Origin: Alkalihalobacillus sp. LMS39
GTDB taxonomy: Bacteria > Bacillota > Bacilli > Bacillales > Bacillaceae_F
Length of the DNA: 64,000 nt
Assembly: GCF_022812285.1 (NCBI RefSeq)
Contig: NZ_CP093300.1
Coordinates: 3,224,001-3,288,000, forward strand
Direction: 5' to 3'
Shown here in pieces: positions 1-64,000 of this stretch. The notes beneath the pieces are model-generated. The model did not search any database. It saw only the letters and a list, made by a program, of their open reading frames with translations, and was not told the DNA's origin. The position numbers and the translations under genes were made by a program. Each line of letters begins with the position of its first letter. The first letter of the stretch is position 1.

Positions 1-1022
1 ATGATATCTTTTTTTTGAAACTTAAATTTTTTAAAAGCTTTAAAGCCATCTATCAATCTTTTTTGATGATTTTCAATATAATAGATTGTAGTTGACTCTT
101 TCGCTTTGACAAGACGACCATTTGGAAATAAAGAAGGGTTTGAAAAAACCGTTTCATCGATTTTTGGACCAAGCGAATATTTAAATAAAATCGGGTCAGG
201 GATTTCAACAATATCCCGATTTCGATAGTTTAGTACCGTAAACCACTCTCGGTCAATTTCTCTTCTTCGATTCTCTTCAATTACATACACGTTAGATGAT
301 TGCCCTTTTACTATTGTTCCTTCTGGCAAGTGCTCGGGAAGATTGGCATTTAAATTTTGAAAGGAATACGGAGTCTTATAACTAATATCCAAAATTTCAT
401 CTATAGGATGAAACGAAGTAAATGTATTTACCCGACTCCAAAAAGCCGCATCTGCATTATGCCAATACTTAGGGTCATCGTCCCAAAAGCTACCAAACGT
501 TTGAAACACTTGGTCGGCTATTTTTCTCGTATGCATAACAGAACAATGATCAACGATGTTGGCAGCCTCTTGTAATGTTCCTTTCGTCATCCGGGTTCGC
601 TCTGTTAATACATCCAAATGTTTATCGACATGGATGACTTTTTGTCCTGAATAAACAGCCTCTATCGCTGAATTGTGATTAAAGGCTTGCATCATCAACT
701 CTAATCGCTTAGGTACATACACCGTATCATCTGTTAAGTATGTTACGTATTCACCTTTTGTTTTTGGAATGGCTGTATTGATTAATGTCGCATAACGTGT
801 TGTTTTGTAACGGTTTTTATTTTCAATTTGACTATTATAGTAATGGATTCGTTCATCATGTAAATAAGATTTGATTTTCGTTGTCGTTTCCTCATTTGAA
901 GCATCATCCATAATAAACAATTCCCAATGTGTAAAAGTTTGTGCCAGTACACTCTCAATGGATTTTCCTACTGTGTTTGGTTTGTTGTAGCTTGTAAGAA
1001 TAATTGATACGACAGGCTTCAA
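1..1022 (-). CDS. spsA: SpsA-like family 2 glycosyltransferase with C-terminal repeats, partial (runs off left edge)
   Basis: This is an inverting GT-A glycosyltransferase that should transfer a sugar from a nucleotide-sugar donor to a growing polysaccharide. I translated it by hand: it starts with TTG at 1022 behind GGAGG (7 nt spacer) and stays open to base 1, about 340 codons. The N-terminus has the GT2 opening VSIILTSYNKP, then FIMDDASNEET, YLTDD (DxD-type metal site) and DHCSVMH. These segments closely resemble B. subtilis SpsA, the spore coat polysaccharide glycosyltransferase. After about residue 235, beyond the SpsA length, there are two copies of a short repeat with the cores VYVIEENRRREI and IYYIENHQKRLI. 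That repeat type occurs in cell-surface proteins. The gene follows the glycosyltransferase at 1044-2168 by 21 nt, so cotranscription is likely. The family is clear, the acceptor unknown. Confidence 0.85.
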   Translation of the reverse strand, partial: MKPVVSIILTSYNKPNTVGKSIESVLAQTFTHWELFIMDDASNEETTTKIKSYLHDERIHYYNSQIENKNRYKTTRYATLINTAIPKTKGEYVTYLTDDTVYVPKRLELMMQAFNHNSAIEAVYSGQKVIHVDKHLDVLTERTRMTKGTLQEAANIVDHCSVMHTRKIADQVFQTFGSFWDDDPKYWHNADAAFWSRVNTFTSFHPIDEILDISYKTPYSFQNLNANLPEHLPEGTIVKGQSSNVYVIEENRRREIDREWFTVLNYRNRDIVEIPDPILFKYSLGPKIDETVFSNPSLFPNGRLVKAKESTTIYYIENHQKRLIDGFKAFKKFKFQKKDI

Positions 1023-1043
1023 TTGCTCTCCTCCTTACTCGGT

Positions 1044-2168
1044 TTATGTGCGTAAATTATTCACTTTATTCATAAGCTCTTCCCGATTTGCATGTAACTG
1101 TAGCAATAACTGAAGCAACGCTTGACTATCCAATTGACCGACAACCCATCCTCCATTCAAATTCTGTACTCTTTCTACAGGTGCGCCTAAATTAAAGGTA
1201 ATCACAGGGTATCCAGAAAGAAGTGCTTCTGTTGTTGTATAAGAATATGTTTCTGGACAAATCGAAGAAATAACAACGATAGAAATTTCGTGTTGTGATA
1301 ATAAATACGACAATTGTTTCGGCTCATATTGACCAACAACATGGAAGTGACCCGCTTCATCACTATAAGGTGTAGGGTGTTTATCTGTCGTACCAATGAC
1401 TTTAATTGTCAATGGTAAACCTTGTTGTTTAATGGCTTCTTTAAGCTCATATAAAATTGTTAACCCTTTATTTTTTCCGATATGACCAATAAAAGCAATA
1501 TTCAATCGGTTCAATGCAAAATGTGGTTGGTATGTATACATAATATGCTCTGGGGTTTTTGGTGCAGAAACATGAATAGGAAGAGTCGGATAATATCGTT
1601 GAATAATTTCTTTCGTCGAGTGACTAGGTGCAATTACAGTATCTGCATGCTGGAGCAACTGAAAAAATTTATGTCTCCATTTGGCAATGCGAATCGAGGT
1701 GGCTTTCATATTAATTTGTGGCTCTGTAATAAGGTTCGTTTGAATACACGCTTGGCATTTCGCTATATTTGTTTCAGCAAAACAATATTTTTCTTCATAA
1801 TTAAGTAAGTTAAAGCTAGGGCAAACACAATAATAATCAGCAATAAAATAAGCATAAGGGATGTTACACCGAATAATATAATGAATAAGTTTAAATAGTG
1901 GAAATGTCACTAAATGATTAATATAAATATACGTTATGTTACACTGTTTTAACATTTTATGAAATGAACTCCAATTGAGTTCAGTTGTTTTTATTGCATA
2001 TCGTATTACTTTTTGTCTGTTCACTTCGATAACTGACAGTTGATTTTCGTTCATTCGCAAACGAAAAATAGTCCTTGTTCCTTTTAACTCTTCAATACAT
2101 TGATTCTCATAAACTTCCGTCCCACCACCCCAAGGATGGCAAATAAATAATACTCCAGACCTTTCCAC
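1044..2168 (-). CDS. Family 4-type glycosyltransferase
   Basis: This is a 374-residue GT-B fold glycosyltransferase. The C-terminal half carries the nucleotide-sugar binding features: FIGHIGKNKG near residue 228 and the E-x7-E motif in ETYSYTTTEALLSG near residue 305. The N-terminal half has an unusual cysteine-rich stretch (CVCPSF, YCF, CQAC, about residues 110-140), so a bound metal or disulfides are possible. The start is GTG behind AAAGGAGG. It is divergent from the glycosyltransferase at 2328 and lies directly upstream of the SpsA-like gene. The substrate cannot be read from sequence; a role in assembling the glycan of this cluster is inferred from position. Confidence 0.85.
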   Translation of the reverse strand: MERSGVLFICHPWGGGTEVYENQCIEELKGTRTIFRLRMNENQLSVIEVNRQKVIRYAIKTTELNWSSFHKMLKQCNITYIYINHLVTFPLFKLIHYIIRCNIPYAYFIADYYCVCPSFNLLNYEEKYCFAETNIAKCQACIQTNLITEPQINMKATSIRIAKWRHKFFQLLQHADTVIAPSHSTKEIIQRYYPTLPIHVSAPKTPEHIMYTYQPHFALNRLNIAFIGHIGKNKGLTILYELKEAIKQQGLPLTIKVIGTTDKHPTPYSDEAGHFHVVGQYEPKQLSYLLSQHEISIVVISSICPETYSYTTTEALLSGYPVITFNLGAPVERVQNLNGGWVVGQLDSQALLQLLLQLHANREELMNKVNNLRT

Positions 2169-2276
2169 TATAACTCCTCCTTTCTTAGCACAATTTCTTA
2201 GCTTACAACCATCCTATTACAGAAATTTCAATAAGATGATAATTACTCATATTTCCGTGCTACAAAGGAGACCAAA

Positions 2277-2304
2277 CTGACAAACTATCGTGTCAAATTA
2301 TAGT
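2277..2304 (+). promoter_or_regulatory. Candidate sigma-A promoter for the glycosyltransferase at 2328
   Basis: A -35-like CTGACA (2277-2282) is separated by 16 nt from TATAGT (2299-2304), upstream of the plus-strand glycosyltransferase. A second TATAAT at 2314-2319 lacks a good -35. The promoter fits the isolated orientation of this gene inside a minus-strand cluster. Confidence 0.4.
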
Positions 2305-2327
2305 AACATTACATATAATCTTTATGT

Positions 2328-3443
2328 ATGAACCTTATATTGGAGGTGGATATCATAAACATTTTGTTTACTTTTTTTATTCCAAGCGGTGGGGTGGAAA
2401 CGTTAAACAGACAACGTTATTATGCACTACAACCACATGGAATTAATTGCCATTTCTTATATTTACAAAAAGGAACAGGATTGCAAAACAAGATCGATGC
2501 CCCGATATTTGTCACCAACAATGATAAAGAAATTAAAGACATTATTGAGAAGGGAAATTTTGATGCCATCGTTGTAAATTCTGACCTTCTCTTACAAAAA
2601 AAAATGAAGGAAAGTGGTTATACGGGTCTTGTCATTTATGAAGTACAAGGGTTAGGAACGGACAAGAAATACGCTGATTACTTTTTACAAAAACACGCTT
2701 CACCAATATTAAACCAATTTTGTGATGCCATCCTTTATCCAAGAACACCTCATCTCGTCACAGCATTTGAAAAGCACTTCCCACATCTTCCTAAGTATAG
2801 TTTTCACAATAGCTTCAGTCTTGACACCTTTCATTATAAACGTCAACCGAAACAGCCAACCCCAATTGTCGGTTGGGTAGGTCGATTAGAGGAAAATAAA
2901 AACTGGCGTGATTTTTTAAAAATTGGTGCACAGCTAAAAAAGGAGTTTCCTTCATTACAGCTTTGGATGTTTGAAGACAGCACATTGTCAACAAAAGATG
3001 AAAGAATCGCGTTTAAACAAAATGTACAGGAATTACAGCTTCATCACTGTTTGCAAGTATTTGAAAATCAGCCACACCATAAAATGGCTGCATATTTTTC
3101 AACCATTGGGGATTCCGGAGGGTTTCTGTGTTCAACTTCAAAAGTGGAGGGTTTTGGCTATGCTGTCCTCGAAGCGATGGTTTGTAAATGTCCTGTGTTA
3201 TCAACCGATTCAGATGGAGTAAAAAATTTTATTAAACATAATCGAACTGGTAAATTTTTTACATTAGGCGATATCGCTGAAGCGGTCTCTCAAGGAAAAG
3301 AATTAATGACAAACAACAGATTAAGAGAAAAAATAAGAAATACTGGTGTAAAGCATATCGAAAATCATTTTTCTCCTGAAAACTATGCCACTCATTTCAT
3401 TAACATGATCGAGGAATTAAAAGTAAAGCGGCAAAGCCAATAA
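2328..3443 (+). CDS. Family 4-type glycosyltransferase (start codon uncertain)
   Basis: This GT-B glycosyltransferase has 371 residues from the ATG at 2328. The C-terminal donor site is visible as GWVGRLEENKNW near residue 183 and the E-x7-E motif in VEGFGYAVLEAM near residue 275. The annotated ATG has no ribosome binding site. A strong GGAGG at 2342-2346 lies 8 nt before an ATA codon at 2355, from which the protein would begin (M)NILFTFFIPSGG. That is a natural family N-terminus without the nine extra residues. It is the only plus-strand gene in the first 9.9 kb and ends at a bidirectional terminator. Function is confident at family level only. Confidence 0.85.
   Translation: MNLILEVDIINILFTFFIPSGGVETLNRQRYYALQPHGINCHFLYLQKGTGLQNKIDAPIFVTNNDKEIKDIIEKGNFDAIVVNSDLLLQKKMKESGYTGLVIYEVQGLGTDKKYADYFLQKHASPILNQFCDAILYPRTPHLVTAFEKHFPHLPKYSFHNSFSLDTFHYKRQPKQPTPIVGWVGRLEENKNWRDFLKIGAQLKKEFPSLQLWMFEDSTLSTKDERIAFKQNVQELQLHHCLQVFENQPHHKMAAYFSTIGDSGGFLCSTSKVEGFGYAVLEAMVCKCPVLSTDSDGVKNFIKHNRTGKFFTLGDIAEAVSQGKELMTNNRLREKIRNTGVKHIENHFSPENYATHFINMIEELKVKRQSQ
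2342..2357 (+). promoter_or_regulatory. Strong Shine-Dalgarno placed 8 nt before an ATA codon
   Basis: GGAGG at 2342-2346 lies inside the reading frame opened by ATG 2328 and is ideally spaced from ATA at 2355-2357. Either ATA is used as a rare start, or an ancestral ATG was lost and the unsupported upstream ATG, TTG 2340 or GTG 2346 is used. Confidence 0.5.
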
Positions 3444-3462
3444 GAAGAAAATGAAATAATAT

Positions 3463-3495
3463 AAGCCAGCTACAAGACTCCCATAGCTGGCTTTT
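3463..3495. terminator. Bidirectional intrinsic terminator
   Basis: The stem AAGCCAGCTA / TAGCTGGCTT has an 11-nt loop and is T-rich on the plus strand. It lies between the convergent 3' ends of the glycosyltransferase (3443) and the sulfotransferase (3499). Confidence 0.7.
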
Positions 3496-3498
3496 ACA

Positions 3499-4278
3499 TT
3501 ACCATAGTTGATTTTTTTCATATCCATATTCGAGTAAAAAATCTCCTGTTATTTTTTTGAACTTTTCTTTGTGTTCGACAGTAAATTCCTCTCTCCACCC
3601 CCCTTTTTTTCCTTTACGAAATGTCCATGCTTGACTTGGGTTAATATTATCTTTCATCAATTGTACCAATGTTTGCTTTGTCTCTTTTATTACCTTCTGT
3701 TTTTTCCTAAAGTCGTTTGTAAACGCCGATAAAAGGTTTTTCTGTTTTTCCAGGTTAGTGAAGTCATCAAATAAAAACTCAATAATGGATAAAATCGCTT
3801 TATCTTTATTATTTTCTTCAATCAAGTCTTCAAATCTCACACTGCATACAGAAGGGTCTTTTGTCCATTCATAAATGAGTCGATACTCATCGTAAACACC
3901 TGGATACCTCATAATTCCCCACTTATTCTGTTGCTCTTTTCCAATTAAGTCAACACCCATAATCAATGCATTCAATTGTTCGTCTTTTGTCACTAGGCGT
4001 TCTTGAAAAACTTTATGAAGCGGATGTTCTGGAAATTTGTCATTTATAAAATGCCTTAGCGACACTGTGACATCACGTAAGTCTCGATAAATTAAAAGAT
4101 GTTTGATTTCGTTTTCTTGCAATTTCCTAGCTAACGATTTTTCATAAGGTAAATGGCTCGTAACATAAGCTCCTTTTTGTAATTGAAATAGTTCATCTTC
4201 TTGCATTCGTTGTATATTTGGAATGCCTTCAATAATTTGCAGCAGTAAATTTGTTCCACTTTTTGGCACAGAATTCAC
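3499..4278 (-). CDS. PAPS-dependent sulfotransferase (Sulfotransfer_1 type)
   Basis: It transfers sulfate from PAPS to a hydroxyl group, here most likely on a sugar. All three cofactor signatures are present: the 5'-phosphosulfate loop VPKSGTNLL at the very N-terminus, the 3'-phosphate motif IYRDLRDVTVSL near residue 83, and the RKGKKGGWR loop near residue 222. The first usable codon is GTG 4278, but it leaves only four residues before the loop and has no ribosome binding site. The frame is open upstream as TPKIFVNSVPKSG, and AAAGGAGG (4319-4326) sits 7 nt before an ATT at 4311 that overlaps the preceding stop. The true protein is therefore probably 11 residues longer with an ATT start. Sulfotransferases are uncommon in Bacillus polysaccharide loci. 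Confidence 0.85.
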   Translation of the reverse strand: MNSVPKSGTNLLLQIIEGIPNIQRMQEDELFQLQKGAYVTSHLPYEKSLARKLQENEIKHLLIYRDLRDVTVSLRHFINDKFPEHPLHKVFQERLVTKDEQLNALIMGVDLIGKEQQNKWGIMRYPGVYDEYRLIYEWTKDPSVCSVRFEDLIEENNKDKAILSIIEFLFDDFTNLEKQKNLLSAFTNDFRKKQKVIKETKQTLVQLMKDNINPSQAWTFRKGKKGGWREEFTVEHKEKFKKITGDFLLEYGYEKNQLW

Positions 4279-4304
4279 AAATATTTTCGGAGTTTTTATT
4301 GAAT

Positions 4305-5474
4305 CTATAATTGTAATCCCTCCTTTACTTTGGATAGTTGTGTCGTAAAATACAACTTTTCAAAAATAATCTGTTCATAACTAGTGACCGGACTTAAGCT
4401 TTTATATTTATCTTGCTGAAACTGAATAATTAAGTTGTTTAAATCCCATGGCGAAGATGGAAATGCTCCTTTTCCATAAACCATTGTTAATGGTGTGTTT
4501 GCTCGTTCAAGTCCGAGTTGAACAGCTTCTTCTTTTGTTCCACTAGGCAGCTGTAAAAAGGTTAGTCGTGGATCATTAATTGGTTGAAGTCCGTCTGTTA
4601 CACTATGATTACTACTGCAGTCGATAATAATAAAGTTAAAATTACTATACGTTTGTTCTAACAAATCCTCGAATTTAGTTTCAACATTACTCATTTGGTC
4701 ATCTACTGGGAATATAATTGTTAAAAATGGAGCTATATGCCTCCGTTGTCTTGCTTCATATCTTGCCAGATTAAAAGCATATCTCCATTTACGATGACCG
4801 TCTTTCGAATGTTTTACTTGAGCTGATACGCTTAGTGGTGATTCAGTACGATATTCCATTAACACTTCAGGTATAAATTGAATGTCACAAACTTCTGTAA
4901 TGCGGAGCCAATATTCATAATCCTCTACAGGGGCAAGTTTATACCCTTCGATCATAGCGGCATACCGCTTTTTATACATAAACGAAACACCTATAAAACA
5001 ATAATTAACCAAATTTTCTTTCGGTTGATTTTGATAATCATAAAACTCTTTTAATTGTGGTTCTTTTAATTGCTCCCCGTTGGCATCAATATGTCGAAAA
5101 CTACTAAAAGATAAACCAACATGTTTAGGTGCCTGTTCTAACGTATTTCTGTGTTGCTCTAAAAAAGTTGGGTAATAAATATTATCACTTGAAACCCATG
5201 TGAAATATTTAATTTCACGTATACTCATTAAATAATGAAACCCTGTATTTAACGCTTTAGGAACCCCTTCATTTTTCTCTTTTTCAATGAGGTGCACCCT
5301 AGAGTCCCCTTCTGTTATCTCTTTTATTTGTTTGACCGTTTTAGCTGAAGCTCCATCAGAAACAATGACAAAATGAAAATGTTCATAACTTTGGTTAAGC
5401 ATAGACTGTAATGCCAGCTTTAAATATTCAGGAACTTGAGTATAAACAGGCATGACTACTCCGACATCTTTCAA
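4305..5474 (-). CDS. Glycosyltransferase with one full and one degenerate family 2 domain
   Basis: The protein has 389 residues. Residues 1-215 form a normal GT2 domain: VGVVMPVYTQVPEYL, then TWVSSDNIYYP near residue 93 as the DxD-type site, and PVEDYEYWLRI near 182. Residues 235-389 begin again like a GT2 domain (LTIIFPVDDQMSNVE, FNFIIIDCSSN), but no DxD or acceptor motif follows, so the second half looks non-catalytic. The start is TTG at 5474 behind AGAGGTG. It overlaps the probable start of the sulfotransferase, suggesting translational coupling. It is one of the assembly enzymes of this glycan locus, with sugar specificity unknown. Confidence 0.8.
   Translation of the reverse strand: MKDVGVVMPVYTQVPEYLKLALQSMLNQSYEHFHFVIVSDGASAKTVKQIKEITEGDSRVHLIEKEKNEGVPKALNTGFHYLMSIREIKYFTWVSSDNIYYPTFLEQHRNTLEQAPKHVGLSFSSFRHIDANGEQLKEPQLKEFYDYQNQPKENLVNYCFIGVSFMYKKRYAAMIEGYKLAPVEDYEYWLRITEVCDIQFIPEVLMEYRTESPLSVSAQVKHSKDGHRKWRYAFNLARYEARQRRHIAPFLTIIFPVDDQMSNVETKFEDLLEQTYSNFNFIIIDCSSNHSVTDGLQPINDPRLTFLQLPSGTKEEAVQLGLERANTPLTMVYGKGAFPSSPWDLNNLIIQFQQDKYKSLSPVTSYEQIIFEKLYFTTQLSKVKEGLQL
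4309..4326 (-). promoter_or_regulatory. Shine-Dalgarno 7 nt before an ATT codon
   Basis: AAAGGAGG at 4326-4319 precedes ATT at 4311-4309, in frame with the sulfotransferase and overlapping the last codons of the upstream glycosyltransferase. No ATG, GTG or TTG lies at a workable distance. Confidence 0.5.
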
Positions 5475-5506
5475 AAGTCTTCACCTCTTTATCGTCAATT
5501 TTGTTT

Positions 5507-6397
5507 TCAAGACAAGTTTCGGTAATAGTCCAATGTATCTTTCATCGAAGCAGAAAAAGGAATCGTTGGTTTCCACCCTAATTTTGATATTTTTTCAGGG
5601 TTGACTGGAAAAGGGTTATTTATTTCTCCATATTGCTTACTCTTCACATTAAAATGCACATCTGTGAAAGTTTTCAAATGCATGATGACATCTCCTAATG
5701 AATGATTTATTCCTGATGCAATGTCGTAAATTTCACCTGTTTTTCCGTGCTGAAACAAGACATCATATCCTTTCACAACATCGCGAACATCAACGAAATC
5801 ACGTTGAACGCCGAGATGACTAACCTCTAGATGCTTTTGTGCCGTTTCGTCTTGTTCCATATTCATGATTTTCCGTGCAAAAATCGAGCAAACACCGTTC
5901 GAACGACCTGGTCCAACGATATTTGAAGGTTTTGCGATTACGACGTTTAGTCCATATAAATGACTCCATGATTGAGCAATAAATACTTGCATCGTCTTAC
6001 TTAAGCTATAAGGGTGTGTGAGGGTTGCAATATTTCCAACATCAAATTGCAAAGCAGATCCAACAATGACCACTTTACATGAAGGACATTCTTTTCTAAC
6101 GGCGTCAAGCAAATAAATCGTCGTCATCATATTCGCTTGAATTGAAGAGACCGGGTCCTCCCATGAGTCTCCAACATGATTTTGCCCTGCTAAATGCAGG
6201 ACATAATCAGGCTTTGTTTCTTTGATTAGTTCTGAAACAGCCTTTTGGTTTGTTAAATCACAATATTTAACATCACAGTTTTTTGCTTCTACTTCACTTT
6301 TTCTAGTGATCGCAGTCACTTCATAGCGAGCGTCACTAAAATGTTGGCATGCATGCTGACCTGTAAATCCACTTGCACCTGTTATGATGATTTTCAT
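5507..6397 (-). CDS. NAD(P)-dependent nucleotide-sugar epimerase/dehydratase, GDP-mannose 4,6-dehydratase/Rmd-like
   Basis: This is an extended short-chain dehydrogenase of 296 residues. It has the Rossmann motif TGASGFTGQHA at the N-terminus, LAGQNHVGDSWEDP near residue 70 and the catalytic YSLSK (Tyr-x3-Lys) near residue 128. HLGVQRDFVDVRDVV follows near residue 195. These features resemble GDP-mannose 4,6-dehydratase and GDP-4-keto-6-deoxymannose reductase. The ATG overlaps the stop of the upstream reductase by 4 nt (ATGA), so translation is coupled. It probably makes or reduces a 6-deoxy sugar for the polymer. The exact nucleotide sugar is not decidable from sequence alone. Confidence 0.75.
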   Translation of the reverse strand: MKIIITGASGFTGQHACQHFSDARYEVTAITRKSEVEAKNCDVKYCDLTNQKAVSELIKETKPDYVLHLAGQNHVGDSWEDPVSSIQANMMTTIYLLDAVRKECPSCKVVIVGSALQFDVGNIATLTHPYSLSKTMQVFIAQSWSHLYGLNVVIAKPSNIVGPGRSNGVCSIFARKIMNMEQDETAQKHLEVSHLGVQRDFVDVRDVVKGYDVLFQHGKTGEIYDIASGINHSLGDVIMHLKTFTDVHFNVKSKQYGEINNPFPVNPEKISKLGWKPTIPFSASMKDTLDYYRNLS

Positions 6398-7221
6398 GAT
6401 TGTCGCATCCAGTCTTTTAATTCAAATATCATTTCTTTATAATCAGGCACATCATACTGGAAATCAGACCGCGTATTTTTCAAAGTTCGGTCAATCACTT
6501 TGCTATCATCAGGTGAAATTTCGACGTCTTCCTTTTCAAAGACTTCTTTTATTATCGTTAGTAATTCATATTTTGAAATTTTTGTTTCTGAACATAAATG
6601 ATACAAGCCCGTCACATGGTGCTCGATTATCTTTTCAATCGCTTTCGCTAACTCAAGTGTTGTCACTCCATTCCATAACGCCTTTGTGTAACCACTCACT
6701 TCTCCTTTTTGCTTCATAAACCATAGAAATAAGCCGATTCCATTGTCTTTTAATTCCGGACCTATAATGGACGTCCGAATCGTTACATGTTTATCGCTCA
6801 AAATTTCTCCAAGCTTTTTCGACTCAGAATAAACTGACGTTCCATCAGGGTCATCTGTCTCCGTGTACTCCCCTTTTTCACCAGAGAACACACAGTCTGT
6901 GCTAATTTGCACGAGTTTTCCACCATATCGTTCTGTTAACTTTACGAGTTGTTGTGGCAATATACTGTTCACTTGAAAAGCAAGAAAGGGGTCATCTGTA
7001 GCATGTTGATTTAATATTCCCGTACAATTTACTGTAATATGAGGTCTTATATTTTCGATAACTTTCTCAACCTCTTGACTATTCGTCACATCTAGGAAAA
7101 TACCATTTGTGTCTGTTTGATCACGCGAAGTATAATATACTTCATATCCTTCTTTTCCTTGAAAATATTTTGTAATAACATGACCTGCCATCCCTTTCCC
7201 GCCAAGAATAAGCAACCTCAT
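6394..7221 (-). CDS. RmlD-type NDP-4-keto-6-deoxysugar reductase (WbvR/FnlB-like role)
   Basis: This RmlD-family SDR has 275 residues starting MRLLILGGKGMAGHV. It shows the NAD(P) motif GGKGMAG, ISTDCVFSGEKGEY near residue 118, YSESKKLGE (Tyr-x3-Lys) near 141 and the RmlD-like tail. It lies between a UDP-GlcNAc 4,6-dehydratase and a UDP-GlcNAc 2-epimerase of the FnlC type, the same three-step order used for UDP-L-FucNAc or UDP-L-QuiNAc. The S. aureus/P. aeruginosa reductase CapF/WbjC is about 370 residues with a C-terminal cupin. That domain is absent here, which fits the WbvR type better. The chosen start follows GGGGG; an upstream in-frame ATG at 7239 overlaps the preceding gene. Confidence 0.75.
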   Translation of the reverse strand: MRLLILGGKGMAGHVITKYFQGKEGYEVYYTSRDQTDTNGIFLDVTNSQEVEKVIENIRPHITVNCTGILNQHATDDPFLAFQVNSILPQQLVKLTERYGGKLVQISTDCVFSGEKGEYTETDDPDGTSVYSESKKLGEILSDKHVTIRTSIIGPELKDNGIGLFLWFMKQKGEVSGYTKALWNGVTTLELAKAIEKIIEHHVTGLYHLCSETKISKYELLTIIKEVFEKEDVEISPDDSKVIDRTLKNTRSDFQYDVPDYKEMIFELKDWMRQS

Positions 7222-7222
7222 T

Positions 7223-8209
7223 TTAAATAAAGCCCCCATTCTTTAACATCGCTTTAATCTCAGATTGGGTCATTAAATTTTGACTAGAATTATAATCTTC
7301 TAGATTTGCAGGCTCATAGTTAGCGTACCGGTCCTTTAATCCTTCAATTGGTATCGTCGGTAAAATTACAAAATACTCATCATCATAGAGAATCGCTTTA
7401 TCACTTTCATATGAGGAAAGAAGCAACTCCGCAATTTTTTCCCCTGGACGTATACCAAGTATTTCAAACTCGACGTCTTTCACATTTGCTGCTTCAGCAA
7501 TAACTTTTGCTAAATCAACAATTTTACAAGCTGGCATTTTCATCACATATGTTTCCCCACCAAAGCTTTCTACTGTTGCTTTAAACACGAGTTTTATCGC
7601 ATCCTCTAATGTTAAAAAGAACCGGGTCATATCCATGTTTGTAATGCCAATTTTTCCAGTGTCTTTAATTTGCTTTTTAAAGACATGAATAACACTTCCA
7701 TTTGAGCCAAGAACATTTCCTCCACGGATACAGACAAACCTTGTTTTTGTGTTTAATGTGTTCGCGTGGATAATTAATTTTTCTCCCATTGCTTTTGTTA
7801 ACCCGTAAAAGTTAGAAGGATTGGATGCTTTATCTGTAGAAATGTAAATGACTTTATCAACATTACATTTCATCGCAACATCAATAACATTTTGAGTGCC
7901 GATGACGTTTGATTTTAACGCTTCAATTGGTTGGTCCTCACAGACAGGGACATGCTTTAATGCGGCGAGATGATATATATAGTCGACTTGATGACAAGCA
8001 TCGAGAAGAGAATCTTTTTCTTTAATGTCACCTATAATAAATTTTAATCTTTTATCATGATTAAACTCTTGTTTCATATCAAATTGATTTGCTTCATTTC
8101 TTGAAAAAATTCGAATTTCTTTAGGGTTATGAGTTAACAACTGACGAACTAGTTCATATCCCCATGAACCCGTACCGCCAGTAACTAAAATCGTTTTATC
8201 TTTAAACAA
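7223..8209 (-). CDS. UDP-GlcNAc 4,6-dehydratase (CapE/FnlA/WbjB family)
   Basis: It performs the first step from UDP-GlcNAc toward UDP-N-acetyl-L-fucosamine or -quinovosamine: 4,6-dehydration with epimerisation. The N-terminal TGGTGSWGYELV is the NAD(P) site, LAALKHVPVCE near residue 83 is the active-site segment typical of FlaA1/CapE-type enzymes, and YISTDKA with YGLTKAMGE (Tyr-x3-Lys) follow. The start is most likely TTG 8209, 8 nt after GGAGG and giving MFKDKTILVTGG. GTG at 8215 is too close to the ribosome binding site. It overlaps the 3' end of the epimerase gene by 8 nt, so the two are in one operon. Confidence 0.85.
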   Translation of the reverse strand: MFKDKTILVTGGTGSWGYELVRQLLTHNPKEIRIFSRNEANQFDMKQEFNHDKRLKFIIGDIKEKDSLLDACHQVDYIYHLAALKHVPVCEDQPIEALKSNVIGTQNVIDVAMKCNVDKVIYISTDKASNPSNFYGLTKAMGEKLIIHANTLNTKTRFVCIRGGNVLGSNGSVIHVFKKQIKDTGKIGITNMDMTRFFLTLEDAIKLVFKATVESFGGETYVMKMPACKIVDLAKVIAEAANVKDVEFEILGIRPGEKIAELLLSSYESDKAILYDDEYFVILPTIPIEGLKDRYANYEPANLEDYNSSQNLMTQSEIKAMLKNGGFI

Positions 8210-9293
8210 CTTCACTACCTCCTAAAATGATTTTTACGACTTTATCTGATACATCTGCATCATCATATCCTTTTGGAAACACCCATGTTTTTGGCTGATT
8301 AACCATAACATGAACAGCTGTTACCATTTGTTTAGCTTGAATTCCCGATAATATATTGCTTCCGCATTCTATCGTCTCAGGACGTTCCGTTGTTTTTCGA
8401 ACAGTGACAGTCGGAACATGAAACAAACAACATTCTTCCTGTACAGTCCCACTATCTGTGAGGACACAATACGCATTTTTTTCTAGTTGGATAAAATCAA
8501 AAAATCCAAATGGTTCATGAAACTCTACGAGAGGGTCCATTTCGAGGAAATTTGCTTTTTCTAATTTTGATTTTGTTCTCGGATGAATACTGCATATGAC
8601 TCTTTTTTGAAACTGGCTTGCAACAAGCTGAATTCCTTTCATAATTTCTAGTAGACGGTCTTCATGGTCTACATTTTCAGCTCTATGAATCGTGACTAAA
8701 AAATAATCTTGTCGTTGCAAATTCAGCTTTTGTAAAATGTCACTTTCGTTTATCTCTTTGTTGTAATGTTGTAACACTTCGTAAATAGGGTTACCTGATA
8801 TATAAATTCGATTGGAAGGAATGCCCTCTTTGAGTAAATTTTCTTTGCTTTGTGGAGTATACGGTAAATTAATCGTAGAAATCGCATCGATAACACGACG
8901 ATTTTTTTCTTCTGGTACCTCTAAGTCAAAACAACGGTTTCCGGCTTCCATATGAACAACAGGTATCCCCATTCTCTCGGCTAGTATCGCACTTAAACCA
9001 CTATTTGTATCTCCTAGCACGAGCACTTTATCTGGTTTTTCTTTTAAAAGAATTGGCTCTAATTTTTTAAAGAGCGTTGCTAATTGTTCTCCTATTGTTT
9101 GCTGTTGATGTCCTAGAATATAATCAGGTTTGCGAACATCCAATTCTTTAAAAAACACATCGCTTAATGACGATGTAAAATTTTGCCCCGTATGGACAAC
9201 GATATGATTCGCAGCTAGTTCGTCAAGTTTTTTTATAACAAGACTTAAACGAATGATTTCTGGTCTAGTTCCTAAAATTGTCATTACTTTCAT
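8202..9293 (-). CDS. UDP-GlcNAc 2-epimerase family, FnlC/CapG/WbjD-like
   Basis: This non-hydrolysing UDP-sugar C2 epimerase (GT-B fold) has 363 residues. It opens MKVMTILGTRPEIIRLS and contains LGDTNSGLSA, VVHMEAGNRCFD (MnaA has EAGLRT here), HRAENVD and LTDSGTVQEE. The GNRCFD variant is characteristic, as far as I recall, of the WbjD/FnlC branch that acts after the 4,6-dehydratase and reductase. The start at 9293 follows GAGGGG; the open frame extends 42 nt further without support. It is the first gene of the minus-strand operon that runs to 3499. Its upstream side faces a 700-nt repeat-rich gap. Confidence 0.8.
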   Translation of the reverse strand: MKVMTILGTRPEIIRLSLVIKKLDELAANHIVVHTGQNFTSSLSDVFFKELDVRKPDYILGHQQQTIGEQLATLFKKLEPILLKEKPDKVLVLGDTNSGLSAILAERMGIPVVHMEAGNRCFDLEVPEEKNRRVIDAISTINLPYTPQSKENLLKEGIPSNRIYISGNPIYEVLQHYNKEINESDILQKLNLQRQDYFLVTIHRAENVDHEDRLLEIMKGIQLVASQFQKRVICSIHPRTKSKLEKANFLEMDPLVEFHEPFGFFDFIQLEKNAYCVLTDSGTVQEECCLFHVPTVTVRKTTERPETIECGSNILSGIQAKQMVTAVHVMVNQPKTWVFPKGYDDADVSDKVVKIILGGSEVV

Positions 9294-9460
9294 AGAAAAC
9301 CCCTCGTTTATATTAAAATTCAAACGTATCAACAAAATGACTTTACTTTTACACTATGTTCAAGACCCTATATTGCTATAGGCCATGCCGACAATTTCCT
9401 AAAAATAGTTATTGGTTTATACAAGCTGAACTCTTATCCATATAAAGAAAAACGCGGAGC

Positions 9461-9888
9461 GTCTTTTCTTTCAAGCGAAGTGTATGATGAAACAACAAAC
9501 ACTTCCCATGTCCCATTTTTGCGGTCAGAGCAGCCGTTATTTGTGAACATGATACGGGTTTCCGTTTATTAGCGGCCACAGGAGCGCTTATTCACGCAAA
9601 AGCCACTCTATTCCTAGCAATATATTATGATTAACGGCTCCTGTGTCCTCCAACGTTCCAAAAGGCTAGCCATGTTCACAGATAACGGTTTTCATGGCCG
9701 CTTACTTACCATACGCCCAAGTGTTGAATGATTCACTTGGGTCTTTTCTTTCAAGCGAAGTGCGGAGCCCTGCCCGCTTTTTACAGTGAACCACAAGTGC
9801 TTTTCTTGGGGTGAAACGCGCAGGTGCGCAGCCTTCGCTCTTCTTGAAATAGCTTTCAAAGCTTCACTGCTACACCAAAATTTTTATT
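9461..9888 (+). repeat. Copy 1 of the AAGCGAAGTG..CACTGCTA dispersed repeat, interrupted twice
   Basis: The 22-mer beginning GTCTTTTCTTTCAAGCG occurs at 9461-9482 and again at 9741-9762. Between the copies is 258 bp containing the 181-bp inverted-repeat element. Further on, TGCGGAGCC (9761-9769) and TGCGCAGCC (9825-9833) flank another 55 bp. Removing both inserts reconstructs a sequence matching the uninterrupted copies near 39644 and 48678. The flanking direct repeats look like insertion duplications, although recombination between repeats is also possible. Confidence 0.6.
9521..9701 (+). repeat. 181-bp nested inverted-repeat element, copy 1
   Basis: This is identical in length to the copy at 54737-54917, with about 17 mismatches and no gaps by eye. 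The outer arms pair GCGG..CCGTTATTTGTGAACAT with ATGTTCACAGATAACGG..CCGC. The inner arms are GGCCACAGGAGC and GGCTCCTGTGTCC. It could be a MITE-like element or a structured RNA. It carries no recognisable transposase. Confidence 0.75.
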
Positions 9889-9901
9889 TCCCTCATTAAA
9901 A

Positions 9902-9929
9902 AAGGAATACCAGCCTACCAGTATTCCTT
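9902..9929 (-). terminator. Intrinsic terminator on the minus strand without an obvious gene
   Basis: AAGGAATAC / GTATTCCTT forms a clean stem followed by a T run on the minus strand. The nearest minus-strand gene upstream of it ends at 10734, beyond an opposing gene. It may be left from a lost gene or block antisense transcription. Confidence 0.6.
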
Positions 9930-9995
9930 CGCACATTTTATTGTAAAAGCATACTATACACATGTACTGTAACTTTAATAGAAAAGAGGGATATT

Positions 9996-10688
9996 TTGAA
10001 TGAAATCATAATTCATCTGCATATGCCTAAGACAGGAGGGACAACATTAAAAAATATTATCAAAAAAAATGTTCCGTCCCGTTTGAACTATGATTTATAT
10101 GAGGACCATCTTGAGAGAGAGGAAAAACTAAATGCTATAGCTAACCAACCTATCGCTTGCATTCAAGGGCATTTTCCATATGGGGTACATGATTTTTTGA
10201 CTAAACCATGTGTGTATATTACGATGCTCCGTGAACCGGCAGAAAGAATCGTTTCCGAATATTATTTTATTTGTTCGAACACGAAACATCGACTCCATCA
10301 CCAAGTAAAGAATATGACCCTTGAACAATATCAAAATCAACCAAATAATATGAATCTCCAAACTCGTTTTCTTTCGGGGCAATTAGGATTCCCGTTAACG
10401 GAACAAGATTTACAACAAGCAAAGAAAAATATTAAACTACATTTTCCTATTGTTGGAATAACGGAACATTTTAATGAGTCCTTATTTTTATTGAAGCAAA
10501 ATTTCGGTTGGACGCAAACGGCCTATACAAAACAAAATAAAACAAAGAAAAAACCTTCCATTAGCAAAATACCAAAAAAGACGATTGACATGATCTATGC
10601 CAATAATTCTCTTGATCAGCAACTGTATGATTTTGCAAAACAACGTTTACAACATCAGCTCCACCAATTACGAAATGCAAAACAATAA
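9996..10688 (+). CDS. Sulfotransferase, Sulfotransfer_2 type
   Basis: This 230-residue sulfotransferase belongs to the family that includes glycan O-sulfotransferases. The PAPS 5'-phosphosulfate loop is HMPKTGGTTLKNII at residues 7-20 and the 3'-phosphate motif is MLREPAERIVSEYY near residue 73. It is unrelated in sequence to the sulfotransferase at 3499. The start is TTG at 9996 behind AGAGGG. It stands alone on the plus strand between two deoxysugar gene sets and ends at a large convergent terminator. The inferred role is sulfation of the rhamnose- or aminodeoxysugar-containing polymer. A PAPS supply (cysC/cysH) must come from elsewhere in the genome. Confidence 0.8.
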   Translation: MNEIIIHLHMPKTGGTTLKNIIKKNVPSRLNYDLYEDHLEREEKLNAIANQPIACIQGHFPYGVHDFLTKPCVYITMLREPAERIVSEYYFICSNTKHRLHHQVKNMTLEQYQNQPNNMNLQTRFLSGQLGFPLTEQDLQQAKKNIKLHFPIVGITEHFNESLFLLKQNFGWTQTAYTKQNKTKKKPSISKIPKKTIDMIYANNSLDQQLYDFAKQRLQHQLHQLRNAKQ

Positions 10689-10733
10689 ATTGAAGCCATG
10701 GAGAGGAAAACATACTCTCATGGCTTCAATTTC
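10687..10733. terminator. Bidirectional terminator between convergent genes
   Basis: A long stem (AAATTGAAGCCATG / CATGGCTTCAATTT) overlaps the stop of the sulfotransferase and directly precedes the 3' end of rfbC. Confidence 0.8.
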
Positions 10734-11189
10734 TTATCGGAATTTTGTAGTCCAGTCAAATCCTATTTCCGGATCGTCCCAAGGTATCCGTTTTTCATCG
10801 GGCTGTTTTGCATCATAAGAATGAGTTGTAAAATAAAGAATCGTTGCTGGCTTTTCACCAAGAACACGATATCCGTGGGCCACACCTTTTGGGATAAGCA
10901 ACAATATCTGGTTTTCCTCTCCCATATAATACACATCGGTACGTCCTTTTGTTTTTGAATTTGGTCGTAAGTCATATAAAACAACTTGTGCATTCCCCGC
11001 TGGAAAAAACCATAAATCATCTTGTTTTTCATGATAGTGAAAGGCTTTTATGACACCCGGATAACTCATAGATAACGACGCTTGCCCAAACTTTTCTAAT
11101 AATGCTTCATCATCACGGACAAGTTCAGTAAAAAAACCGCGGTCATCACAATGCTTTTTGATTTGCTTTATTTTGACACCTTCAATCAT
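10734..11189 (-). CDS. rfbC: dTDP-4-dehydrorhamnose 3,5-epimerase family (RfbC/SpsL)
   Basis: This cupin-fold enzyme epimerises C3 and C5 of dTDP-4-keto-6-deoxyglucose, the third step of dTDP-L-rhamnose synthesis. At 151 residues it is shorter than typical RmlC (about 180), like the short SpsL form. Visible features are DDRGFFTELVRDD, IKAFHYHEKQDDLWFFPAGNAQVVLYD (the conserved HxH catalytic region) and IPKGVAHGYRVL. It overlaps the end of rfbD by 8 nt with GGAGGGAG in front, so it is the last gene of the rfbA-rfbB-rfbD-rfbC unit. Confidence 0.9.
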   Translation of the reverse strand: MIEGVKIKQIKKHCDDRGFFTELVRDDEALLEKFGQASLSMSYPGVIKAFHYHEKQDDLWFFPAGNAQVVLYDLRPNSKTKGRTDVYYMGEENQILLLIPKGVAHGYRVLGEKPATILYFTTHSYDAKQPDEKRIPWDDPEIGFDWTTKFR

Positions 11190-12033
11190 CGTCTCCCTCC
11201 TTCTTTAAAAACTCTCTTAATGCTAGTTTCCAATGACGGGGTTTAGGAATCTTATTTTCTTCTAATTTCGCTATGTCTAATAATGAATAGCTCGGTCGTA
11301 GGGCTTTGGACTTATATTTAATAGATGAAGTCGGTTCAACAAGATTTACATCACTTCCGCTTTCTTCGTAAATACATTGTGCAAACTGATACCAACTGCA
11401 TTCCCCTTCATTTCTAACATGATAAATTCCATAAGGTTTATCTATAAGCTTTATGAGAACATCGAGCAAATCACAAACATATGTCGGTGCACCAAGTTGA
11501 TCATCAACAACGGTTACTCGTTTTTGCCGTAACGCAAACGACCTCATTGTATTGACAAAATTTTTGCCGCCATGCCCGTAAAGCCAAGATGTTCTAACAA
11601 TATAATGCTCACGAAGTGTTTTTCGAACGAGCTCTTCCCCCATCCACTTGCTTAATCCGTATATATTAAGCGGATTCGGTTCGTCTGTTTCAACGTAAGG
11701 ATTTCTTTTTTTTCCATCAAATACATAATCAGAACTAATATAAACTAAAGTCGCCCCAACTCTCTTACAAGCCTGCGCTATCGTTAACGTCCCAATTGCA
11801 TTTGTGTTAAAAGCAAGCAACGAATGGTCCTCACAATTATCGACTGCCGTATACGCAGCACAATGAAAAACATAGTTTGGCAATATACGTTGAAACACAT
11901 CCTCTATTTGTTGTTCGTTCGTTATATCAAGAACTTTTTTTGACATTGAAACGACTTCATAAGAAGAGCCTTTCATTTTTTCATATAATGCTTTACCGAG
12001 TTGACCTGTTCCACCTGTAATAAGAACTTTCAT
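11182..12033 (-). CDS. rfbD: dTDP-4-dehydrorhamnose reductase (RfbD/SpsK)
   Basis: It reduces dTDP-4-keto-L-rhamnose to dTDP-L-rhamnose. The 283-residue SDR has MKVLITGGTGQLGKALYE (NAD(P) site), CAAYTAVDNCEDH near residue 60, YISSDYVFDG near 98 and YGLSKWMGE (Tyr-x3-Lys) near 127. RTSWLYGHGGKNFVNTM, typical of RmlD, follows. The start overlaps the rfbB stop by 4 nt. Gene order A-B-D-C matches spsI-J-K-L of B. subtilis. Confidence 0.93.
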   Translation of the reverse strand: MKVLITGGTGQLGKALYEKMKGSSYEVVSMSKKVLDITNEQQIEDVFQRILPNYVFHCAAYTAVDNCEDHSLLAFNTNAIGTLTIAQACKRVGATLVYISSDYVFDGKKRNPYVETDEPNPLNIYGLSKWMGEELVRKTLREHYIVRTSWLYGHGGKNFVNTMRSFALRQKRVTVVDDQLGAPTYVCDLLDVLIKLIDKPYGIYHVRNEGECSWYQFAQCIYEESGSDVNLVEPTSSIKYKSKALRPSYSLLDIAKLEENKIPKPRHWKLALREFLKKEGDDD

Positions 12034-13019
12034 AATCTCTCATTCCTACCAAGCACGGATTTAACCCATTGTTCATTTTTCACATACCAATCGACCGTTT
12101 GTTTTATCCCTTGGGCAAAAGATATTTGTGGTTCCCACCCAAGCTCTTTTCTTACTTTTGTTGAATCAATAGCATATCGACGGTCATGTCCTTTTCGGTC
12201 TTCAATAAACTGAATCTGGTGATTATCTTTACCTAAATAAGATAAGATAGTTTGAACAACTTCTATATTTTTCTTTTCATTTTGACCACCAATATTATAC
12301 ACTTCTCCAAATGTGCCCTTCTCCATAATGGTATAAATCGCTTGACAATGGTCTTTTACATATAGCCAATCACGAATATGATCTCCATCTCCATAAACCG
12401 GGATCGGTTTATTCTTGAGTGCAAAGTCGATTATCTTTGGAATAAACTTTTCAGGATGTTGGTATGGACCGTAATTATTACTACATCTTGTTGTAATAAC
12501 AGGTGCATGATACGTTTTAAAATAAGAGCGGACTAATAAATCTGCTCCTGCTTTACTGGCGGAATAAGGATTGTTTGCAGCTAGTGGAGAATGTTCTGTA
12601 AAGGGAGATTGATCTTCTTCTAATGACCCATACACTTCATCGGTTGAGATATACACCATTTTCTTTGCATACCCTTCAAGTAAGGCAAGAAGCAAGTGAT
12701 TCGTACCCATAATATTCGTATTTAAAAACAAACTAGGTTGAACAATACTTCGGTCCACATGGGATTCTGCTGCAAAATGAACAATCACATCATATGTTCT
12801 GTCAAATACTTTTTCTATTTGTTCTTTCTTTGTAATATCGACTGAAAAAAAACGATAACGGTTGTCATTGGCAAACGTAGCTGTATTGTCAATATGACCT
12901 GCATACGTAAGGGCGTCGACATTCGTGACTTCATACGTTTGCGTGTGACTTAACACGTAATCGATGAAGTTAGAACCGATAAATCCAGCCCCACCTGTTA
13001 CTAGTAATTGCTTAGTCAT
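12030..13019 (-). CDS. rfbB: dTDP-glucose 4,6-dehydratase (RfbB/SpsJ)
   Basis: It converts dTDP-glucose to dTDP-4-keto-6-deoxyglucose. The protein has 329 residues from ATG 13019, starting MTKQLLVTGGAGFIGSNFIDY. Other marks are HFAAESHVDRSI near residue 80, YISTDEVYGSL near 120 and YSASKAGADLL (Tyr-x3-Lys) near 150. The region ending in DHIRDWLYVKDHC follows. The frame extends upstream into rfbA, but the AGGAGG site lies immediately before the ATGATG pair at 13022/13019. It overlaps rfbA by 8 nt. Confidence 0.95.
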   Translation of the reverse strand: MTKQLLVTGGAGFIGSNFIDYVLSHTQTYEVTNVDALTYAGHIDNTATFANDNRYRFFSVDITKKEQIEKVFDRTYDVIVHFAAESHVDRSIVQPSLFLNTNIMGTNHLLLALLEGYAKKMVYISTDEVYGSLEEDQSPFTEHSPLAANNPYSASKAGADLLVRSYFKTYHAPVITTRCSNNYGPYQHPEKFIPKIIDFALKNKPIPVYGDGDHIRDWLYVKDHCQAIYTIMEKGTFGEVYNIGGQNEKKNIEVVQTILSYLGKDNHQIQFIEDRKGHDRRYAIDSTKVRKELGWEPQISFAQGIKQTVDWYVKNEQWVKSVLGRNERL

Positions 13020-13758
13020 CATAACCTCCTGCCGCTCTTTCTCTAGTAAAATAATGATAATTTGCTTCAAAGAGTGACTCAGGCGTTCCTGCATCAATCC
13101 ACCATTCTTTTAGAAAACTAAACGCCATAGCCTGCCGTTTAACATAAATCAAATTAACATCTGTAATTTCCAGTTCTCCACGTGTTGATGGAGATACTTG
13201 CTCAATAAAAGAAAAAACAGTCGGATCATACATATAAATCCCTGTTACACAATAGGCAGGTCCTTTAATATTTGGTTTTTCTATGAGCTCATACACTTTA
13301 TTTGTTTTTTCATCGATGCGTGCTATTCCATATCTGTTTGGATTTTGCACTTTTTTTAATAAAATATAAGCTCCATCCTCTTGCTTCTTAAACTCCTCAA
13401 TAAAGGGTGTTAACTTGTCATCAAATAAATTATCTCCTAGTAACACAAGGAACTTTTCGTTCTGTACAAAGGTTTTTGCTATAGAAAGAGCTGCTGCAAT
13501 TCCACTTGCTTCTTCTTGAACAGCATAGCTCAAACGAACACCGAATTCCTTTCCATCCCCTAATAGCTGTTGGAATGAATCAAGATGATCTCGTGATGTG
13601 ATAATTAGAATGTCTTTTACATTTGCTTCTTGTAGTTTAAATAATGACCAATATATCATTGGGTACCGACCAACTGGTAGCAAATGTTTATTTACAATTT
13701 TCGTCATAGGAGAAAGGCGCGTCCCTGTACCTCCAGCCAGAATGACAGCTTTTCTCAT
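13012..13758 (-). CDS. rfbA: Glucose-1-phosphate thymidylyltransferase (RfbA/SpsI)
   Basis: It forms dTDP-glucose from dTTP and glucose-1-phosphate, the entry step to dTDP-L-rhamnose. The protein has 248 residues: MRKAVILAGGTGTRLSPMTK (nucleotide-binding signature), NKHLLPVGRYPMIYW, LGDNLFDD (metal-binding Asp near residue 108), EKPNIKGPAYCVTGIYMYD and WIDAGTPESLFEA. It is about 40 residues shorter than E. coli RmlA, as in the SpsI type. It is the first gene of the rhamnose unit. Confidence 0.93.
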   Translation of the reverse strand: MRKAVILAGGTGTRLSPMTKIVNKHLLPVGRYPMIYWSLFKLQEANVKDILIITSRDHLDSFQQLLGDGKEFGVRLSYAVQEEASGIAAALSIAKTFVQNEKFLVLLGDNLFDDKLTPFIEEFKKQEDGAYILLKKVQNPNRYGIARIDEKTNKVYELIEKPNIKGPAYCVTGIYMYDPTVFSFIEQVSPSTRGELEITDVNLIYVKRQAMAFSFLKEWWIDAGTPESLFEANYHYFTRERAAGGYDD

Positions 13759-13781
13759 GTTTTACTCACCCCGCTTTTCCT

Positions 13782-14153
13782 TTAATGATTCGATAAACGT
13801 TGAACAACCGTTTCCACGATGGATGCACCCGCTGCCACTGCCAATATGAGAATAATAGGAATAAAATAAATTGGTAACAGCCAATAGCCCGCTAACAAGA
13901 AGATAGAGCACCATACTCCTGTACACCAATAACAGCTTAATAGCTCACCGATCCACCGTTTAAGTCCGCGGCCTTTTATCATGACATGAATTTCAACGCT
14001 CCCATCTTCAAGCTGATGTTCTTTTTCTTCTAGAAACGGAGTGCGAATCCACTTTGTAATTTGGTCAAAAACAAGCAACCGTGTTAAGCGAAAACTAGCG
14101 AATACAAGTAACAAAAAATAAAAAAAGTCAATTGACAACGTCTCTCTCTCCAT
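13782..14153 (-). CDS. DUF1360 membrane protein, YjcA-like sporulation protein
   Basis: The protein has 123 residues. An N-terminal hydrophobic helix (FYFLLLVFASFRLTRLLVFD) is followed by a charged loop and two more hydrophobic segments around SCYWCTGVWCSIFLLAGYW and PIYFIPIILILAVAAG. The FRLTRLLVFD and CYWCTGVWCS motifs are the hallmarks of DUF1360, which includes B. subtilis YjcA, a sporulation-expressed protein. It lies 23 nt before rfbA and may lead the same transcript, tying the rhamnose genes to sporulation. The molecular function is unknown. Confidence 0.75.
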   Translation of the reverse strand: MERETLSIDFFYFLLLVFASFRLTRLLVFDQITKWIRTPFLEEKEHQLEDGSVEIHVMIKGRGLKRWIGELLSCYWCTGVWCSIFLLAGYWLLPIYFIPIILILAVAAGASIVETVVQRLSNH

Positions 14154-14270
14154 TCTGTATCAAGCATATTCTCTATACTGTATGTCAATTGTAAAATTTC
14201 GGCACAAAATCAAAGGCAAAGTGAAAAAAGTTTCCAAATTACATTGACTCAACTTGTTGACATGTACTGC

Positions 14271-15506
14271 TTATATTTCGTTATTCAAATATTTTTCTAA
14301 TAACGCTCTCATTTTTATAGAGGGAATGAAAACATTTATCGGTTGTTTTTGTTGGAGCCGACTTTGAAACATCCATTCGATTAGGTGATGTAAGGAGTAC
14401 AAGTCTTCATTAATAACGATACCTTTGTTTTCAAAGAACTGTTTTATACTTGTGTTCACTTCTGGATGGGATAAATATAAACAACAGCTTTTATGAGAAA
14501 AGTGATCATTCTCTTTTTTATAAAAAGAGACAAAACTATGATTCAGTCCTCGAGGAGTAAGTTTCTCTTTCATTTTGGGATATGTTGTCCACATGACATC
14601 ATCCGGTTCTGCCTTACACTTTTTTCGGTAAAAGTCATAACAACTCTCCCGAATTACATTTATGATTTCAATGCTGTTCATTTTTTTCTGTAAATCAAAG
14701 AACGTAAATGCTTTCTGTTGGCTCCCTATTTTGTTCAAGTCGTTTTTATCACTAGACATTGGATAATAAATATGAATTAATTTTTTATATAATGAACGGT
14801 CCTCTTCTTCAGATAAAATATAATCGACTAATTTATACTCATTATCCTCAAATGAAATGGAATACTTTTTATACTTGAACTCGTAAAGCTCGAATAAACT
14901 CTTTTGCAATTGTCCGTCAAACATATACGTTAAAAGATAACAGTTTTCGAATGGCTCGTAGAATTTCTTGGGAAATGTCCAATACACAAGTTCATGGTGT
15001 TCTTGTTCATTTTGATACAACATCAAACGGTTCGATGTCGCTAATGTTTTCATGTCTGTGAAATATCCATCCATATAAAAAGCTGCATCCCAACTTATCC
15101 TTCCTTTGTCACGAACACTAACGACATTGTTTTGTAATAACAGATTAATATCATCCGGGGATATATTAACTGGATGTAAAGTGTTTTTGACTTCATCAAG
15201 AATTAACGTATAATTTTGCATCGCTAACAACTCATAACATTCATCGTCCAAGTATTGAAACGGTTGCTGTGTTCCGATAATATTTTCACCATTGGCGAAT
15301 AAGCTTTTCAGTTGTTGTAACGATGATTGTTCATCGACACGCTTGAAATGCCGTATTTGTGAGTTCAACATCAAACTTGCTTTTTTTTCATCTTGTACAA
15401 TATAAACAAATTTCTCATACATTGGTGCTTTACTTATATAATGCATAATCCAGCTTGTTTTTCCGCTTCTTTTTATTGAATCAATCACTGTGATTTCTTT
15501 CATCAT
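14271..15506 (-). CDS. Phage-type P-loop NTPase / helicase-like protein
   Basis: This 411-residue protein has a Walker A-like IDSIKRSGKTSW (residues 8-19), IVQDEKKASLM as a motif-Ia-like region, and YTLILDEV as Walker B near residue 105. The C-terminus has LNHSFVSFYKKENDHFSHKSCCLYL and PINVFIPSIKMRALLEKYL. The layout strongly recalls replication helicase-like proteins of phages and plasmids of Gram-positive bacteria, whose C-termini end in a similar IPSKRMR segment. No other phage gene surrounds it. It could be a phage remnant or a domesticated gene. ATG 15506 or 15503 follows AAGGTGAG. The activity is inferred, not certain. Confidence 0.6.
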   Translation of the reverse strand: MMKEITVIDSIKRSGKTSWIMHYISKAPMYEKFVYIVQDEKKASLMLNSQIRHFKRVDEQSSLQQLKSLFANGENIIGTQQPFQYLDDECYELLAMQNYTLILDEVKNTLHPVNISPDDINLLLQNNVVSVRDKGRISWDAAFYMDGYFTDMKTLATSNRLMLYQNEQEHHELVYWTFPKKFYEPFENCYLLTYMFDGQLQKSLFELYEFKYKKYSISFEDNEYKLVDYILSEEEDRSLYKKLIHIYYPMSSDKNDLNKIGSQQKAFTFFDLQKKMNSIEIINVIRESCYDFYRKKCKAEPDDVMWTTYPKMKEKLTPRGLNHSFVSFYKKENDHFSHKSCCLYLSHPEVNTSIKQFFENKGIVINEDLYSLHHLIEWMFQSRLQQKQPINVFIPSIKMRALLEKYLNNEI

Positions 15507-15835
15507 CTCACCTTCTTACACCTCTTCATGAACCATTTGTGATATCCATTTTCTAGGGTATGCCCTATTTCTAATGAGCGTTCTTATGGAATCAGTATTT
15601 TACAATGATTACTACTTCTTTTTTGTTGGAAACTGTAGTATACTAGTCTAGCGATGAGCTAATTGCATAAGACGAAGTTGACACGCCTGTAGGCAATGCA
15701 CAATGTGGAGTGCTGTTTCTTCGCCGCAATATACGTAGAAAAAGACGTCCAATTGGACGTCTTTTTTGTTTTTGCCTTTACCTATCATAAGAAATTGAAG
15801 TAGATACGCGGAGAAATGAGTGGAATGATTCAAAA
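15507..15835. other. Gap with a possible small RNA
   Basis: This 329-nt stretch has no supported protein gene. It holds a TATACT box on the plus strand (15639-15644, weak -35), roughly 100 nt of unique sequence, and then a strong intrinsic terminator with a T6 run on the plus strand. No plus-strand gene precedes the terminator, so a small plus-strand RNA of about 110-130 nt is possible. Confidence 0.35.
15746..15776. terminator. Bidirectional intrinsic terminator
   Basis: The perfect stem AAAGACGTCC AA TTGGACGTCTTT is followed by T runs on both strands. It ends the cueP-like transcript on the minus strand and possibly an RNA on the plus strand. Confidence 0.8.
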
Positions 15836-16411
15836 TTATAATTGAATCGTTGTAATACACGTATTGTCTCCTTCAAATGAAGAAAACTCTCCTTCTGCTG
15901 TCTTTCCGTCATGCGAAATTGTAATAATAAAATGTCTTTCTCGTGGAACCCATAGATCAATAAACCCGTTAGGCAATGACTGGATATCATCGCTTAAAAT
16001 AACATTCCCATCTGTATCTTCAATGTGTACATGAAAGTCCTCAGTCACAAGCTCCCCTTGGCATCCTGTTAAGCTATGAATCGCACATGGATGTGTGTTT
16101 TCGATATATGGGGCAATCGAAACAAAAAACTCATCATCAGGTAACGCGTATACGAGTTGAGTTTCTGCATCTTCTGTTTCCGTAACAATTAGTTCATGTG
16201 AAGTAATAGAAGCATTATGAGCCACAAGGGTACCAACACTATAATCATTCACCATCTGTTTCATATTGTCTGTTTCTTCGACTTTGGTTACGTCTGTTTC
16301 TGATTCTAATTCTGTTTCCGATTCTGGCATTACAGCTAGTGCAAAAAGATAAAATCCTACCCCTACTACTAATAACGTTATTAATGTGGCAAGCATTACT
16401 TTGTTTTTCAT
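15836..16411 (-). CDS. CueP-family copper-binding protein, membrane anchored
   Basis: This is an extracytoplasmic metal-binding protein of 191 residues. Residues 4-25 form an N-terminal membrane segment without a lipobox Cys, followed by an acidic linker. The CueP-like domain contains VSIAPYIENTHPCAIHSLTGCQGEL (conserved His and two Cys), VHIEDTDGNV, GFIDLWVPRE and the terminal CITTIQL. CueP stores or transfers copper in the Salmonella periplasm; here it would act outside the membrane. The start at 16411 follows AGGGGG; the upstream ATG at 16435 lacks support. A complete CsoR-CopA-CopZ system lies 9 kb away, but the genes are not linked in one operon. Confidence 0.75.
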   Translation of the reverse strand: MKNKVMLATLITLLVVGVGFYLFALAVMPESETELESETDVTKVEETDNMKQMVNDYSVGTLVAHNASITSHELIVTETEDAETQLVYALPDDEFFVSIAPYIENTHPCAIHSLTGCQGELVTEDFHVHIEDTDGNVILSDDIQSLPNGFIDLWVPRERHFIITISHDGKTAEGEFSSFEGDNTCITTIQL

Positions 16412-16588
16412 CTGTATTCCCCCTAGAGCATTCATTGTCTATTCTTATTTTATGTGAATTAATTCACAATGTAAACCGTTATTTACTGGATATTACGACT
16501 TAGATTTATCCTTTAGTCTCTCTTTTCTATACGTGACTCTTATTTTTCATTATAATAATAGTAACATATAAAAAAAGAGGTTTGCTAA

Positions 16589-16951
16589 ATGTTCAAAGGA
16601 ATTGTTTATTGTGAAGCAAGTTTGTATGTGTATTCTAGCAAAGAAACACATGAAGAAGAGAAAGAAAAATATATAAACTTTCTTTCTAACTATACTCGAA
16701 AAACAATTAAAATAACGAGTGTTTCGGTCAAGTCATCTGGATTTGATTCGATTCACCAAGAGCAATATACACGACTTTCTGTATTAGCAGATGTACTGGT
16801 CCCGTATGACCCTGTCATTACTCACCTCAATGATTATCGGGTAAAAGGGTGTACCGAATTTCGCAAACATTTTCCTCACGCTGGTGCGATTATGGCTCAT
16901 TCTATTGATATTTATAATGCATATCGTACAGAAGGATTTCGACCTTTTTAA
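16589..16951 (+). CDS. Hypothetical protein, 120 residues
   Basis: I do not recognise this protein. It is soluble, with no signal or membrane segment, and opens MFKGIVYCEASLYVYSSKETHEEEKEKYINFL. A charged helix is followed by a beta-rich middle and a C-terminal HAGAIMAHSIDIYNAYRTEGFRPF. An AGAGG site precedes the ATG with good spacing, and codon usage matches its neighbours. It sits alone between the divergent cueP-like gene and the PH-domain gene, 76 nt before the latter. Function unknown. Confidence 0.7.
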   Translation: MFKGIVYCEASLYVYSSKETHEEEKEKYINFLSNYTRKTIKITSVSVKSSGFDSIHQEQYTRLSVLADVLVPYDPVITHLNDYRVKGCTEFRKHFPHAGAIMAHSIDIYNAYRTEGFRPF

Positions 16952-17027
16952 TGATTCGATATATACAATAATAACGATTTTACATTATACTAATACTAGT
17001 TGTAACTAGAGTAGAGGAGGAAGTAAA

Positions 17028-17405
17028 TTGGGATTTTTTGATGGATTAATGGGTAATGCGTCTGAGGTAAATGTAAATGACATTCAAAATGAATTTGCGC
17101 GAATATTAGCACCGCATGAGCAAATTGAAAAAGCGTATAAATTAATTCGTGATTTGTTTTTATTTACGGACAAGCGTTTAATTCTCGTCGATAAACAAGG
17201 ATTAACGGGTAAAAAGGTTGAGTTTCACTCGATTCCATACAAAAACATCACTCATTTTAGTATTGAAACAGCGGGAAATTTTGACTTAGATGCGGAGTTG
17301 AAAATTTGGTTATCAGGAAATTCGACACCGATTCAAAAGCAGTTTAACAAAAGTTTAAACATCTATGAGCTACAATCCGTCTTAGCTACTTACGTATTGC
17401 GTTAA
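17028..17405 (+). CDS. Bacterial PH domain protein (PF08000/YvbH-like)
   Basis: This 125-residue cytoplasmic protein consists of one bacterial pleckstrin-homology-like domain. Diagnostic strands are EQIEKAYKLIRDLFLFTDKRLILVDKQGLTGKKVEFHSIPYKNITHFSIETAG and the following FDLDAELKIWLSG. The start is TTG at 17028 behind GAGGAGG. Family members are small single-domain proteins with no assigned biochemical role. It lies just before a 179-bp repeat tetrad and converges on the rhamnogalacturonan lyase gene. Confidence 0.85.
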   Translation: MGFFDGLMGNASEVNVNDIQNEFARILAPHEQIEKAYKLIRDLFLFTDKRLILVDKQGLTGKKVEFHSIPYKNITHFSIETAGNFDLDAELKIWLSGNSTPIQKQFNKSLNIYELQSVLATYVLR

Positions 17406-17418
17406 TGAGCTAGATGTT

Positions 17419-17597
17419 CGGACATTTATTCCGCTATATTAAAGAATATTATCAAAACTAATATCGTTACGGACATCTGTTCCGCTATTTCTTCATTTCA
17501 GCTCAAATTTGATTCGTTTTTTAACTAATAACGGAATACATGTCCGTTATGGTTGAGAAAACACCCTTTTTTTATATAATAGCGGAAAATATGTCCG
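17419..17597. repeat. Four-unit intergenic element, copy A (F-51-F-62-R-51-R)
   Basis: Units matching CGGACATNNRTTCCG or its reverse complement lie at 17419-17433 (F), 17470-17484 (F), 17532-17546 (R) and 17583-17597 (R). The starts are 51, 62 and 51 bp apart, the same as copies B (23482) and C (39406). Forward units are followed by YTA. The element fills the space between two convergent 3' ends. The spacers are not conserved in sequence. Confidence 0.9.
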
Positions 17598-17606
17598 ATA
17601 AGAAAT

Positions 17607-17634
17607 AAACCGAGGAGAGCCATCTCCTCGGTTT
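17607..17634. terminator. Terminator of the rhamnogalacturonan lyase gene
   Basis: The stem AAACCGAGGAG / CTCCTCGGTTT lies a few bases after the lyase stop, with a T-rich tail on the minus strand. Confidence 0.8.
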
Positions 17635-17640
17635 GTTGTA

Positions 17641-20600
17641 TTATGACTTTCCTTTCCCTTTTCCCTTTCCAGGATTATCAATGGGGCCTTTACCTGGGTT
17701 GTCGATCGGACCTTTACCCGGATTATTTATTGGACCTTTACCTGGATTATCTTTATGACCTTTTCCTGGATGTTCGCGTTCTTCTTGTTTCAGTTCTAAA
17801 CGGTCAATCGCCTCTTGAAGTGCTGCTAATTCTACCGCTAGCATTTCTTCGGTTTGAATGATATCAAGGGCGGCTTCTGCTACTACAATGGCTTCTTGTA
17901 AGGCTTCAAATGACTCATCTGTATAAATGCCATCTTCATTTGAAATCGCTTTGGCTGTTTCGATTAAATCAATAAGCTCAGTTAAATCAAGTTTTTCTTC
18001 AGGAACATAATAAAGCTCAAGCCCATTGATTCTGCCATTTCCGCCAATTTGAATCGTTAATTGTCCATCTGTAACTGTAACGGTTTCCGTTATCGTTGCA
18101 AATTCTCCAGCAGCAGAAGAAACTCGTCCTACATCTACACCTTCAATGATAAAACTAGAGTTATTCGATGCAATTTGGTCTCCGGCTATAATATGGACTT
18201 TATACGTTCCATTTCGAACATCGACCATAAATTCATATTGACTATCAATAATGAAATCGCGACGAACATCATCAGGTTCACCCCGGTCCCGCTCTGCTAC
18301 TGTTTTATTTAGCCCATACCCTCGCGCTTCTGAATATAGCATTTGATTCGACACTTGCTTATAACCGTAAGCAACAGGGCTTGTTTGTGAACCAAAGTCA
18401 AACTTCACATTAAAATCATCGACGGCTCGGACTTCAAGTGCATTCACACGGGCCCATGAACCAGTAAAGCCGATATTTAATTGGCCATCTGATACCGTTA
18501 CTGTTGCTTCATATTCGGCAAATTCACCTGCTTGTGTTCGCGTTCCCCCTTGTTTTGTACCTTCTTCAAGCGTAAATGATGTATCATTGCTATCATTTTG
18601 TGCACCGGTAATAATTTTCACATCATATTCTCCATTTGGAAGGTCAAGTTTGAATTCACTATCGTTTGCTAACACAAAATCTCGCCTTAAATCATCTGGA
18701 CTTCCTTGGTCTCTCGTTCCATCTGCATGTTGTGCAAACCCATATCCTGTTTCTTTCGTATATATCGTTGCATCTGTCACTTTTTCATACCCATTAGCCA
18801 CTGGGCTTTGTGCTGTTCCAAAATCAAAACGATATCCTGGTCCTAAATCGACAATTTCTTCTAATCCATCAATCACTCGTTGTAATGCATCAATTGCCGC
18901 AAACAATTGAAAGTCAAAACGGATGGTTTCTAGAGCTGCTTCCGCTTCTGTTATCGCTTCTTGTAACAATGCAAAAGACTGCTCGGTATAAAGGCCTGTC
19001 TCATTTGAAATCGCTTTGGCTGTTGCAATTAACTCTTCTAGCGGAGAAATATCAATCTCTCGTTCTTCCTCAACATAATCAAGTTCACCACTTAAGTTCG
19101 GAACTGGTACATACTTCCAATCTATATCAGTAGCAAAGTAAAAGCTCGGATAAGACGGTTGGTTGTACCCAACATTTTGCCATGCGATACCTGTGCGATA
19201 TTGAATGTCATGCATTAATGTATAAAGCTTTCTATCGGTTACTTCAGTATTTAAGTAAATACGAATCGCTGAACTGTCAGCTGTTCGGACTAGCAACTCT
19301 TCACGCCAATCACCAAATACATCAGCAACAAGGGCAGGGTTTCCTTTTGTTCCATTATTCGTTCTTGTTCCTGTAGCTGTTAACACTCTTCCAGTTTCCC
19401 AGTCATCGATCGTTGGTGTGTTATTCCCAGAACCATTCACAATTTGTGTCGACATATCTGCGGCCCATTTAATATTCATATTTGTGCCTGGTCGATTTGT
19501 GCCAAGGACTGTTCCATCGGCTGTGCGCAAATCAACAGCCCATGTTTCTAAGCCACGTTGTCCTCGGACAACATCACCGACCATCCCTCGTCCCGTATCT
19601 GTCCCAGTGTAGCCACCGTAAATGATTTCACCCGTTGCCCCTTCACGAAGAGCAAAGCCATACGGAGCCCAAGGGCCTGCTTCAAATACCGAGTAAATTT
19701 CAAGTCCAGGACGGTCAGGATTAATATCAGCGACGTGTAATGCATCCCCATGACCAAGAACAACGACTTCCCCTGGTGCAGCACTTCCTTCTGGTAATGG
19801 TTCCATTGAGCTATATAACAATGTTCCATCATGGTCAAGAGTGGCACCACCATGAATGATTTCATGTTTACCATCCCCGTCAACGTCTGCAACACTTATC
19901 GCATGATTTCCTTGAGATGCTAAACGTCCAAGCTCTCCATTTGTCCCTTTTCCTCCATGTGGATAACTGTTAAATGGATTGTCCATTGGAACATGTCCAC
20001 TATCAGCAACCCATAAACGCTCTAGGTTTGTTCCGTTCCAGTTATAAGAAACAAATACAGCTCTTGCATAATAGCCACGATTCACGAAAAATGACGGTGT
20101 CTCTCCGTTAAAATACGCGACCCCCATATTTAAACGATCAACACGATTCCCTGGTTCAATTCTTGGATAAGCGTAATCGCCCCACATTAAACCATCATCA
20201 CCACGTTCAGGTTCATAATGAATCGTCTCTAACTCATTTCCTGTTTCCCCGTGGAAAACGGTTAAATATTCTGGACCTTCAACGATAAAGCCTTCAAAGG
20301 CACGAAGATTATTTCTTGCACTTCGGCTAGGGGCATACTCGTCCATAAAATAATCAACTAAATGTTCCGCATCTTCACGTGACAACGGATACTCATATTG
20401 CACGTCAATGCCAAAGCTTTCTTCTAATGTTTGTGGCCAATTGCCCGCTTGTACTTCTTCATGTTCATGCCAATTCATAAACATATTGACAACATGCTCA
20501 TAATAATCTTCCGCACTCATTCGATAGTCATCTTCATTACTATACCCTTGCTCTATGTCTTCTTCTGGTAGAGTAATATATTGTTCTGAAATAACTTCTC

Positions 20601-21615
20601 CATTTTCATTAAAATGAAGCACTTTCGTTCCAGGCGCTGTTTTCATAATCATTTCGGCTTTTCCGTTCCCATCAAAATCATACACAATAAATTGGGTGTA
20701 GTGAGCTCCAGAACGAATATTAACACCTAAATCGATTCGAAATAATAGCGTTCCATCAAATGTGTACGTATCAATATAGGTGTTCCCTGTATAACCGACT
20801 TGAGACACATCTTTTGAATTCGATGGATCCCATTTCACAATAAATTCATAGTTTCCATCCCCAGTCACATCTCCAACACTCATATCATTGGCTGAATACG
20901 TATACGTTTCGCCAGCTGGTGTAACACCATCAGCTGGTTTTTGCAACGGAAGATCATAGTAAGAATCCTCCCATGGTGTTACAACATCACTTTTGTTTCC
21001 GACTTCTTCTCCATCCACAACAGCCCTTACATAATATTCTGAAGTGATTTCCCCATCTTTATCTAAGAAATTCGTACTCGTTTTAACAGTCGCAATTTGT
21101 TCTCCATCACGATACACATTAAAGTCAGTTCCTCTTTGACCATAATCTGAATAGGCAGTCACTTCATCTGATAAAAGTCGCCAGCTCAGAAAAATTCCTT
21201 CTGAAGTAGACGCGGCAACTAACCCACGAGTTAAGTTCTCAAGTTGAACTTGAAACTGTTTTCCTGGTTCTGACCTCACCGCTTCAGATAAAGATTGTTC
21301 TTCACCGTTGATAACCGCTGCCACTTTAAAATAATGCGGAACATGTGTGGAACGTTCAAATGTAAATGTTGTTGACGATGATGTCCCCACTTTCGCATAT
21401 TGCATTTGCTCCGTATCTTTATTGGCCCAATAAATGACATATTGTTCAGCCTCAGTAACTTCATCCCAATGTAAAACAACTGAAGACTCTGTGACGTTTT
21501 CTACAACTAAACCAGACACGATACCCTCCTGACTAGCATGCACATTTTTTCCTATTAGACTAGTGGGCGAAAATAACGAAAGAAGCATAACGAAAATTAA
21601 AAATCTTTTTCCCAT
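17641..21615 (-). CDS. Secreted multidomain rhamnogalacturonan lyase (PL11 type)
   Basis: It cleaves rhamnogalacturonan I of pectin by beta-elimination outside the cell. The protein has 1324 residues. A signal peptide covers about 1-27, and two fibronectin-III-like segments lie at about 30-215. The PL11 catalytic beta-propeller runs from about 220 to 830, with repeated Ca-binding-like loops such as VGDVTGDGNYEF, YDFDGNGKAEM and VADVDGDGKHEI. Two helical FIVAR-like segments follow (near 850 and 1200), enclosing two related galactose-binding/malectin-like domains (FDFGTAQSPVANGY, FDFGSQTSPVAYGY). The last 45 residues are a Lys/Gly-rich tail of NPGKGP repeats, perhaps for wall or polyanion binding. 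B. subtilis YesW has about half this length. A cre site upstream indicates carbon catabolite control. Confidence 0.92.
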   Translation of the reverse strand: MGKRFLIFVMLLSLFSPTSLIGKNVHASQEGIVSGLVVENVTESSVVLHWDEVTEAEQYVIYWANKDTEQMQYAKVGTSSSTTFTFERSTHVPHYFKVAAVINGEEQSLSEAVRSEPGKQFQVQLENLTRGLVAASTSEGIFLSWRLLSDEVTAYSDYGQRGTDFNVYRDGEQIATVKTSTNFLDKDGEITSEYYVRAVVDGEEVGNKSDVVTPWEDSYYDLPLQKPADGVTPAGETYTYSANDMSVGDVTGDGNYEFIVKWDPSNSKDVSQVGYTGNTYIDTYTFDGTLLFRIDLGVNIRSGAHYTQFIVYDFDGNGKAEMIMKTAPGTKVLHFNENGEVISEQYITLPEEDIEQGYSNEDDYRMSAEDYYEHVVNMFMNWHEHEEVQAGNWPQTLEESFGIDVQYEYPLSREDAEHLVDYFMDEYAPSRSARNNLRAFEGFIVEGPEYLTVFHGETGNELETIHYEPERGDDGLMWGDYAYPRIEPGNRVDRLNMGVAYFNGETPSFFVNRGYYARAVFVSYNWNGTNLERLWVADSGHVPMDNPFNSYPHGGKGTNGELGRLASQGNHAISVADVDGDGKHEIIHGGATLDHDGTLLYSSMEPLPEGSAAPGEVVVLGHGDALHVADINPDRPGLEIYSVFEAGPWAPYGFALREGATGEIIYGGYTGTDTGRGMVGDVVRGQRGLETWAVDLRTADGTVLGTNRPGTNMNIKWAADMSTQIVNGSGNNTPTIDDWETGRVLTATGTRTNNGTKGNPALVADVFGDWREELLVRTADSSAIRIYLNTEVTDRKLYTLMHDIQYRTGIAWQNVGYNQPSYPSFYFATDIDWKYVPVPNLSGELDYVEEEREIDISPLEELIATAKAISNETGLYTEQSFALLQEAITEAEAALETIRFDFQLFAAIDALQRVIDGLEEIVDLGPGYRFDFGTAQSPVANGYEKVTDATIYTKETGYGFAQHADGTRDQGSPDDLRRDFVLANDSEFKLDLPNGEYDVKIITGAQNDSNDTSFTLEEGTKQGGTRTQAGEFAEYEATVTVSDGQLNIGFTGSWARVNALEVRAVDDFNVKFDFGSQTSPVAYGYKQVSNQMLYSEARGYGLNKTVAERDRGEPDDVRRDFIIDSQYEFMVDVRNGTYKVHIIAGDQIASNNSSFIIEGVDVGRVSSAAGEFATITETVTVTDGQLTIQIGGNGRINGLELYYVPEEKLDLTELIDLIETAKAISNEDGIYTDESFEALQEAIVVAEAALDIIQTEEMLAVELAALQEAIDRLELKQEEREHPGKGHKDNPGKGPINNPGKGPIDNPGKGPIDNPGKGKGKGKS

Positions 21616-21983
21616 CTTTATCCCCCAATTCTTCTTTTTCGCAACGAAAGCATAAAAAATGCTTGTCCTCCTTTCTTTCCTTTCGAGAAAATAAAGCGCT
21701 TACAGTTTCGTTACTATGTTTTAGTATAAGAACAATTGAAATTTACGTAATAGGAAAAATGTTAAAAATCCTTTTAAAAACAACACGAGAACAGAAACAC
21801 TGAATTACACCTATGTCATGAGACCCATTTTTAACATTATTCTAACAAAGTCCTCTTACCTTTAGATAGATTAATCTACAAATAAATGACAATTGAAAAT
21901 GACTCTCCCTTTTCATTTTCTGTCCACATTATTACGAATCAATGTTATACTTTTCGTAACAAACTACCTATGGAGGAACAAAC
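21616..21983. other. Regulatory gap upstream of the lyase gene
   Basis: This 368-nt divergent intergenic region holds the lyase promoter and cre site (21691-21728). Nothing else is recognised between about 21730 and 21960, which is AT-rich. Confidence 0.5.
21691..21704 (-). promoter_or_regulatory. CcpA binding site (cre)
   Basis: TGTAAGCGCTTTAT on the minus strand is a near-perfect catabolite-responsive element. A TATACT -10 lies at 21728-21723 with a weak TTACGT -35 upstream. The cre therefore falls just downstream of the predicted start of transcription, where CcpA would repress. Confidence 0.75.
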
Positions 21984-22154
21984 ATGAATAAAATTTTGAT
22001 TATCATGAGTGTCATCGTTTTGCTCATGACTATTTATTTACGTGTCATTGGGCAAACAAGTCCAGTTGTCGCTTCTCTCGTATCCGTGTTAATGATCGCT
22101 AACATTTTGTTTTGTATTCGCCGAATGAGGAAAAACAAAACAACAGAATCCTAA
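21984..22154 (+). CDS. Small membrane protein, 56 residues
   Basis: I translated this by hand. It starts MNKILIIMSVIVLLMTIYLRVIG, has a second hydrophobic stretch PVVASLVSVLMIANILFCI, and ends with a basic cytoplasmic tail RRMRKNKTTES. TATGGAGG precedes the ATG with ideal spacing and a strong terminator follows the stop, so the gene is credible despite its size. The prediction is two transmembrane helices. Family and role are not recognised. Confidence 0.7.
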   Translation: MNKILIIMSVIVLLMTIYLRVIGQTSPVVASLVSVLMIANILFCIRRMRKNKTTES

Positions 22155-22158
22155 CAAA

Positions 22159-22200
22159 AAAAGCTCAAAAGAGAAGCTTACGGCTCTCTTTTGAGCTTTT
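22159..22200 (+). terminator. Intrinsic terminator after the 56-residue protein
   Basis: AAAAGCTCAAAAGAGAAGC pairs with GGCTCTCTTTTGAGCTTTT, giving a long stem followed by T residues. Confidence 0.8.
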
Positions 22201-22282
22201 ACAATATTACAACCCTCCCCCTTAACACTCGCCTATTTTTCATCTCATCAAGATACCAGCCTAGTCACTTTTCTCTTATCGA

Positions 22283-22291
22283 CATAGGGTA
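22283..22291 (+). promoter_or_regulatory. Possible late-sporulation (sigma-K/E-like) -10 element
   Basis: CATAGGGTA matches the CATANNNTA -10 of mother-cell sigma factors, with an AC about 15 nt upstream. It precedes an SscA/YjcZ-like peptide gene, consistent with sporulation expression. Confidence 0.35.
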
Positions 22292-22324
22292 TAGTATAGC
22301 TTCTCCAAAGGAGGGTTACTTGAA

Positions 22325-22435
22325 ATGATGAACTATGGCGCACCACATGCTGCAGGTCATCACGGCGGAGGATTTGCATTAATCGTCGTGTTATTTATCC
22401 TACTTATCATTGTAGGATCAGCATATGTAAAATAA
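22325..22435 (+). CDS. SscA/YjcZ-like small sporulation peptide, 36 residues
   Basis: The hand translation MMNYGAPHAAGHHGGG is followed by the single helix FALIVVLFILLIIVGSAYVK. A Gly/His/Tyr-rich head followed by FALIVVLFILLIIVG is the signature of the YjcZ/SscA family of tiny hydrophobic sporulation proteins. AAAGGAGGG precedes the ATG. A related 40-residue gene lies at 39135-39257. It probably has a mother-cell or germination-related role, by family only. Confidence 0.85.
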   Translation: MMNYGAPHAAGHHGGGFALIVVLFILLIIVGSAYVK

Positions 22436-22450
22436 CAAAAATCAGATTAG

Positions 22451-22475
22451 GTAAGGAGCCTTGCTCCTTACCTTG
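22451..22475. terminator. Hairpin between convergent genes
   Basis: GGTAAGGAGC / GCTCCTTACC forms a tight stem between the 36-residue peptide and the membrane protein at 22483. The tail is only moderately T-rich. Confidence 0.6.
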
Positions 22476-22482
22476 TTTATGT

Positions 22483-22908
22483 TTAGGAAAACAAATAAGG
22501 TAAATATTTTGTCATAAACATGGCAATAATACCAAGCATTAAAAACATACTACAGGTTTTTAATTTTTTAAATGGCTCCTCATATGGCTGCTTTGCTCGA
22601 ATCGCCTCAAGTGTAAGTCTTAAAAACTTCGCTGTTAATCCTAAATATGCTCCAATCGCAACCCATACGATGACGACGGCAATCATCCAAAGCGATACTG
22701 AAAAATGCAACACAATTCCTGTAATAAACGCAGCGACTAATGCTCCATGGGCAACCATCAGTATAACTTTATAAATGGAAAACAATTTAGCTAATTTATC
22801 AGGTCCTTCTGGTTCTGTCCCCCGAATGAGCATCGGAAACGGAAGTAACAGAAAAAATACAAGTGCTGCTAATAAATGCACCGCATAACTAATAATAAAA
22901 CTAAGCAT
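22483..22908 (-). CDS. Four-helix integral membrane protein of unknown function
   Basis: The protein has 141 residues, mostly hydrophobic: helices at about 3-26, 48-68, 70-92 and 118-138. A charged loop KFLRLTLEAIRAKQPYEEPFKKLK precedes the last helix. Single histidines lie in or near helices (YAVHLLA, VAHGALV, VLHFSV), so heme or metal binding cannot be excluded. I do not recognise the family with certainty. It is monocistronic between the small peptide gene and the divergent DUF2621 gene. Confidence 0.65.
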   Translation of the reverse strand: MLSFIISYAVHLLAALVFFLLLPFPMLIRGTEPEGPDKLAKLFSIYKVILMVAHGALVAAFITGIVLHFSVSLWMIAVVIVWVAIGAYLGLTAKFLRLTLEAIRAKQPYEEPFKKLKTCSMFLMLGIIAMFMTKYLPYLFS

Positions 22909-23031
22909 GTCATTTCACCTCACTGTTTTTTACTATAACAAATTCTTACTCTAAGATAAATATCTTTTCCTCACTCATCCTCATATGATAAGATTTATTA
23001 GGATAAGCAGTCACATTAGAGGTGATAGAAA

Positions 23032-23454
23032 GTGTCAACTTGGTTTAGTTGGTTTATAGTATTATGGTCTATCTTTTTAATCACAGTTATGTTCATCGGT
23101 GGTTATTTTATGTTTCGGAAATTTTTAAAACGTCTTCCAAAAGAGGATGGCAAGTCCATTCTAGACTGGCAAGATCATTATATCCAAGAAACCATTCATT
23201 TATGGTCGGATGAAAAGAAACGTCTTTTAGAAGAGCTTGTTGAACCTGTTCCAAGTTTATTCCGTGATGTCGCAAAAGAGAAAATTGCAGGGAAAATAGG
23301 GGAGCTTGCTGTAGAGGAAAATGCTTCGGCTATTACGGAAGATTTAATCGTTCGAGGTTATATTATTGCCACGCCTAAACGAGACCATAAATTTCTTTTA
23401 AAAAAGTTAAAAGAAAAACAAATCGATATTACGCCATATCAACATTTATTTTAG
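23032..23454 (+). CDS. DUF2621 membrane-anchored protein (YneK-like)
   Basis: The protein has 140 residues. It has one N-terminal membrane helix (residues 4-30), then a conserved cytoplasmic domain with RLPKEDGKSILDWQDHYI, KKRLLEELVEPVPSLFRDVAKEKIAGKIGELA and RGYIIATPKRDHKFL. This matches the family of B. subtilis YneK, encoded next to ccdC, as it is here at 2 kb distance. The start is GTG behind GAGGTG. Function is unknown; the neighbourhood links it to sporulation and cytochrome c maturation genes by position only. Confidence 0.8.
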   Translation: MSTWFSWFIVLWSIFLITVMFIGGYFMFRKFLKRLPKEDGKSILDWQDHYIQETIHLWSDEKKRLLEELVEPVPSLFRDVAKEKIAGKIGELAVEENASAITEDLIVRGYIIATPKRDHKFLLKKLKEKQIDITPYQHLF

Positions 23455-23481
23455 TCAAATATAGCCCATGCCCCATCGTAT

Positions 23482-23660
23482 CGGACATCTATTCCGTTAT
23501 TTCATACCAAACAAGCTTTTTTTAATAGCTAAAGGACATATGTTCCGCTAATGGACTTAAATAGCCGGAAAACAATTCTGATTTTCTTATTTAACGGAAC
23601 CAATGTCCGATAGCCTTCTAAAAATGTTAGTTTTGATGAAAATAGCGGAACAAATGTCCG
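23482..23660. repeat. Four-unit intergenic element, copy B (F-51-F-62-R-51-R)
   Basis: Units lie at 23482-23496 (F), 23533-23547 (F, first base A), 23595-23609 (R) and 23646-23660 (R), with start spacings of 51, 62 and 51. Like copy A it lies between convergent genes, the DUF2621 protein and trpS. Confidence 0.9.
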
Positions 23661-23687
23661 TAAGATGAGCAGGACAAACATGACACA

Positions 23688-24680
23688 CTATAATCCAATC
23701 GTTTTTCTAACTTCTTTTAAAAACGGAACGGCTATTTCTCGAGCCCGTTCTGCTCCTTCTTGTAACACTCTATCTAATTGTGCTTTATCATTCATTAATT
23801 CATTATAAATGACTCGTGGTTCTTCAAGTTTTTCATTCAGAATGGTAAATAACTCCTGTTTTGCCTCCCCCCAACTAATTCCATCATAAAAATACTGTCT
23901 CATTTTTTCTGTATGTTCACTCGAAGCAAATTCTTTATAAATCGTAAAAATTAAAGATTGTTCAGGGTCTTTTCGTTCATTTGGTTGGCTAGAATCAGTC
24001 GTGATTTTATTAACTAATTTTTTCAAAGTTTCTTTTTGTGCAAACAATGGAATCGTATTTCCATAGCTTTTGCTCATTTTCCTTCCATCTAGACCAGGTA
24101 AGACCGCTTGTTTTCCTACTTGAGATTGTGGCAATGTGAATAGATGGCCATATTGGGAATTAAACGAGGTAGCGATGTCTCTTGCAATTTCAATATGTTG
24201 GATTTGGTCGCGTCCAACCGGAACTTCATTCGCTTGAAACAATAAAATATCAGCCGCCATTTAAATCGGATAAGAAAATATCCCCATATTGACACTATAA
24301 TCTTGGTCATAGCCTTGGTCTATATTTTGCTCTTTTATCGCTTTATAAGCATGGGCTCGATTCATTAATCCTTTAGAAGAAAAACAGGATAAAATCCACA
24401 CAAGTTCAAAAATCTCTGGAATATCTGATTGACGATAAAAGATACAGCGTTTCGGATTTAAGCCTAACGCAAGCCATGCAGCTGCAATCCCATATGAATA
24501 TTCTTGTAATGATTGTTGTTCATGCACTTTCGTAAGTGCATGATAGTCAGCAATGAAATACATCGGGTTCACATTTTCATGTTTTGCAATTTGCAACGCT
24601 GGTTTAATTGCGCCGATATAATTGCCTAAATGTAATTCCCCTGTTGCTTTAATGCCTGTAAGCACAGTTTGTTTGACCAT
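23688..24680 (-). pseudogene. trpS: Tryptophanyl-tRNA synthetase interrupted by an in-frame TAA
   Basis: This class I aminoacyl-tRNA synthetase charges tRNA-Trp. Residues 1-139 (24680-24264, stop 24263-24261) contain the HIGH-type motif GELHLGNYIGAIKP and end at GIFSYPI. A TAA then replaces the Leu codon expected before MAADILL. Frame and sequence continue at ATG 24260 for 190 residues with the KMSKS motif GRKMSKSYGN. The sum with the lost Leu is 330 residues, the normal length. A single T-to-A change (TTA to TAA) explains it. The second half could only be made by reinitiation at TAAATG, which has no ribosome binding site. Alternatives are a sequencing error or a second trpS elsewhere. An intact T-box leader precedes the gene. 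Confidence 0.85.
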
Positions 24681-24704
24681 CTGTCATCCTCCTTTTTATT
24701 CATA

Positions 24705-24945
24705 TACAACACAAAAAGGGCTTCTTATCCTTATAGAAAAGGACGAGAAACCCGTGGTGCCACCTTCATTCGCTTTTTAAAAGCGCGCTTTAGACGTACG
24801 GAACAAGAAACGTTCGATACGCTGTCTTTTTTAACGGTAAGACACCCGCCACGCCTACTCTTTGTTCAGCCTGGAAGCTCAGAAATCCATTCAACTATTG
24901 TCCCACACTGATTCACACCATCCATCAGCTCTCTTTAGTGTTTCA
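24705..24945 (-). promoter_or_regulatory. T-box riboswitch with Trp specifier
   Basis: The leader senses uncharged tRNA-Trp. Reading on the minus strand, AGAGAGC (stem I start, about 24930) and GATGGTGTGAA-like loop sequence are followed by the specifier TGG at 24889-24887. The invariant T-box AAGGTGGCACCACGGG lies at 24766-24751. A terminator (GGGTTTCTCGTCC..AAGGATAAGAAGCCC plus TTTTT) ends near 24712. All elements needed for antitermination are present, so the leader looks functional even though the gene is broken. Confidence 0.85.
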
Positions 24946-25000
24946 ATAATCTACTCTTTTTCGTCATTGCTTACTTAAAATTTTTTTTACAAGTATACCT

Positions 25001-25510
25001 TTATGTTTCGACTGGAACAATAGGATTTTTGGCTTGTTTTTTTAACTGCGCTTCCACTTCTTTAAACTGCCGATACATCATGACTCGCCAAGGAATAATC
25101 ATCGCATAAGCTAGTAAGAAAAACATTCCACCTAGTTCTTCAACGCTGATTGAATCACCAATGATGATTTTAAAAGCAACCCGAAGGAGCAACAATCCTG
25201 TTAATATAAATATAAATGCTTTTGACCTTTTTAAATATATTTTATTTTCTTTTATTTCAAACTTAGACGTTCGAATTAAAAGAAAAGAAAATCCAAATCC
25301 AACTAATAAAGCAAAGACGACTTCTATTGTTGTCGGGATTGTCGGTTCATATAAAAACATTAAGAACCCTGTTGACATAAACAATGGAGGTAAAATAATT
25401 TTTTTTACAGTCGCCGGCTTTTTCGTCGCCTTTAACCGAATAATCATAGCCATTGTCCCCATAAATAAAGCACCGATAGTTGTTATCATAAGAAGTAATG
25501 AGTCCGTCAT
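25001..25510 (-). CDS. ccdC: CcdC family membrane protein (YneJ)
   Basis: This integral membrane protein has 169 residues with about five helices, starting MTDSLLLMITTIGALFMGTMAMIIRLKA. PPLFMSTGFLMFLYEP, FALLVGFGFSFLLIRTSKFEI, FIFILTGLLLLRVAFKI and GMFFLLAYAMIIPWRVMMYRQFK follow. It belongs to the CcdC/DUF1453 family, encoded with cytochrome c biogenesis gene ccdA in B. subtilis and of unclear function. ATG 25510 is preferred because AAAGGAGGG lies 12 nt upstream; an in-frame ATG at 25537 precedes the site. ccdA is absent from this window. Confidence 0.8.
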   Translation of the reverse strand: MTDSLLLMITTIGALFMGTMAMIIRLKATKKPATVKKIILPPLFMSTGFLMFLYEPTIPTTIEVVFALLVGFGFSFLLIRTSKFEIKENKIYLKRSKAFIFILTGLLLLRVAFKIIIGDSISVEELGGMFFLLAYAMIIPWRVMMYRQFKEVEAQLKKQAKNPIVPVET

Positions 25511-25604
25511 CCGATTTGAATCCCTCCTTTTTGTCATATCCTTTTTGCGATAATTCTACGATACCACTTCTGGACAAGCTAGGCAATCTTGATGACGAGC
25601 AAAA

Positions 25605-25670
25605 AGAAGAACGGAACGATTCTCGTCATCACAAACCGAGAATATCATTCCGCTCTTCCCCTCGTTATCA
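25605..25670. terminator. Long imperfect hairpin after copZ
   Basis: AGAAGAACGGAACGATTCTCG pairs imperfectly with CGAGAATATCATTCCGCTCTTC around a short loop. It lies just after the copZ stop and is the only candidate end for the copper operon, but it lacks a long T run. Confidence 0.4.
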
Positions 25671-25676
25671 TGCTAT

Positions 25677-25886
25677 TTATTTGATGACGTCATAACCTAA
25701 TTCTTCAATATTCGCTTCAATGTCAGAAATCTTTACTTTTGACTCATCATACTCTACTGTCACTTCTTTGTTCTCAAGATTGACTAAAGCACGTTCTACA
25801 CCAGTTACTTTCGCTAATCCACCTTCCACTGTTGCTACACAATGGCCACAACTCATACCTTCTACTTTAACTATTGTTTTTGACAT
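25677..25886 (-). CDS. copZ: Copper chaperone CopZ
   Basis: This 69-residue HMA-domain chaperone hands Cu(I) to CopA. The metal site is GMSCGHC at residues 10-16 (Cys13, Cys16), followed by the ferredoxin-like fold through VNLENKEVTVEYDESKV to the C-terminal GYDVIK. ATG 25886 is preferred because AAAGGAGATG lies 8 nt upstream; the in-frame ATG at 25895 overlaps that site. It is the third gene of csoR-copA-copZ, 18 nt after copA. Confidence 0.92.
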   Translation of the reverse strand: MSKTIVKVEGMSCGHCVATVEGGLAKVTGVERALVNLENKEVTVEYDESKVKISDIEANIEELGYDVIK

Positions 25887-25904
25887 GTACTTCATCTCCT
25901 TTTA

Positions 25905-28277
25905 TTATTTCACCCGCTTTAGTCTAAGGGCGTTACTCACAACAGAAACAGAGCTAAACGCCATTGCTGCTCCTGCAATCCAGGGCGCTAACAATCCCGC
26001 TGCAGCAATAGGTAATCCTATAGAATTATAAAGAAACGCCCAAAATAAGTTTTGCTTTATATTTCTTATTGTCAGCTTACTTAGCCGCACCGCTTCTGCA
26101 ACAGAACGTAAGTCTTCGTTCATCAATGTAATATCAGCGGCTTCAATTGCGACATCCGTACCTGTCCCAATGGCGATTCCAACATCAGCAAGAGCAAGTG
26201 CTGGAGCATCATTTATTCCATCTCCCACCATAATAACACGTTTTCCTTCACCTTTTAGCTGTTCCACTTTACTCGCTTTTTCTTCGGGAAGGACTTCGGC
26301 AAATACATTTGTAATCCCAACTTCAGCAGCAATTGCTTTTGCCGTTCGAGCGTTATCCCCCGTAATTAAGTAAAGCTCAAAACCTTGTTCGGCTAATAAC
26401 GTCACAGCTTGTTTGGCTGTGTCTTTTATTTGATCAGCAACAGCCATAACGCCAGCCACTTCTTGCTCTACCGAAATGAACATTGCCGTTTTCCCTTGTT
26501 CTTCTAATTCAGTAGCAATAGGTTCTATTTTGCTTATATTTAAGTCATTTTCGGTTAAAAAACGACGGGTTCCAATGAGAACTAGTTTTTCATTAACGAT
26601 TCCTTTTATACCCCTACCAGGTACTGCTTCAAACTGCTGGACTTCGGGTAACTCTAGTTTCTCCGCTGCTTTCACAATCGCTTGACCTAGTGGGTGTTCT
26701 GATTGTTTTTCAAGTGCAGCTGCAATGGTGAGGATTTGATTTTCATTCATTGTCCCCGTAGTGACGATATTTGTTAATTCCGGCTTACCTTTTGTTAATG
26801 TTCCCGTTTTATCAAACAAAATCGTATCTGCTTTATGTGCCGTTTCAAGCTGTTCCCCGCCTTTAAATAATATCCCATGACTAGCGCCTCTCCCTGTTCC
26901 AACCATAATCGATGTAGGTGTCGCTAATCCAAGCGCACAAGGACACGCAATAACAAGAACAGCCGTAAAATTAATTAAAGCTTCTTGGAATGTCGCTCCT
27001 AAGAAGAAATACCATAAGACAAATGATAGAACGGCAATAGAGACCGCAATCGGGACAAAGTACCCTGAAATTTTATCGACCAAGCGTTGGATAGGTGCTT
27101 TTGACGTTTGTGCTTCTTCAACGATTTTAATAATTTGTGCTAGAGTGGAGTCTTTCCCTACTCTCGTTGCTTCCATTGTAAAGCTGCCGTGCTTATTTAT
27201 CGTAGCGCCAATGACGGTATCACCGACCGTTCGATCAACAGGAATACTTTCTCCTGTAACCATTGATTCATCAATCGAGGAATAGCCTGAGGCAATCACT
27301 CCGTCTACAGGTACTTTTTCTCCTGGTTTAACAAGTAATATATCCCCGATTTTAACAGCCTCAATGTCTACTTCTTGTTCTGTCCCATCAACAATAATGG
27401 TTGCTTTTTTTGCTTGGAGTTGAATTAAAGAACGAATTGCTTCAGAGGTTTTCCCTTTCGCTCTTGCTTCTAGCAATTTCCCAAGTAGAATTAACGTAAT
27501 GATAATTGCACTTGTTTCAAAAAACAAATAGATTTCACCTTGGAGCACAAGCCATACTGAATAAAAATACGCTGCTGATGTTCCCATGGCAACGAGAACA
27601 TCCATGTTTGCTCCTTTGTTTTTAAGAGCGTGATAAGCGCCTCGGTAAAATTGCCACCCAGCATAAAATTGAACCGGTGTTGCAAGCGCCCATTGTAAAT
27701 ATCCGTTCATTAGCCAATGTGGGAGTACCATGCGACTCGTTACAAAATGGTCAATCATCGTAATAAACAAAGGAATGGAAAAAAACAAGGCAATAAAAAA
27801 CTTTAACCGTTGTGCAGAAAGTTCATCTGTCTTTTTTTCGTTTGTCTCATTTCGTTTCTGCTCAGCTACTGCCTGAAAACCAATATCCTCAATTTTTTCA
27901 AAAATAGTATCTTTTGTTACAACACCTTGATAATACGTGACAGCGCCGCGCTCTAATGGCAAGTTCACTTGAATGGATTCAACGCCTTCCACCTTGCCAA
28001 TGACTTTTTCAATTCGGCTTGAACACGCTGCACATGTCATTCCTTTAATCTGAAATTCTGCTTTCTGTACTGGAACTTGAAATCCTGCGTTTTCAATTTT
28101 CCCAATGACATCAGCAATCTGAACACGATTATCTTCTATTGATATGGCTGCCTGTTCTAACGGTAAGTTCACGGTTGCTGATACACCATCTGTTTTATTT
28201 AACACTTTTTCAATTCGACTCGAGCATGCCGCACATGTCATCCCTTTAATCGGAATTTGAATTTGTTTACCTGACAT
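25905..28277 (-). CDS. copA: Cu(I)-exporting P1B-type ATPase CopA
   Basis: It pumps Cu(I) out of the cytoplasm using ATP. The protein has 790 residues. Two N-terminal HMA domains (GMTCAAC at about 12-18 and 80-86) are followed by eight membrane helices with the CPC ion site in [13 protein letters not shown] near residue 445. MVTGESIPV is the actuator, DKTGTLTKG carries the phosphorylated Asp, SEHPLGQAI is the nucleotide-domain HP motif and [16 protein letters not shown] is the hinge. It is the standard two-HMA form of Bacillus and is complete. It lies 13 nt after csoR. Confidence 0.95.
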
Positions 28278-28290
28278 GACGTTTCACCTC

Positions 28291-28614
28291 CTACGATTTA
28301 GAAAATTGATGAATCACTTTCATTAATTCCTCAATCGCCTCGTCACCTTGATTCGATTTTATTGCATTTGAAACACAACCACGCGTGTGTTGTTCAAGCA
28401 TTGAATATCCTACTTTTTTTAACGCTGCACTTACAGCGGATAATTGTACGAGTACATCCACACAGTATCGATCGTCCTCTACCATTTTTTGAATACCTCT
28501 TACTTGACCTTCAATTCTTTTTAGTCGTTTTACTAACTGGTCTTTTTGCTCTTTAGATTTCCCTAAGCTCCCATGTCGGTCCGGCTGTAAATCAATATGT
28601 AAATCATCTCGCAT
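28291..28614 (-). CDS. csoR: Copper-sensing repressor CsoR
   Basis: This 107-residue all-helical repressor leaves DNA when Cu(I) binds its Cys-His-Cys site. The three ligands are visible as Cys51 (DDRYC), His76 (LEQHTRGC) and Cys80. Conserved segments include RLKRIEGQVRGIQKM and DVLVQLSAVSAALKKVG. ATG 28614 is 8 nt after GGAGG; the upstream GTG lies inside the ribosome binding site. It is the first gene of the copper operon and is autoregulated through the operator at 28640. Confidence 0.93.
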   Translation of the reverse strand: MRDDLHIDLQPDRHGSLGKSKEQKDQLVKRLKRIEGQVRGIQKMVEDDRYCVDVLVQLSAVSAALKKVGYSMLEQHTRGCVSNAIKSNQGDEAIEELMKVIHQFSKS

Positions 28615-28637
28615 TGTAAGCACCTCCTATTACAGTT

Positions 28638-28667
28638 ACTATACCCCCGTATGGTATATTTGGTCAA
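28638..28667 (-). promoter_or_regulatory. csoR-copA-copZ promoter with CsoR operator
   Basis: On the minus strand TTGACC (28667-28662) and TATAGT (28643-28638) are separated by 18 nt. The spacer holds the pseudo-palindrome TATACCATACGGGGGTATA (28658-28640), a typical G/C-tract CsoR operator flanked by TATA arms. Repressor binding would block polymerase directly. Confidence 0.8.
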
Positions 28668-28768
28668 GAAAAAAGTTTTTATATTTTATTTCTGTTCTTC
28701 TATTGTTCTTATATCCATTTTTTTGTATAATTTTTAATAGATGTTAGGAGAAGAGGGAGCCATTACTC

Positions 28769-28951
28769 GTGGAAAATAAATTACTAGCTGCTATTGAAGA
28801 AAAGCGCACGGAATTAATAGAAATTGGATTACGACATGGACTCGACTCGTCATTGGCTCTTAAGCTAAGCCAAGAATTGGACAAACTATTAAACCGTTAC
28901 AACGAATCTTACGTTCATCCTCACTATAAAAATAAGAAGATGAAAGTATAA
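28769..28951 (+). CDS. Spo0E-like aspartyl-phosphate phosphatase
   Basis: This 60-residue protein is a two-helix hairpin: KLLAAIEEKRTELIEIGLRHGL and ALKLSQELDKLLNRYNE. The SQELD motif is the catalytic signature of the Spo0E family, which dephosphorylates Spo0A~P and so delays sporulation. The start is GTG behind GAGGGAG. It stands alone, divergent from the copper operon and ending at a very strong terminator. Its specific target (Spo0A or another regulator) is inferred. Confidence 0.85.
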   Translation: MENKLLAAIEEKRTELIEIGLRHGLDSSLALKLSQELDKLLNRYNESYVHPHYKNKKMKV

Positions 28952-28965
28952 TATATCGCTACACT

Positions 28966-28998
28966 AGAAAGAGCGTATTCAATGAATACGCTCTTTCT
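28966..28998. terminator. Strong bidirectional terminator
   Basis: A perfect 15-bp stem AGAAAGAGCGTATTC / GAATACGCTCTTTCT with a 3-nt loop lies between the Spo0E-like gene and the ABC transporter. Confidence 0.9.
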
Positions 28999-30786
28999 TT
29001 ATTTCAGAATCACCTCGGCTCCACCTTGTTGGAGTAAATACATTTTATGATATAAGCCTTCTTTTTGCAGCAGCTGTTGATGATTTCCTCTTTCTACAAT
29101 TTCTCCTTGATGCAGTACTAGAATTTCATCTGCATCTTTAATTGTTGATAAGCGATGGGCAATAGCAATCGTCGTGCGACCTTCTCGCATTCGATGTAGA
29201 GCATGTTGTATCGCTTCTTCTGTTTCTGTATCTACACTTGCCGTTGCTTCATCTAAAACAAGAACTTTAGGTTTTAATGCCATGGTTCTGGCAAAAGACA
29301 AGAGTTGTCGCTGTCCACTTGACAATGTTGAACCTCTTTCCGCGACAGGAGCATGATACCCCCCTGGTAAATGTTGAATAAAAGAATCTGCATGAACAAA
29401 ACGAGCTGCTTCCACCACTTCTTCGTCTGTCATCGTTTCATTGTGTAAACGAATATTGGAAGCAATATCCCCCGTATACATAAATGGGTCTTGTAATACG
29501 AGACCTATATTTTGCCTGATTTCATCATTAGAATAAGCTTCTAACCGTTGGCCATCAATATAAACTTCTCCTTTTTGTAGAGAATAAAACCTCATCAACA
29601 CATTCACAATTGAGCTTTTCCCACTTCCAGTATGACCAACTAACGCTAATGTTTGCCCTTTTTTCACGGTAAAAGAAATGTTTTTCAACACTTCTGTTTT
29701 GCCATCATAGGAAAAACTAACATTACGAAACTCAACTTCTCCTTCTTCCATTTTCGGATGAGCCGAACCGATTTTTTCAGGTGCTAACTCATCATGATCG
29801 ACTAATGTAAAAACTCGGCCGGCTGAAACAATGGCTTGCTGGAATAAAGACAACCGCATCATCAACTGATTCACAGGTTCAAAAAAGCGATCTAAATAAT
29901 TCACAAACGCATATAACACCCCGATTTCAACAGGGCTATTTAACGAGATAATGGAAAAATAACTGAGGACAATCATCAAAGCCACAATAGCAATAAAATC
30001 AACAGCTGGCCTGAGAAGTAGTCCATCTAATTTCATATTTTTCAACCATGCCTGTTGATGCTGGTCATTGATGTCTTCAAATTCTTTTCTCATCCGTTTT
30101 TCTTGTCTAAAAATTTGAATGATAGCCATCCCTTGAATGGACTCGTTTAACTTTCCATTGAGTTGACTTAACCGCTCACTCATATCTGCATAAAAACGAG
30201 AACTAAATTTTCGATAGGTTTTCATGACGATATAAATTAAAGGAAGCAAAAATAAACAGAAAAACGCTAACTGAGGGTTTAAGTAAAACATAGCAACAAA
30301 AATCCCTATTAAAAATATGAAATTTTGGACAAATGTGGCTAACACCGTGACATATAATTCTTTTACCGCTTCTGTATCATTCGTAATTCTCGAAACGAGT
30401 CCCCCTGCAGGTGTACGGTCAAAAAAAGATAATCCTAACCGCTGCACCTTTGAGAACACATCCATGCGAATTTCGCGAATGATGGATAGCGCCACTTTAT
30501 GAAAAAGAAAGAGTTGTACATAATTACATATGACAGAACCGACATGTAAACCAAGGTATACTATTGTTAGTGTAACGATTGCAGTCGTATCGAAAATTCT
30601 TGGCGTAAGATAATCATCAATAAATATTTTAATTAAAATCGGCCCCATAATTTCAGCACTCGTACCTAGTAATAGCAACAAAAAAGCGATAATGAGAAGA
30701 CCCTTATGTTTTTTTGTATAAGATAATAACCGGCGAAACACTTTTTTTTGGTCTTTTGCTGTTAATACTTTATCTTTATGTTGCAC
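28999..30786 (-). CDS. ABC exporter half-transporter with canonical Walker B (BmrD/YheH-like)
   Basis: This 595-residue fused membrane and ATPase subunit has six helices over about residues 25-310, then an ATPase domain. It contains VGHTGSGKSSIVN (Walker A), VLVLDEATASVD (Walker B with catalytic Glu) and a non-consensus signature LSSGQRQLLS. Combined with the partner at 30776 it gives one normal and one degenerate ATP site, as in heterodimeric multidrug exporters. GTG 30786 follows GGAGGTG by 6 nt and overlaps the partner gene by 11 nt, so the subunits are translationally coupled. The transported substrate is unknown; drug or lipid export is the family expectation. Confidence 0.85.
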   Translation of the reverse strand: MQHKDKVLTAKDQKKVFRRLLSYTKKHKGLLIIAFLLLLLGTSAEIMGPILIKIFIDDYLTPRIFDTTAIVTLTIVYLGLHVGSVICNYVQLFLFHKVALSIIREIRMDVFSKVQRLGLSFFDRTPAGGLVSRITNDTEAVKELYVTVLATFVQNFIFLIGIFVAMFYLNPQLAFFCLFLLPLIYIVMKTYRKFSSRFYADMSERLSQLNGKLNESIQGMAIIQIFRQEKRMRKEFEDINDQHQQAWLKNMKLDGLLLRPAVDFIAIVALMIVLSYFSIISLNSPVEIGVLYAFVNYLDRFFEPVNQLMMRLSLFQQAIVSAGRVFTLVDHDELAPEKIGSAHPKMEEGEVEFRNVSFSYDGKTEVLKNISFTVKKGQTLALVGHTGSGKSSIVNVLMRFYSLQKGEVYIDGQRLEAYSNDEIRQNIGLVLQDPFMYTGDIASNIRLHNETMTDEEVVEAARFVHADSFIQHLPGGYHAPVAERGSTLSSGQRQLLSFARTMALKPKVLVLDEATASVDTETEEAIQHALHRMREGRTTIAIAHRLSTIKDADEILVLHQGEIVERGNHQQLLQKEGLYHKMYLLQQGGAEVILK

Positions 30787-32536
30787 GGTTATCACCTCCC
30801 ATTTCCACGATCGACTCAAGCTGCTGTTGATCATACATTTTTCGGTACCATCCTCTTTGGTTCATGAGGTCCTCATGTGTTCCACGTTCAATAATCTGTC
30901 CTTCATCTAAAACAACGATTACATCGGCATGCTTAATCGCACTTAAACGATGAGCAGTAATAAAGGTTGTTTTATTTTGACGATTTTGACGAAGAGACAT
31001 TAAAATTTGTTCTTCTGTCTTGGCATCGACAGCCGAAAGAGAGTCATCTAACATTAATATATTTGGATTCACTAATAAAGCACGAGCAATGGATATTCGC
31101 TGTTTTTGTCCGCCCGATAAAGTGACGCCCCGCTCCCCAACGACAGTTTCATATCCTTCTGGAAAGCGAATAATATCGTCATGAATCGCAGCTAACTTAC
31201 TGACCGCGATAATTTCACTCATCGTTGCCTCTGGTTTTCCAAAGGCAATATTATCAGCAATCGTGGCCGAAAATAAAAAGTGATCCTGTGGAACATATCC
31301 CATTCCTTTTCGTAATGCATCAAATGAGTATTGCTCAATCGGTTGATTTTCTAATAATATTGTTCCATTAACTACATCAAATTGCCTGAGTAATAACTTT
31401 AACAGTGTCGTTTTTCCACTTCCTGTTTTCCCGACAATACCTAATGTTTCTCCCTGTTTCACGGTAATATTAATATCTTGTAAAGTTGTTTGATGCTCAT
31501 CATATGAAAAGGATTGAAGATTGTACTGAATCGTACCTGTAGGGATATGAGTATATTTCGCGTCTTCTTCCGTAATTTCTTGCTTGACTTGTAATAAACT
31601 CGAGACACGGTCATACGACGCCCGTCCACGTTCAACAATATTAAATAAATAACCAAATGCAAGCATCGGCCATATAAGTAAACCTAAATAAATTGTAAAG
31701 CTCGTCAATTGCCCTATCGTAAGCTCATCTGCAATCACATATCGCGCTCCAAAAAAGATAGCTAAAAAATACGAGATTCCAACGATAAGAGAAATCGTCG
31801 GATCAAATAAAGCATCCACTTTAGCTACTGCGATATTTTTGTTTACAACTTCATCAGATTTTTTCCGAAAAGCTTTGATTTCAGCTTCTTCTTGACCAAA
31901 TGCTTTAGTTACCCGCATACCTGTCATACTTTCTTGTACTTTGTCATTTAATTCTGAAAATGAAGCTTGAGCAAAACCAAAGCGTTTATGAAGCATCGAA
32001 CCATAATAGCTTGTTGCGATTGCCATGATTGGCATCGGCAAAAGACTAATTAATGTAAGCTCCCAACTAATGGTAACCGCCATCGTAATAACAACAAATC
32101 CGCCCATTGTAATGGAGTCAACTAATGTGAGAACACCCGCCCCAGCGGTTTGCTCAATTGCCTTAATATCATTGGTGGAATGGGCCATTAAATCGCCTGT
32201 ACGCCGTTTCTGATAAAAACGGGACGACATTTTCGTAAAATGCTCGTACAATTGATTCCGTAAAAGTCGAGCTAAACGAATGGAAGCTCCAAAAATCATA
32301 ATCCGCCAAATGTAACGTAATATGTAAACAACGATCCCAATCCCAAGTAAAATCAACATCCATTGAAGAATGATGTCCTGTGTTAATGTCCCTTGTTCAA
32401 TATGATCGACAATCACCCCAACGACATATGGAGGGATTAACGATAAGATTGATACAGCAAGCAAGGTTACAATTCCGACTAAATATTTTTTCTTCTCTTG
32501 TTTAAAATACCACCATAAGTCCAGAAATACTTTCAT
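30776..32536 (-). CDS. ABC exporter half-transporter with degenerate Walker B (BmrC/YheI-like)
   Basis: This 586-residue protein has six membrane helices (about residues 15-300) followed by an ATPase domain. It has VGKTGSGKTTLLK (Walker A), a normal LSGGQKQRISIARA signature, and LMLDDSLSAVD, where Asp replaces the catalytic Glu after Walker B. Such a change marks the degenerate half of heterodimeric exporters like BmrC or TM287. The ligand region GDLMAHSTNDIKAIEQTAG is typical of the YheI branch. AGGAG precedes the ATG. No leader peptide resembling the BmrB attenuator was found in the 150 nt upstream, though I cannot exclude one. Confidence 0.85.
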   Translation of the reverse strand: MKVFLDLWWYFKQEKKKYLVGIVTLLAVSILSLIPPYVVGVIVDHIEQGTLTQDIILQWMLILLGIGIVVYILRYIWRIMIFGASIRLARLLRNQLYEHFTKMSSRFYQKRRTGDLMAHSTNDIKAIEQTAGAGVLTLVDSITMGGFVVITMAVTISWELTLISLLPMPIMAIATSYYGSMLHKRFGFAQASFSELNDKVQESMTGMRVTKAFGQEEAEIKAFRKKSDEVVNKNIAVAKVDALFDPTISLIVGISYFLAIFFGARYVIADELTIGQLTSFTIYLGLLIWPMLAFGYLFNIVERGRASYDRVSSLLQVKQEITEEDAKYTHIPTGTIQYNLQSFSYDEHQTTLQDINITVKQGETLGIVGKTGSGKTTLLKLLLRQFDVVNGTILLENQPIEQYSFDALRKGMGYVPQDHFLFSATIADNIAFGKPEATMSEIIAVSKLAAIHDDIIRFPEGYETVVGERGVTLSGGQKQRISIARALLVNPNILMLDDSLSAVDAKTEEQILMSLRQNRQNKTTFITAHRLSAIKHADVIVVLDEGQIIERGTHEDLMNQRGWYRKMYDQQQLESIVEMGGDNRAT

Positions 32537-32654
32537 TTCAGTTCTCCTAACGCATCTGTTTAAATAATTTCGTTACCCGAATAGTATTTATTGTAACAAC
32601 TCTCTCCTCATCTGGCTACAAGATTTTAGACCTACCTTTTCCTTTCCAAAAAAA

Positions 32655-32685
32655 TAAAAACACCCCTGTACTAGAGGTGCTTGTC
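32655..32685 (-). terminator. yneF terminator
   Basis: On the minus strand CACCTC / GGGGTG forms a stem followed by TTTTTATTTTTTT immediately after the yneF stop. Confidence 0.7.
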
Positions 32686-32690
32686 CTTCA

Positions 32691-32909
32691 TTATTTCGAC
32701 TGTTGCTTTTGCATCGCTTTCATCATTTGGTTAATTTTCTTTTGCGATGGATTTTGCCCCATTTGCATCATCATCATCCGTAACATTTGTTCATTAATGG
32801 GCGGGTTTTTCTTTAAATAATTCATCATTGTTTTGCGGGCAATGAAAAATCCAAGTGCAATACCTGCTAATAATGATAAGACGCCCACTAAAATATAAAT
32901 CCACAACAT
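32691..32909 (-). CDS. yneF: UPF0154 membrane protein YneF
   Basis: The protein has 72 residues. One N-terminal membrane helix ([23 protein letters not shown]) is followed by the conserved [42 protein letters not shown]. It is a conserved Bacillales protein of unknown function that follows sirA in B. subtilis, as here. The GGAGG ribosome site is well spaced. Confidence 0.92.
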
Positions 32910-33040
32910 TGACTAATTTCCTCCTTCACTTCCTAAAAAATTGCACTTTCCATACAATTCAACTTATTATATCGTAACCACAACCGTAATTAAAGTCCCA
33001 ATGCAATTTTCTTCAAGAAGTGTATCAAAAATGTTTTGGC

Positions 33041-33481
33041 TTATATTAGTTTTACTTGTTTGATTGGATTTAACCAGCCAAAGCGAAAGTCGTTCATGTC
33101 CATAGCAAAGAAACAAGCATTATATTTACGAAGAACTTCAAAAAAGATCGTTTCTGCCTCATATCCTCCATCACTTGTTACAGTTATCATCGTAGGATTT
33201 AATGTCAATTCAGCCTGACTAAATGGTTGAGAAATACTAAGGTAATGTGTATTTTTAAATTGTTCGTAATTTTGATTACGTTTAAATGCTTGTCCAACTA
33301 ATTGTTGAAGTTGCAACGTAGAAATAGGCCGAGTGATAAACTCAATTTGTTTTTCATATATCGCTTTAAACTCAGTTGTTGCTTTTTTTTGTTCTAAAAA
33401 TAGGTGAAATAACTTCGACTCTTGTCCAAAATAATGTCTTGCTACTTCCTTTTCCATTAAATAAATGTCATAATGTCTCAT
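33041..33481 (-). CDS. sirA: Sporulation inhibitor of replication SirA (YneE)
   Basis: In B. subtilis SirA binds DnaA domain I to block new rounds of replication during sporulation. The protein here has 146 residues beginning MRHYDIYLMEKEVARHYFGQESKLFHLF, with the family's YFG segment and the C-terminal NACFFAMDMNDFRFGWLNPI. ATG 33481 follows GAGAGGG; the upstream ATG at 33502 is not supported. It lies between tkt and yneF exactly as in B. subtilis. In that species it is under Spo0A control; no 0A box was verified here. Confidence 0.85.
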   Translation of the reverse strand: MRHYDIYLMEKEVARHYFGQESKLFHLFLEQKKATTEFKAIYEKQIEFITRPISTLQLQQLVGQAFKRNQNYEQFKNTHYLSISQPFSQAELTLNPTMITVTSDGGYEAETIFFEVLRKYNACFFAMDMNDFRFGWLNPIKQVKLI

Positions 33482-33728
33482 TCTATCCCTCTCCCATGAC
33501 AATCATTTTAACAAAAGTATAGTATACATTTTGAAAAATGGTTGTCTCTTAATGGAGCAAGAACCATCTAGTTTAGTCGCTTATTGTCAAAATAACCGAC
33601 TTTCCTCAAATTCTTTTCGATGAAATCAAACAAAAGACGTAGGAACATTGATTGAAGAAGAATCACTATATCTGAAGAAAACCTCGTTTAGCATCCATTC
33701 CATCTGTTTTCTATCTCCAGTTTTCAAA

Positions 33729-33787
33729 CAGACATGTATTCCGCTATCCTTTAAAAAAACATGAACTAATAACGGAACAGATGTCCG
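33729..33787. repeat. Shortened two-unit version of the intergenic element (copy D)
   Basis: One forward unit (33729-33743, second base A) and one reverse unit (33773-33787) are 44 bp apart, compared with 62 in the full copies. The outer units are missing. It lies directly after the tkt gene. Confidence 0.75.
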
Positions 33788-33801
33788 CTAGTATAAATGC
33801 T

Positions 33802-33829
33802 AAAAAGCTGTCGATACACGACAGCTTTT
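33802..33829. terminator. tkt terminator
   Basis: AAAAAGCTGTCG / CGACAGCTTTT stem with T run on both sides, just after the tkt stop. Confidence 0.85.
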
Positions 33830-33834
33830 CCTCA

Positions 33835-35832
33835 TTATTTTTGCAGTAATGCTTTTACTTTAGCAACGACATTTTCAACTGTAAATCCAAACTCTTCAAT
33901 AATTTTTTCTCCTGGTGCAGATGCCCCGAATGTATCAATCGCTAATACTTGTCCATGGTCACCTACATATTTGCTCCATCCAAGAGATGAACCCATTTCA
34001 ATTCCTAATCGTGCTTTAACAGATGGCGGAATTACAGATTCTTTATATTCTGTTGATTGTTTTTCAAATCGGTCCCAGCTAGGCATGGAAACAACATTTG
34101 CATAAATTCCTTCTTTTTCAAGGACACTTTGTGCTTCAATCGCTAATGGTACTTCAGACCCTGAAGCTAATAATAGGACATCAACATTTCCATTTGCTTT
34201 TGATACAACATATGCTCCTTTTTTCACACCTTCATATGCATGTTCAGCCGTTCCTGCAATCGTTGTTAAGTTTTGTCTCGTCAGTACTAATACAGTTGGT
34301 TGGTTTTTACTTTCAAGCGCAAGCTTCCAAGCTGCTACTGTTTCATTCCCATCTCCTGGACGAATAATTGAAAGTCCTGGCATCGCACGTAAAGACGCAA
34401 GTTGTTCAACTGGCTCATGTGTAGGTCCATCTTCTCCGACTGCAACACTATCATGTGTAAACACATAAATGACAGGAATTTGCATTAGCGAAGAAAGACG
34501 AATAGCAGGGCGTAAGTAATCGGAAAACACGAAGAATGTAGCTCCGAATGCTTTTACTCCTCCGTGAAGAGCCATCCCGTTCACAGCTGCACCCATCGCA
34601 AACTCACGAACACCAAACCAAATGTTTCTGCCACTGTAATCTTCTCTTGTAAAATTCCCTTTGTCTTTCATTAGTGTTTTGTTAGAAGAAGCTAAATCGG
34701 CAGAACCCCCGAATAATTGTGGGACATGGGAAGCAAAAGCATTAATTGCATCACCTGAAGCTGAACGTGTTGCGACACCTTTACCAGTTTCATAAACAGG
34801 AGCTTCTTTATCCCAGCCTTCAGGTAATTCACCTTTAATAGCTAAACTAAGCTGCGAAGCTAGCTCAGGATATTTTTCTTTATATTCAGCAAACATAGCA
34901 TTCCATTTCTCTTCTTGTTGCTGTCCATTTTCTTGAACAGTTGCAAAAATGTCTGCTGCTTCTAAAGGAATATGGAATTCACCGTCATACGACCATTCAT
35001 AAGCTTCTTTAGTTAATTTCACTTCATCAGATCCTAATGGCGCACCATGAGAAGCTGATTTCCCACCTTTATTAGGAGAACCATAACCAATTGTCGTTTT
35101 CACTTCAATTAATGTTGGTCTTTCATCCGCTTTTGCTGCTTCAATCGCACTTGAAATTTCAGCTACATCATTTCCGTTTTCAACACGAATGACTTGCCAG
35201 CCGTATGCTTTATACCGTTGTTCAACGTTTTCTGAAAACGACATATTTAAATCGCCATCTAAAGAAATATCATTTGAATCATATAACACGATCAAACGTC
35301 CTAATTGTAAATGCCCTGCTAATGAAGCTGCCTCTTGAGATACACCTTCCATTAAGTCACCGTCACCACAAATACTATATGTAAAGTGGTCAACCACATT
35401 ATAATTCTCTTTGTTGTATGTACTAGCTAAATGACGTTCTGCCATCGCCATTCCAACTGCCATTGCTACACCTTGTCCAAGTGGGCCTGTCGTTGCTTCA
35501 ACTCCAGGAGTATGTCCAAATTCAGGGTGTCCCGGTGTCTTACTTCCCCATTGTCTAAAGCTTTGTAAGTCTTCTAAAGATAAATCATATCCTGTTAAGT
35601 GAAGAAGACTATATAATAACATAGAGCCGTGACCTGCTGATAAAACAAAGCGGTCCCGATTAAACCAGTCTGGGTTAGCTGGGTTATGGTTCATATACTT
35701 TGTCCATAGTGCAAACGCCATTGGAGCTGCTCCCATTGGCATTCCTGGGTGTCCAGAGTTTGCTTTTTCAATACTGTCAATTGATAATGTACGAATTGTA
35801 TTTATTGCGATTTGTTCATTTTTTGTCGTCAT
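33835..35832 (-). CDS. tkt: Transketolase
   Basis: This thiamine-diphosphate enzyme transfers two-carbon ketol units in the non-oxidative pentose phosphate pathway. The 665 residues include [32 protein letters not shown], the TPP motif [19 protein letters not shown] (about residue 155), [15 protein letters not shown] and the pyrimidine-domain [24 protein letters not shown]. Length and motifs are complete. ATG 35832 or the TTG directly before it follows AAGGAGTG. Its position beside ynzC-yneB-yneA-lexA is the Bacillus arrangement. Confidence 0.97.
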
Positions 35833-35948
35833 CAATTGTCACTCCTTCTCGAAAAATGAATATTCTCATCTAACAATCATATACTTCTTTTTTCATTAGT
35901 ACAAGAAGCTTAGGTAAAGTTTTTCCAATGAAAAGAAGATTATCCAGC

Positions 35949-36188
35949 TTAATGTTTCAAACGACCTTTTGATTGCTTACTTGCTTTTAATTTTGCCGGT
36001 GTTACATCTTTCCCCTTTTCATCAACAACTTTAACCGAATGTAATTGATTTTCAAAAGAACTTCGGAATGACTGAATATATTCTTGGCGAAGCGCTGTTT
36101 GCTCTTGGGCTTCTTCTGAAGATAACCCTACAGTTTTTGACTTTTGGGATAATTCATTAATTCGTGCAATTTTTTCTTTGGATAACAT
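35949..36188 (-). CDS. ynzC: UPF0291 protein YnzC
   Basis: This 79-residue helical protein starts MLSKEKIARINELSQKSKTVGLSSEEAQEQTALRQEYIQSFR. A conserved KVVDEKGKDVTPAKLK tail follows. It belongs to the UPF0291 family found beside yneB and tkt in Bacillales. In B. subtilis it is part of the SOS-induced yneA-yneB-ynzC unit. The second ATG of an ATGATG pair is better spaced from GGAGG. Biochemical function unknown. Confidence 0.9.
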   Translation of the reverse strand: MLSKEKIARINELSQKSKTVGLSSEEAQEQTALRQEYIQSFRSSFENQLHSVKVVDEKGKDVTPAKLKASKQSKGRLKH

Positions 36189-36242
36189 CATTGGTCCTCC
36201 TTCAAAATGTCATCCTTAATGTACACGAACAAGCCTATAGTT

Positions 36243-37075
<833 letters not shown>

Positions 37076-37091
37076 AATCTATTCACCTCAT

Positions 37092-37105
37092 AGAATGTAT
37101 GTTCG
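37092..37105. promoter_or_regulatory. LexA/DinR operator 1
   Basis: AGAATGTATGTTCG (reverse complement CGAACATACATTCT) fits the Bacillus SOS box CGAACNNNNGTTCG with two mismatches. It lies 17 nt before yneA. Confidence 0.75.
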
Positions 37106-37125
37106 TATTTATTTATATTAAAACA

Positions 37126-37139
37126 CGAACATATATTCT
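37126..37139. promoter_or_regulatory. LexA/DinR operator 2
   Basis: CGAACATATATTCT matches the SOS box on one half-site fully. It is centrally placed in the lexA-yneA divergent region. Confidence 0.75.
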
Positions 37140-37155
37140 AGTCAAGAGAAAAAAC

Positions 37156-37169
37156 GGAACTTATGTTTG
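37156..37169. promoter_or_regulatory. LexA/DinR operator 3
   Basis: GGAACTTATGTTTG is a third, weaker SOS box. It lies nearest the lexA start (about 60 nt upstream) and is consistent with autorepression. Confidence 0.6.
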
Positions 37170-37231
37170 CATCTCAAATTTTACCATGCTATACTTGGTG
37201 TAACATAAAGAGTAATTGCGAGGTGGCTAAC

Positions 37232-37870
37232 ATGTCAAAACTAACAAAGCGGCAACAAGAAATCTTAGACTTTATTAAATCTCAAGTTCAAGCAAAAGGA
37301 TATCCACCATCTGTTCGTGAAATCGGCGAAGCTGTTGGACTAGCCTCTAGCTCCACTGTCCATGGACATTTATCACGCCTTGAAAAAAAAGGGCTGATTC
37401 GAAGGGACCCTACGAAACCTCGTGCGATTGAAGTCATCACTGATGACAATCAAACAATACCTCCTAACTCGAACCATATTGCAGAAAACCAAACGATTTA
37501 TGCTCCTGTAATTGGTAAAGTAACAGCTGGTAACCCTATTACAGCGATTGAAAATGTGGAAGAATATATTCCATTACCACAACATTTTTTATCTGGTGAA
37601 AATGTTTTTGTTCTCGTTATCGATGGTGAAAGTATGATAGAAGCTGGAATCTTTGACGGAGACATGGTCATCGTCCGACAACAACAAACCGCTTCAAATG
37701 GAGATATTATTGTTGCTATGACAGAAGATGATGAAGCAACAGTAAAACGTTTCTTTAAGGAAAAAGACCATATTCGATTACAACCAGAAAATTCATCAAT
37801 GGAACCTATTATCCTTCAAAATTGTACTGTTTTAGGAAAAGTGATTGGCGTATTCCGCACAATACACTAA
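37232..37870 (+). CDS. lexA: SOS repressor LexA (DinR)
   Basis: This 212-residue repressor of DNA-damage genes cleaves itself when stimulated by RecA filaments. The N-terminal winged helix is [18 protein letters not shown] through [19 protein letters not shown]. The cleavage site is Ala99-Gly100 (KVTAGN), and the catalytic dyad is Ser134 (DGESMIEAG) and Lys172 (ATVKRFF). The start follows GAGGTG; the frame extends 69 nt upstream across the promoter but lacks support. Divergent yneA and the shared SOS boxes are the expected arrangement, and recA is also in this window. Confidence 0.97.
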
Positions 37871-37893
37871 TATTTATAAACGATTAACAGATG

Positions 37894-37921
37894 AAAACAC
37901 CTACATTTCTGGTAGGTGTTT
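37894..37921. terminator. lexA terminator
   Basis: AAAACACCTAC / GTAGGTGTTT stem followed by TTCTTTTATT. It also serves the convergent LPMO gene. Confidence 0.85.
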
Positions 37922-37938
37922 TCTTTTATTCTCTTAAC

Positions 37939-38886
37939 TTATTCGATACGGACCCATACACTACTATTCCCAGGTTCTTCACCTAATGTCCACCATAATG
38001 CCTCATACAAAGAAGTTTGATGAAGAACATGGTCACCACTTACATAAATGTGATTTGGATCCCAAATTGGATAATCACCCGGTTCGTCCTTTTCATCTTC
38101 TTTGGAATAAACACTCCAAACCGCTGATTGGCCCGGAATGTCATTTTGAGTCCACCATCTAGCGATATAAATTACACCTTCATAACGGACTAAATCTCCG
38201 TTTACATAAACAGTATTTGCCTGCCATTGCTGTATGTCATCATCTTCTCCACCATCTCCAGGTGGGTCTACAGGTTCGTTCGGATCTGGATCCACATGAC
38301 CACCATTAAAATCAACATCTATTACATTATAAAAACCCATTGGTGTATCAGCTACTTCCCAATATGCTAATATAATATGATATCCGGAACGTTCTGGAAT
38401 TACACAATGATGTGTCACAGTAAAAGGTGGTCTTGCGCCATTGTCATCATATGAACAAAATAATTCTAAATCCGCTCTTGTTAACGGCGCATTTGGGTCC
38501 CATGTTTCCCTCGTAATATAGTAATCCCAATTATCAGACGCATGTGCTGCTGTTAATGTCCATTCGAACGTATAAGCCCCACTTTCCATAGGCACTTTTG
38601 TCCAACGGTGTTCGGTTTGTTCATTTAGTTTTGGAAAGACATTTGCCCCAGCAATTTCACCATCAACTGGCCCGCCAATTGGAAAATTACCAGGTCCTTC
38701 TAAACTTTGTGGCTCGTACATAACTCCACCACAATCCTCATTTACACCTTGTGCACAAAGGAGCCCACGACTTTCTGGACTACTTACATAACCATGAGCT
38801 GATACACTAGCGGCAAATGCCATTAGAATAACCAAACTCGTCAAAAAAACTGATATAAAACAAAACGTTTTCCCAACTACCTTCAT
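37939..38886 (-). CDS. Secreted AA10 lytic polysaccharide monooxygenase with two chitin-binding modules
   Basis: This is a copper-dependent oxidative enzyme acting on chitin. After a 30-residue signal peptide the mature protein begins with His31 (HGYVSSPESR), which with His115 (LTAAHASDNW) forms the copper histidine brace. The AA10 domain ends near residue 200 (YNVIDVDFNGG). A Pro/Asp/Gly linker leads to two CBM5/12-type modules (WQANTVYVNGDLVRYEGVIYIARWWT and WDPNHIYVSGDHVLHQTSLYEALWWT), each with paired Trp. The start follows AAAGGAGG. All catalytic residues are present; no chitinase lies in this window. Confidence 0.93.
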   Translation of the reverse strand: MKVVGKTFCFISVFLTSLVILMAFAASVSAHGYVSSPESRGLLCAQGVNEDCGGVMYEPQSLEGPGNFPIGGPVDGEIAGANVFPKLNEQTEHRWTKVPMESGAYTFEWTLTAAHASDNWDYYITRETWDPNAPLTRADLELFCSYDDNGARPPFTVTHHCVIPERSGYHIILAYWEVADTPMGFYNVIDVDFNGGHVDPDPNEPVDPPGDGGEDDDIQQWQANTVYVNGDLVRYEGVIYIARWWTQNDIPGQSAVWSVYSKEDEKDEPGDYPIWDPNHIYVSGDHVLHQTSLYEALWWTLGEEPGNSSVWVRIE

Positions 38887-39099
38887 AAATCCTACCTCCT
38901 TTATTAATTAAAATATAATGATAACTATACAAATTGGTATAGTTATCTTATTATGAATCATATTGTAATTGTAAAAGGAGATAGCGGTTTCATCAACAGA
39001 ATATTTGAATTTTTTATGAAATTGATAAATATCACCTTTCTTTTTTCATGTTTTTTCCAATGTATAGAACCATAGACTATAATTCTAATCCACTTACAA

Positions 39100-39133
39100 A
39101 AAGAGAAAAGGAGCCTTTTGGCTCCTTTTAAAA
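39100..39133. terminator. Terminator after the 40-residue peptide
   Basis: AAAAGGAGCC / GGCTCCTTTT stem flanked by A and T runs. Confidence 0.8.
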
Positions 39134-39134
39134 A

Positions 39135-39257
39135 TTAATATGCTCCGTAGCCACCATACCAACTAGCACCAATGATGACTAATAAAATGAATAAAACGAT
39201 TAATAACGCAAACCCACCGTAACCTGCTCCGTATCCTGCACCTGCTACTCCGCTCAT
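39135..39257 (-). CDS. YjcZ/SscA-family sporulation peptide, 40 residues
   Basis: The hand translation MSGVAGAGYGAGYGG is followed by the helix FALLIVLFILLVIIGASWYGGYGAY. A Gly/Tyr-rich head plus FALLIVLFILLVIIG is the YjcZ signature, a paralogue of the 36-residue protein at 22325. AAAGGAGC lies 7 nt before the ATG and a terminator follows. It is too short to be called by most gene finders. Proteins of this family are made in sporulation; the function is poorly known. Confidence 0.88.
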   Translation of the reverse strand: MSGVAGAGYGAGYGGFALLIVLFILLVIIGASWYGGYGAY

Positions 39258-39405
39258 GCAAATCGCTCCTTTTAACTTTATTTGGAGTTTTTTACTCCAC
39301 GATATACGGTATGCATCCGTTTATTTTTTGTTTGGGTTTTTACCCTAAATTTTTGCGGTTGAGAATATTTCTTTGCTCAAAGTTCTGCTTCAAGCACTAG
39401 AGCAT

Positions 39406-39584
39406 CGGACATACGTTCCGTTATTTTCATGAATTTAGTGATATTTACGATTCTATCGGACATATGTTCCGCTATTCCGTCGATTTCAGCTCCATTTCTA
39501 TCAACAAACGTTACTTAACGGAACTGATGTCCGAACCGCTATGAAAACCTCGACAATTTGCAGTAATAACGGAACCTATGTCCG
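39406..39584. repeat. Four-unit intergenic element, copy C (F-51-F-62-R-51-R)
   Basis: Units lie at 39406-39420 (F), 39457-39471 (F), 39519-39533 (R) and 39570-39584 (R), with starts 51, 62 and 51 bp apart, exactly as in copies A and B. It lies downstream of glnA, with the third repeat family about 60 bp beyond its right end. Confidence 0.9.
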
Positions 39585-39643
39585 AACCAACTTTTTTCCA
39601 AAGGCTTTGAATAGAACGATAAAAAAAACACGGATCGTTTTTT

Positions 39644-39713
39644 CGCGAAGTGCGGAGCCTTCGCTCTTCTTGAAATAGCTTTCATAGCTTCACTGCTACA
39701 CCAAAATTTTTAT
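39644..39713 (+). repeat. Dispersed repeat, copy 2
   Basis: CGCGAAGTGCGGAGCCTTCG through GCTACACCAAAATTTTTAT matches copies near 9751-9888 and 48706-48776, all on the plus strand. It is preceded by a small hairpin AACGAT/ATCGTT with a T6 run. The other copies also follow a terminator-like hairpin. Confidence 0.75.
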
Positions 39714-39733
39714 GCTTTCTTATCTATTAAAAA

Positions 39734-39760
39734 GCCCTCAACACTATTCGTGTCAAGGGC
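39734..39760 (-). terminator. glnA terminator
   Basis: GCCCTTGACAC / GTGTTGAGGGC stem followed by TTTTTAAT on the minus strand, 9 nt after the glnA stop. Confidence 0.85.
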
Positions 39761-39768
39761 ATCTTGAA

Positions 39769-41118
39769 TTAATAAATTGTCATATATTGGTCGCGTTCCC
39801 AAGGATGTACCTGGGTGCGGAACATATCCCATTCGATCTCTTTCGCTTCTACGAAATGGTCAATCGCATGTTCACCAAGTGCGTTCACTAGGACATCACT
39901 AGCAACTAATTGTTCAATCGCTTCTTTTAATGTCGCTGGTAAATCTCTAATTCCAGCTTCTTCACGCTCTTCTTTATTCATAATATAAATGTTGCGGTCT
40001 GTTGCAGCTGCTGGTGTTAACTTACGCTTAATTCCATCTAATCCTGCTGCTAACATGACTGCCATTGCCAAATATGGGTTAGCCGACGGGTCTGGACTAC
40101 GAACTTCAACACGAGTACTTAATCCACGTGAATTTGGAATACGTACAAGTGGACTGCGGTTACGCAGTGACCATGCAACATAAACAGGTGCTTCGTAGCC
40201 AGGAACTAATCGCTTATAAGAGTTTACAATTGGATTTGTAATCGCTGTAAACGCTGGAGCATGCTCAAGAATACCCGCTAAAAATTGCATTGCTGTTTCA
40301 CTTAATTGTGTTTCGGTATTTGGGTCAAAAAATGCATTTTCTTTGCCACGGAATAATGACATGTTGCAATGCATTCCAGAACCGTTAACACCAAATAAAG
40401 GTTTCGGCATAAACGTTGCATGTAATCCATGTTTACGCGCAATCGTTTTTACTACTAGCTTAAACGTTTGGATATCATCACACGCTTTAATCGCATCGGC
40501 ATATTTAAAATCAATTTCATGTTGACCTGGAGCAACTTCATGGTGAGAAGCTTCAATTTCAAAGCCCATATCTTCAAGTTCAAGAACGATATCACGACGA
40601 GCATTTTCGCCTAAGTCTGTTGGCGCTAAGTCGAAGTAACCACCTTTATCATTTAACTCTAGTGTCGGCTCTCCTTTTTCATCATTTTTGAAAAGGAAAA
40701 ATTCAGGTTCTGGTCCAACATTAAACGCTGTGAACCCTAACTCTTCTGCTTCTTTTAACACACGTTTTAAAATACCACGCGGGTCACCAGCAAATGGTGT
40801 AGGTGCCTCACCTGGTTTACTTGGTTGATAAACATCACAAATTAAACGGGCTACTTTTCCTTTATCCGCAGTCCATGGGAAAATGACCCATGTATTAAGA
40901 TCAGGATATAAGTACATATCAGACTCTTCAATCCTTACGAAACCTTCAATTGAAGAACCATCAAACATCATTTGATTGTCTAATGCCTTTGGCAATTGGT
41001 CAGCAGGAATTTCAACGTTTTTAATAACTCCTAGTAAATCTGTAAATTGAAGACGAATAAAACGAACGCCTTCCTCTTGGGCAATGCGTAAAATATCTTC
41101 TTTTGAAAACTTTGACAT
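39769..41118 (-). CDS. glnA: Glutamine synthetase type I
   Basis: It makes glutamine from glutamate, ammonia and ATP. In Bacillus the feedback-inhibited enzyme also controls GlnR and TnrA. The 449 residues begin [20 protein letters not shown] and include [48 protein letters not shown] and [31 protein letters not shown]. The length fits the Gram-positive GSI-alpha form without adenylylation. The start at 41118 follows AAGGGG; an upstream in-frame start overlaps the gap to glnR. It lies 47 nt after glnR in the standard glnRA operon. Confidence 0.97.
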
Positions 41119-41165
41119 TATGTAATCCCCTTCCACTCTTTTTAATAAAAGAATTGCAACATCGT

Positions 41166-41552
41166 TTAATGAAAGAAACGAGACAATTGTCCTTGAATGA
41201 TGGACGCTTTTCCATTTCTTCCAGCCATGAGCAACTCGTTTTTCAAATGTTTTCGTAACTCTTTTTCACTAATTTCAGGCTGTGTCACTTCTGAAGGTTC
41301 TGTATGTTGTTCTTTGATTGCTAGTAATTCTTTAATTCCAGATAGATTTACTCCTTTTTCAATTAACGCTTTAATCTCAAGAAGTTTCTCTACATCATGA
41401 AAGGAAAACAAACGTTGGTTTCCATTTGTCCGGACAGGGTGCACTAATCCATGTTCCTCATAATATCGAATTTGCCTTGCTGATAATTCTGTTAATTGTT
41501 TAACAATCCCAATTGGAAACAATGGCATCGTTCGACGTATTTGGTCATTCAT
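41166..41552 (-). CDS. glnR: MerR-family nitrogen repressor GlnR
   Basis: This 128-residue repressor of glnRA and urease-type genes is active when nitrogen is plentiful. The N-terminal winged helix is [68 protein letters not shown]. The C-terminal part after about residue 85, which senses feedback-inhibited glutamine synthetase, ends LSRFFH. GAAGGAGGG precedes the ATG. The GlnR/TnrA box upstream indicates autoregulation. Confidence 0.95.
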
Positions 41553-41581
41553 CGTGTTCCCTCCTCCTTCATGATACTACT

Positions 41582-41631
41582 AGCATAATAGATGTACGCA
41601 ATAGTGTCAACAGATGTTAGATAAACTAACA
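41582..41631 (-). promoter_or_regulatory. glnRA promoter with GlnR/TnrA box
   Basis: On the minus strand TTGACA (41610-41605) and TATGCT (41587-41582) are 17 nt apart. Immediately upstream of the -35 lies TGTTAGATAAACTAACA (41631-41615), a perfect TGTNAN7TNACA GlnR/TnrA site. The layout matches the B. subtilis glnRA promoter. Confidence 0.9.
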
Positions 41632-41661
41632 TCAAAAAAGACTCCTTTGTTAACTATGCTG

Positions 41662-42930
41662 TCACACCTGGATAAATCCCTCATCAATTAAACGGTCAAC
41701 CGCTTTTAAAACCGCAATTTTAACATGAGCATATGTTAAACCGCCTTGAACATACGCTCGAAATGGTGGACGTAATGGTCCATCGGCAGACAATTCAATA
41801 CTTGCCCCTTGAATAAACGTTCCCGCTGCCATGATGACAGGGTCTTCATACCCCGGCATTGGACTCGGTGTTGGTACAACATGTGAGTTAATCGGCGACG
41901 CTTTTTGAATCGCTTGACAAAAAGCAACCATGCTCTTTGCACTTGAAAACTCCACAGCTTGTATTAAATCTGTCCGCTTTTCTTCCCAACCTGGACTTGT
42001 CGTCATTCCAACAGATTGTAAACAAGCTGCGGTAAACAATGCTCCTTTTAATGCTTGTCCAACAACGTGTGGCGCAAGAAAAAATCCTTGATACATTTCA
42101 AGCAAGCTATATAAAGACGCTCCGCCTTCAGCACCGATTCCTGGTGCGGCTAGGCGATAAGATGCTAATTCGATGAGCTCCTTTTTCCCGACTAAATATC
42201 CTCCCGTTTTGACAATTCCGCCACCTGGGTTTTTAATGAGTGACCCTGCCATAATATCGGCTTCTACATGACATGGCTCTTTAGACTCTACAAATTCTCC
42301 ATAACAATTATCAACAAACACAATCACATCTGCTTTTACTGATTTTACCGCTTGGATCATCTTTTCTATTTCTTCAATAAAAAAAGAAGGACGATTTGCA
42401 TAGCCTTTAGAACGTTGAATGCCAATGACTTTCGTTTTTTCTGATATCGCTTGTTTCACTGCCTCCAAATTAACAGAACCATTTTCTTGTAATGGAATAA
42501 CATTGTAACTTATCCCGAATTCTTTGAGTGAACCATTATTTTCACCACGAACACCTACGACTTCTTCTAACGTATCGTATGGTGCACCAGTAATATAAAG
42601 TAATTCATCTCCTGGACGTAATAGACCAAATAAGGCGGTCGCAATCGCATGTGTTCCTGAAATGATTTGAGGCCGAACTAAAGCCGCCTCACCTCCAAAT
42701 ACATCAGCATAAATTTGCTCTAATGTATCACGACCGACATCATCATACCCGTATCCAGTAGATGGGGTGAAATGAAAATCAGAAACTTGATGTTGTTGAA
42801 AAACATCTAAAACACGCAATTGATTTTTTTCAATCATTTTTTCAATCTCAGCATGAGATTCTTTTATTTTCTCCTCTGCATGTGTTGCAATACGCTCAAT
42901 CGATTCTTTATGTGTAAATGTCTCGTACAT
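41662..42930 (-). CDS. ynbB: PLP-dependent protein YnbB (aluminium-resistance / methionine gamma-lyase family)
   Basis: This 422-residue fold-type I PLP enzyme of the family annotated as aluminium resistance protein contains STGYGYDDVGRDTLEQIYADVFG, RPQIISGTHAIATALFGLLRPGD, VFVDNCYGEFVE and GSLIKNPGGGIVKTGGYLVGK, where Lys is the expected Schiff base. It lies between hflX and glnR as in B. subtilis. The true substrate is not known; cysteine- or methionine-related lyase chemistry is a family-level guess. It starts 13 nt after hflX, so cotranscription is likely. Confidence 0.9.
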   Translation of the reverse strand: MYETFTHKESIERIATHAEEKIKESHAEIEKMIEKNQLRVLDVFQQHQVSDFHFTPSTGYGYDDVGRDTLEQIYADVFGGEAALVRPQIISGTHAIATALFGLLRPGDELLYITGAPYDTLEEVVGVRGENNGSLKEFGISYNVIPLQENGSVNLEAVKQAISEKTKVIGIQRSKGYANRPSFFIEEIEKMIQAVKSVKADVIVFVDNCYGEFVESKEPCHVEADIMAGSLIKNPGGGIVKTGGYLVGKKELIELASYRLAAPGIGAEGGASLYSLLEMYQGFFLAPHVVGQALKGALFTAACLQSVGMTTSPGWEEKRTDLIQAVEFSSAKSMVAFCQAIQKASPINSHVVPTPSPMPGYEDPVIMAAGTFIQGASIELSADGPLRPPFRAYVQGGLTYAHVKIAVLKAVDRLIDEGFIQV

Positions 42931-42943
42931 GATGTTCTCCTAC

Positions 42944-44209
42944 CTATTTTTTTAAATTCTTTAATAACGGGGCCAATGATACATCCGGATGAACATACCC
43001 TGCTAATTCATACCCTTCTTTTTCGTCATTCCATACTTGCTCTTCAAGAACCGTTTCTTGTTTACATCTTGCTAATAACTTCCCATCCCCTGCTGGAATA
43101 AACACTCGGTAAAATTCCAATTGGTCTTTTATCATCGTTTCTACTTCTTGTTTTAACTTTTTCAAATCATCTGGTTGAAGTGCTGAAACGACTATGCTGT
43201 TTTTCGTTTGCAGTAAACTTTGTTCATCTGTAATTTTGTCAGCTTTATTGTAAACCGTTAACATCGGAATATGAGTAGCCTTTAACTCTTCTAATAACTT
43301 CATGACCGTCTTCTCATGGTCTGTATGGTTTGGGTTTGATCCATCTACAACATGTAATAATAGGTCCCCTTCGACTACTTCTTCTAACGTGGAGCGAAAG
43401 GCAGCAATTAAAGCTGTAGGTAAGTCTTGAATAAACCCAACCGTATCAGATAAAAGAACGGTAAGGCCTGACGGTAGCTTCATCCGTTTCGTTGTCGGAT
43501 CTAACGTGGCAAATAATAAATTTTCCTCCACTGTTTCCGCTTCTGTAAGTCTGTTCAATATCGTAGACTTCCCTGCGTTCGTATACCCAACAAGCGTCAC
43601 TTGAAGCACTTGATTTAATTTTCGACGCTCACGATATCTAGAACGATGTGTTGTAATGGCTTGTAATTGCCCTTTAATATCATCCATTCTTCTTCGAATG
43701 TGGCGACGATCGGTTTCTAATTGTGTTTCCCCAGGGCCTCTTGTTCCTATCCCACCACCTAGTCGGGAAAGGGCTAGTCCACGTCCTGTTAAACGAGGTA
43801 ATAAATAGTTTAATTGCGCAAGTTCAACTTGTAATTTCCCTTCTTTCGATTGAGCTCTCCTAGAAAAGATATCAAGGATCAATTGTGTTCTATCGATAAT
43901 TCGTGCATCACATGCCGAACTTAAATTACGAACTTGACTTGACGTTAATTCATCATTAAAAATGACAAGGTCAGCCTCATGCTCTTCAACCAATTTGGCG
44001 ACTTCTTCTACTTTTCCACGGCCAATATAAGTTGCCGCATCAAGCTTGTCCCTTTTTTGGGTAACTGTCGCAGCAACAACTCCTTCTGCTGTCCCTGTTA
44101 ATGATGCTAATTCTTCCATCGAATATAAAAACGACTCTTCTGTTACCGCAAGTGTGTGGCAACCGACAAGAATGGCGACTTCACGATCTTTCTCTTTTGT
44201 TTCAATCAA
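42944..44209 (-). CDS. hflX: Ribosome-associated GTPase HflX (YnbA)
   Basis: This 421-residue GTPase splits stalled or heat-damaged ribosomes. The N-terminal HflX domain includes YIGRGKVEEVAKLVEEHEADLVIFNDELTSSQVRNL, then the coiled linker LSRLGGGIGTRGPGETQLETDRRHIRRR. The G domain has GYTNAGKST (G1), DTVGFIQDLP (G3) and NKADKI (G4). The C-terminal part ends VHPDVSLAPLLKNLKK. The family and gene order with ynbB and spoVK are those of Bacillus. Confidence 0.95.
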   Translation of the reverse strand: MIETKEKDREVAILVGCHTLAVTEESFLYSMEELASLTGTAEGVVAATVTQKRDKLDAATYIGRGKVEEVAKLVEEHEADLVIFNDELTSSQVRNLSSACDARIIDRTQLILDIFSRRAQSKEGKLQVELAQLNYLLPRLTGRGLALSRLGGGIGTRGPGETQLETDRRHIRRRMDDIKGQLQAITTHRSRYRERRKLNQVLQVTLVGYTNAGKSTILNRLTEAETVEENLLFATLDPTTKRMKLPSGLTVLLSDTVGFIQDLPTALIAAFRSTLEEVVEGDLLLHVVDGSNPNHTDHEKTVMKLLEELKATHIPMLTVYNKADKITDEQSLLQTKNSIVVSALQPDDLKKLKQEVETMIKDQLEFYRVFIPAGDGKLLARCKQETVLEEQVWNDEKEGYELAGYVHPDVSLAPLLKNLKK

Positions 44210-44245
44210 AGAATAACCCCCTATATTTTTTCAGTGAACTAAAAG

Positions 44246-44275
44246 CCGTTCATCCGTTTATGAGAACGGATGAAC
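44246..44275 (-). terminator. spoVK terminator overlapping its stop
   Basis: GTTCATCCGTT / AACGGATGAAC stem with GGCTTTT after it on the minus strand. The upstream arm lies inside the last codons of spoVK. Confidence 0.75.
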
Positions 44276-45214
44276 AGTGGACTTTTCAAATTCAAAATCA
44301 CGACCATCCAGCGTTGCTAACATATTCCGGTCATGATTTTTTTCAACAAGTAGTCTAACAGCTTGCTTTCGTATCGCTTGCTCGATGATATTTCGTACAT
44401 ATCGACCATTGCTAAACGGCTGAGTTTTATCTTCTTTTCCCTTTTTCACAAGTTCTCTTATTTTTCTTTCCCCGTCCTTTGTAATTAAATACTCTCTTTC
44501 AGCTAGCATTAATTCGGTCATTTTCATTAATTCTTCTGTTGTATAGTCTGGAAAATCAACCGTTAATGGAAATCTTGATGGTAGACCTGGATTTAGAGAC
44601 ATGAAGTAATCCATTTCCTTTGAATATCCAGCTAAAATCAACACAAAATCATGTTGCTGATCTTCCATCGCTTTTACAAGTGTATCAATAGCCTCTTTTC
44701 CAAAATCCTTTTCCCCACCACGAGACAAAGAATAGGCTTCATCTATAAATAAAATGCCACCACTCGCTTTTTTTATCACTTCTCTCGTTTTTTGTGCGGT
44801 ATGTCCGATGTATTCACCGACTAAATCGGCTCTTTCAACTTCAATTAAATGGCCTTTTGATAATACTTCCATTTCATGAAAAAACTTGGCGATTAATCTT
44901 GCCACTGATGTCTTACCCGTGCCTGGATTTCCTTTAAAGATCATATGGAGAGCTTGCTTTGAGGCTTTTAACCCATGCTCTTGCCGACAATTATTAATAT
45001 ATAACCAAGCATATACTTCTTTTAAAAATTGCTTAATATCCGAAAGCCCGACTAAGCTTTTTAATTCACTTTCAATTCGTTCTAACACATAATGCTTGTC
45101 GCGCTCCTCCTCATTAAGGAATTGGAATTGATTGGCCTGCGATGATTTTCCTCGATTCTGATTTAACACAACGTTGATTTGACTTCTTCTGCGAGTCATT
45201 GCTGGATTCATCAC
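44258..45214 (-). CDS. spoVK: Stage V sporulation AAA+ ATPase SpoVK
   Basis: This 318-residue AAA+ protein is needed for late spore maturation in B. subtilis. It has a charged N-terminus, then a CbxX/CfqX-type AAA domain with MIFKGNPGTGKTSVARLIA (Walker A, near residue 100), ILFIDEAYSLSRGG (Walker B) and the RPGLPSRFP-like arginine-finger region NPGLPSRFPLTVDFPDY. The helical lid follows, ending in NGRYVRNIIEQAIRKQAVRL. Upstream is 200 nt without a gene, then the divergent recombinase-like gene. Confidence 0.93.
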   Translation of the reverse strand: MMNPAMTRRRSQINVVLNQNRGKSSQANQFQFLNEEERDKHYVLERIESELKSLVGLSDIKQFLKEVYAWLYINNCRQEHGLKASKQALHMIFKGNPGTGKTSVARLIAKFFHEMEVLSKGHLIEVERADLVGEYIGHTAQKTREVIKKASGGILFIDEAYSLSRGGEKDFGKEAIDTLVKAMEDQQHDFVLILAGYSKEMDYFMSLNPGLPSRFPLTVDFPDYTTEELMKMTELMLAEREYLITKDGERKIRELVKKGKEDKTQPFSNGRYVRNIIEQAIRKQAVRLLVEKNHDRNMLATLDGRDFEFEKSTVHPFS

Positions 45215-45417
45215 CTTTCACCCTCCTTCTTTCCCCTTACCCTCACTATACGCAGCTTTACATATTTTGTGACAAATGCCTAGGAATTTTTTCGTTTTTC
45301 TTTCGGCAAGGTAAGACTGTTGCTGTGATTTCCTGATGTGTTAAAAGGTATGTTTTCATTCCCTTTATTGGTAACGATTGGTATAATAAAGAAAACTGAT
45401 ATGTAGGGTGTGATGTT

Positions 45418-46386
45418 GTGGAACTACTTAGTCAAACCATTCCCGAATTTGAAAGTTATTTAACCTCATTACAGGAAAAAGGACGACGCCCCTCAACTTT
45501 GAGACGTTATTTTTATGATTTAGAAGATTTTTATCGTTGGTGTCAAATGACACTTTCTATTTCGAGTGAAAAAGTAACTACCATAACGACAAAGGACTTG
45601 CAATTATTTTTTACCTATTTAGAAGAAGAACGCAACTATGATACAAAAACAATTAAACGATTTGGTACCGTTCTCAAGCAATTTTATATGTATTTGGTAG
45701 AAGCTAAAGTTATTACAACAAACCCGTTTATCGGTGTTGTGTATAACAAAGAAAGTGATAATCATTTAAAAGCATCGGATATTATAAGCGAATTAGAGCA
45801 ACAGAAACTCTTGGCTAGCATTCGTTCCCCACGTTTTTTAACAGACAATCAATTAAAAGCAAGACCATTTCTCAATGATCGCAATGAAAGCATGATCCGT
45901 TTATTGCTTTTGTATGGATTAACACTACAAGAACTAACTTCCATCACGATGAAAGACGTCCATTTTGAGGTGAATACGATCGACATCATCACAGATACAA
46001 CGCAAAGTCGCCCACTCGTTATCTCAAATGAAGATAAGCAACTTCTTTATACTTATTATACGACAATCCCAACACCAGTTAGACCAAGATATTATAGTGA
46101 TGATCCTTTCTTTGTTGCGTTTGACTTTCAACGCAATACATATCGGTGGTCATATGAAATTGAACGACCAAAAGCGTTGACAGATATTGCTGTTCAGAAA
46201 ATGATTCGTCAGGAAGTGAGACGCGCCTCTCTTCGCAAAGGAATTTCGGCCAAGCATTTCCGTCACACGTTTGCGGTTCAATCTTTGAAAAATGGACTGT
46301 CTCTTTTTGAACTCCAAGAAAAGATGGGATTAAAAACAGGGCAGTCACTAGAACGATATCTTCTGTTTCTAGAACAACAATATTAG
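45418..46386 (+). CDS. Tyrosine recombinase-like protein with altered catalytic residues
   Basis: This 322-residue protein has an N-terminal SAM-like core-binding domain (FESYLTSLQEKGRRPSTLRRYFYDLEDFYRWC) and a C-terminal integrase domain. In the catalytic domain the usual GLR..EL segment reads YGLTLQEL, so the first catalytic Arg is Thr. The H-x-x-R box reads KHFRHTFA, placing Lys where His is expected. The terminal Tyr is present in LERYLLF. This is not standard XerC, XerD or phage integrase and may be a DNA-binding, non-cleaving relative. GTG start behind AGGGTGTG. It is convergent with hfq and shares a GC-rich hairpin. Confidence 0.75.
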   Translation: MELLSQTIPEFESYLTSLQEKGRRPSTLRRYFYDLEDFYRWCQMTLSISSEKVTTITTKDLQLFFTYLEEERNYDTKTIKRFGTVLKQFYMYLVEAKVITTNPFIGVVYNKESDNHLKASDIISELEQQKLLASIRSPRFLTDNQLKARPFLNDRNESMIRLLLLYGLTLQELTSITMKDVHFEVNTIDIITDTTQSRPLVISNEDKQLLYTYYTTIPTPVRPRYYSDDPFFVAFDFQRNTYRWSYEIERPKALTDIAVQKMIRQEVRRASLRKGISAKHFRHTFAVQSLKNGLSLFELQEKMGLKTGQSLERYLLFLEQQY

Positions 46387-46400
46387 GTCTAATTTGGAAC

Positions 46401-46429
46401 GCCCGTAATGAGTTAAACTCATTACGGGC
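46401..46429. terminator. Hairpin between convergent recombinase-like gene and hfq
   Basis: GCCCGTAATGAGTT / AACTCATTACGGGC is a near-perfect long stem. Neither side has a strong T run, so the termination strength is uncertain. Confidence 0.6.
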
Positions 46430-46462
46430 GAAGTTCACATGACTATTCAAAATCAAATTGAA

Positions 46463-46699
46463 TTACGACTGGTCTGATTCAACGTTTAATTGAACATTAC
46501 GTTGCGGAGCAAATGTTGAAATCGCATGCTTGTACACAAGTTGTTGTTTGCCTTCACTCTCTAAAATAACAGTGAAATTATCAAACCCTTTAATGAGACC
46601 TCGTAATTGAAAACCATTTAACAAGAAAACGGTAACAGGAATATTTTCCTTGCGTAATTGGTTTAAAAATTGGTCTTGAATGTTTACGGATTGCTTCAT
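46463..46699 (-). CDS. hfq: RNA chaperone Hfq
   Basis: This 78-residue Sm-fold RNA-binding protein forms a hexamer. It begins [46 protein letters not shown], with the Sm2 motif [17 protein letters not shown] 46699 follows GAGGGGG; the frame extends six codons upstream without support. Its place directly after miaA is conserved in many bacteria. Confidence 0.96.
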
Positions 46700-46730
46700 T
46701 GGTACAGTCCCCCTCATATTGTCTATTAGT

Positions 46731-47672
46731 TTATTTCGCTTTTTTTCCTATCTTTCCTTCTATGAATTTGCTTATTTTTACAATATTTTCATTCATCGGT
46801 GCTGATGTCACGTCAAACCATGTCACATCCGCCTTGTTACGAAACCATGTTAATTGCCTTTTCGCATACCTTCTTGAGTTTTGCTTTAAATTTATAATGG
46901 CTTGCTCTACTGTAACACGTCCTTCTATGTAATCGTAAATTTCCTTATATCCAATCGCTTGGACAGACTGGCAATTCCGAACTCCCTTATTATATAAGAA
47001 TTGAGCTTCTTCAATCAATCCTGCTTCAATCATCTTGTCCACACGTAAGTCAATACGGTCATATAATTGTTTTCGGTCCATCGTTAACCCGATCATCGCT
47101 AATTGATATGGCGATGGCTTTGCTTCGTCTTGACTGTATTGTTCCATCGTTTTTCCTGTGACTCGATACACTTCTAATGCCCGAATAACACGGCGATGAT
47201 TGTTAGGGTGGAGTGTTTCATAGCTTTTTCGGTCAGTATTTTTTAATTTTTCAAGAAGAGCTTCTTTTCCGTGATTGATTGCAAATTGTTCTAGCTCCTC
47301 CCGATACGCTTCATCTGATGGGACATTCGCAAACTGGTATTGATGTGTAATAGCTTTGACATAAAGTCCAGTTCCACCAACTAAAAATGGTACTTTCCCT
47401 TCATGATTCATTCTTGTAACTAACGGTAGCACCGTTTGTTGAAACTCAGCCACAGAAAAAGATTCTGTAGGTTGTTTTATATCGATAAGATGATGTGGAA
47501 CATCATCCATTTCTTCTGTTGTAATTTTTGCGGTTCCTATATCCATCCCTTTGTATACTTGCATAGAATCACCGCTAATGATTTCACCATTAAATAATTT
47601 CGCTAATTCCACACTCAATTTTGTTTTCCCAACTGCGGTTGGACCAACAATAACTACTAAGTTTTCCTTCAT
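46731..47672 (-). CDS. miaA: tRNA dimethylallyltransferase MiaA
   Basis: It attaches a dimethylallyl group to A37 of tRNAs reading UNN codons; MiaB, also in this window, then adds methylthio. The 313 residues include [19 protein letters not shown] (P-loop), [28 protein letters not shown] and [15 protein letters not shown]. The protein is complete, ending [15 protein letters not shown] 47672 follows GAGGAAAG. The end of the methyltransferase gene lies 15 nt upstream. Confidence 0.96.
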
Positions 47673-47687
47673 TATGGCTTTCCTCAT

Positions 47688-48461
47688 TTAATCTATCATG
47701 ATATATCCAAAGTGAAAAGAAGCGCTTTTTCGTTTCATAACTGTAAATCCAAACTTTTCAAAACGATTCGTTTTCCAATGGTCTTTTAAAACAACTTTCC
47801 TTTTGGCTACTCGTTTTGCTTCCTCTATCGTTTCCATGTTGAGCGTATCATGAAAGGCGATAGATTTCAAAACCGAAATTCCATCTGATTCAAGATTACT
47901 TTGTTCAAACATCGGATCAAAATAGACGACATCAAAACAATCATCCGGATATTCTTTTAACAAGTCTCGTGAATCTCTATGAATAACGTCAACTCGTCCC
48001 ATCGCTTTTTTTATTACAGGATGATTAATCTCAAACGAAGGTAAACCTTGTTTGACGAGATAAGCAATCATAGGATTCGCTTCAATCGCTGTAACACTTC
48101 CTTGCTCCCCAACAACATAACTAGCAACGATACTATCAGATCCTAATCCAAGTGTACAATCAAGTACACTCTGCCCAATTGTTAAAGAAGAAGCGACAAC
48201 AAAAGGGTCATCTTCCCCGTTTATTATCCGTTTAATACGGTACATCGCCGAGTTGGGATGAAAGAAAAACGGTTCTTGTCTCTGGGCATTGTAATAATAA
48301 AGCTTGTCAGAAACGATAAGAATATCAGCACCATATGTCGTATACAATGTTTGAATGGAGCGATCACATCGGTCAATATAGCGACAACCTAACTCATTGG
48401 CTATTTGTTGCGCACGCTCTTTATACTTCGCCGCTGTTTTCATTGCCGTAGTGACTATCAC
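47688..48461 (-). CDS. RsmJ-like class I SAM-dependent methyltransferase
   Basis: This 257-residue methyltransferase has LDCTLGLGSDSIVASYVVG as the SAM loop (near residue 105), VTAIEANPMIAYLVKQGL as motif II and FDVVYFDPMFEQ as motif IV (near 185). KRKVVLKDHW follows. The DPMF motif and glycine-rich loop resemble RsmJ, which methylates G1516 of 16S rRNA in E. coli. Its target here is unproven and could be another guanine. It lies between mutL and miaA, and probably reads through into miaA-hfq. Confidence 0.8.
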   Translation of the reverse strand: MIVTTAMKTAAKYKERAQQIANELGCRYIDRCDRSIQTLYTTYGADILIVSDKLYYYNAQRQEPFFFHPNSAMYRIKRIINGEDDPFVVASSLTIGQSVLDCTLGLGSDSIVASYVVGEQGSVTAIEANPMIAYLVKQGLPSFEINHPVIKKAMGRVDVIHRDSRDLLKEYPDDCFDVVYFDPMFEQSNLESDGISVLKSIAFHDTLNMETIEEAKRVAKRKVVLKDHWKTNRFEKFGFTVMKRKSASFHFGYIMID

Positions 48462-48593
48462 ATAAAATCTCCCAACTTTTTCATAATGTTTGTATTATAG
48501 ATGTTTTTTACAAAGAGTGCAACGTTACGAAAGGCCGAATAGTTTTACAATAAAAATAAAGGATAAATTTCCCCAAAGATTACGCCAATCTAT

Positions 48594-48828
48594 CGGACAT
48601 TTGTTCCGCTAGTTTAGGAAAATAGACTTATTTCGTCGATATTATCGTTCTATAACGGAACAGATGTCCGAATGACATAAGAAAAACGCGGGAGCGTCTT
48701 TTCTTTCAAGCGAAGTGCGGAGCCTTTGCTCTTCTTGAAATAACCCTCAAAGCTTCATTGCTATACCAAATTTTTCTTATTTTTTGAAAAAAAACAGTGT
48801 TTGTTATACATAGCGGAAATTATGTCCA
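48594..48828. repeat. Four-unit intergenic element, copy E, missing one unit and interrupted
   Basis: The forward unit 48594-48608 and reverse unit 48656-48670 keep the 62-bp central spacing. A further reverse unit with one end mismatch lies at 48814-48828, 158 bp after the previous one. That is 107 bp more than the standard 51, and the dispersed repeat at 48678-48776 accounts for the excess. The outer forward unit is not recognisable. Confidence 0.75.
48678..48776 (+). repeat. Dispersed repeat, copy 3 (uninterrupted)
   Basis: It opens with a mini-hairpin AAAAACGC GGGA GCGTCTTTT, then the 20-nt core TTTCAAGCGAAGTGCGGAGC, and ends ATTGCTATACCAAATTTTT. It serves as the reference for copies 1 and 2. 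It sits inside the interrupted four-unit element. Confidence 0.75.
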
Positions 48829-48868
48829 AACAAGGTGATATCACTATTTATAAACCTCACAGTATGTG

Positions 48869-50725
48869 TTACATCACGCGTTTAAACATTTTTTCCATTT
48901 CATATGTTGAAATCGTTACAATGATAGGACGCCCATGTGGACATGTGAACGGGTCTTCACACGTTCGAAGAGACTCAAGGAGTGCGAACATCTCATCTTG
49001 TCGCAAATGGCGATTAGCCTTAATCGAACCTTTACATGACATAATAATGGCTGCATCTTCTCGAAATTTTTTTATATCAATTTTTTTCTTTAGAATCACT
49101 TCTTGCACAAGAGCATGAATCGTTTCTTCCTCTTCTCCTTTTGGAAACCAAGTCGGATGGGAACGGACGATATAGCTTTGACGACCAAACGGTTCAAGAA
49201 AGATTCCTACGTTTTTTAATGCTTCTTCGTGTTCTTCAATGATCATTTTTTCTGTATGAGTAAACTCAAATGTATACGGGACTAACAATTCCTGAACTTC
49301 AGGACTAATCTCCCCGACCTTTTCACGAAAATACTCATACTTAATTCGTTCTTGTGCAGCATGTTGGTCAATAATATATAAGCCATTATCATTTTGGGCT
49401 AATATATAAGTCCCATGCATTTGTCCAATTGGATATAAAACAGGAACACGCTCACTTGCTTGTTCGATTGAAGCAGGAACTTCTTCTGTTGTTTCTTTAA
49501 CTATGTCTTCTTGTTTTTCCCCATTTGTATCCTTCACTTCATCTTGTTCATGATAAACAGTCTCGTCCCATTTTACAATCTGTTCGTCTGTTTCCATTGG
49601 TTGAAGAGGAACTTCTGGTGCTTTTTGTTCCGGCATAGGAGTTATCTTTTTTACCGTTTCGTTTGAATGAGAAAAGGTAAAACTCATTTGTTCTGATGGT
49701 AATTTCGTTTGCTTTGGACGAGAAACTTCAGGAATAAGTTGAACTTTTTTAAAATGCTGTTGAATCACTTCTTTTATCAAGCTCATCAACTCTTCTTCTT
49801 TACTTAATCGAACTTCCAGTTTGGACGGATGAACATTGACATCAATCAATTGAGGGTCCATCCTAACATTTAAAACAACGAGTGGAAATCGTCCGATAGG
49901 TAACAAAGTATGATATCCTTCTTGGATAGCTCGGGCTAAAGCATAGTTTTTTATGAACCGACCATTAATAAAGATAGACATATAGTTTCGTGATGCTCTT
50001 GTCACTTCCGGTTTAGCCACATAGCCTGATATCGTGAAATCTAATGACTCCCCATTTATTCTTCCCATTTGTTTTGCTGTTGTTCTTCCATAAATGGCAG
50101 CAATAACTTGAAGCTGGTCTCCATTTCCACTCGTATGCAATAGCTCTTTGTCATTGTGAAGCAATTGAAATGAAATCGCTGGGTGTGCTAGCGCTAGTCG
50201 ATTCATCACGTCTGTTATATTTCCTAATTCCGTATGGATCGTTTTCAAATATTTCAATCGAGCAGGGGTATTGTAAAACAAATTCGTGACCGTAATTTCG
50301 GTTCCTTTTCTACTTTTTGTTGAACCTTGTTCGGTAATCACTCCACCTTCTAATTGAATATGTGTTCCTGGCCCTTCGCCTGTACTCGTATTCATTTCTA
50401 AAAAAGAAACGGATGCAATACTCGGTAATGCTTCACCACGAAATCCTAATGTAAGAATCGAAAATAAATCTTTATCCGTTTTAATTTTACTTGTTGCATG
50501 GCGATAAAATGCTGTTTCCACATCTTCATTTTCAATACCATGCCCGTTATCTAACACACGAATCTTTGATAATCCGCCTTCTTCAACTTCAACTAAAATT
50601 TGACTACTACCTGCATCAATTGCATTTTCTACTAATTCTTTAACAATCGACGCCGGTCGCTCTACTACTTCTCCGGCTGCAATTTTATTTGATAGATGTT
50701 CATCTAGCTTTACAATTTTCGCCAT
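48869..50725 (-). CDS. mutL: DNA mismatch repair protein MutL
   Basis: This 618-residue protein has a GHKL ATPase domain: [75 protein letters not shown] long acidic linker covers about residues 340-430. The C-terminal nicking domain contains [14 protein letters not shown], matching the DQHAx2Ex4E endonuclease motif, then [10 protein letters not shown] and CPHGRP, which bind zinc. The protein is therefore a nicking-type MutL. It lies 13 nt after mutS. Confidence 0.97.
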
Positions 50726-50738
50726 CGTCTATTCACCC

Positions 50739-53336
50739 TTATTTTTTTAATTTCTTTTGAAGCTCATTTAAATGACGAAGGGCTTCGATTGGAGTGGTAT
50801 TTAAAATATCGAGTTCTTTTAACTCATTTAATATAAATTTTTCTTGGGAAGACATCGGTTTTCGTTTCTTTTCCTCTAGCTTATTTTCTTCAAATAATGA
50901 AAGCTGTTCTGGCTGCTCAAAAACCGGAGTCATTTTTTCGTATTCTTGAAATTGTGCTTTTGATTGCTGCTCAAATTGAGTTAACAACGAGGATGCCCGC
51001 TCGATTACGGCATCAGGTAACTCGGCTAATTGAGCAACATAAATCCCGTAACTTCTATCTGCTTGTCCATTAATGACTTTATGGAGAAAAACGATACGTC
51101 CTTCTTCTTCAATCGCTGACACATGAACATTTTTTACTTTCTCTAGCTCTTTTTCAAGTGATGTTAACTCATGATAATGAGTAGAGAAAAGTGTTTTTGC
51201 TCCAATATTGTTATGGATATATTCGATTATCGATTGAGCTAATGCCATTCCATCATACGTCGATGTTCCCCTACCAATTTCATCTAGCAAGAGTAAACTA
51301 TCTTGAGTCGCCTTTGTGAGGGCATATTTCGTTTCTAGCATTTCAACCATAAACGTACTTTGGCCACGAGCTAGATCATCAGCAGCTCCAATTCTAGTAA
51401 ACACTTGGTCAAAAATCGGTAAAACTGCATTCGTTGCGGGAACGAAAGACCCAATCTGCGCTAAAATCGAAATTAACGCTAATTGTCTCATATACGTACT
51501 TTTACCGGCCATATTTGGCCCTGTAATCAGTAACATTTCCCGTTCACTATTTAACTCCACATCATTGGCAACATATTCTCCGTTAGCAATCACCTTTTCC
51601 ACGACAGGATGGCGACCATCGACAATCGAAACTTCTCTATCAGTTGAAAAAATAGGACGGACGAAATGCTGCTTTTCACTTACAGTCGCAAAGCTTTGAA
51701 GCACATCGAGACTACTGATGCTTGTTGCAATTTGTTGAAGCTTTGAAATATATTGTTTAACTTCTTCTCGAATACTTAAAAACAACTCATATTCCAATTG
51801 CTCCATCTTCTCTTCTGCTTCTAAAATGAGTGCTTCTTTTTCTTTTAATTCAGGAGTAATATAGCGCTCTGCATTTGTTAACGTTTGTTTTCGTTCATAT
51901 CTACCTTCAGGGAGCAAATGTAAATTCGCCCGAGTGACTTCGATATAATAGCCGAATACTTTGTTAAATCCGACTTTTAATGATTTAATTCCGGTTTCTT
52001 GACGTTCTTTCAGCTCTAATTCTGCAATCCAAGATTTCCCGTTCAAACTAGCATCACGATACGTATCTAATTCTTTATGATAGCCTGTACGAATCATGCC
52101 ACCTTCTTTAATTGAGAAAGGAGGGTCATCCACAATGCTTTGTTCTAATATGTCACATAATTCTTCACAACAATCAACAGTGGACATTAATTGATTTAAA
52201 TAAGGGTTGTTGACTTGTTTGACTGTTTGAATCATTTTCGGTAATTGAGATAATGATTTACGAAGTTGAACTAAATCTCTTGCATTGACATTCCCATAAG
52301 CAACACGTCCAGCCAAACGTTCTAAGTCATATACATTAGAAAGCTCGTCTCTTATTTCTTCTCGAACAAAATAATCATCAAGTAACGTTTGAACAGCGCT
52401 TAGGCGTTGTTCAATCATCGCTTTGTCAATCAGTGGTCGCTCAACCCACTTTTTGATTAATCGTCCTCCCATCGCCGTCACAGTTTTATCTAGGACCCAT
52501 AACAACGAGCCTTGTTTCTTTTTATCTCGTAATGTTTCAATTAGCTCTAAATTTCGCTTTGAATGATAATCAATTTTCATATATTCGTTTGTCGCATAAT
52601 ATTGGACCGGTTGAAGATGGTCTAACGAACGTTTCTGTGTTTGCATTAAATAGTTACATAGTCTTGCAAAACATCGCTCTAATTTAGGTTGTGTAATATG
52701 TTGACATAACGGAGCAAAAGAAGGAGCTAATTCCTCATTTTCTTCATAGGATACTGTTATGGACAAAAATTGTTGCAAATGGTCTATATGGCCCTTTTGC
52801 AAAGATGGATCAACAACAACTTCCTTTGCACGGATGGTCGCTACTTCTTGGATAACTTCATCAAACGAACCCGTAATGATTGTGACATAATTTTCACCTG
52901 TTGTAACATCTGTTCTCCCAATGCCATAACTACCATCTTGAAAATCTGTAATGGCCACAATATAGTTGTTTTCTTTTTCCTGCAATACTTTGCCTTCCAT
53001 GACAGTTCCAGGTGTTATCATTCGAACAACTTCACGTTTCACAACACCTTTTGCTTCTTTCGGGTCTTCGACTTGCTCACAAATCGCAATTTTAAAGCCT
53101 TTTTCAATCAATTGCATAATATAATTTTCTGCAGAGTGATAAGGAACTCCACACATCGGAATTTTCTCCTTATCTCCACCACGTGCTGTTAATGTAATTT
53201 CAAGCTCTTGAGCTGCTTTGACTGCATCCTCAAAAAATAGTTCGTAAAAATCCCCAAGTCTAAAAAACAAAAAGGCATCCTCATATTGTGCCTTTATTTG
53301 TAAATATTGTTTAATCATCGGAGTATGTTCTGCCAT
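50739..53336 (-). CDS. mutS: DNA mismatch recognition protein MutS
   Basis: This 865-residue mismatch sensor has the mismatch-binding wedge Phe-x-Glu in [11 protein letters not shown] at about residues 24-34. The ATPase features are [15 protein letters not shown] (Walker A, near 610), [19 protein letters not shown] (Walker B and signature) and STHYHELT. A short C-terminal region with a clamp-like QLSLFE motif (near 800) is present. The protein is complete. The 350 nt upstream hold no other gene. Confidence 0.97.
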
Positions 53337-53687
53337 TCCTGTTCCTCCATGTTTCTCATAATCTATCGTTTATTATAACATAGAGTTTTTCCTAACGGTT
53401 TCACCTAGCATTTTTTATAAGCTATTTTCGTTGTGATTATTACTTTTGAATCGTGTTTTGCTCTTAGTAGTAAATGAATTGAATAATATCCGTGTCCTCA
53501 TGTTACTATTTTTTCCCGACTTTAGTAAGAACAAATAACAAGTCCGTCCCATTGTGCTATGTGAATTTATTATACATCTAAGCTACAAATCCTAAAAAAG
53601 ATTTCATGACATTGGGAGTTATATACGTAGATATTTCTAAAAAAAAAGAAGAGTCGCTATCATGACTCTTCTCTCACTATTTTTGCA
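53337..53687. other. Gap between mutS and cotE
   Basis: It contains the cotE terminator at its left-strand end (53647-53672). Otherwise it is AT-rich with no gene or repeat recognised; a mutS promoter should lie near 53340-53420. Confidence 0.4.
53647..53672 (-). terminator. cotE terminator
   Basis: AGAAGAGTC / GACTCTTCT stem followed by TTTTTTT on the minus strand, about 15 nt after the cotE stop. Confidence 0.85.
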
Positions 53688-54260
53688 TTATTCTTCTAAA
53701 TCACCCATTAAGAAGTTTGGATCTAAATCTTCAAATTCTTCATCTTCTACTTGTTCTGCCCAATCTTCTGGTTGAAGCTCTTCAATTGTGCCTTCAGGTG
53801 ATACGGCAACATTGATTTTCGTTTCTCCAATTACTTCAACTAAAAATTCTCGTTCTACTTGCACAACTACAGTAGAGCCATTTGGTGAAATTGTTGCTTC
53901 TAGTGTGTTCGGTTGTTGAACAGCACGAGCAATAACTTCTACATCGTCTGATAACACATTACGATCGCGAACCGCTAAAGGAACGACATCCGTATAAGTA
54001 ACTGTTTCTGTGGCTACTTCTGTTTTCGTATTGTTGTTGTGTGAAAACCATACGTTAATGTCATAGCTCCCTAGAACCTCTACTGCATCCCCTTTCTTTG
54101 CTGCTTCATATTTATGGTTAATAATCCAGCAGCCGAGAATGCTCGTTGGCTTTTGTGAAGGGCAAATTGTATGACTTGCTTGAGAGAACTTTCTCCCCTT
54201 ACCACAAACCGCTTTCGTAATAATTTCTCGATAATTTAGTTCCTTGTCTGTCTGTGACAT
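53688..54260 (-). CDS. cotE: Outer spore coat morphogenetic protein CotE
   Basis: This 190-residue scaffold recruits outer coat proteins on the developing spore. It begins [83 protein letters not shown] and the acidic tail [22 protein letters not shown] complete it. Length and tail match the family. The start follows GAGGAGGG. The gene sits between ricA and mutS as in B. subtilis. Mother-cell sigma-E promoters are expected upstream but I did not verify them. Confidence 0.95.
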
Positions 54261-54736
54261 GCATAAACCCTCCTCATTCTTATCCTAAAGAAATCTTGGC
54301 TAGCGCCTGCTACGGAGCGGTGGCCTAGATACCCGTGGTCAAATCTGACCGTTGTTAATAAACCATATTGTCATCATGATGCTCGTATTCTTACACAAAA
54401 ATGGTCCGCCAATCTTCCTCACTCTATCCTATGCAGGGCAAATGACCATTGTGCGAAAAATAGGTATGAATCGTTTCCTTCTGTAAAATCAAGTTGATAA
54501 TTACGAGTAATCTATACAACGATATGTACGATTCAAACTCTTTATGAGCATTTTCCAAAAAAACTTGCCTGTTTTTTCTTTTTTATTCTCAATACGGTCG
54601 GTTTCTCCACTCCTTCCCCCTTCTTGCAATTTCCATAGCGTTAGGACATTACTTCATACTTATGATGAAAGAGGGAGAGATATGCAGAAATCCAAAGGAA
54701 AACTCAGATGAAAGCCCGAACAAATTTCTCATTTTT

Positions 54737-54917
54737 GCGGTCAGAGCAGCCGTTATTTGTGAACATTATGCGGGTTTTCGTTTTTTTGCGGCCACAGGAG
54801 CACTTATTCACGCAAATACAACGCTATTCCTAGCGATATATTATGATTAACGGCTCCTATGTCCACCAATGTTCCAAAACGCTAGCAATGTTCACAAATA
54901 ACGGTTTTCATGGCCGC
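54737..54917 (+). repeat. 181-bp nested inverted-repeat element, copy 2
   Basis: It has the same length as copy 1 at 9521-9701 and about 90% identity by eye. The outer arms share an exact 17-bp core CCGTTATTTGTGAACAT and its complement. The inner arms are GGCCACAGGAGC and GGCTCCTATGTCC. A smaller hairpin CGCTA TTCC TAGCG lies inside. Confidence 0.75.
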
Positions 54918-55039
54918 TTAAATTACCACAAACAACAAAATCGCTTGTCTCTAGTACCCCACCCCCAATTCTTCCTAAGAAATCTATAAGCGCAATGTTA
55001 TCCACAGGTCGACTATTTTATAGTTTCCTAAACAATGGA

Positions 55040-55075
55040 AAAAGCAAGAATTAGATTTGTCCAATCCTTGCTTTT
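55040..55075 (-). terminator. ricA terminator
   Basis: AAGCAAGAATTAGAT pairs with AATCCTTGCTT around a short loop. The minus-strand tail is T-rich. Confidence 0.7.
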
Positions 55076-55082
55076 CATTCAT

Positions 55083-55505
55083 TTAATGACCGCATCCATC
55101 AAACGGATTTTTTGTTGTTGTTCCTTTTAATAAGTCGCCATCCATCGCTTTAATAATTTCATCTGTCACTGTATCAGATATCGTGATAGAGACGAGCTGC
55201 AACAGTTGGTTTACTTCAGTTTGGCTTTGTTTAAATTGCTGCACAAGTGGAATATCGTCAATTTCATCTTGCAATTGGTCAATACGGTCTTCTACATTTT
55301 TCAAAGCTTCAGGTTTGCCGTAATGTTGAAGGTTAACGGCTTCTTTTTGCTCTTTTTTAATTTTGCCGATAATTTCTTGTACTTTAATATTTTCATTAAT
55401 TTGCTTTTCGGCTTGTTTAAAAAAATCAACTTCTTCTGTTTCAGCGATCATTTTTGCTAATTCTCTCGCTTTATCGATTATCTCATCTTTTGTATAATTC
55501 CCCAT
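55083..55505 (-). CDS. ricA: RicA (YmcA), RicAFT complex subunit
   Basis: This 140-residue helical protein of the YmcA/YlbF family works with RicF and RicT to promote RNase Y maturation of transcripts, sporulation and biofilm formation. Features are a helical body (VDFFKQAEKQINENIKVQEIIGKIKKEQKEAVNLQHYGKPEALKNVEDRI) and a C-terminal NPFDGCGH with the single Cys linked to Fe-S binding. It starts 1 nt after miaB ends. RNase Y itself is encoded at 61532. Confidence 0.92.
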   Translation of the reverse strand: MGNYTKDEIIDKARELAKMIAETEEVDFFKQAEKQINENIKVQEIIGKIKKEQKEAVNLQHYGKPEALKNVEDRIDQLQDEIDDIPLVQQFKQSQTEVNQLLQLVSITISDTVTDEIIKAMDGDLLKGTTTKNPFDGCGH

Positions 55506-57116
55506 TTATTTCACCTCTGCTACTTCTACCAATTCTCCATTTAAAGACCATGTTTTGGCATCTGTAATTTTTATATACACAATTTCACCGATCACTGATT
55601 TTGGTGCTTTAAAGTTTACTAGTCGGTTTGTTCTTGTTCTCCCAGATAACACATCTGGATTCTTCTTACTTTCGCCTTCAACGAGAACTTCTACGACTTT
55701 ATCTTGATATTCAATATTTTTCTTCGCTGAAATTTCATTTACAAGGGCATTTAAACGTGCTAAACGCGCCTTTTTCACTTCTAACGGTACATTGTCTTCC
55801 ATTTTTGCTGCTGGTGTGCCTTCACGTGGAGAATAAATGTACGTATACGCACTATCAAATTCTATTTCTTTGACAAGAGATAATGTTTCTTCAAATTGCT
55901 CCTCGGTTTCATTTGGAAAACCGACAATTATATCGGTCGTAAAGGAAGCATTCGGAATGGCTGTCTTAATTTTTGTTGCAAGCTCAATATACTGTTCTCT
56001 CGTATATTTACGTGCCATTAATTTCAGTATTTCAGAGTTCCCATGTTGGACAGGAAGATGAATATGTTCAACCATATTCCCACCTTTCGCCAACACTTCA
56101 ATTAACTTGTCATCAAAGTCACGAGGGTGACTTGTTGTGAATCGGATTCTCGGAATATCAATGGTGCGCAGTTCATCCATTAAATCTCCTAGACCATAGT
56201 TTTGGTCCAAATCTTTTCCATAAGCATTCACATTTTGTCCAAGTAACGTAATCTCTTTATAACCTTGGCGAGCTAAGTCACGAACTTCTGCAATGACATC
56301 TTCAGGCAGACGACTACGTTCTTTTCCGCGTGTATAAGGCACGATACAGTACGTACAAAACTTATCACAACCATACATAATATTAACCCATGCTTGCGTG
56401 TTCCCTTGACGCGCTCGCGGTAGGTTTTCTACAATATCGCCTTCTTTTGACCATACTTCAATTACCATTTCTTTTCCGAAAATAGCTTCTTGAAGTAAAT
56501 GAGGGAGACGGTGAATATTATGTGTACCAAAAATTAAATCGATATGCTGGTGTTTTTGCATAATACGATTAACAACTGCTTCTTCCTGTGACATACAGCC
56601 ACAAACACCAATGATTAATTCTGGGCGTTCGATTTTCAAAGGTTTCAAGTTACCAATCTCACCGAATACTTTGTTCTCTGCATTTTCACGAATCGCACAT
56701 GTGTTTAATAAAATGATATCTGCTGTATTTGTATCGTCAGTTTCTGAGAAGCCCATCTCCAGTAAAATCCCAGCCATGTTTTCCGTGTCATGATAGTTCA
56801 TTTGACAACCGTACGTTCGAACTAAAAACGTCTTTCCTTTTCCGATTGTTTTCATTTCCTGTGGGATTTCATAACTTAAGATTTTTGTTTCTTCTTTCCC
56901 ACGACGTTTTCCTTCTTTATAATCAGGCTGTTCTTTAATTAATATGTCTCTTCCATTGATACGTAATGCTTTACTACCATCATCTTTTGTTTCTATTTTT
57001 GCTTTTGAAAAATCAAAATACTGACTATAATCCTTTGTGCTACTCGAGGATTTTAAGTCCTGTGTAACATCTTCATCAGTATTTGTTCTTTTACCTAATC
57101 GTTGGTCTTCGTTCAT
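55506..57116 (-). CDS. miaB: tRNA-2-methylthio-N6-dimethylallyladenosine synthase MiaB
   Basis: This radical-SAM methylthiotransferase completes ms2i6A at tRNA position 37. It has 536 residues. The auxiliary cluster cysteines lie in [24 protein letters not shown] and [10 protein letters not shown]; the radical-SAM motif [20 protein letters not shown] is near residue 240. A C-terminal TRAM domain is at about 455-520. ATG 57116 follows AAAGGAG; the open frame extends 17 codons upstream without support. It is coupled to ricA. Confidence 0.95.
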
Positions 57117-57236
57117 AACGATCTCCTTTCTTCTTTCATCACTACTTAGTCTATTGTAAACATACAACTACCCATTATAAACCTCTATCTATAAACAAAC
57201 AATACGATTTCGTGATAGATTTGTTACAACAAATGA

Positions 57237-57263
57237 AAAAAGCGCCAAACATGGCGCTTTTTC
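57237..57263. terminator. korAB terminator
   Basis: AAAAAGCGCC AAACAT GGCGCTTTTT, a perfect stem with flanking A and T runs, lies immediately after the korB stop. Confidence 0.9.
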
Positions 57264-57271
57264 ATATTAGC

Positions 57272-58138
57272 TTACATGAACTCTTCCATTAACTGATTGA
57301 ATTTATCTTCATCTAACGATAAGTCTTGGGCAGATAAAGCTTTTTCATCATAACCAATCACTAAGTCTTGGTATGATTTCTTTTCTGTATCTTGGTAAAT
57401 TAACCCTGTAACTAATCCGTTGTTTTCCATTAATGTTTGCATTGCTGTCATTCTATTATTCGGGTCATATCCTTCAATATCAGACAACTTCACAAGGTTT
57501 TCTTTAAACCAGTCATATGTGTTTACTTTATTAAACGTAACACATGGACTAAATACATTAATAAGGGAGAACCCTTTATGATTAATTCCTTGTTCAATTA
57601 ACGAAGTTAACTCTTTTAAGTCACTAGAGAAGCTTTGAGCAACAAACGTTGCACCAGCAGTTAATGCTGTTTCCATAACATTTAACGCGGATTCAATTGA
57701 ACCACCTGGCGTACTTTTTGTTTTAAAGCCCATTTCACTTCGAGGTGATGTTTGACCTTTTGTTAATCCATAAATTTGATTGTCCATAACGATGTACGTA
57801 ATGTCAATGTTACGGCGAATTGAATGAATCGTATGACCCATACCAATCGCAAATCCGTCTCCATCTCCACCAGAAGCAATAACCGTTAATTCACGGTTTG
57901 CCATTTTAACACCTTGGGCAATCGGAAGCGCACGACCATGAACACCGTGGAACCCGTATGAATTAATATATCCAGAAATACGTCCAGAACACCCAATTCC
58001 AGATACAACGGCTAAATTATCAGGTTGTAAACCAACATTTGCTGCTGCACGTTGAATGGCTGCTTGAACTGAAAAGTCTCCACAACCTGGACACCAGTTT
58101 GGTTTTACTTTATTTCTAAAATCTTTAAAAGTTGCCAT
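57272..58138 (-). CDS. korB: 2-oxoacid:ferredoxin oxidoreductase, beta subunit
   Basis: This 288-residue subunit holds the thiamine diphosphate and an iron-sulfur cluster. It oxidises a 2-oxoacid (2-oxoglutarate or pyruvate) to the acyl-CoA, reducing ferredoxin. Cys motifs are WCPGCGDFSVQAAI (residues 16-20) and GIGCSGRI (near 48); GGDGDGFAIGMGH is the TPP-binding motif. It is the downstream gene of a two-gene operon, starting 1 nt after korA. Oxoglutarate is the usual Bacillus annotation; the substrate is not proven by sequence. Confidence 0.92.
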   Translation of the reverse strand: MATFKDFRNKVKPNWCPGCGDFSVQAAIQRAAANVGLQPDNLAVVSGIGCSGRISGYINSYGFHGVHGRALPIAQGVKMANRELTVIASGGDGDGFAIGMGHTIHSIRRNIDITYIVMDNQIYGLTKGQTSPRSEMGFKTKSTPGGSIESALNVMETALTAGATFVAQSFSSDLKELTSLIEQGINHKGFSLINVFSPCVTFNKVNTYDWFKENLVKLSDIEGYDPNNRMTAMQTLMENNGLVTGLIYQDTEKKSYQDLVIGYDEKALSAQDLSLDEDKFNQLMEEFM

Positions 58139-59881
58139 TTAGACCAACTCCTTGCATTGAGTATGAATGTCAGATGGTAAGAAAGGATTACCGTCATACT
58201 TAAGTAAGCTTTCAATTTTCGTTCCGCCAACATTCATTTTGATGATGTTTGCTAATTGAGCTGTACCATTGTTTTCAACAACAACTACTTTTTTCGCTTT
58301 GTCCATTAATGGTTGCAATTCTTCTGTTGGGAATGGGTGAAGCAATCGAATTTGAGCATGGTTTACTTTAATACCATCTGCTTCAAGACGAGGCATCGCT
58401 TCATTAATCGTTCCACGAGTTGAATTGATTCCAACAATGAGTAAGTCTGCTTCTTCATGTGGTGCGTTCGAATAAACAGGTGTATCATATTTTAAATGAA
58501 GTTCATTTAATTTTCGAAGTCGCTTGTCCATTTGTGCTACCCTGTTTTCAGGACTTTCAGACGGTTTACCCGTTTGATCATGCTCAACACCGGTAACATG
58601 ATGGATACCATTTTTCATACCAGGAATAACACGAGGAGATACCCCATCCTCAGTTACTTCATAACGTTTATAATACTCTCCATCAACACGTTCTGGTAAC
58701 TCGGCAGCTAAATCAAGCTTACCACGGCGAATCTCAACTTTACTGTAGTCTAACGGCTCAACCGTTTGCTTACCTAATGATAATGCAAGGTCAGTCACTA
58801 AAATAACAGGACATTGATATTCTTCAGCGATATTAAAAGCTTCTACTGTGTCATAAAAAGCTTCTTCTACAGTACTTGGACACATAACCACTTTTGGAAT
58901 ATCTCCATGTGTACTATACAACATAGCCATTAAATCAGATTGCTCTTGTTTTGTTGGAAGTCCCGTACTTGGACCACCACGTTGAGTATTTACAACAACA
59001 AGCGGTGTTTCTGTAATACCAGATAAACCTAATGCTTCTGCCATTAATGACAATCCAGGCCCTGCAGATGCTGTTAATGTACGAACGCCGGCATAATTTG
59101 CGCCAATTGCCATTGTACATGCTGCAATTTCATCTTCCGTTTGGATAACCGTTCCACCAAACTCAGGAAGTTTTTTAATTAAGTATTCCATAATCTCAGA
59201 TGCAGGTGTAATCGGGTATGCTGGCATAAAACGACAACCTGCCGCTACAGCTCCCATAGCAATTGCATCGTTTCCAATTAAAAACATACGTTTTTTTCCA
59301 TCAGCTTCTGCTAAATAGAAATCACCAATTTGGTCTGCAGCTTCTTTTTTGAAAAAATCAGCTCCAGCTTTAATCGCTTCCATATTTTTCTCAACAACAG
59401 ACATCCCTTTTTTCTTGAAAATGCCCTCAACAACTGGACGATATCCTTCTGGTGACAATCCTAAAATCGCACTTGAAGCACCAACCGCAACCATGTTTTT
59501 CATTAGCGATGTGCCTAATTCATTTGCAATTTCAGTAAATGGAACCGCATACAACGTTGCTTTCGTACCCTCCGGTATAGTCGGGTTAAACTTCGCATCG
59601 GCAACAACTATTCCACCTTCACGTAACTCATGGACATTGACATCAATTGTTTCTTGGTCAAACGCAACTAAAATATCTAAATCATCAGAAATAGCATTGA
59701 GAGGAGTTGTACTTACACGAATTTTGTTATTCGTATGTCCTCCTTTGATACGGGAAGAAAAGTGACGATAACCGTATAAATAGTATCCTAGTCGATTTAA
59801 TGCAATAGCAAAGATTTCTCCGGTACTTTCAATACCTTCCCCTTGCTGTCCGCCAACTTTCCAAGAAAGTTGATTGATCAT
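58139..59881 (-). CDS. korA: 2-oxoacid:ferredoxin oxidoreductase, fused gamma-alpha subunit
   Basis: This 580-residue subunit starts with a gamma domain (WKVGGQQGEGIESTGEIFAIALNRLGYYLYGYRHFSSRIKGGHTNNKIRVS) and continues with the alpha pyrimidine-binding domain. That domain includes FMPAYPITPASEIMEYL, IQTEDEIAACTMAIGANYAGVRTLTASAGPGLSLM and NTQRGGPSTGLPTKQEQSDLM. The gamma-alpha fusion is the common KorA form in Bacillales. It partners with KorB at 57272. The upstream 370 nt contain no other gene. Confidence 0.92.
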   Translation of the reverse strand: MINQLSWKVGGQQGEGIESTGEIFAIALNRLGYYLYGYRHFSSRIKGGHTNNKIRVSTTPLNAISDDLDILVAFDQETIDVNVHELREGGIVVADAKFNPTIPEGTKATLYAVPFTEIANELGTSLMKNMVAVGASSAILGLSPEGYRPVVEGIFKKKGMSVVEKNMEAIKAGADFFKKEAADQIGDFYLAEADGKKRMFLIGNDAIAMGAVAAGCRFMPAYPITPASEIMEYLIKKLPEFGGTVIQTEDEIAACTMAIGANYAGVRTLTASAGPGLSLMAEALGLSGITETPLVVVNTQRGGPSTGLPTKQEQSDLMAMLYSTHGDIPKVVMCPSTVEEAFYDTVEAFNIAEEYQCPVILVTDLALSLGKQTVEPLDYSKVEIRRGKLDLAAELPERVDGEYYKRYEVTEDGVSPRVIPGMKNGIHHVTGVEHDQTGKPSESPENRVAQMDKRLRKLNELHLKYDTPVYSNAPHEEADLLIVGINSTRGTINEAMPRLEADGIKVNHAQIRLLHPFPTEELQPLMDKAKKVVVVENNGTAQLANIIKMNVGGTKIESLLKYDGNPFLPSDIHTQCKELV

Positions 59882-60251
59882 TATTCTCCACCCCTTTGGC
59901 GTTTTAAAAAAATAGCAATGGTTGTACTTCTATAAGAATAACATATTTCCAAGTAATTCACTAGAATTACTTGCAATAAACAACACATTGTACTCTAATT
60001 AAAAATATCTACTAAACGATTCTAATAATAGACCTATGTTCAGCAAAAATCAATAGGTATGCAACATTTTATTACAAAATAGTGACAAAATTATCGATGT
60101 ATATATTTTCGTTTAAATATCCTTTAAAAATACACAAACTTCACTTGAATAATTGTTCTTATTTGTTATCCTGTCCTTGTGGAAGAAACTTATAACGAAA
60201 AAATCAAAAAAAAGACCCGTTTACTATGTATGAGTAAACAGGTGTATTAGA
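59882..60251. other. Gap between korA and spoVS
   Basis: This AT-rich stretch holds the spoVS terminator at 60211-60243 and presumably the korAB promoter near 59900-60000. No repeat or gene recognised. Confidence 0.4.
60211..60243 (-). terminator. spoVS terminator
   Basis: CCTGTTTACT / AGTAAACGGG stem followed by TCTTTTTTTT on the minus strand. Confidence 0.85.
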
Positions 60252-60512
60252 TTATCTTGGTTCTACAATTAATTTGATCGCAGTACGTTCTTCACCATCG
60301 ATTTGAATGTCGGTAAAAGCGGGTATACAAACTAAATCAATACCACTAGGGGCTACAAAACCTCTTGCAATTGCAATTGCTTTTATTGATTGATTTAGTG
60401 CTCCTGCTCCAATGGCTTGAATTTCTGCTGCGCCTCTTTCTCGGATTACTCCAGCTAGAGCCCCTGCAACTGAATTAGGTGTAGATTTTGCTGAAACTTT
60501 TAATATTTCCAT
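60252..60512 (-). CDS. spoVS: Stage V sporulation protein S
   Basis: This 86-residue Alba-like nucleic-acid-binding protein is required for normal septation and coat assembly in sporulation. It begins MEILKVSAKSTPNSVAGALAGVIRERGAAEIQAIGAGALNQSIKAIAIARGFVAPSGIDLVCIPAFTDI. It is a near-invariant family and complete. A sigma-H-like promoter lies 43-71 nt upstream. Confidence 0.97.
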   Translation of the reverse strand: MEILKVSAKSTPNSVAGALAGVIRERGAAEIQAIGAGALNQSIKAIAIARGFVAPSGIDLVCIPAFTDIQIDGEERTAIKLIVEPR

Positions 60513-60554
60513 TTCTTGAACCTCCTTAGTGATGAATAGTGCTGCTTACATACT

Positions 60555-60583
60555 ATATTCACGAAATACGTCAATATTCCTGC
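60555..60583 (-). promoter_or_regulatory. Sigma-H-like promoter of spoVS
   Basis: On the minus strand GCAGGAATA (60583-60575, consensus RNAGGAWWW) is followed after 12 nt by GTGAATAT (60562-60555), close to the sigma-H GAAT -10. spoVS is a sigma-H gene in B. subtilis. Confidence 0.65.
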
Positions 60584-60619
60584 ATCAAAAAGGATATTTT
60601 CTAAATATTCTAATTTTCT

Positions 60620-61414
60620 TTATTCGAACAATGGTTTGTCATCATTAATCACGATACGTTCAATCGCTGTAGCTAATCCTGTTTTGTCATTTATCGTAAT
60701 GATAACACCATTTAACTGGGTACGACCTTTTGCCACTTCAAATCGTGCAGGCATATTGGTAAGAAATTTATACAGCACAGGTTCACGATCAACTCCTAAA
60801 ATTCCATCATAAGGACCTGTCATTCCGACGTCTGTGATATAAGCTGTTCCTTTAGAAAGAATTCTGTCATCTGATGTTTGAACATGGGTGTGTGTACCAA
60901 CTACCGCAGATACTCTTCCATCTAAATACCATCCCATCGCTAATTTTTCACTTGTTGCCTCTGCATGAAAATCTACAAAAATAAAGGACGTTCGTTTTTC
61001 GACTTCAGCCAAAATCTCGTCTGCTTTTTTAAAAGGACAATCATTGGGTGGAAGAAACGCTCTTCCCATTAAATTAACAACGGCAACTTCCATTTCATTT
61101 ATTTTCACAATCGTATAGCCTTGCCCTGGTGTTCCTTCTGGATAGTTTGCAGGGCGGACAAGTGCAGGTGCCCTGTCAATAAACTCAAATATCTCTCGAT
61201 TATCCCATGTATGATTCCCTAGTGTGACTGCTTGTGCACCTGCATCTAGGAAACCTTTATAAATTTTTTCTGTGATTCCTTTTCCATTCGCTGCGTTCTC
61301 ACCATTTATAATAGTACAAGTTGGTCGATATTTTCGCTTTAATTTTGGAACATACTCTTCCACCATTTCTCGACCAGGTGATCCAACAACATCTCCAATA
61401 AATAAAATTTTCAT
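60620..61414 (-). CDS. ymdB: Metallophosphoesterase YmdB
   Basis: This 264-residue di-metal phosphoesterase has activity on cyclic nucleotides in vitro and is needed for normal biofilm and late adaptive responses in B. subtilis. Metal-ligand motifs run in order: MKILFIGDVVGSPGR, INGENAANGKG, LGNHTWDN, VDFHAEATSEK and VVGTHTHVQTSD. The protein is complete. It lies between rny and spoVS, and the two genes are usually cotranscribed with RNase Y. Confidence 0.95.
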   Translation of the reverse strand: MKILFIGDVVGSPGREMVEEYVPKLKRKYRPTCTIINGENAANGKGITEKIYKGFLDAGAQAVTLGNHTWDNREIFEFIDRAPALVRPANYPEGTPGQGYTIVKINEMEVAVVNLMGRAFLPPNDCPFKKADEILAEVEKRTSFIFVDFHAEATSEKLAMGWYLDGRVSAVVGTHTHVQTSDDRILSKGTAYITDVGMTGPYDGILGVDREPVLYKFLTNMPARFEVAKGRTQLNGVIITINDKTGLATAIERIVINDDKPLFE

Positions 61415-61508
61415 TAGCTAACTCCTTTTTTTACCATTACCACTATCATAATTAATTTTTCTTTCTTTTTCAATGATTGACCGGTGATTTAATAATAATG
61501 AGCAAAAA

Positions 61509-61536
61509 AATAAAGTGGTTAAATAACCACTTTATT
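61509..61536. terminator. Hairpin at the rny stop
   Basis: AATAAAGTGGTT / AACCACTTTATT is a perfect 12-bp stem overlapping the rny stop codon. It has a T-rich run on the minus strand. Confidence 0.8.
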
Positions 61537-63100
61537 TCGCATACTCAACTGCCCGTGTTTCACGAATGACCGTTACTCGTATATGGCCAGGGTAGTCAAG
61601 TTCATCTTCAATTTTCTTCGTAATATCCCGTGCAAGTTTAAACGCTTGTGCATCATCAACAAGATCAGGCTTCACCATAATTCGAACTTCTCGTCCTGCT
61701 TGAATAGCATATGTTTTTTCGACACCTTCAAACGATTCAGATATTTCCTCAAGTTTTTCTAATCGTCGAATATATGTTTCAAGTGTTTCTCTTCTCGCTC
61801 CTGGTCGAGCTGCACTTAATGCATCTGCAGCTGCAACGAGGGATGCAATAATCGAAGTTGGCTCTGTATCACCATGGTGAGAAGCGATACTGTTTATGAC
61901 AACAGGATGTTCTCGATATTTCGTGGCTAGTTCTACACCAATTTCTACATGACTTCCTTCAACTTCATGGTCAATTGCTTTCCCGATATCATGCAGTAAA
62001 CCTGCACGACGCGCTAACTGAACATCTTCTCCAAGTTCAGCAGCCATTAAACCAGCTAGATATGCTACTTCCATAGAATGCTTTAATACATTTTGGCCAT
62101 AGCTTGTTCTAAATTTGAGTCTACCTAATATTTTAATTAGGTCAGGATGTAAGCCATGTATTCCCATTTCAAATGTCGTTTGCTCACCGTATTCACGAAT
62201 AGCTTCATCTACTTCTCGACGTGACTTATCAACCATTTCCTCAATACGAGCAGGGTGAATTCGTCCATCTTGAACTAGCTTCTCTAAAGCTGTACGTGCA
62301 ATTTCTCGACGAATTGGATCAAATCCAGAAAGAATTACTGCTTCAGGTGTATCATCAATAATCAAATCGATTCCTGTTAACGTTTCTAGAGCACGAATAT
62401 TTCTTCCTTCGCGACCGATAATTCTCCCTTTCATTTCATCATTTGGTAAGCTTACGACTGAGACCGTTGTTTCAGCTACATGATCAGCTGAGCAACGTTG
62501 AATGGCAAGTGATAGGACTTCTTTCGCCTTCTTGTCTGCATCTTCCTTCGCTTGAGTTAAAATCTCTTTTGTCATAATGGCAACTTCATGTGTTAATTCT
62601 TGCTTAACTTCTTGGCGAAGTGCTTCTCTTGCATCGTCACGAGAAAATCCAGAAATCCGCTCCAGTTCAGCCTGTTGCTTGTTCAAGATTTCCTCCACTT
62701 TGCTATCCATCTCTTCAATTTGTCGTTGTTTTTTGGCGAGAGATTCCTCTCTCTTTTCTAAAGATTCCTCTTTCTTATCTAGAGTTTCACTTTTCCGATC
62801 AAGGACCTCTTCTTTTTGTACCAAACGATTCTCTTGTTTTTGAATCTCATTTCTACGTTCACGAATCTCGCGTTCAGCTTCTGTTCGAAGTTTATGAACT
62901 TCATCTTTCGACTCAAGGATCGCTTCCTTTTTCCCAGCTTCAGCTTCACGCTTAGCATCTTCAACAATTTGCTTTGCCGCATGTTCCGCACTAGAAATTT
63001 TCGCTTCAGCAATGGATTTTCTAACAAGATATCCAACAACTGCACTACCTGCAGAGACAACAAGCAAAATGGAGATGATGATGAAAATATTATCACCCAT
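61532..63100 (-). CDS. rny: Ribonuclease Y
   Basis: This 522-residue membrane-anchored endoribonuclease initiates mRNA decay. It has an N-terminal helix ([22 protein letters not shown]) and a long charged coiled coil (about residues 30-200). A KH domain with [21 protein letters not shown] and the HD domain with [19 protein letters not shown] (catalytic His-Asp) follow. ATG 63100 is placed after GAGGAGGTG; the frame's earlier ATG overlaps that site. RicA, its partner, is encoded at 55083. Confidence 0.96.
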
Positions 63101-63310
63101 ACTTTTCACCTCCTCTTGCTATCTAATTGTTGGTTCCATAAAATTTCATGTCATTCATATGAATTAAGAACTTACACAATAGAAAATAATACTATGAAAT
63201 ACGACATTTAGTCGTATTCTTTTTAATTGTATAGTTGGATATAATGATTGTCAAGCATTGACAATCTTCATACATTATGAAACTAGATGAAGTTGCTAGT
63301 GAGCATAAAA

Positions 63311-63342
63311 ATAAAGTAGCGAATCATGATTCGCTACTTTAT
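63311..63342. terminator. recA terminator
   Basis: ATAAAGTAGCGAATC / GATTCGCTACTTTAT is a perfect 15-bp stem, T-rich on both strands, 17 nt after the recA stop. Confidence 0.9.
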
Positions 63343-63358
63343 TTTTTCTATATTTTCA

Positions 63359-64000
63359 TTACTCTTTTCCTGACAATAAATCAGTAAATTCTTCTGGTTC
63401 ACCAGCAGGTTCAACTAATATTTCACCATCAAGGCCAAAGTGTGCTCGAATTTGGTTTTCAATCGTTTCTGTGATCGATTCATTTTCTTTTAAAAACTGT
63501 TTTGCGTTTTCACGGCCTTGCCCTAATCGTTCTTCATTAAATGAATACCATGCTCCACTTTTTTGAACGATATCAAGTTCAGAGCCTATATCTAAAATAG
63601 AACCTTCTCGTGAAATTCCTTCACCATACATAATATCAACTTCAGCCGTTTTAAACGGAGGCGCGACTTTATTTTTAACAACTTTAATTTTTGTTTTACT
63701 TCCGACCATATCATTACCTTGCTTAAGTGTTTCAGCTCGGCGTACTTCTAAACGAACAGACGAATAGAATTTTAAAGCACGACCACCTGGTGTTGTTTCA
63801 GGATTACCAAACATAACCCCTACTTTTTCACGAATTTGGTTAATGAAAATGGCCAATGTTTTCGATTTGCTGATTGCACCTGAAAGTTTTCTTAAAGCTT
63901 GAGACATTAAGCGGGCTTGTAAACCTACATGACTATCTCCCATTTCCCCTTCGATCTCAGCTTTTGGCACTAATGCTGCTACACTATCAATGACAATGAT
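63359..64000 (-). CDS. recA: Recombinase RecA, C-terminal part (cut by the right edge)
   Basis: The last 213 codons are visible. The frame is open to base 64000 with Walker [14 protein letters not shown] at the edge, then [19 protein letters not shown] (L1/L2 region), [37 protein letters not shown] and the acidic C-terminus ending [12 protein letters not shown]. RecA drives homologous recombination and triggers LexA cleavage; lexA is also in this window. The N-terminal 130 or so residues lie outside. Confidence 0.97.

Follow-up and report, generated by a model that had tools for sequence, protein, structure and literature searches.

The new analysis indicates that a 179-bp element of Alkalihalobacillus sp. 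LMS39 is a real, constrained piece of DNA in which distances and helical phase are measured. Well over a hundred copies, most of them between genes, are spread over the single 4.85-Mb contig of this genome, some of them in the window, the whole stretch of 64,000 nt of NZ_CP093300.1 that was analyzed. The best explanation, to which we assign a probability of roughly one half, is a dispersed, mostly intergenic module of double-stranded DNA that would be read at four places by a putative bending or wrapping protein assembly. This reading rests on the fixed distances between the units, an A/T register that runs over ~180 bp, the slow change of units and A/T tracts, the discrete copying of the element and its dialects in scattered Bacillales. 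Specifically, a twofold-symmetric assembly would read the four units, ~31 and ~82 bp from the centre, and would bend or wrap the DNA between them with the A/T-rich minor grooves turned inwards. Less certainly, the role of the element near gene 3' ends may be BIME-like, topological or architectural, and it may have spread as a non-autonomous repeat that favours nearby sites.

In the window, the occurrence of the 18-nt unit is beyond chance, with 23 matches at up to three mismatches compared to a mean of 2.16, and at most 6, in 100 shuffles. A sequence-only reading of this DNA had described four units in the order forward, forward, reverse, reverse at three loci (copies A, B and C; Table 1), spaced by 51, 62 and 51 bp. 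This arrangement is borne out on the starts of the 15-nt core, the same units giving 51/59/51 when 18-mer starts are counted. The three variable bases, proposed to follow the consensus NNR, are less strict at the R, as unit 4 of copy A reads ATT. Two decayed copies accompany the complete ones. At the site of the first (33729-33787), the sister species, Alkalihalobacterium bogoriense (earlier Alkalihalobacillus bogoriensis; genome G001), carries a fuller, degenerate four-unit copy. The second appears to be split by an insertion of another repeat, whose length of ~107 bp follows from the expected 51-bp spacing. This other short repeat (GAAGTGCGGAGCCTTCGCTCTTCTTGAAATAG-like) is also present beside copy C, at ~39625-39715.

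Table 1 Copies of the 179-bp element and their units in the window
Feature	Coordinates	Description
Copy A, full element	17419-17597	four units; orthologue intact in sister species
Copy A, units	17419-17436 (+), 17470-17487 (+), 17529-17546 (-), 17580-17597 (-)	
Copy A, fillers	17437-17469, 17488-17528, 17547-17579	
Copy B, full element	23482-23660	four units; orthologous copy in sister species
Copy B, units	23482-23499 (+), 23533-23550 (+, one mismatch), 23592-23609 (-), 23643-23660 (-)	
Copy C, full element	39406-39584	four units; orthologous copy in sister species
Copy C, units	39406-39423 (+), 39457-39474 (+), 39516-39533 (-), 39567-39584 (-)	
Decayed copy	33729-33787	one forward and one reverse unit, 41 bp apart
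Decayed copy	48594-48828	inner units at 48594 (+) and 48653 (-); the outer reverse unit is shifted away to 48811 (-)

The geometry extends to the whole genome. With at most one mismatch, the 15-mer core is found 490 times forward and 489 times reverse, compared to 1 and 6 times for the reversed control. When a search pattern prescribes nothing but the GGACA and TGTCC cores, at gaps of 45-47, 64-67 and 46, it yields 167 matches on the forward and 182 on the reverse strand (control, 0); because the element approximates its own reverse complement, most sites should be found twice, once per strand, so that these numbers are not additive. Rather than being randomly spaced, 59 of 87 distinct elements, collected with spacing windows of 45-57, 55-69 and 45-57, show 51/62/51, while 13 show 51/63/51 and the other 15 lie within ~2 bp. 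The distance conservation proposed from three loci thus holds genome-wide as well as in other genera, and the proximity of 51 and 62 bp to whole helical turns is supported. The window and 400 kb of further stretches contain 34 four-unit elements, which does not translate into a density, since many of these stretches were picked for units already listed there. Under a looser arm pattern (25-33 bases between units), spacings of 49-51 bp and arms of 68-70 nt (63-71 allowed) were read by eye among the matches listed, and the best-scoring elements (at most 150 matches over both strands) are scattered round the chromosome.

Wide search windows applied to 1.619 Mb of contiguous DNA from this genome and its sister return 127 four-site sets (GGACA, GGACA, TGTCC, TGTCC) and none in the reversed sequence. 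The inner distance is 70-72 in 65 of them, as in the 179-bp element, and most of the remaining sets (30 or 82) represent a different tandem repeat of 52-bp period, which was kept apart in this count. This separate repeat, GGACA-N25-TGTCC, is found at L080:5876-6274, at G000 ~3531806-3532100 and at more sites in both genomes, and its junction TGTCCTTCAT..ATGAAGGACA is able to form a hairpin. Adjoining tandem arrays of 52 bp (5.9 copies, 17542-17846) and 115 bp (8.3 copies, 17847-18800) occur at L231 in G002; the 52-bp unit there contains CGGAC..GTCCGTATT and has a two-copy relative with other filler at L235:8719-8815.

The DNA between the units had been regarded as unalignable and unconserved. 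The first description is accurate for copies A, B and C, whose fillers are 27-61% identical in register (both orientations), and does not apply to the family, in which paralogue pairs among the matches listed reach 73-94% identity over the element. The second needs correction, since a 10.2-bp A/T rhythm constrains the filler and the tracts of this rhythm diverge more slowly than the rest of it. Across 62 arms of this genome, an A-rich stretch occupies positions 25-29 and a T-rich stretch positions 36-40, and A/T content oscillates with a period of 10.2 bp over the whole element, fillers included. When units and flanks are masked, the best period of the fillers alone is 10.15 bp (bootstrap 10.15-10.20), with a periodicity power of 121 compared to 4.1 in 98 flank stretches, and none of 2000 permutations matches the strength of the rhythm. 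Likewise, 25 non-redundant elements from other genomes give a filler-only period of 10.20, whose strength none of 1000 permutations reaches. Neighbouring A/T peaks within a filler are spaced by 10-11 bp, with the units absorbing the difference, so no handedness of a wrap is concluded.

The comparison with the sister species, whose syntenic blocks of more than 500 bp are ~85-97% identical to those of LMS39, reveals which parts of the element are maintained. Of 49 elements in 1.02 Mb, 23 have both flanks in the sister DNA compared; 19 of these are intact there, 2 broken, 1 interrupted and 1 absent. Conversely, a place in LMS39 could be assigned to 20 of 35 sister elements; 16 are present here, 1 is absent and 1 decayed, while the remaining 2 were flagged only for early-stopping flank alignments and are present by the forward comparison. 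Substitutions were counted in 21 of 22 aligned orthologue pairs (one partial pair was left out, and the remaining placeable element is the one absent from the sister). Cores (25/1008, 2.5%), YTA (7/252) and A/T tracts (17/336, 5.1%) change slowly compared to other filler (115/1050, 11.0%), with p values of 3e-15 for cores and 9e-4 for tracts; the counts are 9/126 for the outer three bases, 105/866 for the middle and 384/5445 for the flanks. The variable NNN at core positions 8-10 is fast (44/252), faster even than the filler. To judge from these rates, the units and the A/T phasing look selected. Because units served to select the elements, the core rate of the LMS39 lineage is biased downwards, by our estimate to half its value at most, which falls short of the fourfold difference observed. 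Fillers have fewer indels per substitution (7/212) than flanks (25/343), not significantly so (p 0.09), in a count over 19 of the 23 elements, without the one absent from the sister, the interrupted one and the two that are broken there. Whole-unit conversion was considered as a source of the NNN changes and rejected: NNN outpaces filler, yet its changes cluster within a unit only mildly, like those of filler triplets.

Paralogue alignments mostly begin and end at the element edges (commonest classes starting at 57-62 and ending at 239-245, for an element at 61-239), so that the copied module is the element plus ~4 bp and the copies are related by descent. Common descent explains part of the constant spacing. 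Such discrete copying could also be expected of a selfish, non-autonomous repeat of MITE- or REP-like type without a host role, in which the units would be recognition sites of a mobilizing enzyme and conservation would reflect the copying of functional copies. Its patchy presence among genomes fits this idea, as do tandem arrays, both in this genome (one of two copies and one of four, with a 234-bp period) and elsewhere (G127, G232). Furthermore, in three regions the fillers of copies that lie within 8 kb of each other show greater similarity than the fillers of distant copies (p 0.0075, 0.016 and 0.028), and flanking 3-mers are equal in 17 of 83 cases versus 8.8 expected (p 0.0012), while the two interspecies insertion differences are not clean. 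However, 19 of 23 placeable elements have kept their place in the sister, the units and tracts of fixed copies change slowly, no long target duplication is seen at the elements, no autonomous copy, whose arms would enclose a gene, was seen in 1.62 Mb and one further locus, and none of the Y1, histone-fold and Mu/TnsB-type families tracks the element. We consider a purely selfish repeat unlikely on this balance.

A centromere role, suggested by a 41-kb G127 contig with an array, was rejected, as the array's 20 kb holds ordinary-looking chromosomal genes by ORF reading. Additionally, a ~700-bp palindromic repeat with ends TTATTC..GAATAA encloses a four-unit element at L137:1462-2142 and has relatives in G257, G080 and G138 (one genus); as a DNA single strand, its fold lies far below those of shuffled sequences (z -11).

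A protein that binds the unit had been expected, and none was found among the three families tested and the neighbouring genes. REP elements are associated with a Y1 (RAYT) transposase gene that is flanked by the repeats. Such a partner is not supported here: PF01797 is present whether or not a genome bears elements (15 of 16 genomes) and is missing from the element-bearing G270, an element lies close to only one of 30 loci around Y1 genes (L200 of G232, a fragment), and the longer Y1 gene of LMS39 (L202) has none. A histone-fold partner (PF00808) was found in 0 of 28 genomes, with positive controls in 3 archaea, and a Mu/TnsB-type transposase (PF09299) in 5 of 15 element-bearing and 2 of 13 other genomes, LMS39 itself having none. 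No neighbouring gene family recurs convincingly. In four genomes, elements have a two-component gene pair in their vicinity, and these pairs are homologous (L032, L134, L155 and L249, in G033, G257, G270 and Texcoconibacillus).

With a simple ORF caller, 45 of 49 elements fall outside called ORFs of at least 90 aa. Among these 45, 24 lie in tandem, 18 in convergent and 3 in divergent gaps, compared to 338, 105 and 119 of all 562 gaps; convergent gaps are enriched (p 0.0016) and divergent ones depleted (p 0.019). The position relative to gene 3' ends, which the earlier reading had singled out for mapping, is skewed towards convergent gaps, a context that promoter avoidance alone would also give.

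The rhythm and the location raise a second alternative, namely that the element is a strong DNA gyrase site of BIME-2 type, at which gyrase itself would wrap phased DNA and no special protein would be needed. The element has phased A/T and G/C over a length near that of a gyrase footprint and lies between genes near their ends, and gyrase sites of E. coli, in the parts of the source available, are G/C-periodic and over-represented in BIME-2 (PMC6379681). Like the gyrase motif as partly described, it is long, degenerate, G/C-phased at about one helical turn and symmetrical about its centre (PMC6379681, PMC12393610). The E. coli motif, however, spans 130 bp, in which a 36-bp centre separates two regions of 47 bp with a period of 10.75 bp (PMC6379681), whereas the element keeps a rhythm of 10.15-10.20 bp over ~180 bp, centre included, with no separate 36-bp centre. 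It also adds four conserved sequence units, and gyrase would presumably need neither four near-invariant 15-bp units nor dialects, which makes this explanation improbable.

Finally, an RNA folded in the 3' untranslated region, with unit 1 pairing with 4 and unit 2 with 3, is very unlikely: the units are mostly reverse complements in the own dialect, elements lie near gene 3' ends and the outer units pair weakly in excess (variable bases 0.515 vs 0.432, sd 0.033; position 15, 0.659 vs 0.493, sd 0.074), which could stem from the relatedness of copies, but spacers and full hairpin pair no better than shuffles and presumed partner units of other dialects differ in their middles (G138 and G270 pairs, among the matches listed). 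Specifically, spacers show no self-pairing beyond composition in 110 non-redundant arms, spacer 1 pairs with spacer 3 at 0.417 in 44 elements and at 0.417 in shuffles, and the full-length hairpin of 36 sequences reaches 64.4% pairing vs 64.3%, with 219 of 500 shuffles as high. A gathering-level Rfam scan of the window detects no family at the elements, its matches being a T-box leader (24736-24976, -) and the BsrF small RNA (15651-15763, +) elsewhere. The covariation check proposed earlier hence equals shuffles outside the outer units, in line with the original preference for protein on DNA over folded RNA.

In counts that include LMS39 itself, the exact 18-mer is present in 14 of 150 genomes and the exact arm in 10 of 299, whereas looser geometry detects 26 of 397 Bacillales genomes, one of them doubtful (G085, whose sequence looks different and may not belong), and 1 of 398 in a phylum sample (LMS39 only). 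A looser arm is found in 34 of 299 genomes, 24 with at least 4 matches and 10 with 1-3, by a scan whose control pattern matched 2 genomes. A four-unit scan of a named genome collection yields 31 stretches, from Salibacterium aidingense, Texcoconibacillus texcoconensis, Rossellomorea marisflavi, Aquibacillus koreensis and A. bogoriensis. In all Bacillales dialects GGACA stays the same, as does YTATT nine bases further on; the two together are also the search pattern used, which detected the family in genomes missed by the exact 18-mer. The middles vary between genomes and between arms within one element. The symmetry of the unit (CGGA..TCCG) is a property of the own dialect, and among the matches listed the middles of other dialects are non-complementary. 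The same-genus genome G002 lacks the exact 18-mer but holds 15 + 22 arms in another dialect, while three genomes of the same family (G003-G005) score 0 for exact 18-mer, exact arm, looser geometry and looser arm; since all dialects searched can be absent even from close relatives, there is no general host need. Distant blastn with copy A against plasmid and phage collections gives no match, and IMG/VR contains no exact two-unit arm and 80 stretches with one exact unit each, which are taken as chance.

These data are compatible, tentatively, with a DNA-reading system across families of the Bacillales, in which a putative assembly with lineage-specific dialects would recognize the four units, with GGACA and YTATT constant and the middle variable, at measured distances, wrap ~180 bp of phased DNA and thereby make a chromosome-organizing network out of dispersed intergenic sites, well over a hundred in number. 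A testable mechanism is rare for dispersed intergenic repeats of bacteria; here, distances, phase, tracts and dialects define the tests. Should a wrapping protein be found, it would be an architectural protein of defined site specificity, its mapped sites in a single genome numbering well over a hundred, and the dialects would reveal how protein and sites change jointly.

Literature searches by topic and sequence returned no description of the 179-bp element, the strings matching only unrelated papers among the matches listed, which agrees with the initial impression that no known family has this geometry. Among dispersed repeats of Bacillales, bcr1 (167 bp), Bhal-1 and Bant-1 are, in the part of the source available, stem-loop families in whose description a four-site geometry is not mentioned, and they are set apart on that description (PMC2267715). 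MITEs share short length, discrete ends, non-coding sequence, many copies and inverted arms with the element, which differs from them in showing no long target duplication and no parent transposase in the searches made, and in positions largely common to two species. Closest in habit are REP, BIME and REPIN sequences of E. coli and pseudomonads, which, as partly described, are likewise high-copy, intergenic and patchy, with inverted units and tandem arrays near gene ends, and which are DNA bound by proteins (PMC2817692, PMC3733652; for BIME-2 and gyrase, PMC6379681). A REP unit, in the excerpts available, is a conserved palindromic hairpin with a GTAG or CGTC tag (PMC3733652). The 179-bp element is thus BIME-like in habit, and in the tests made it came out neither as a REP member nor as a gyrase motif: its unit forms no self-complementary hairpin across dialects, Y1 transposase genes do not track it, and, in contrast to REP, BIME and REPIN sequences, it sets four units at 51/62/51 on a 10.2-bp rhythm.
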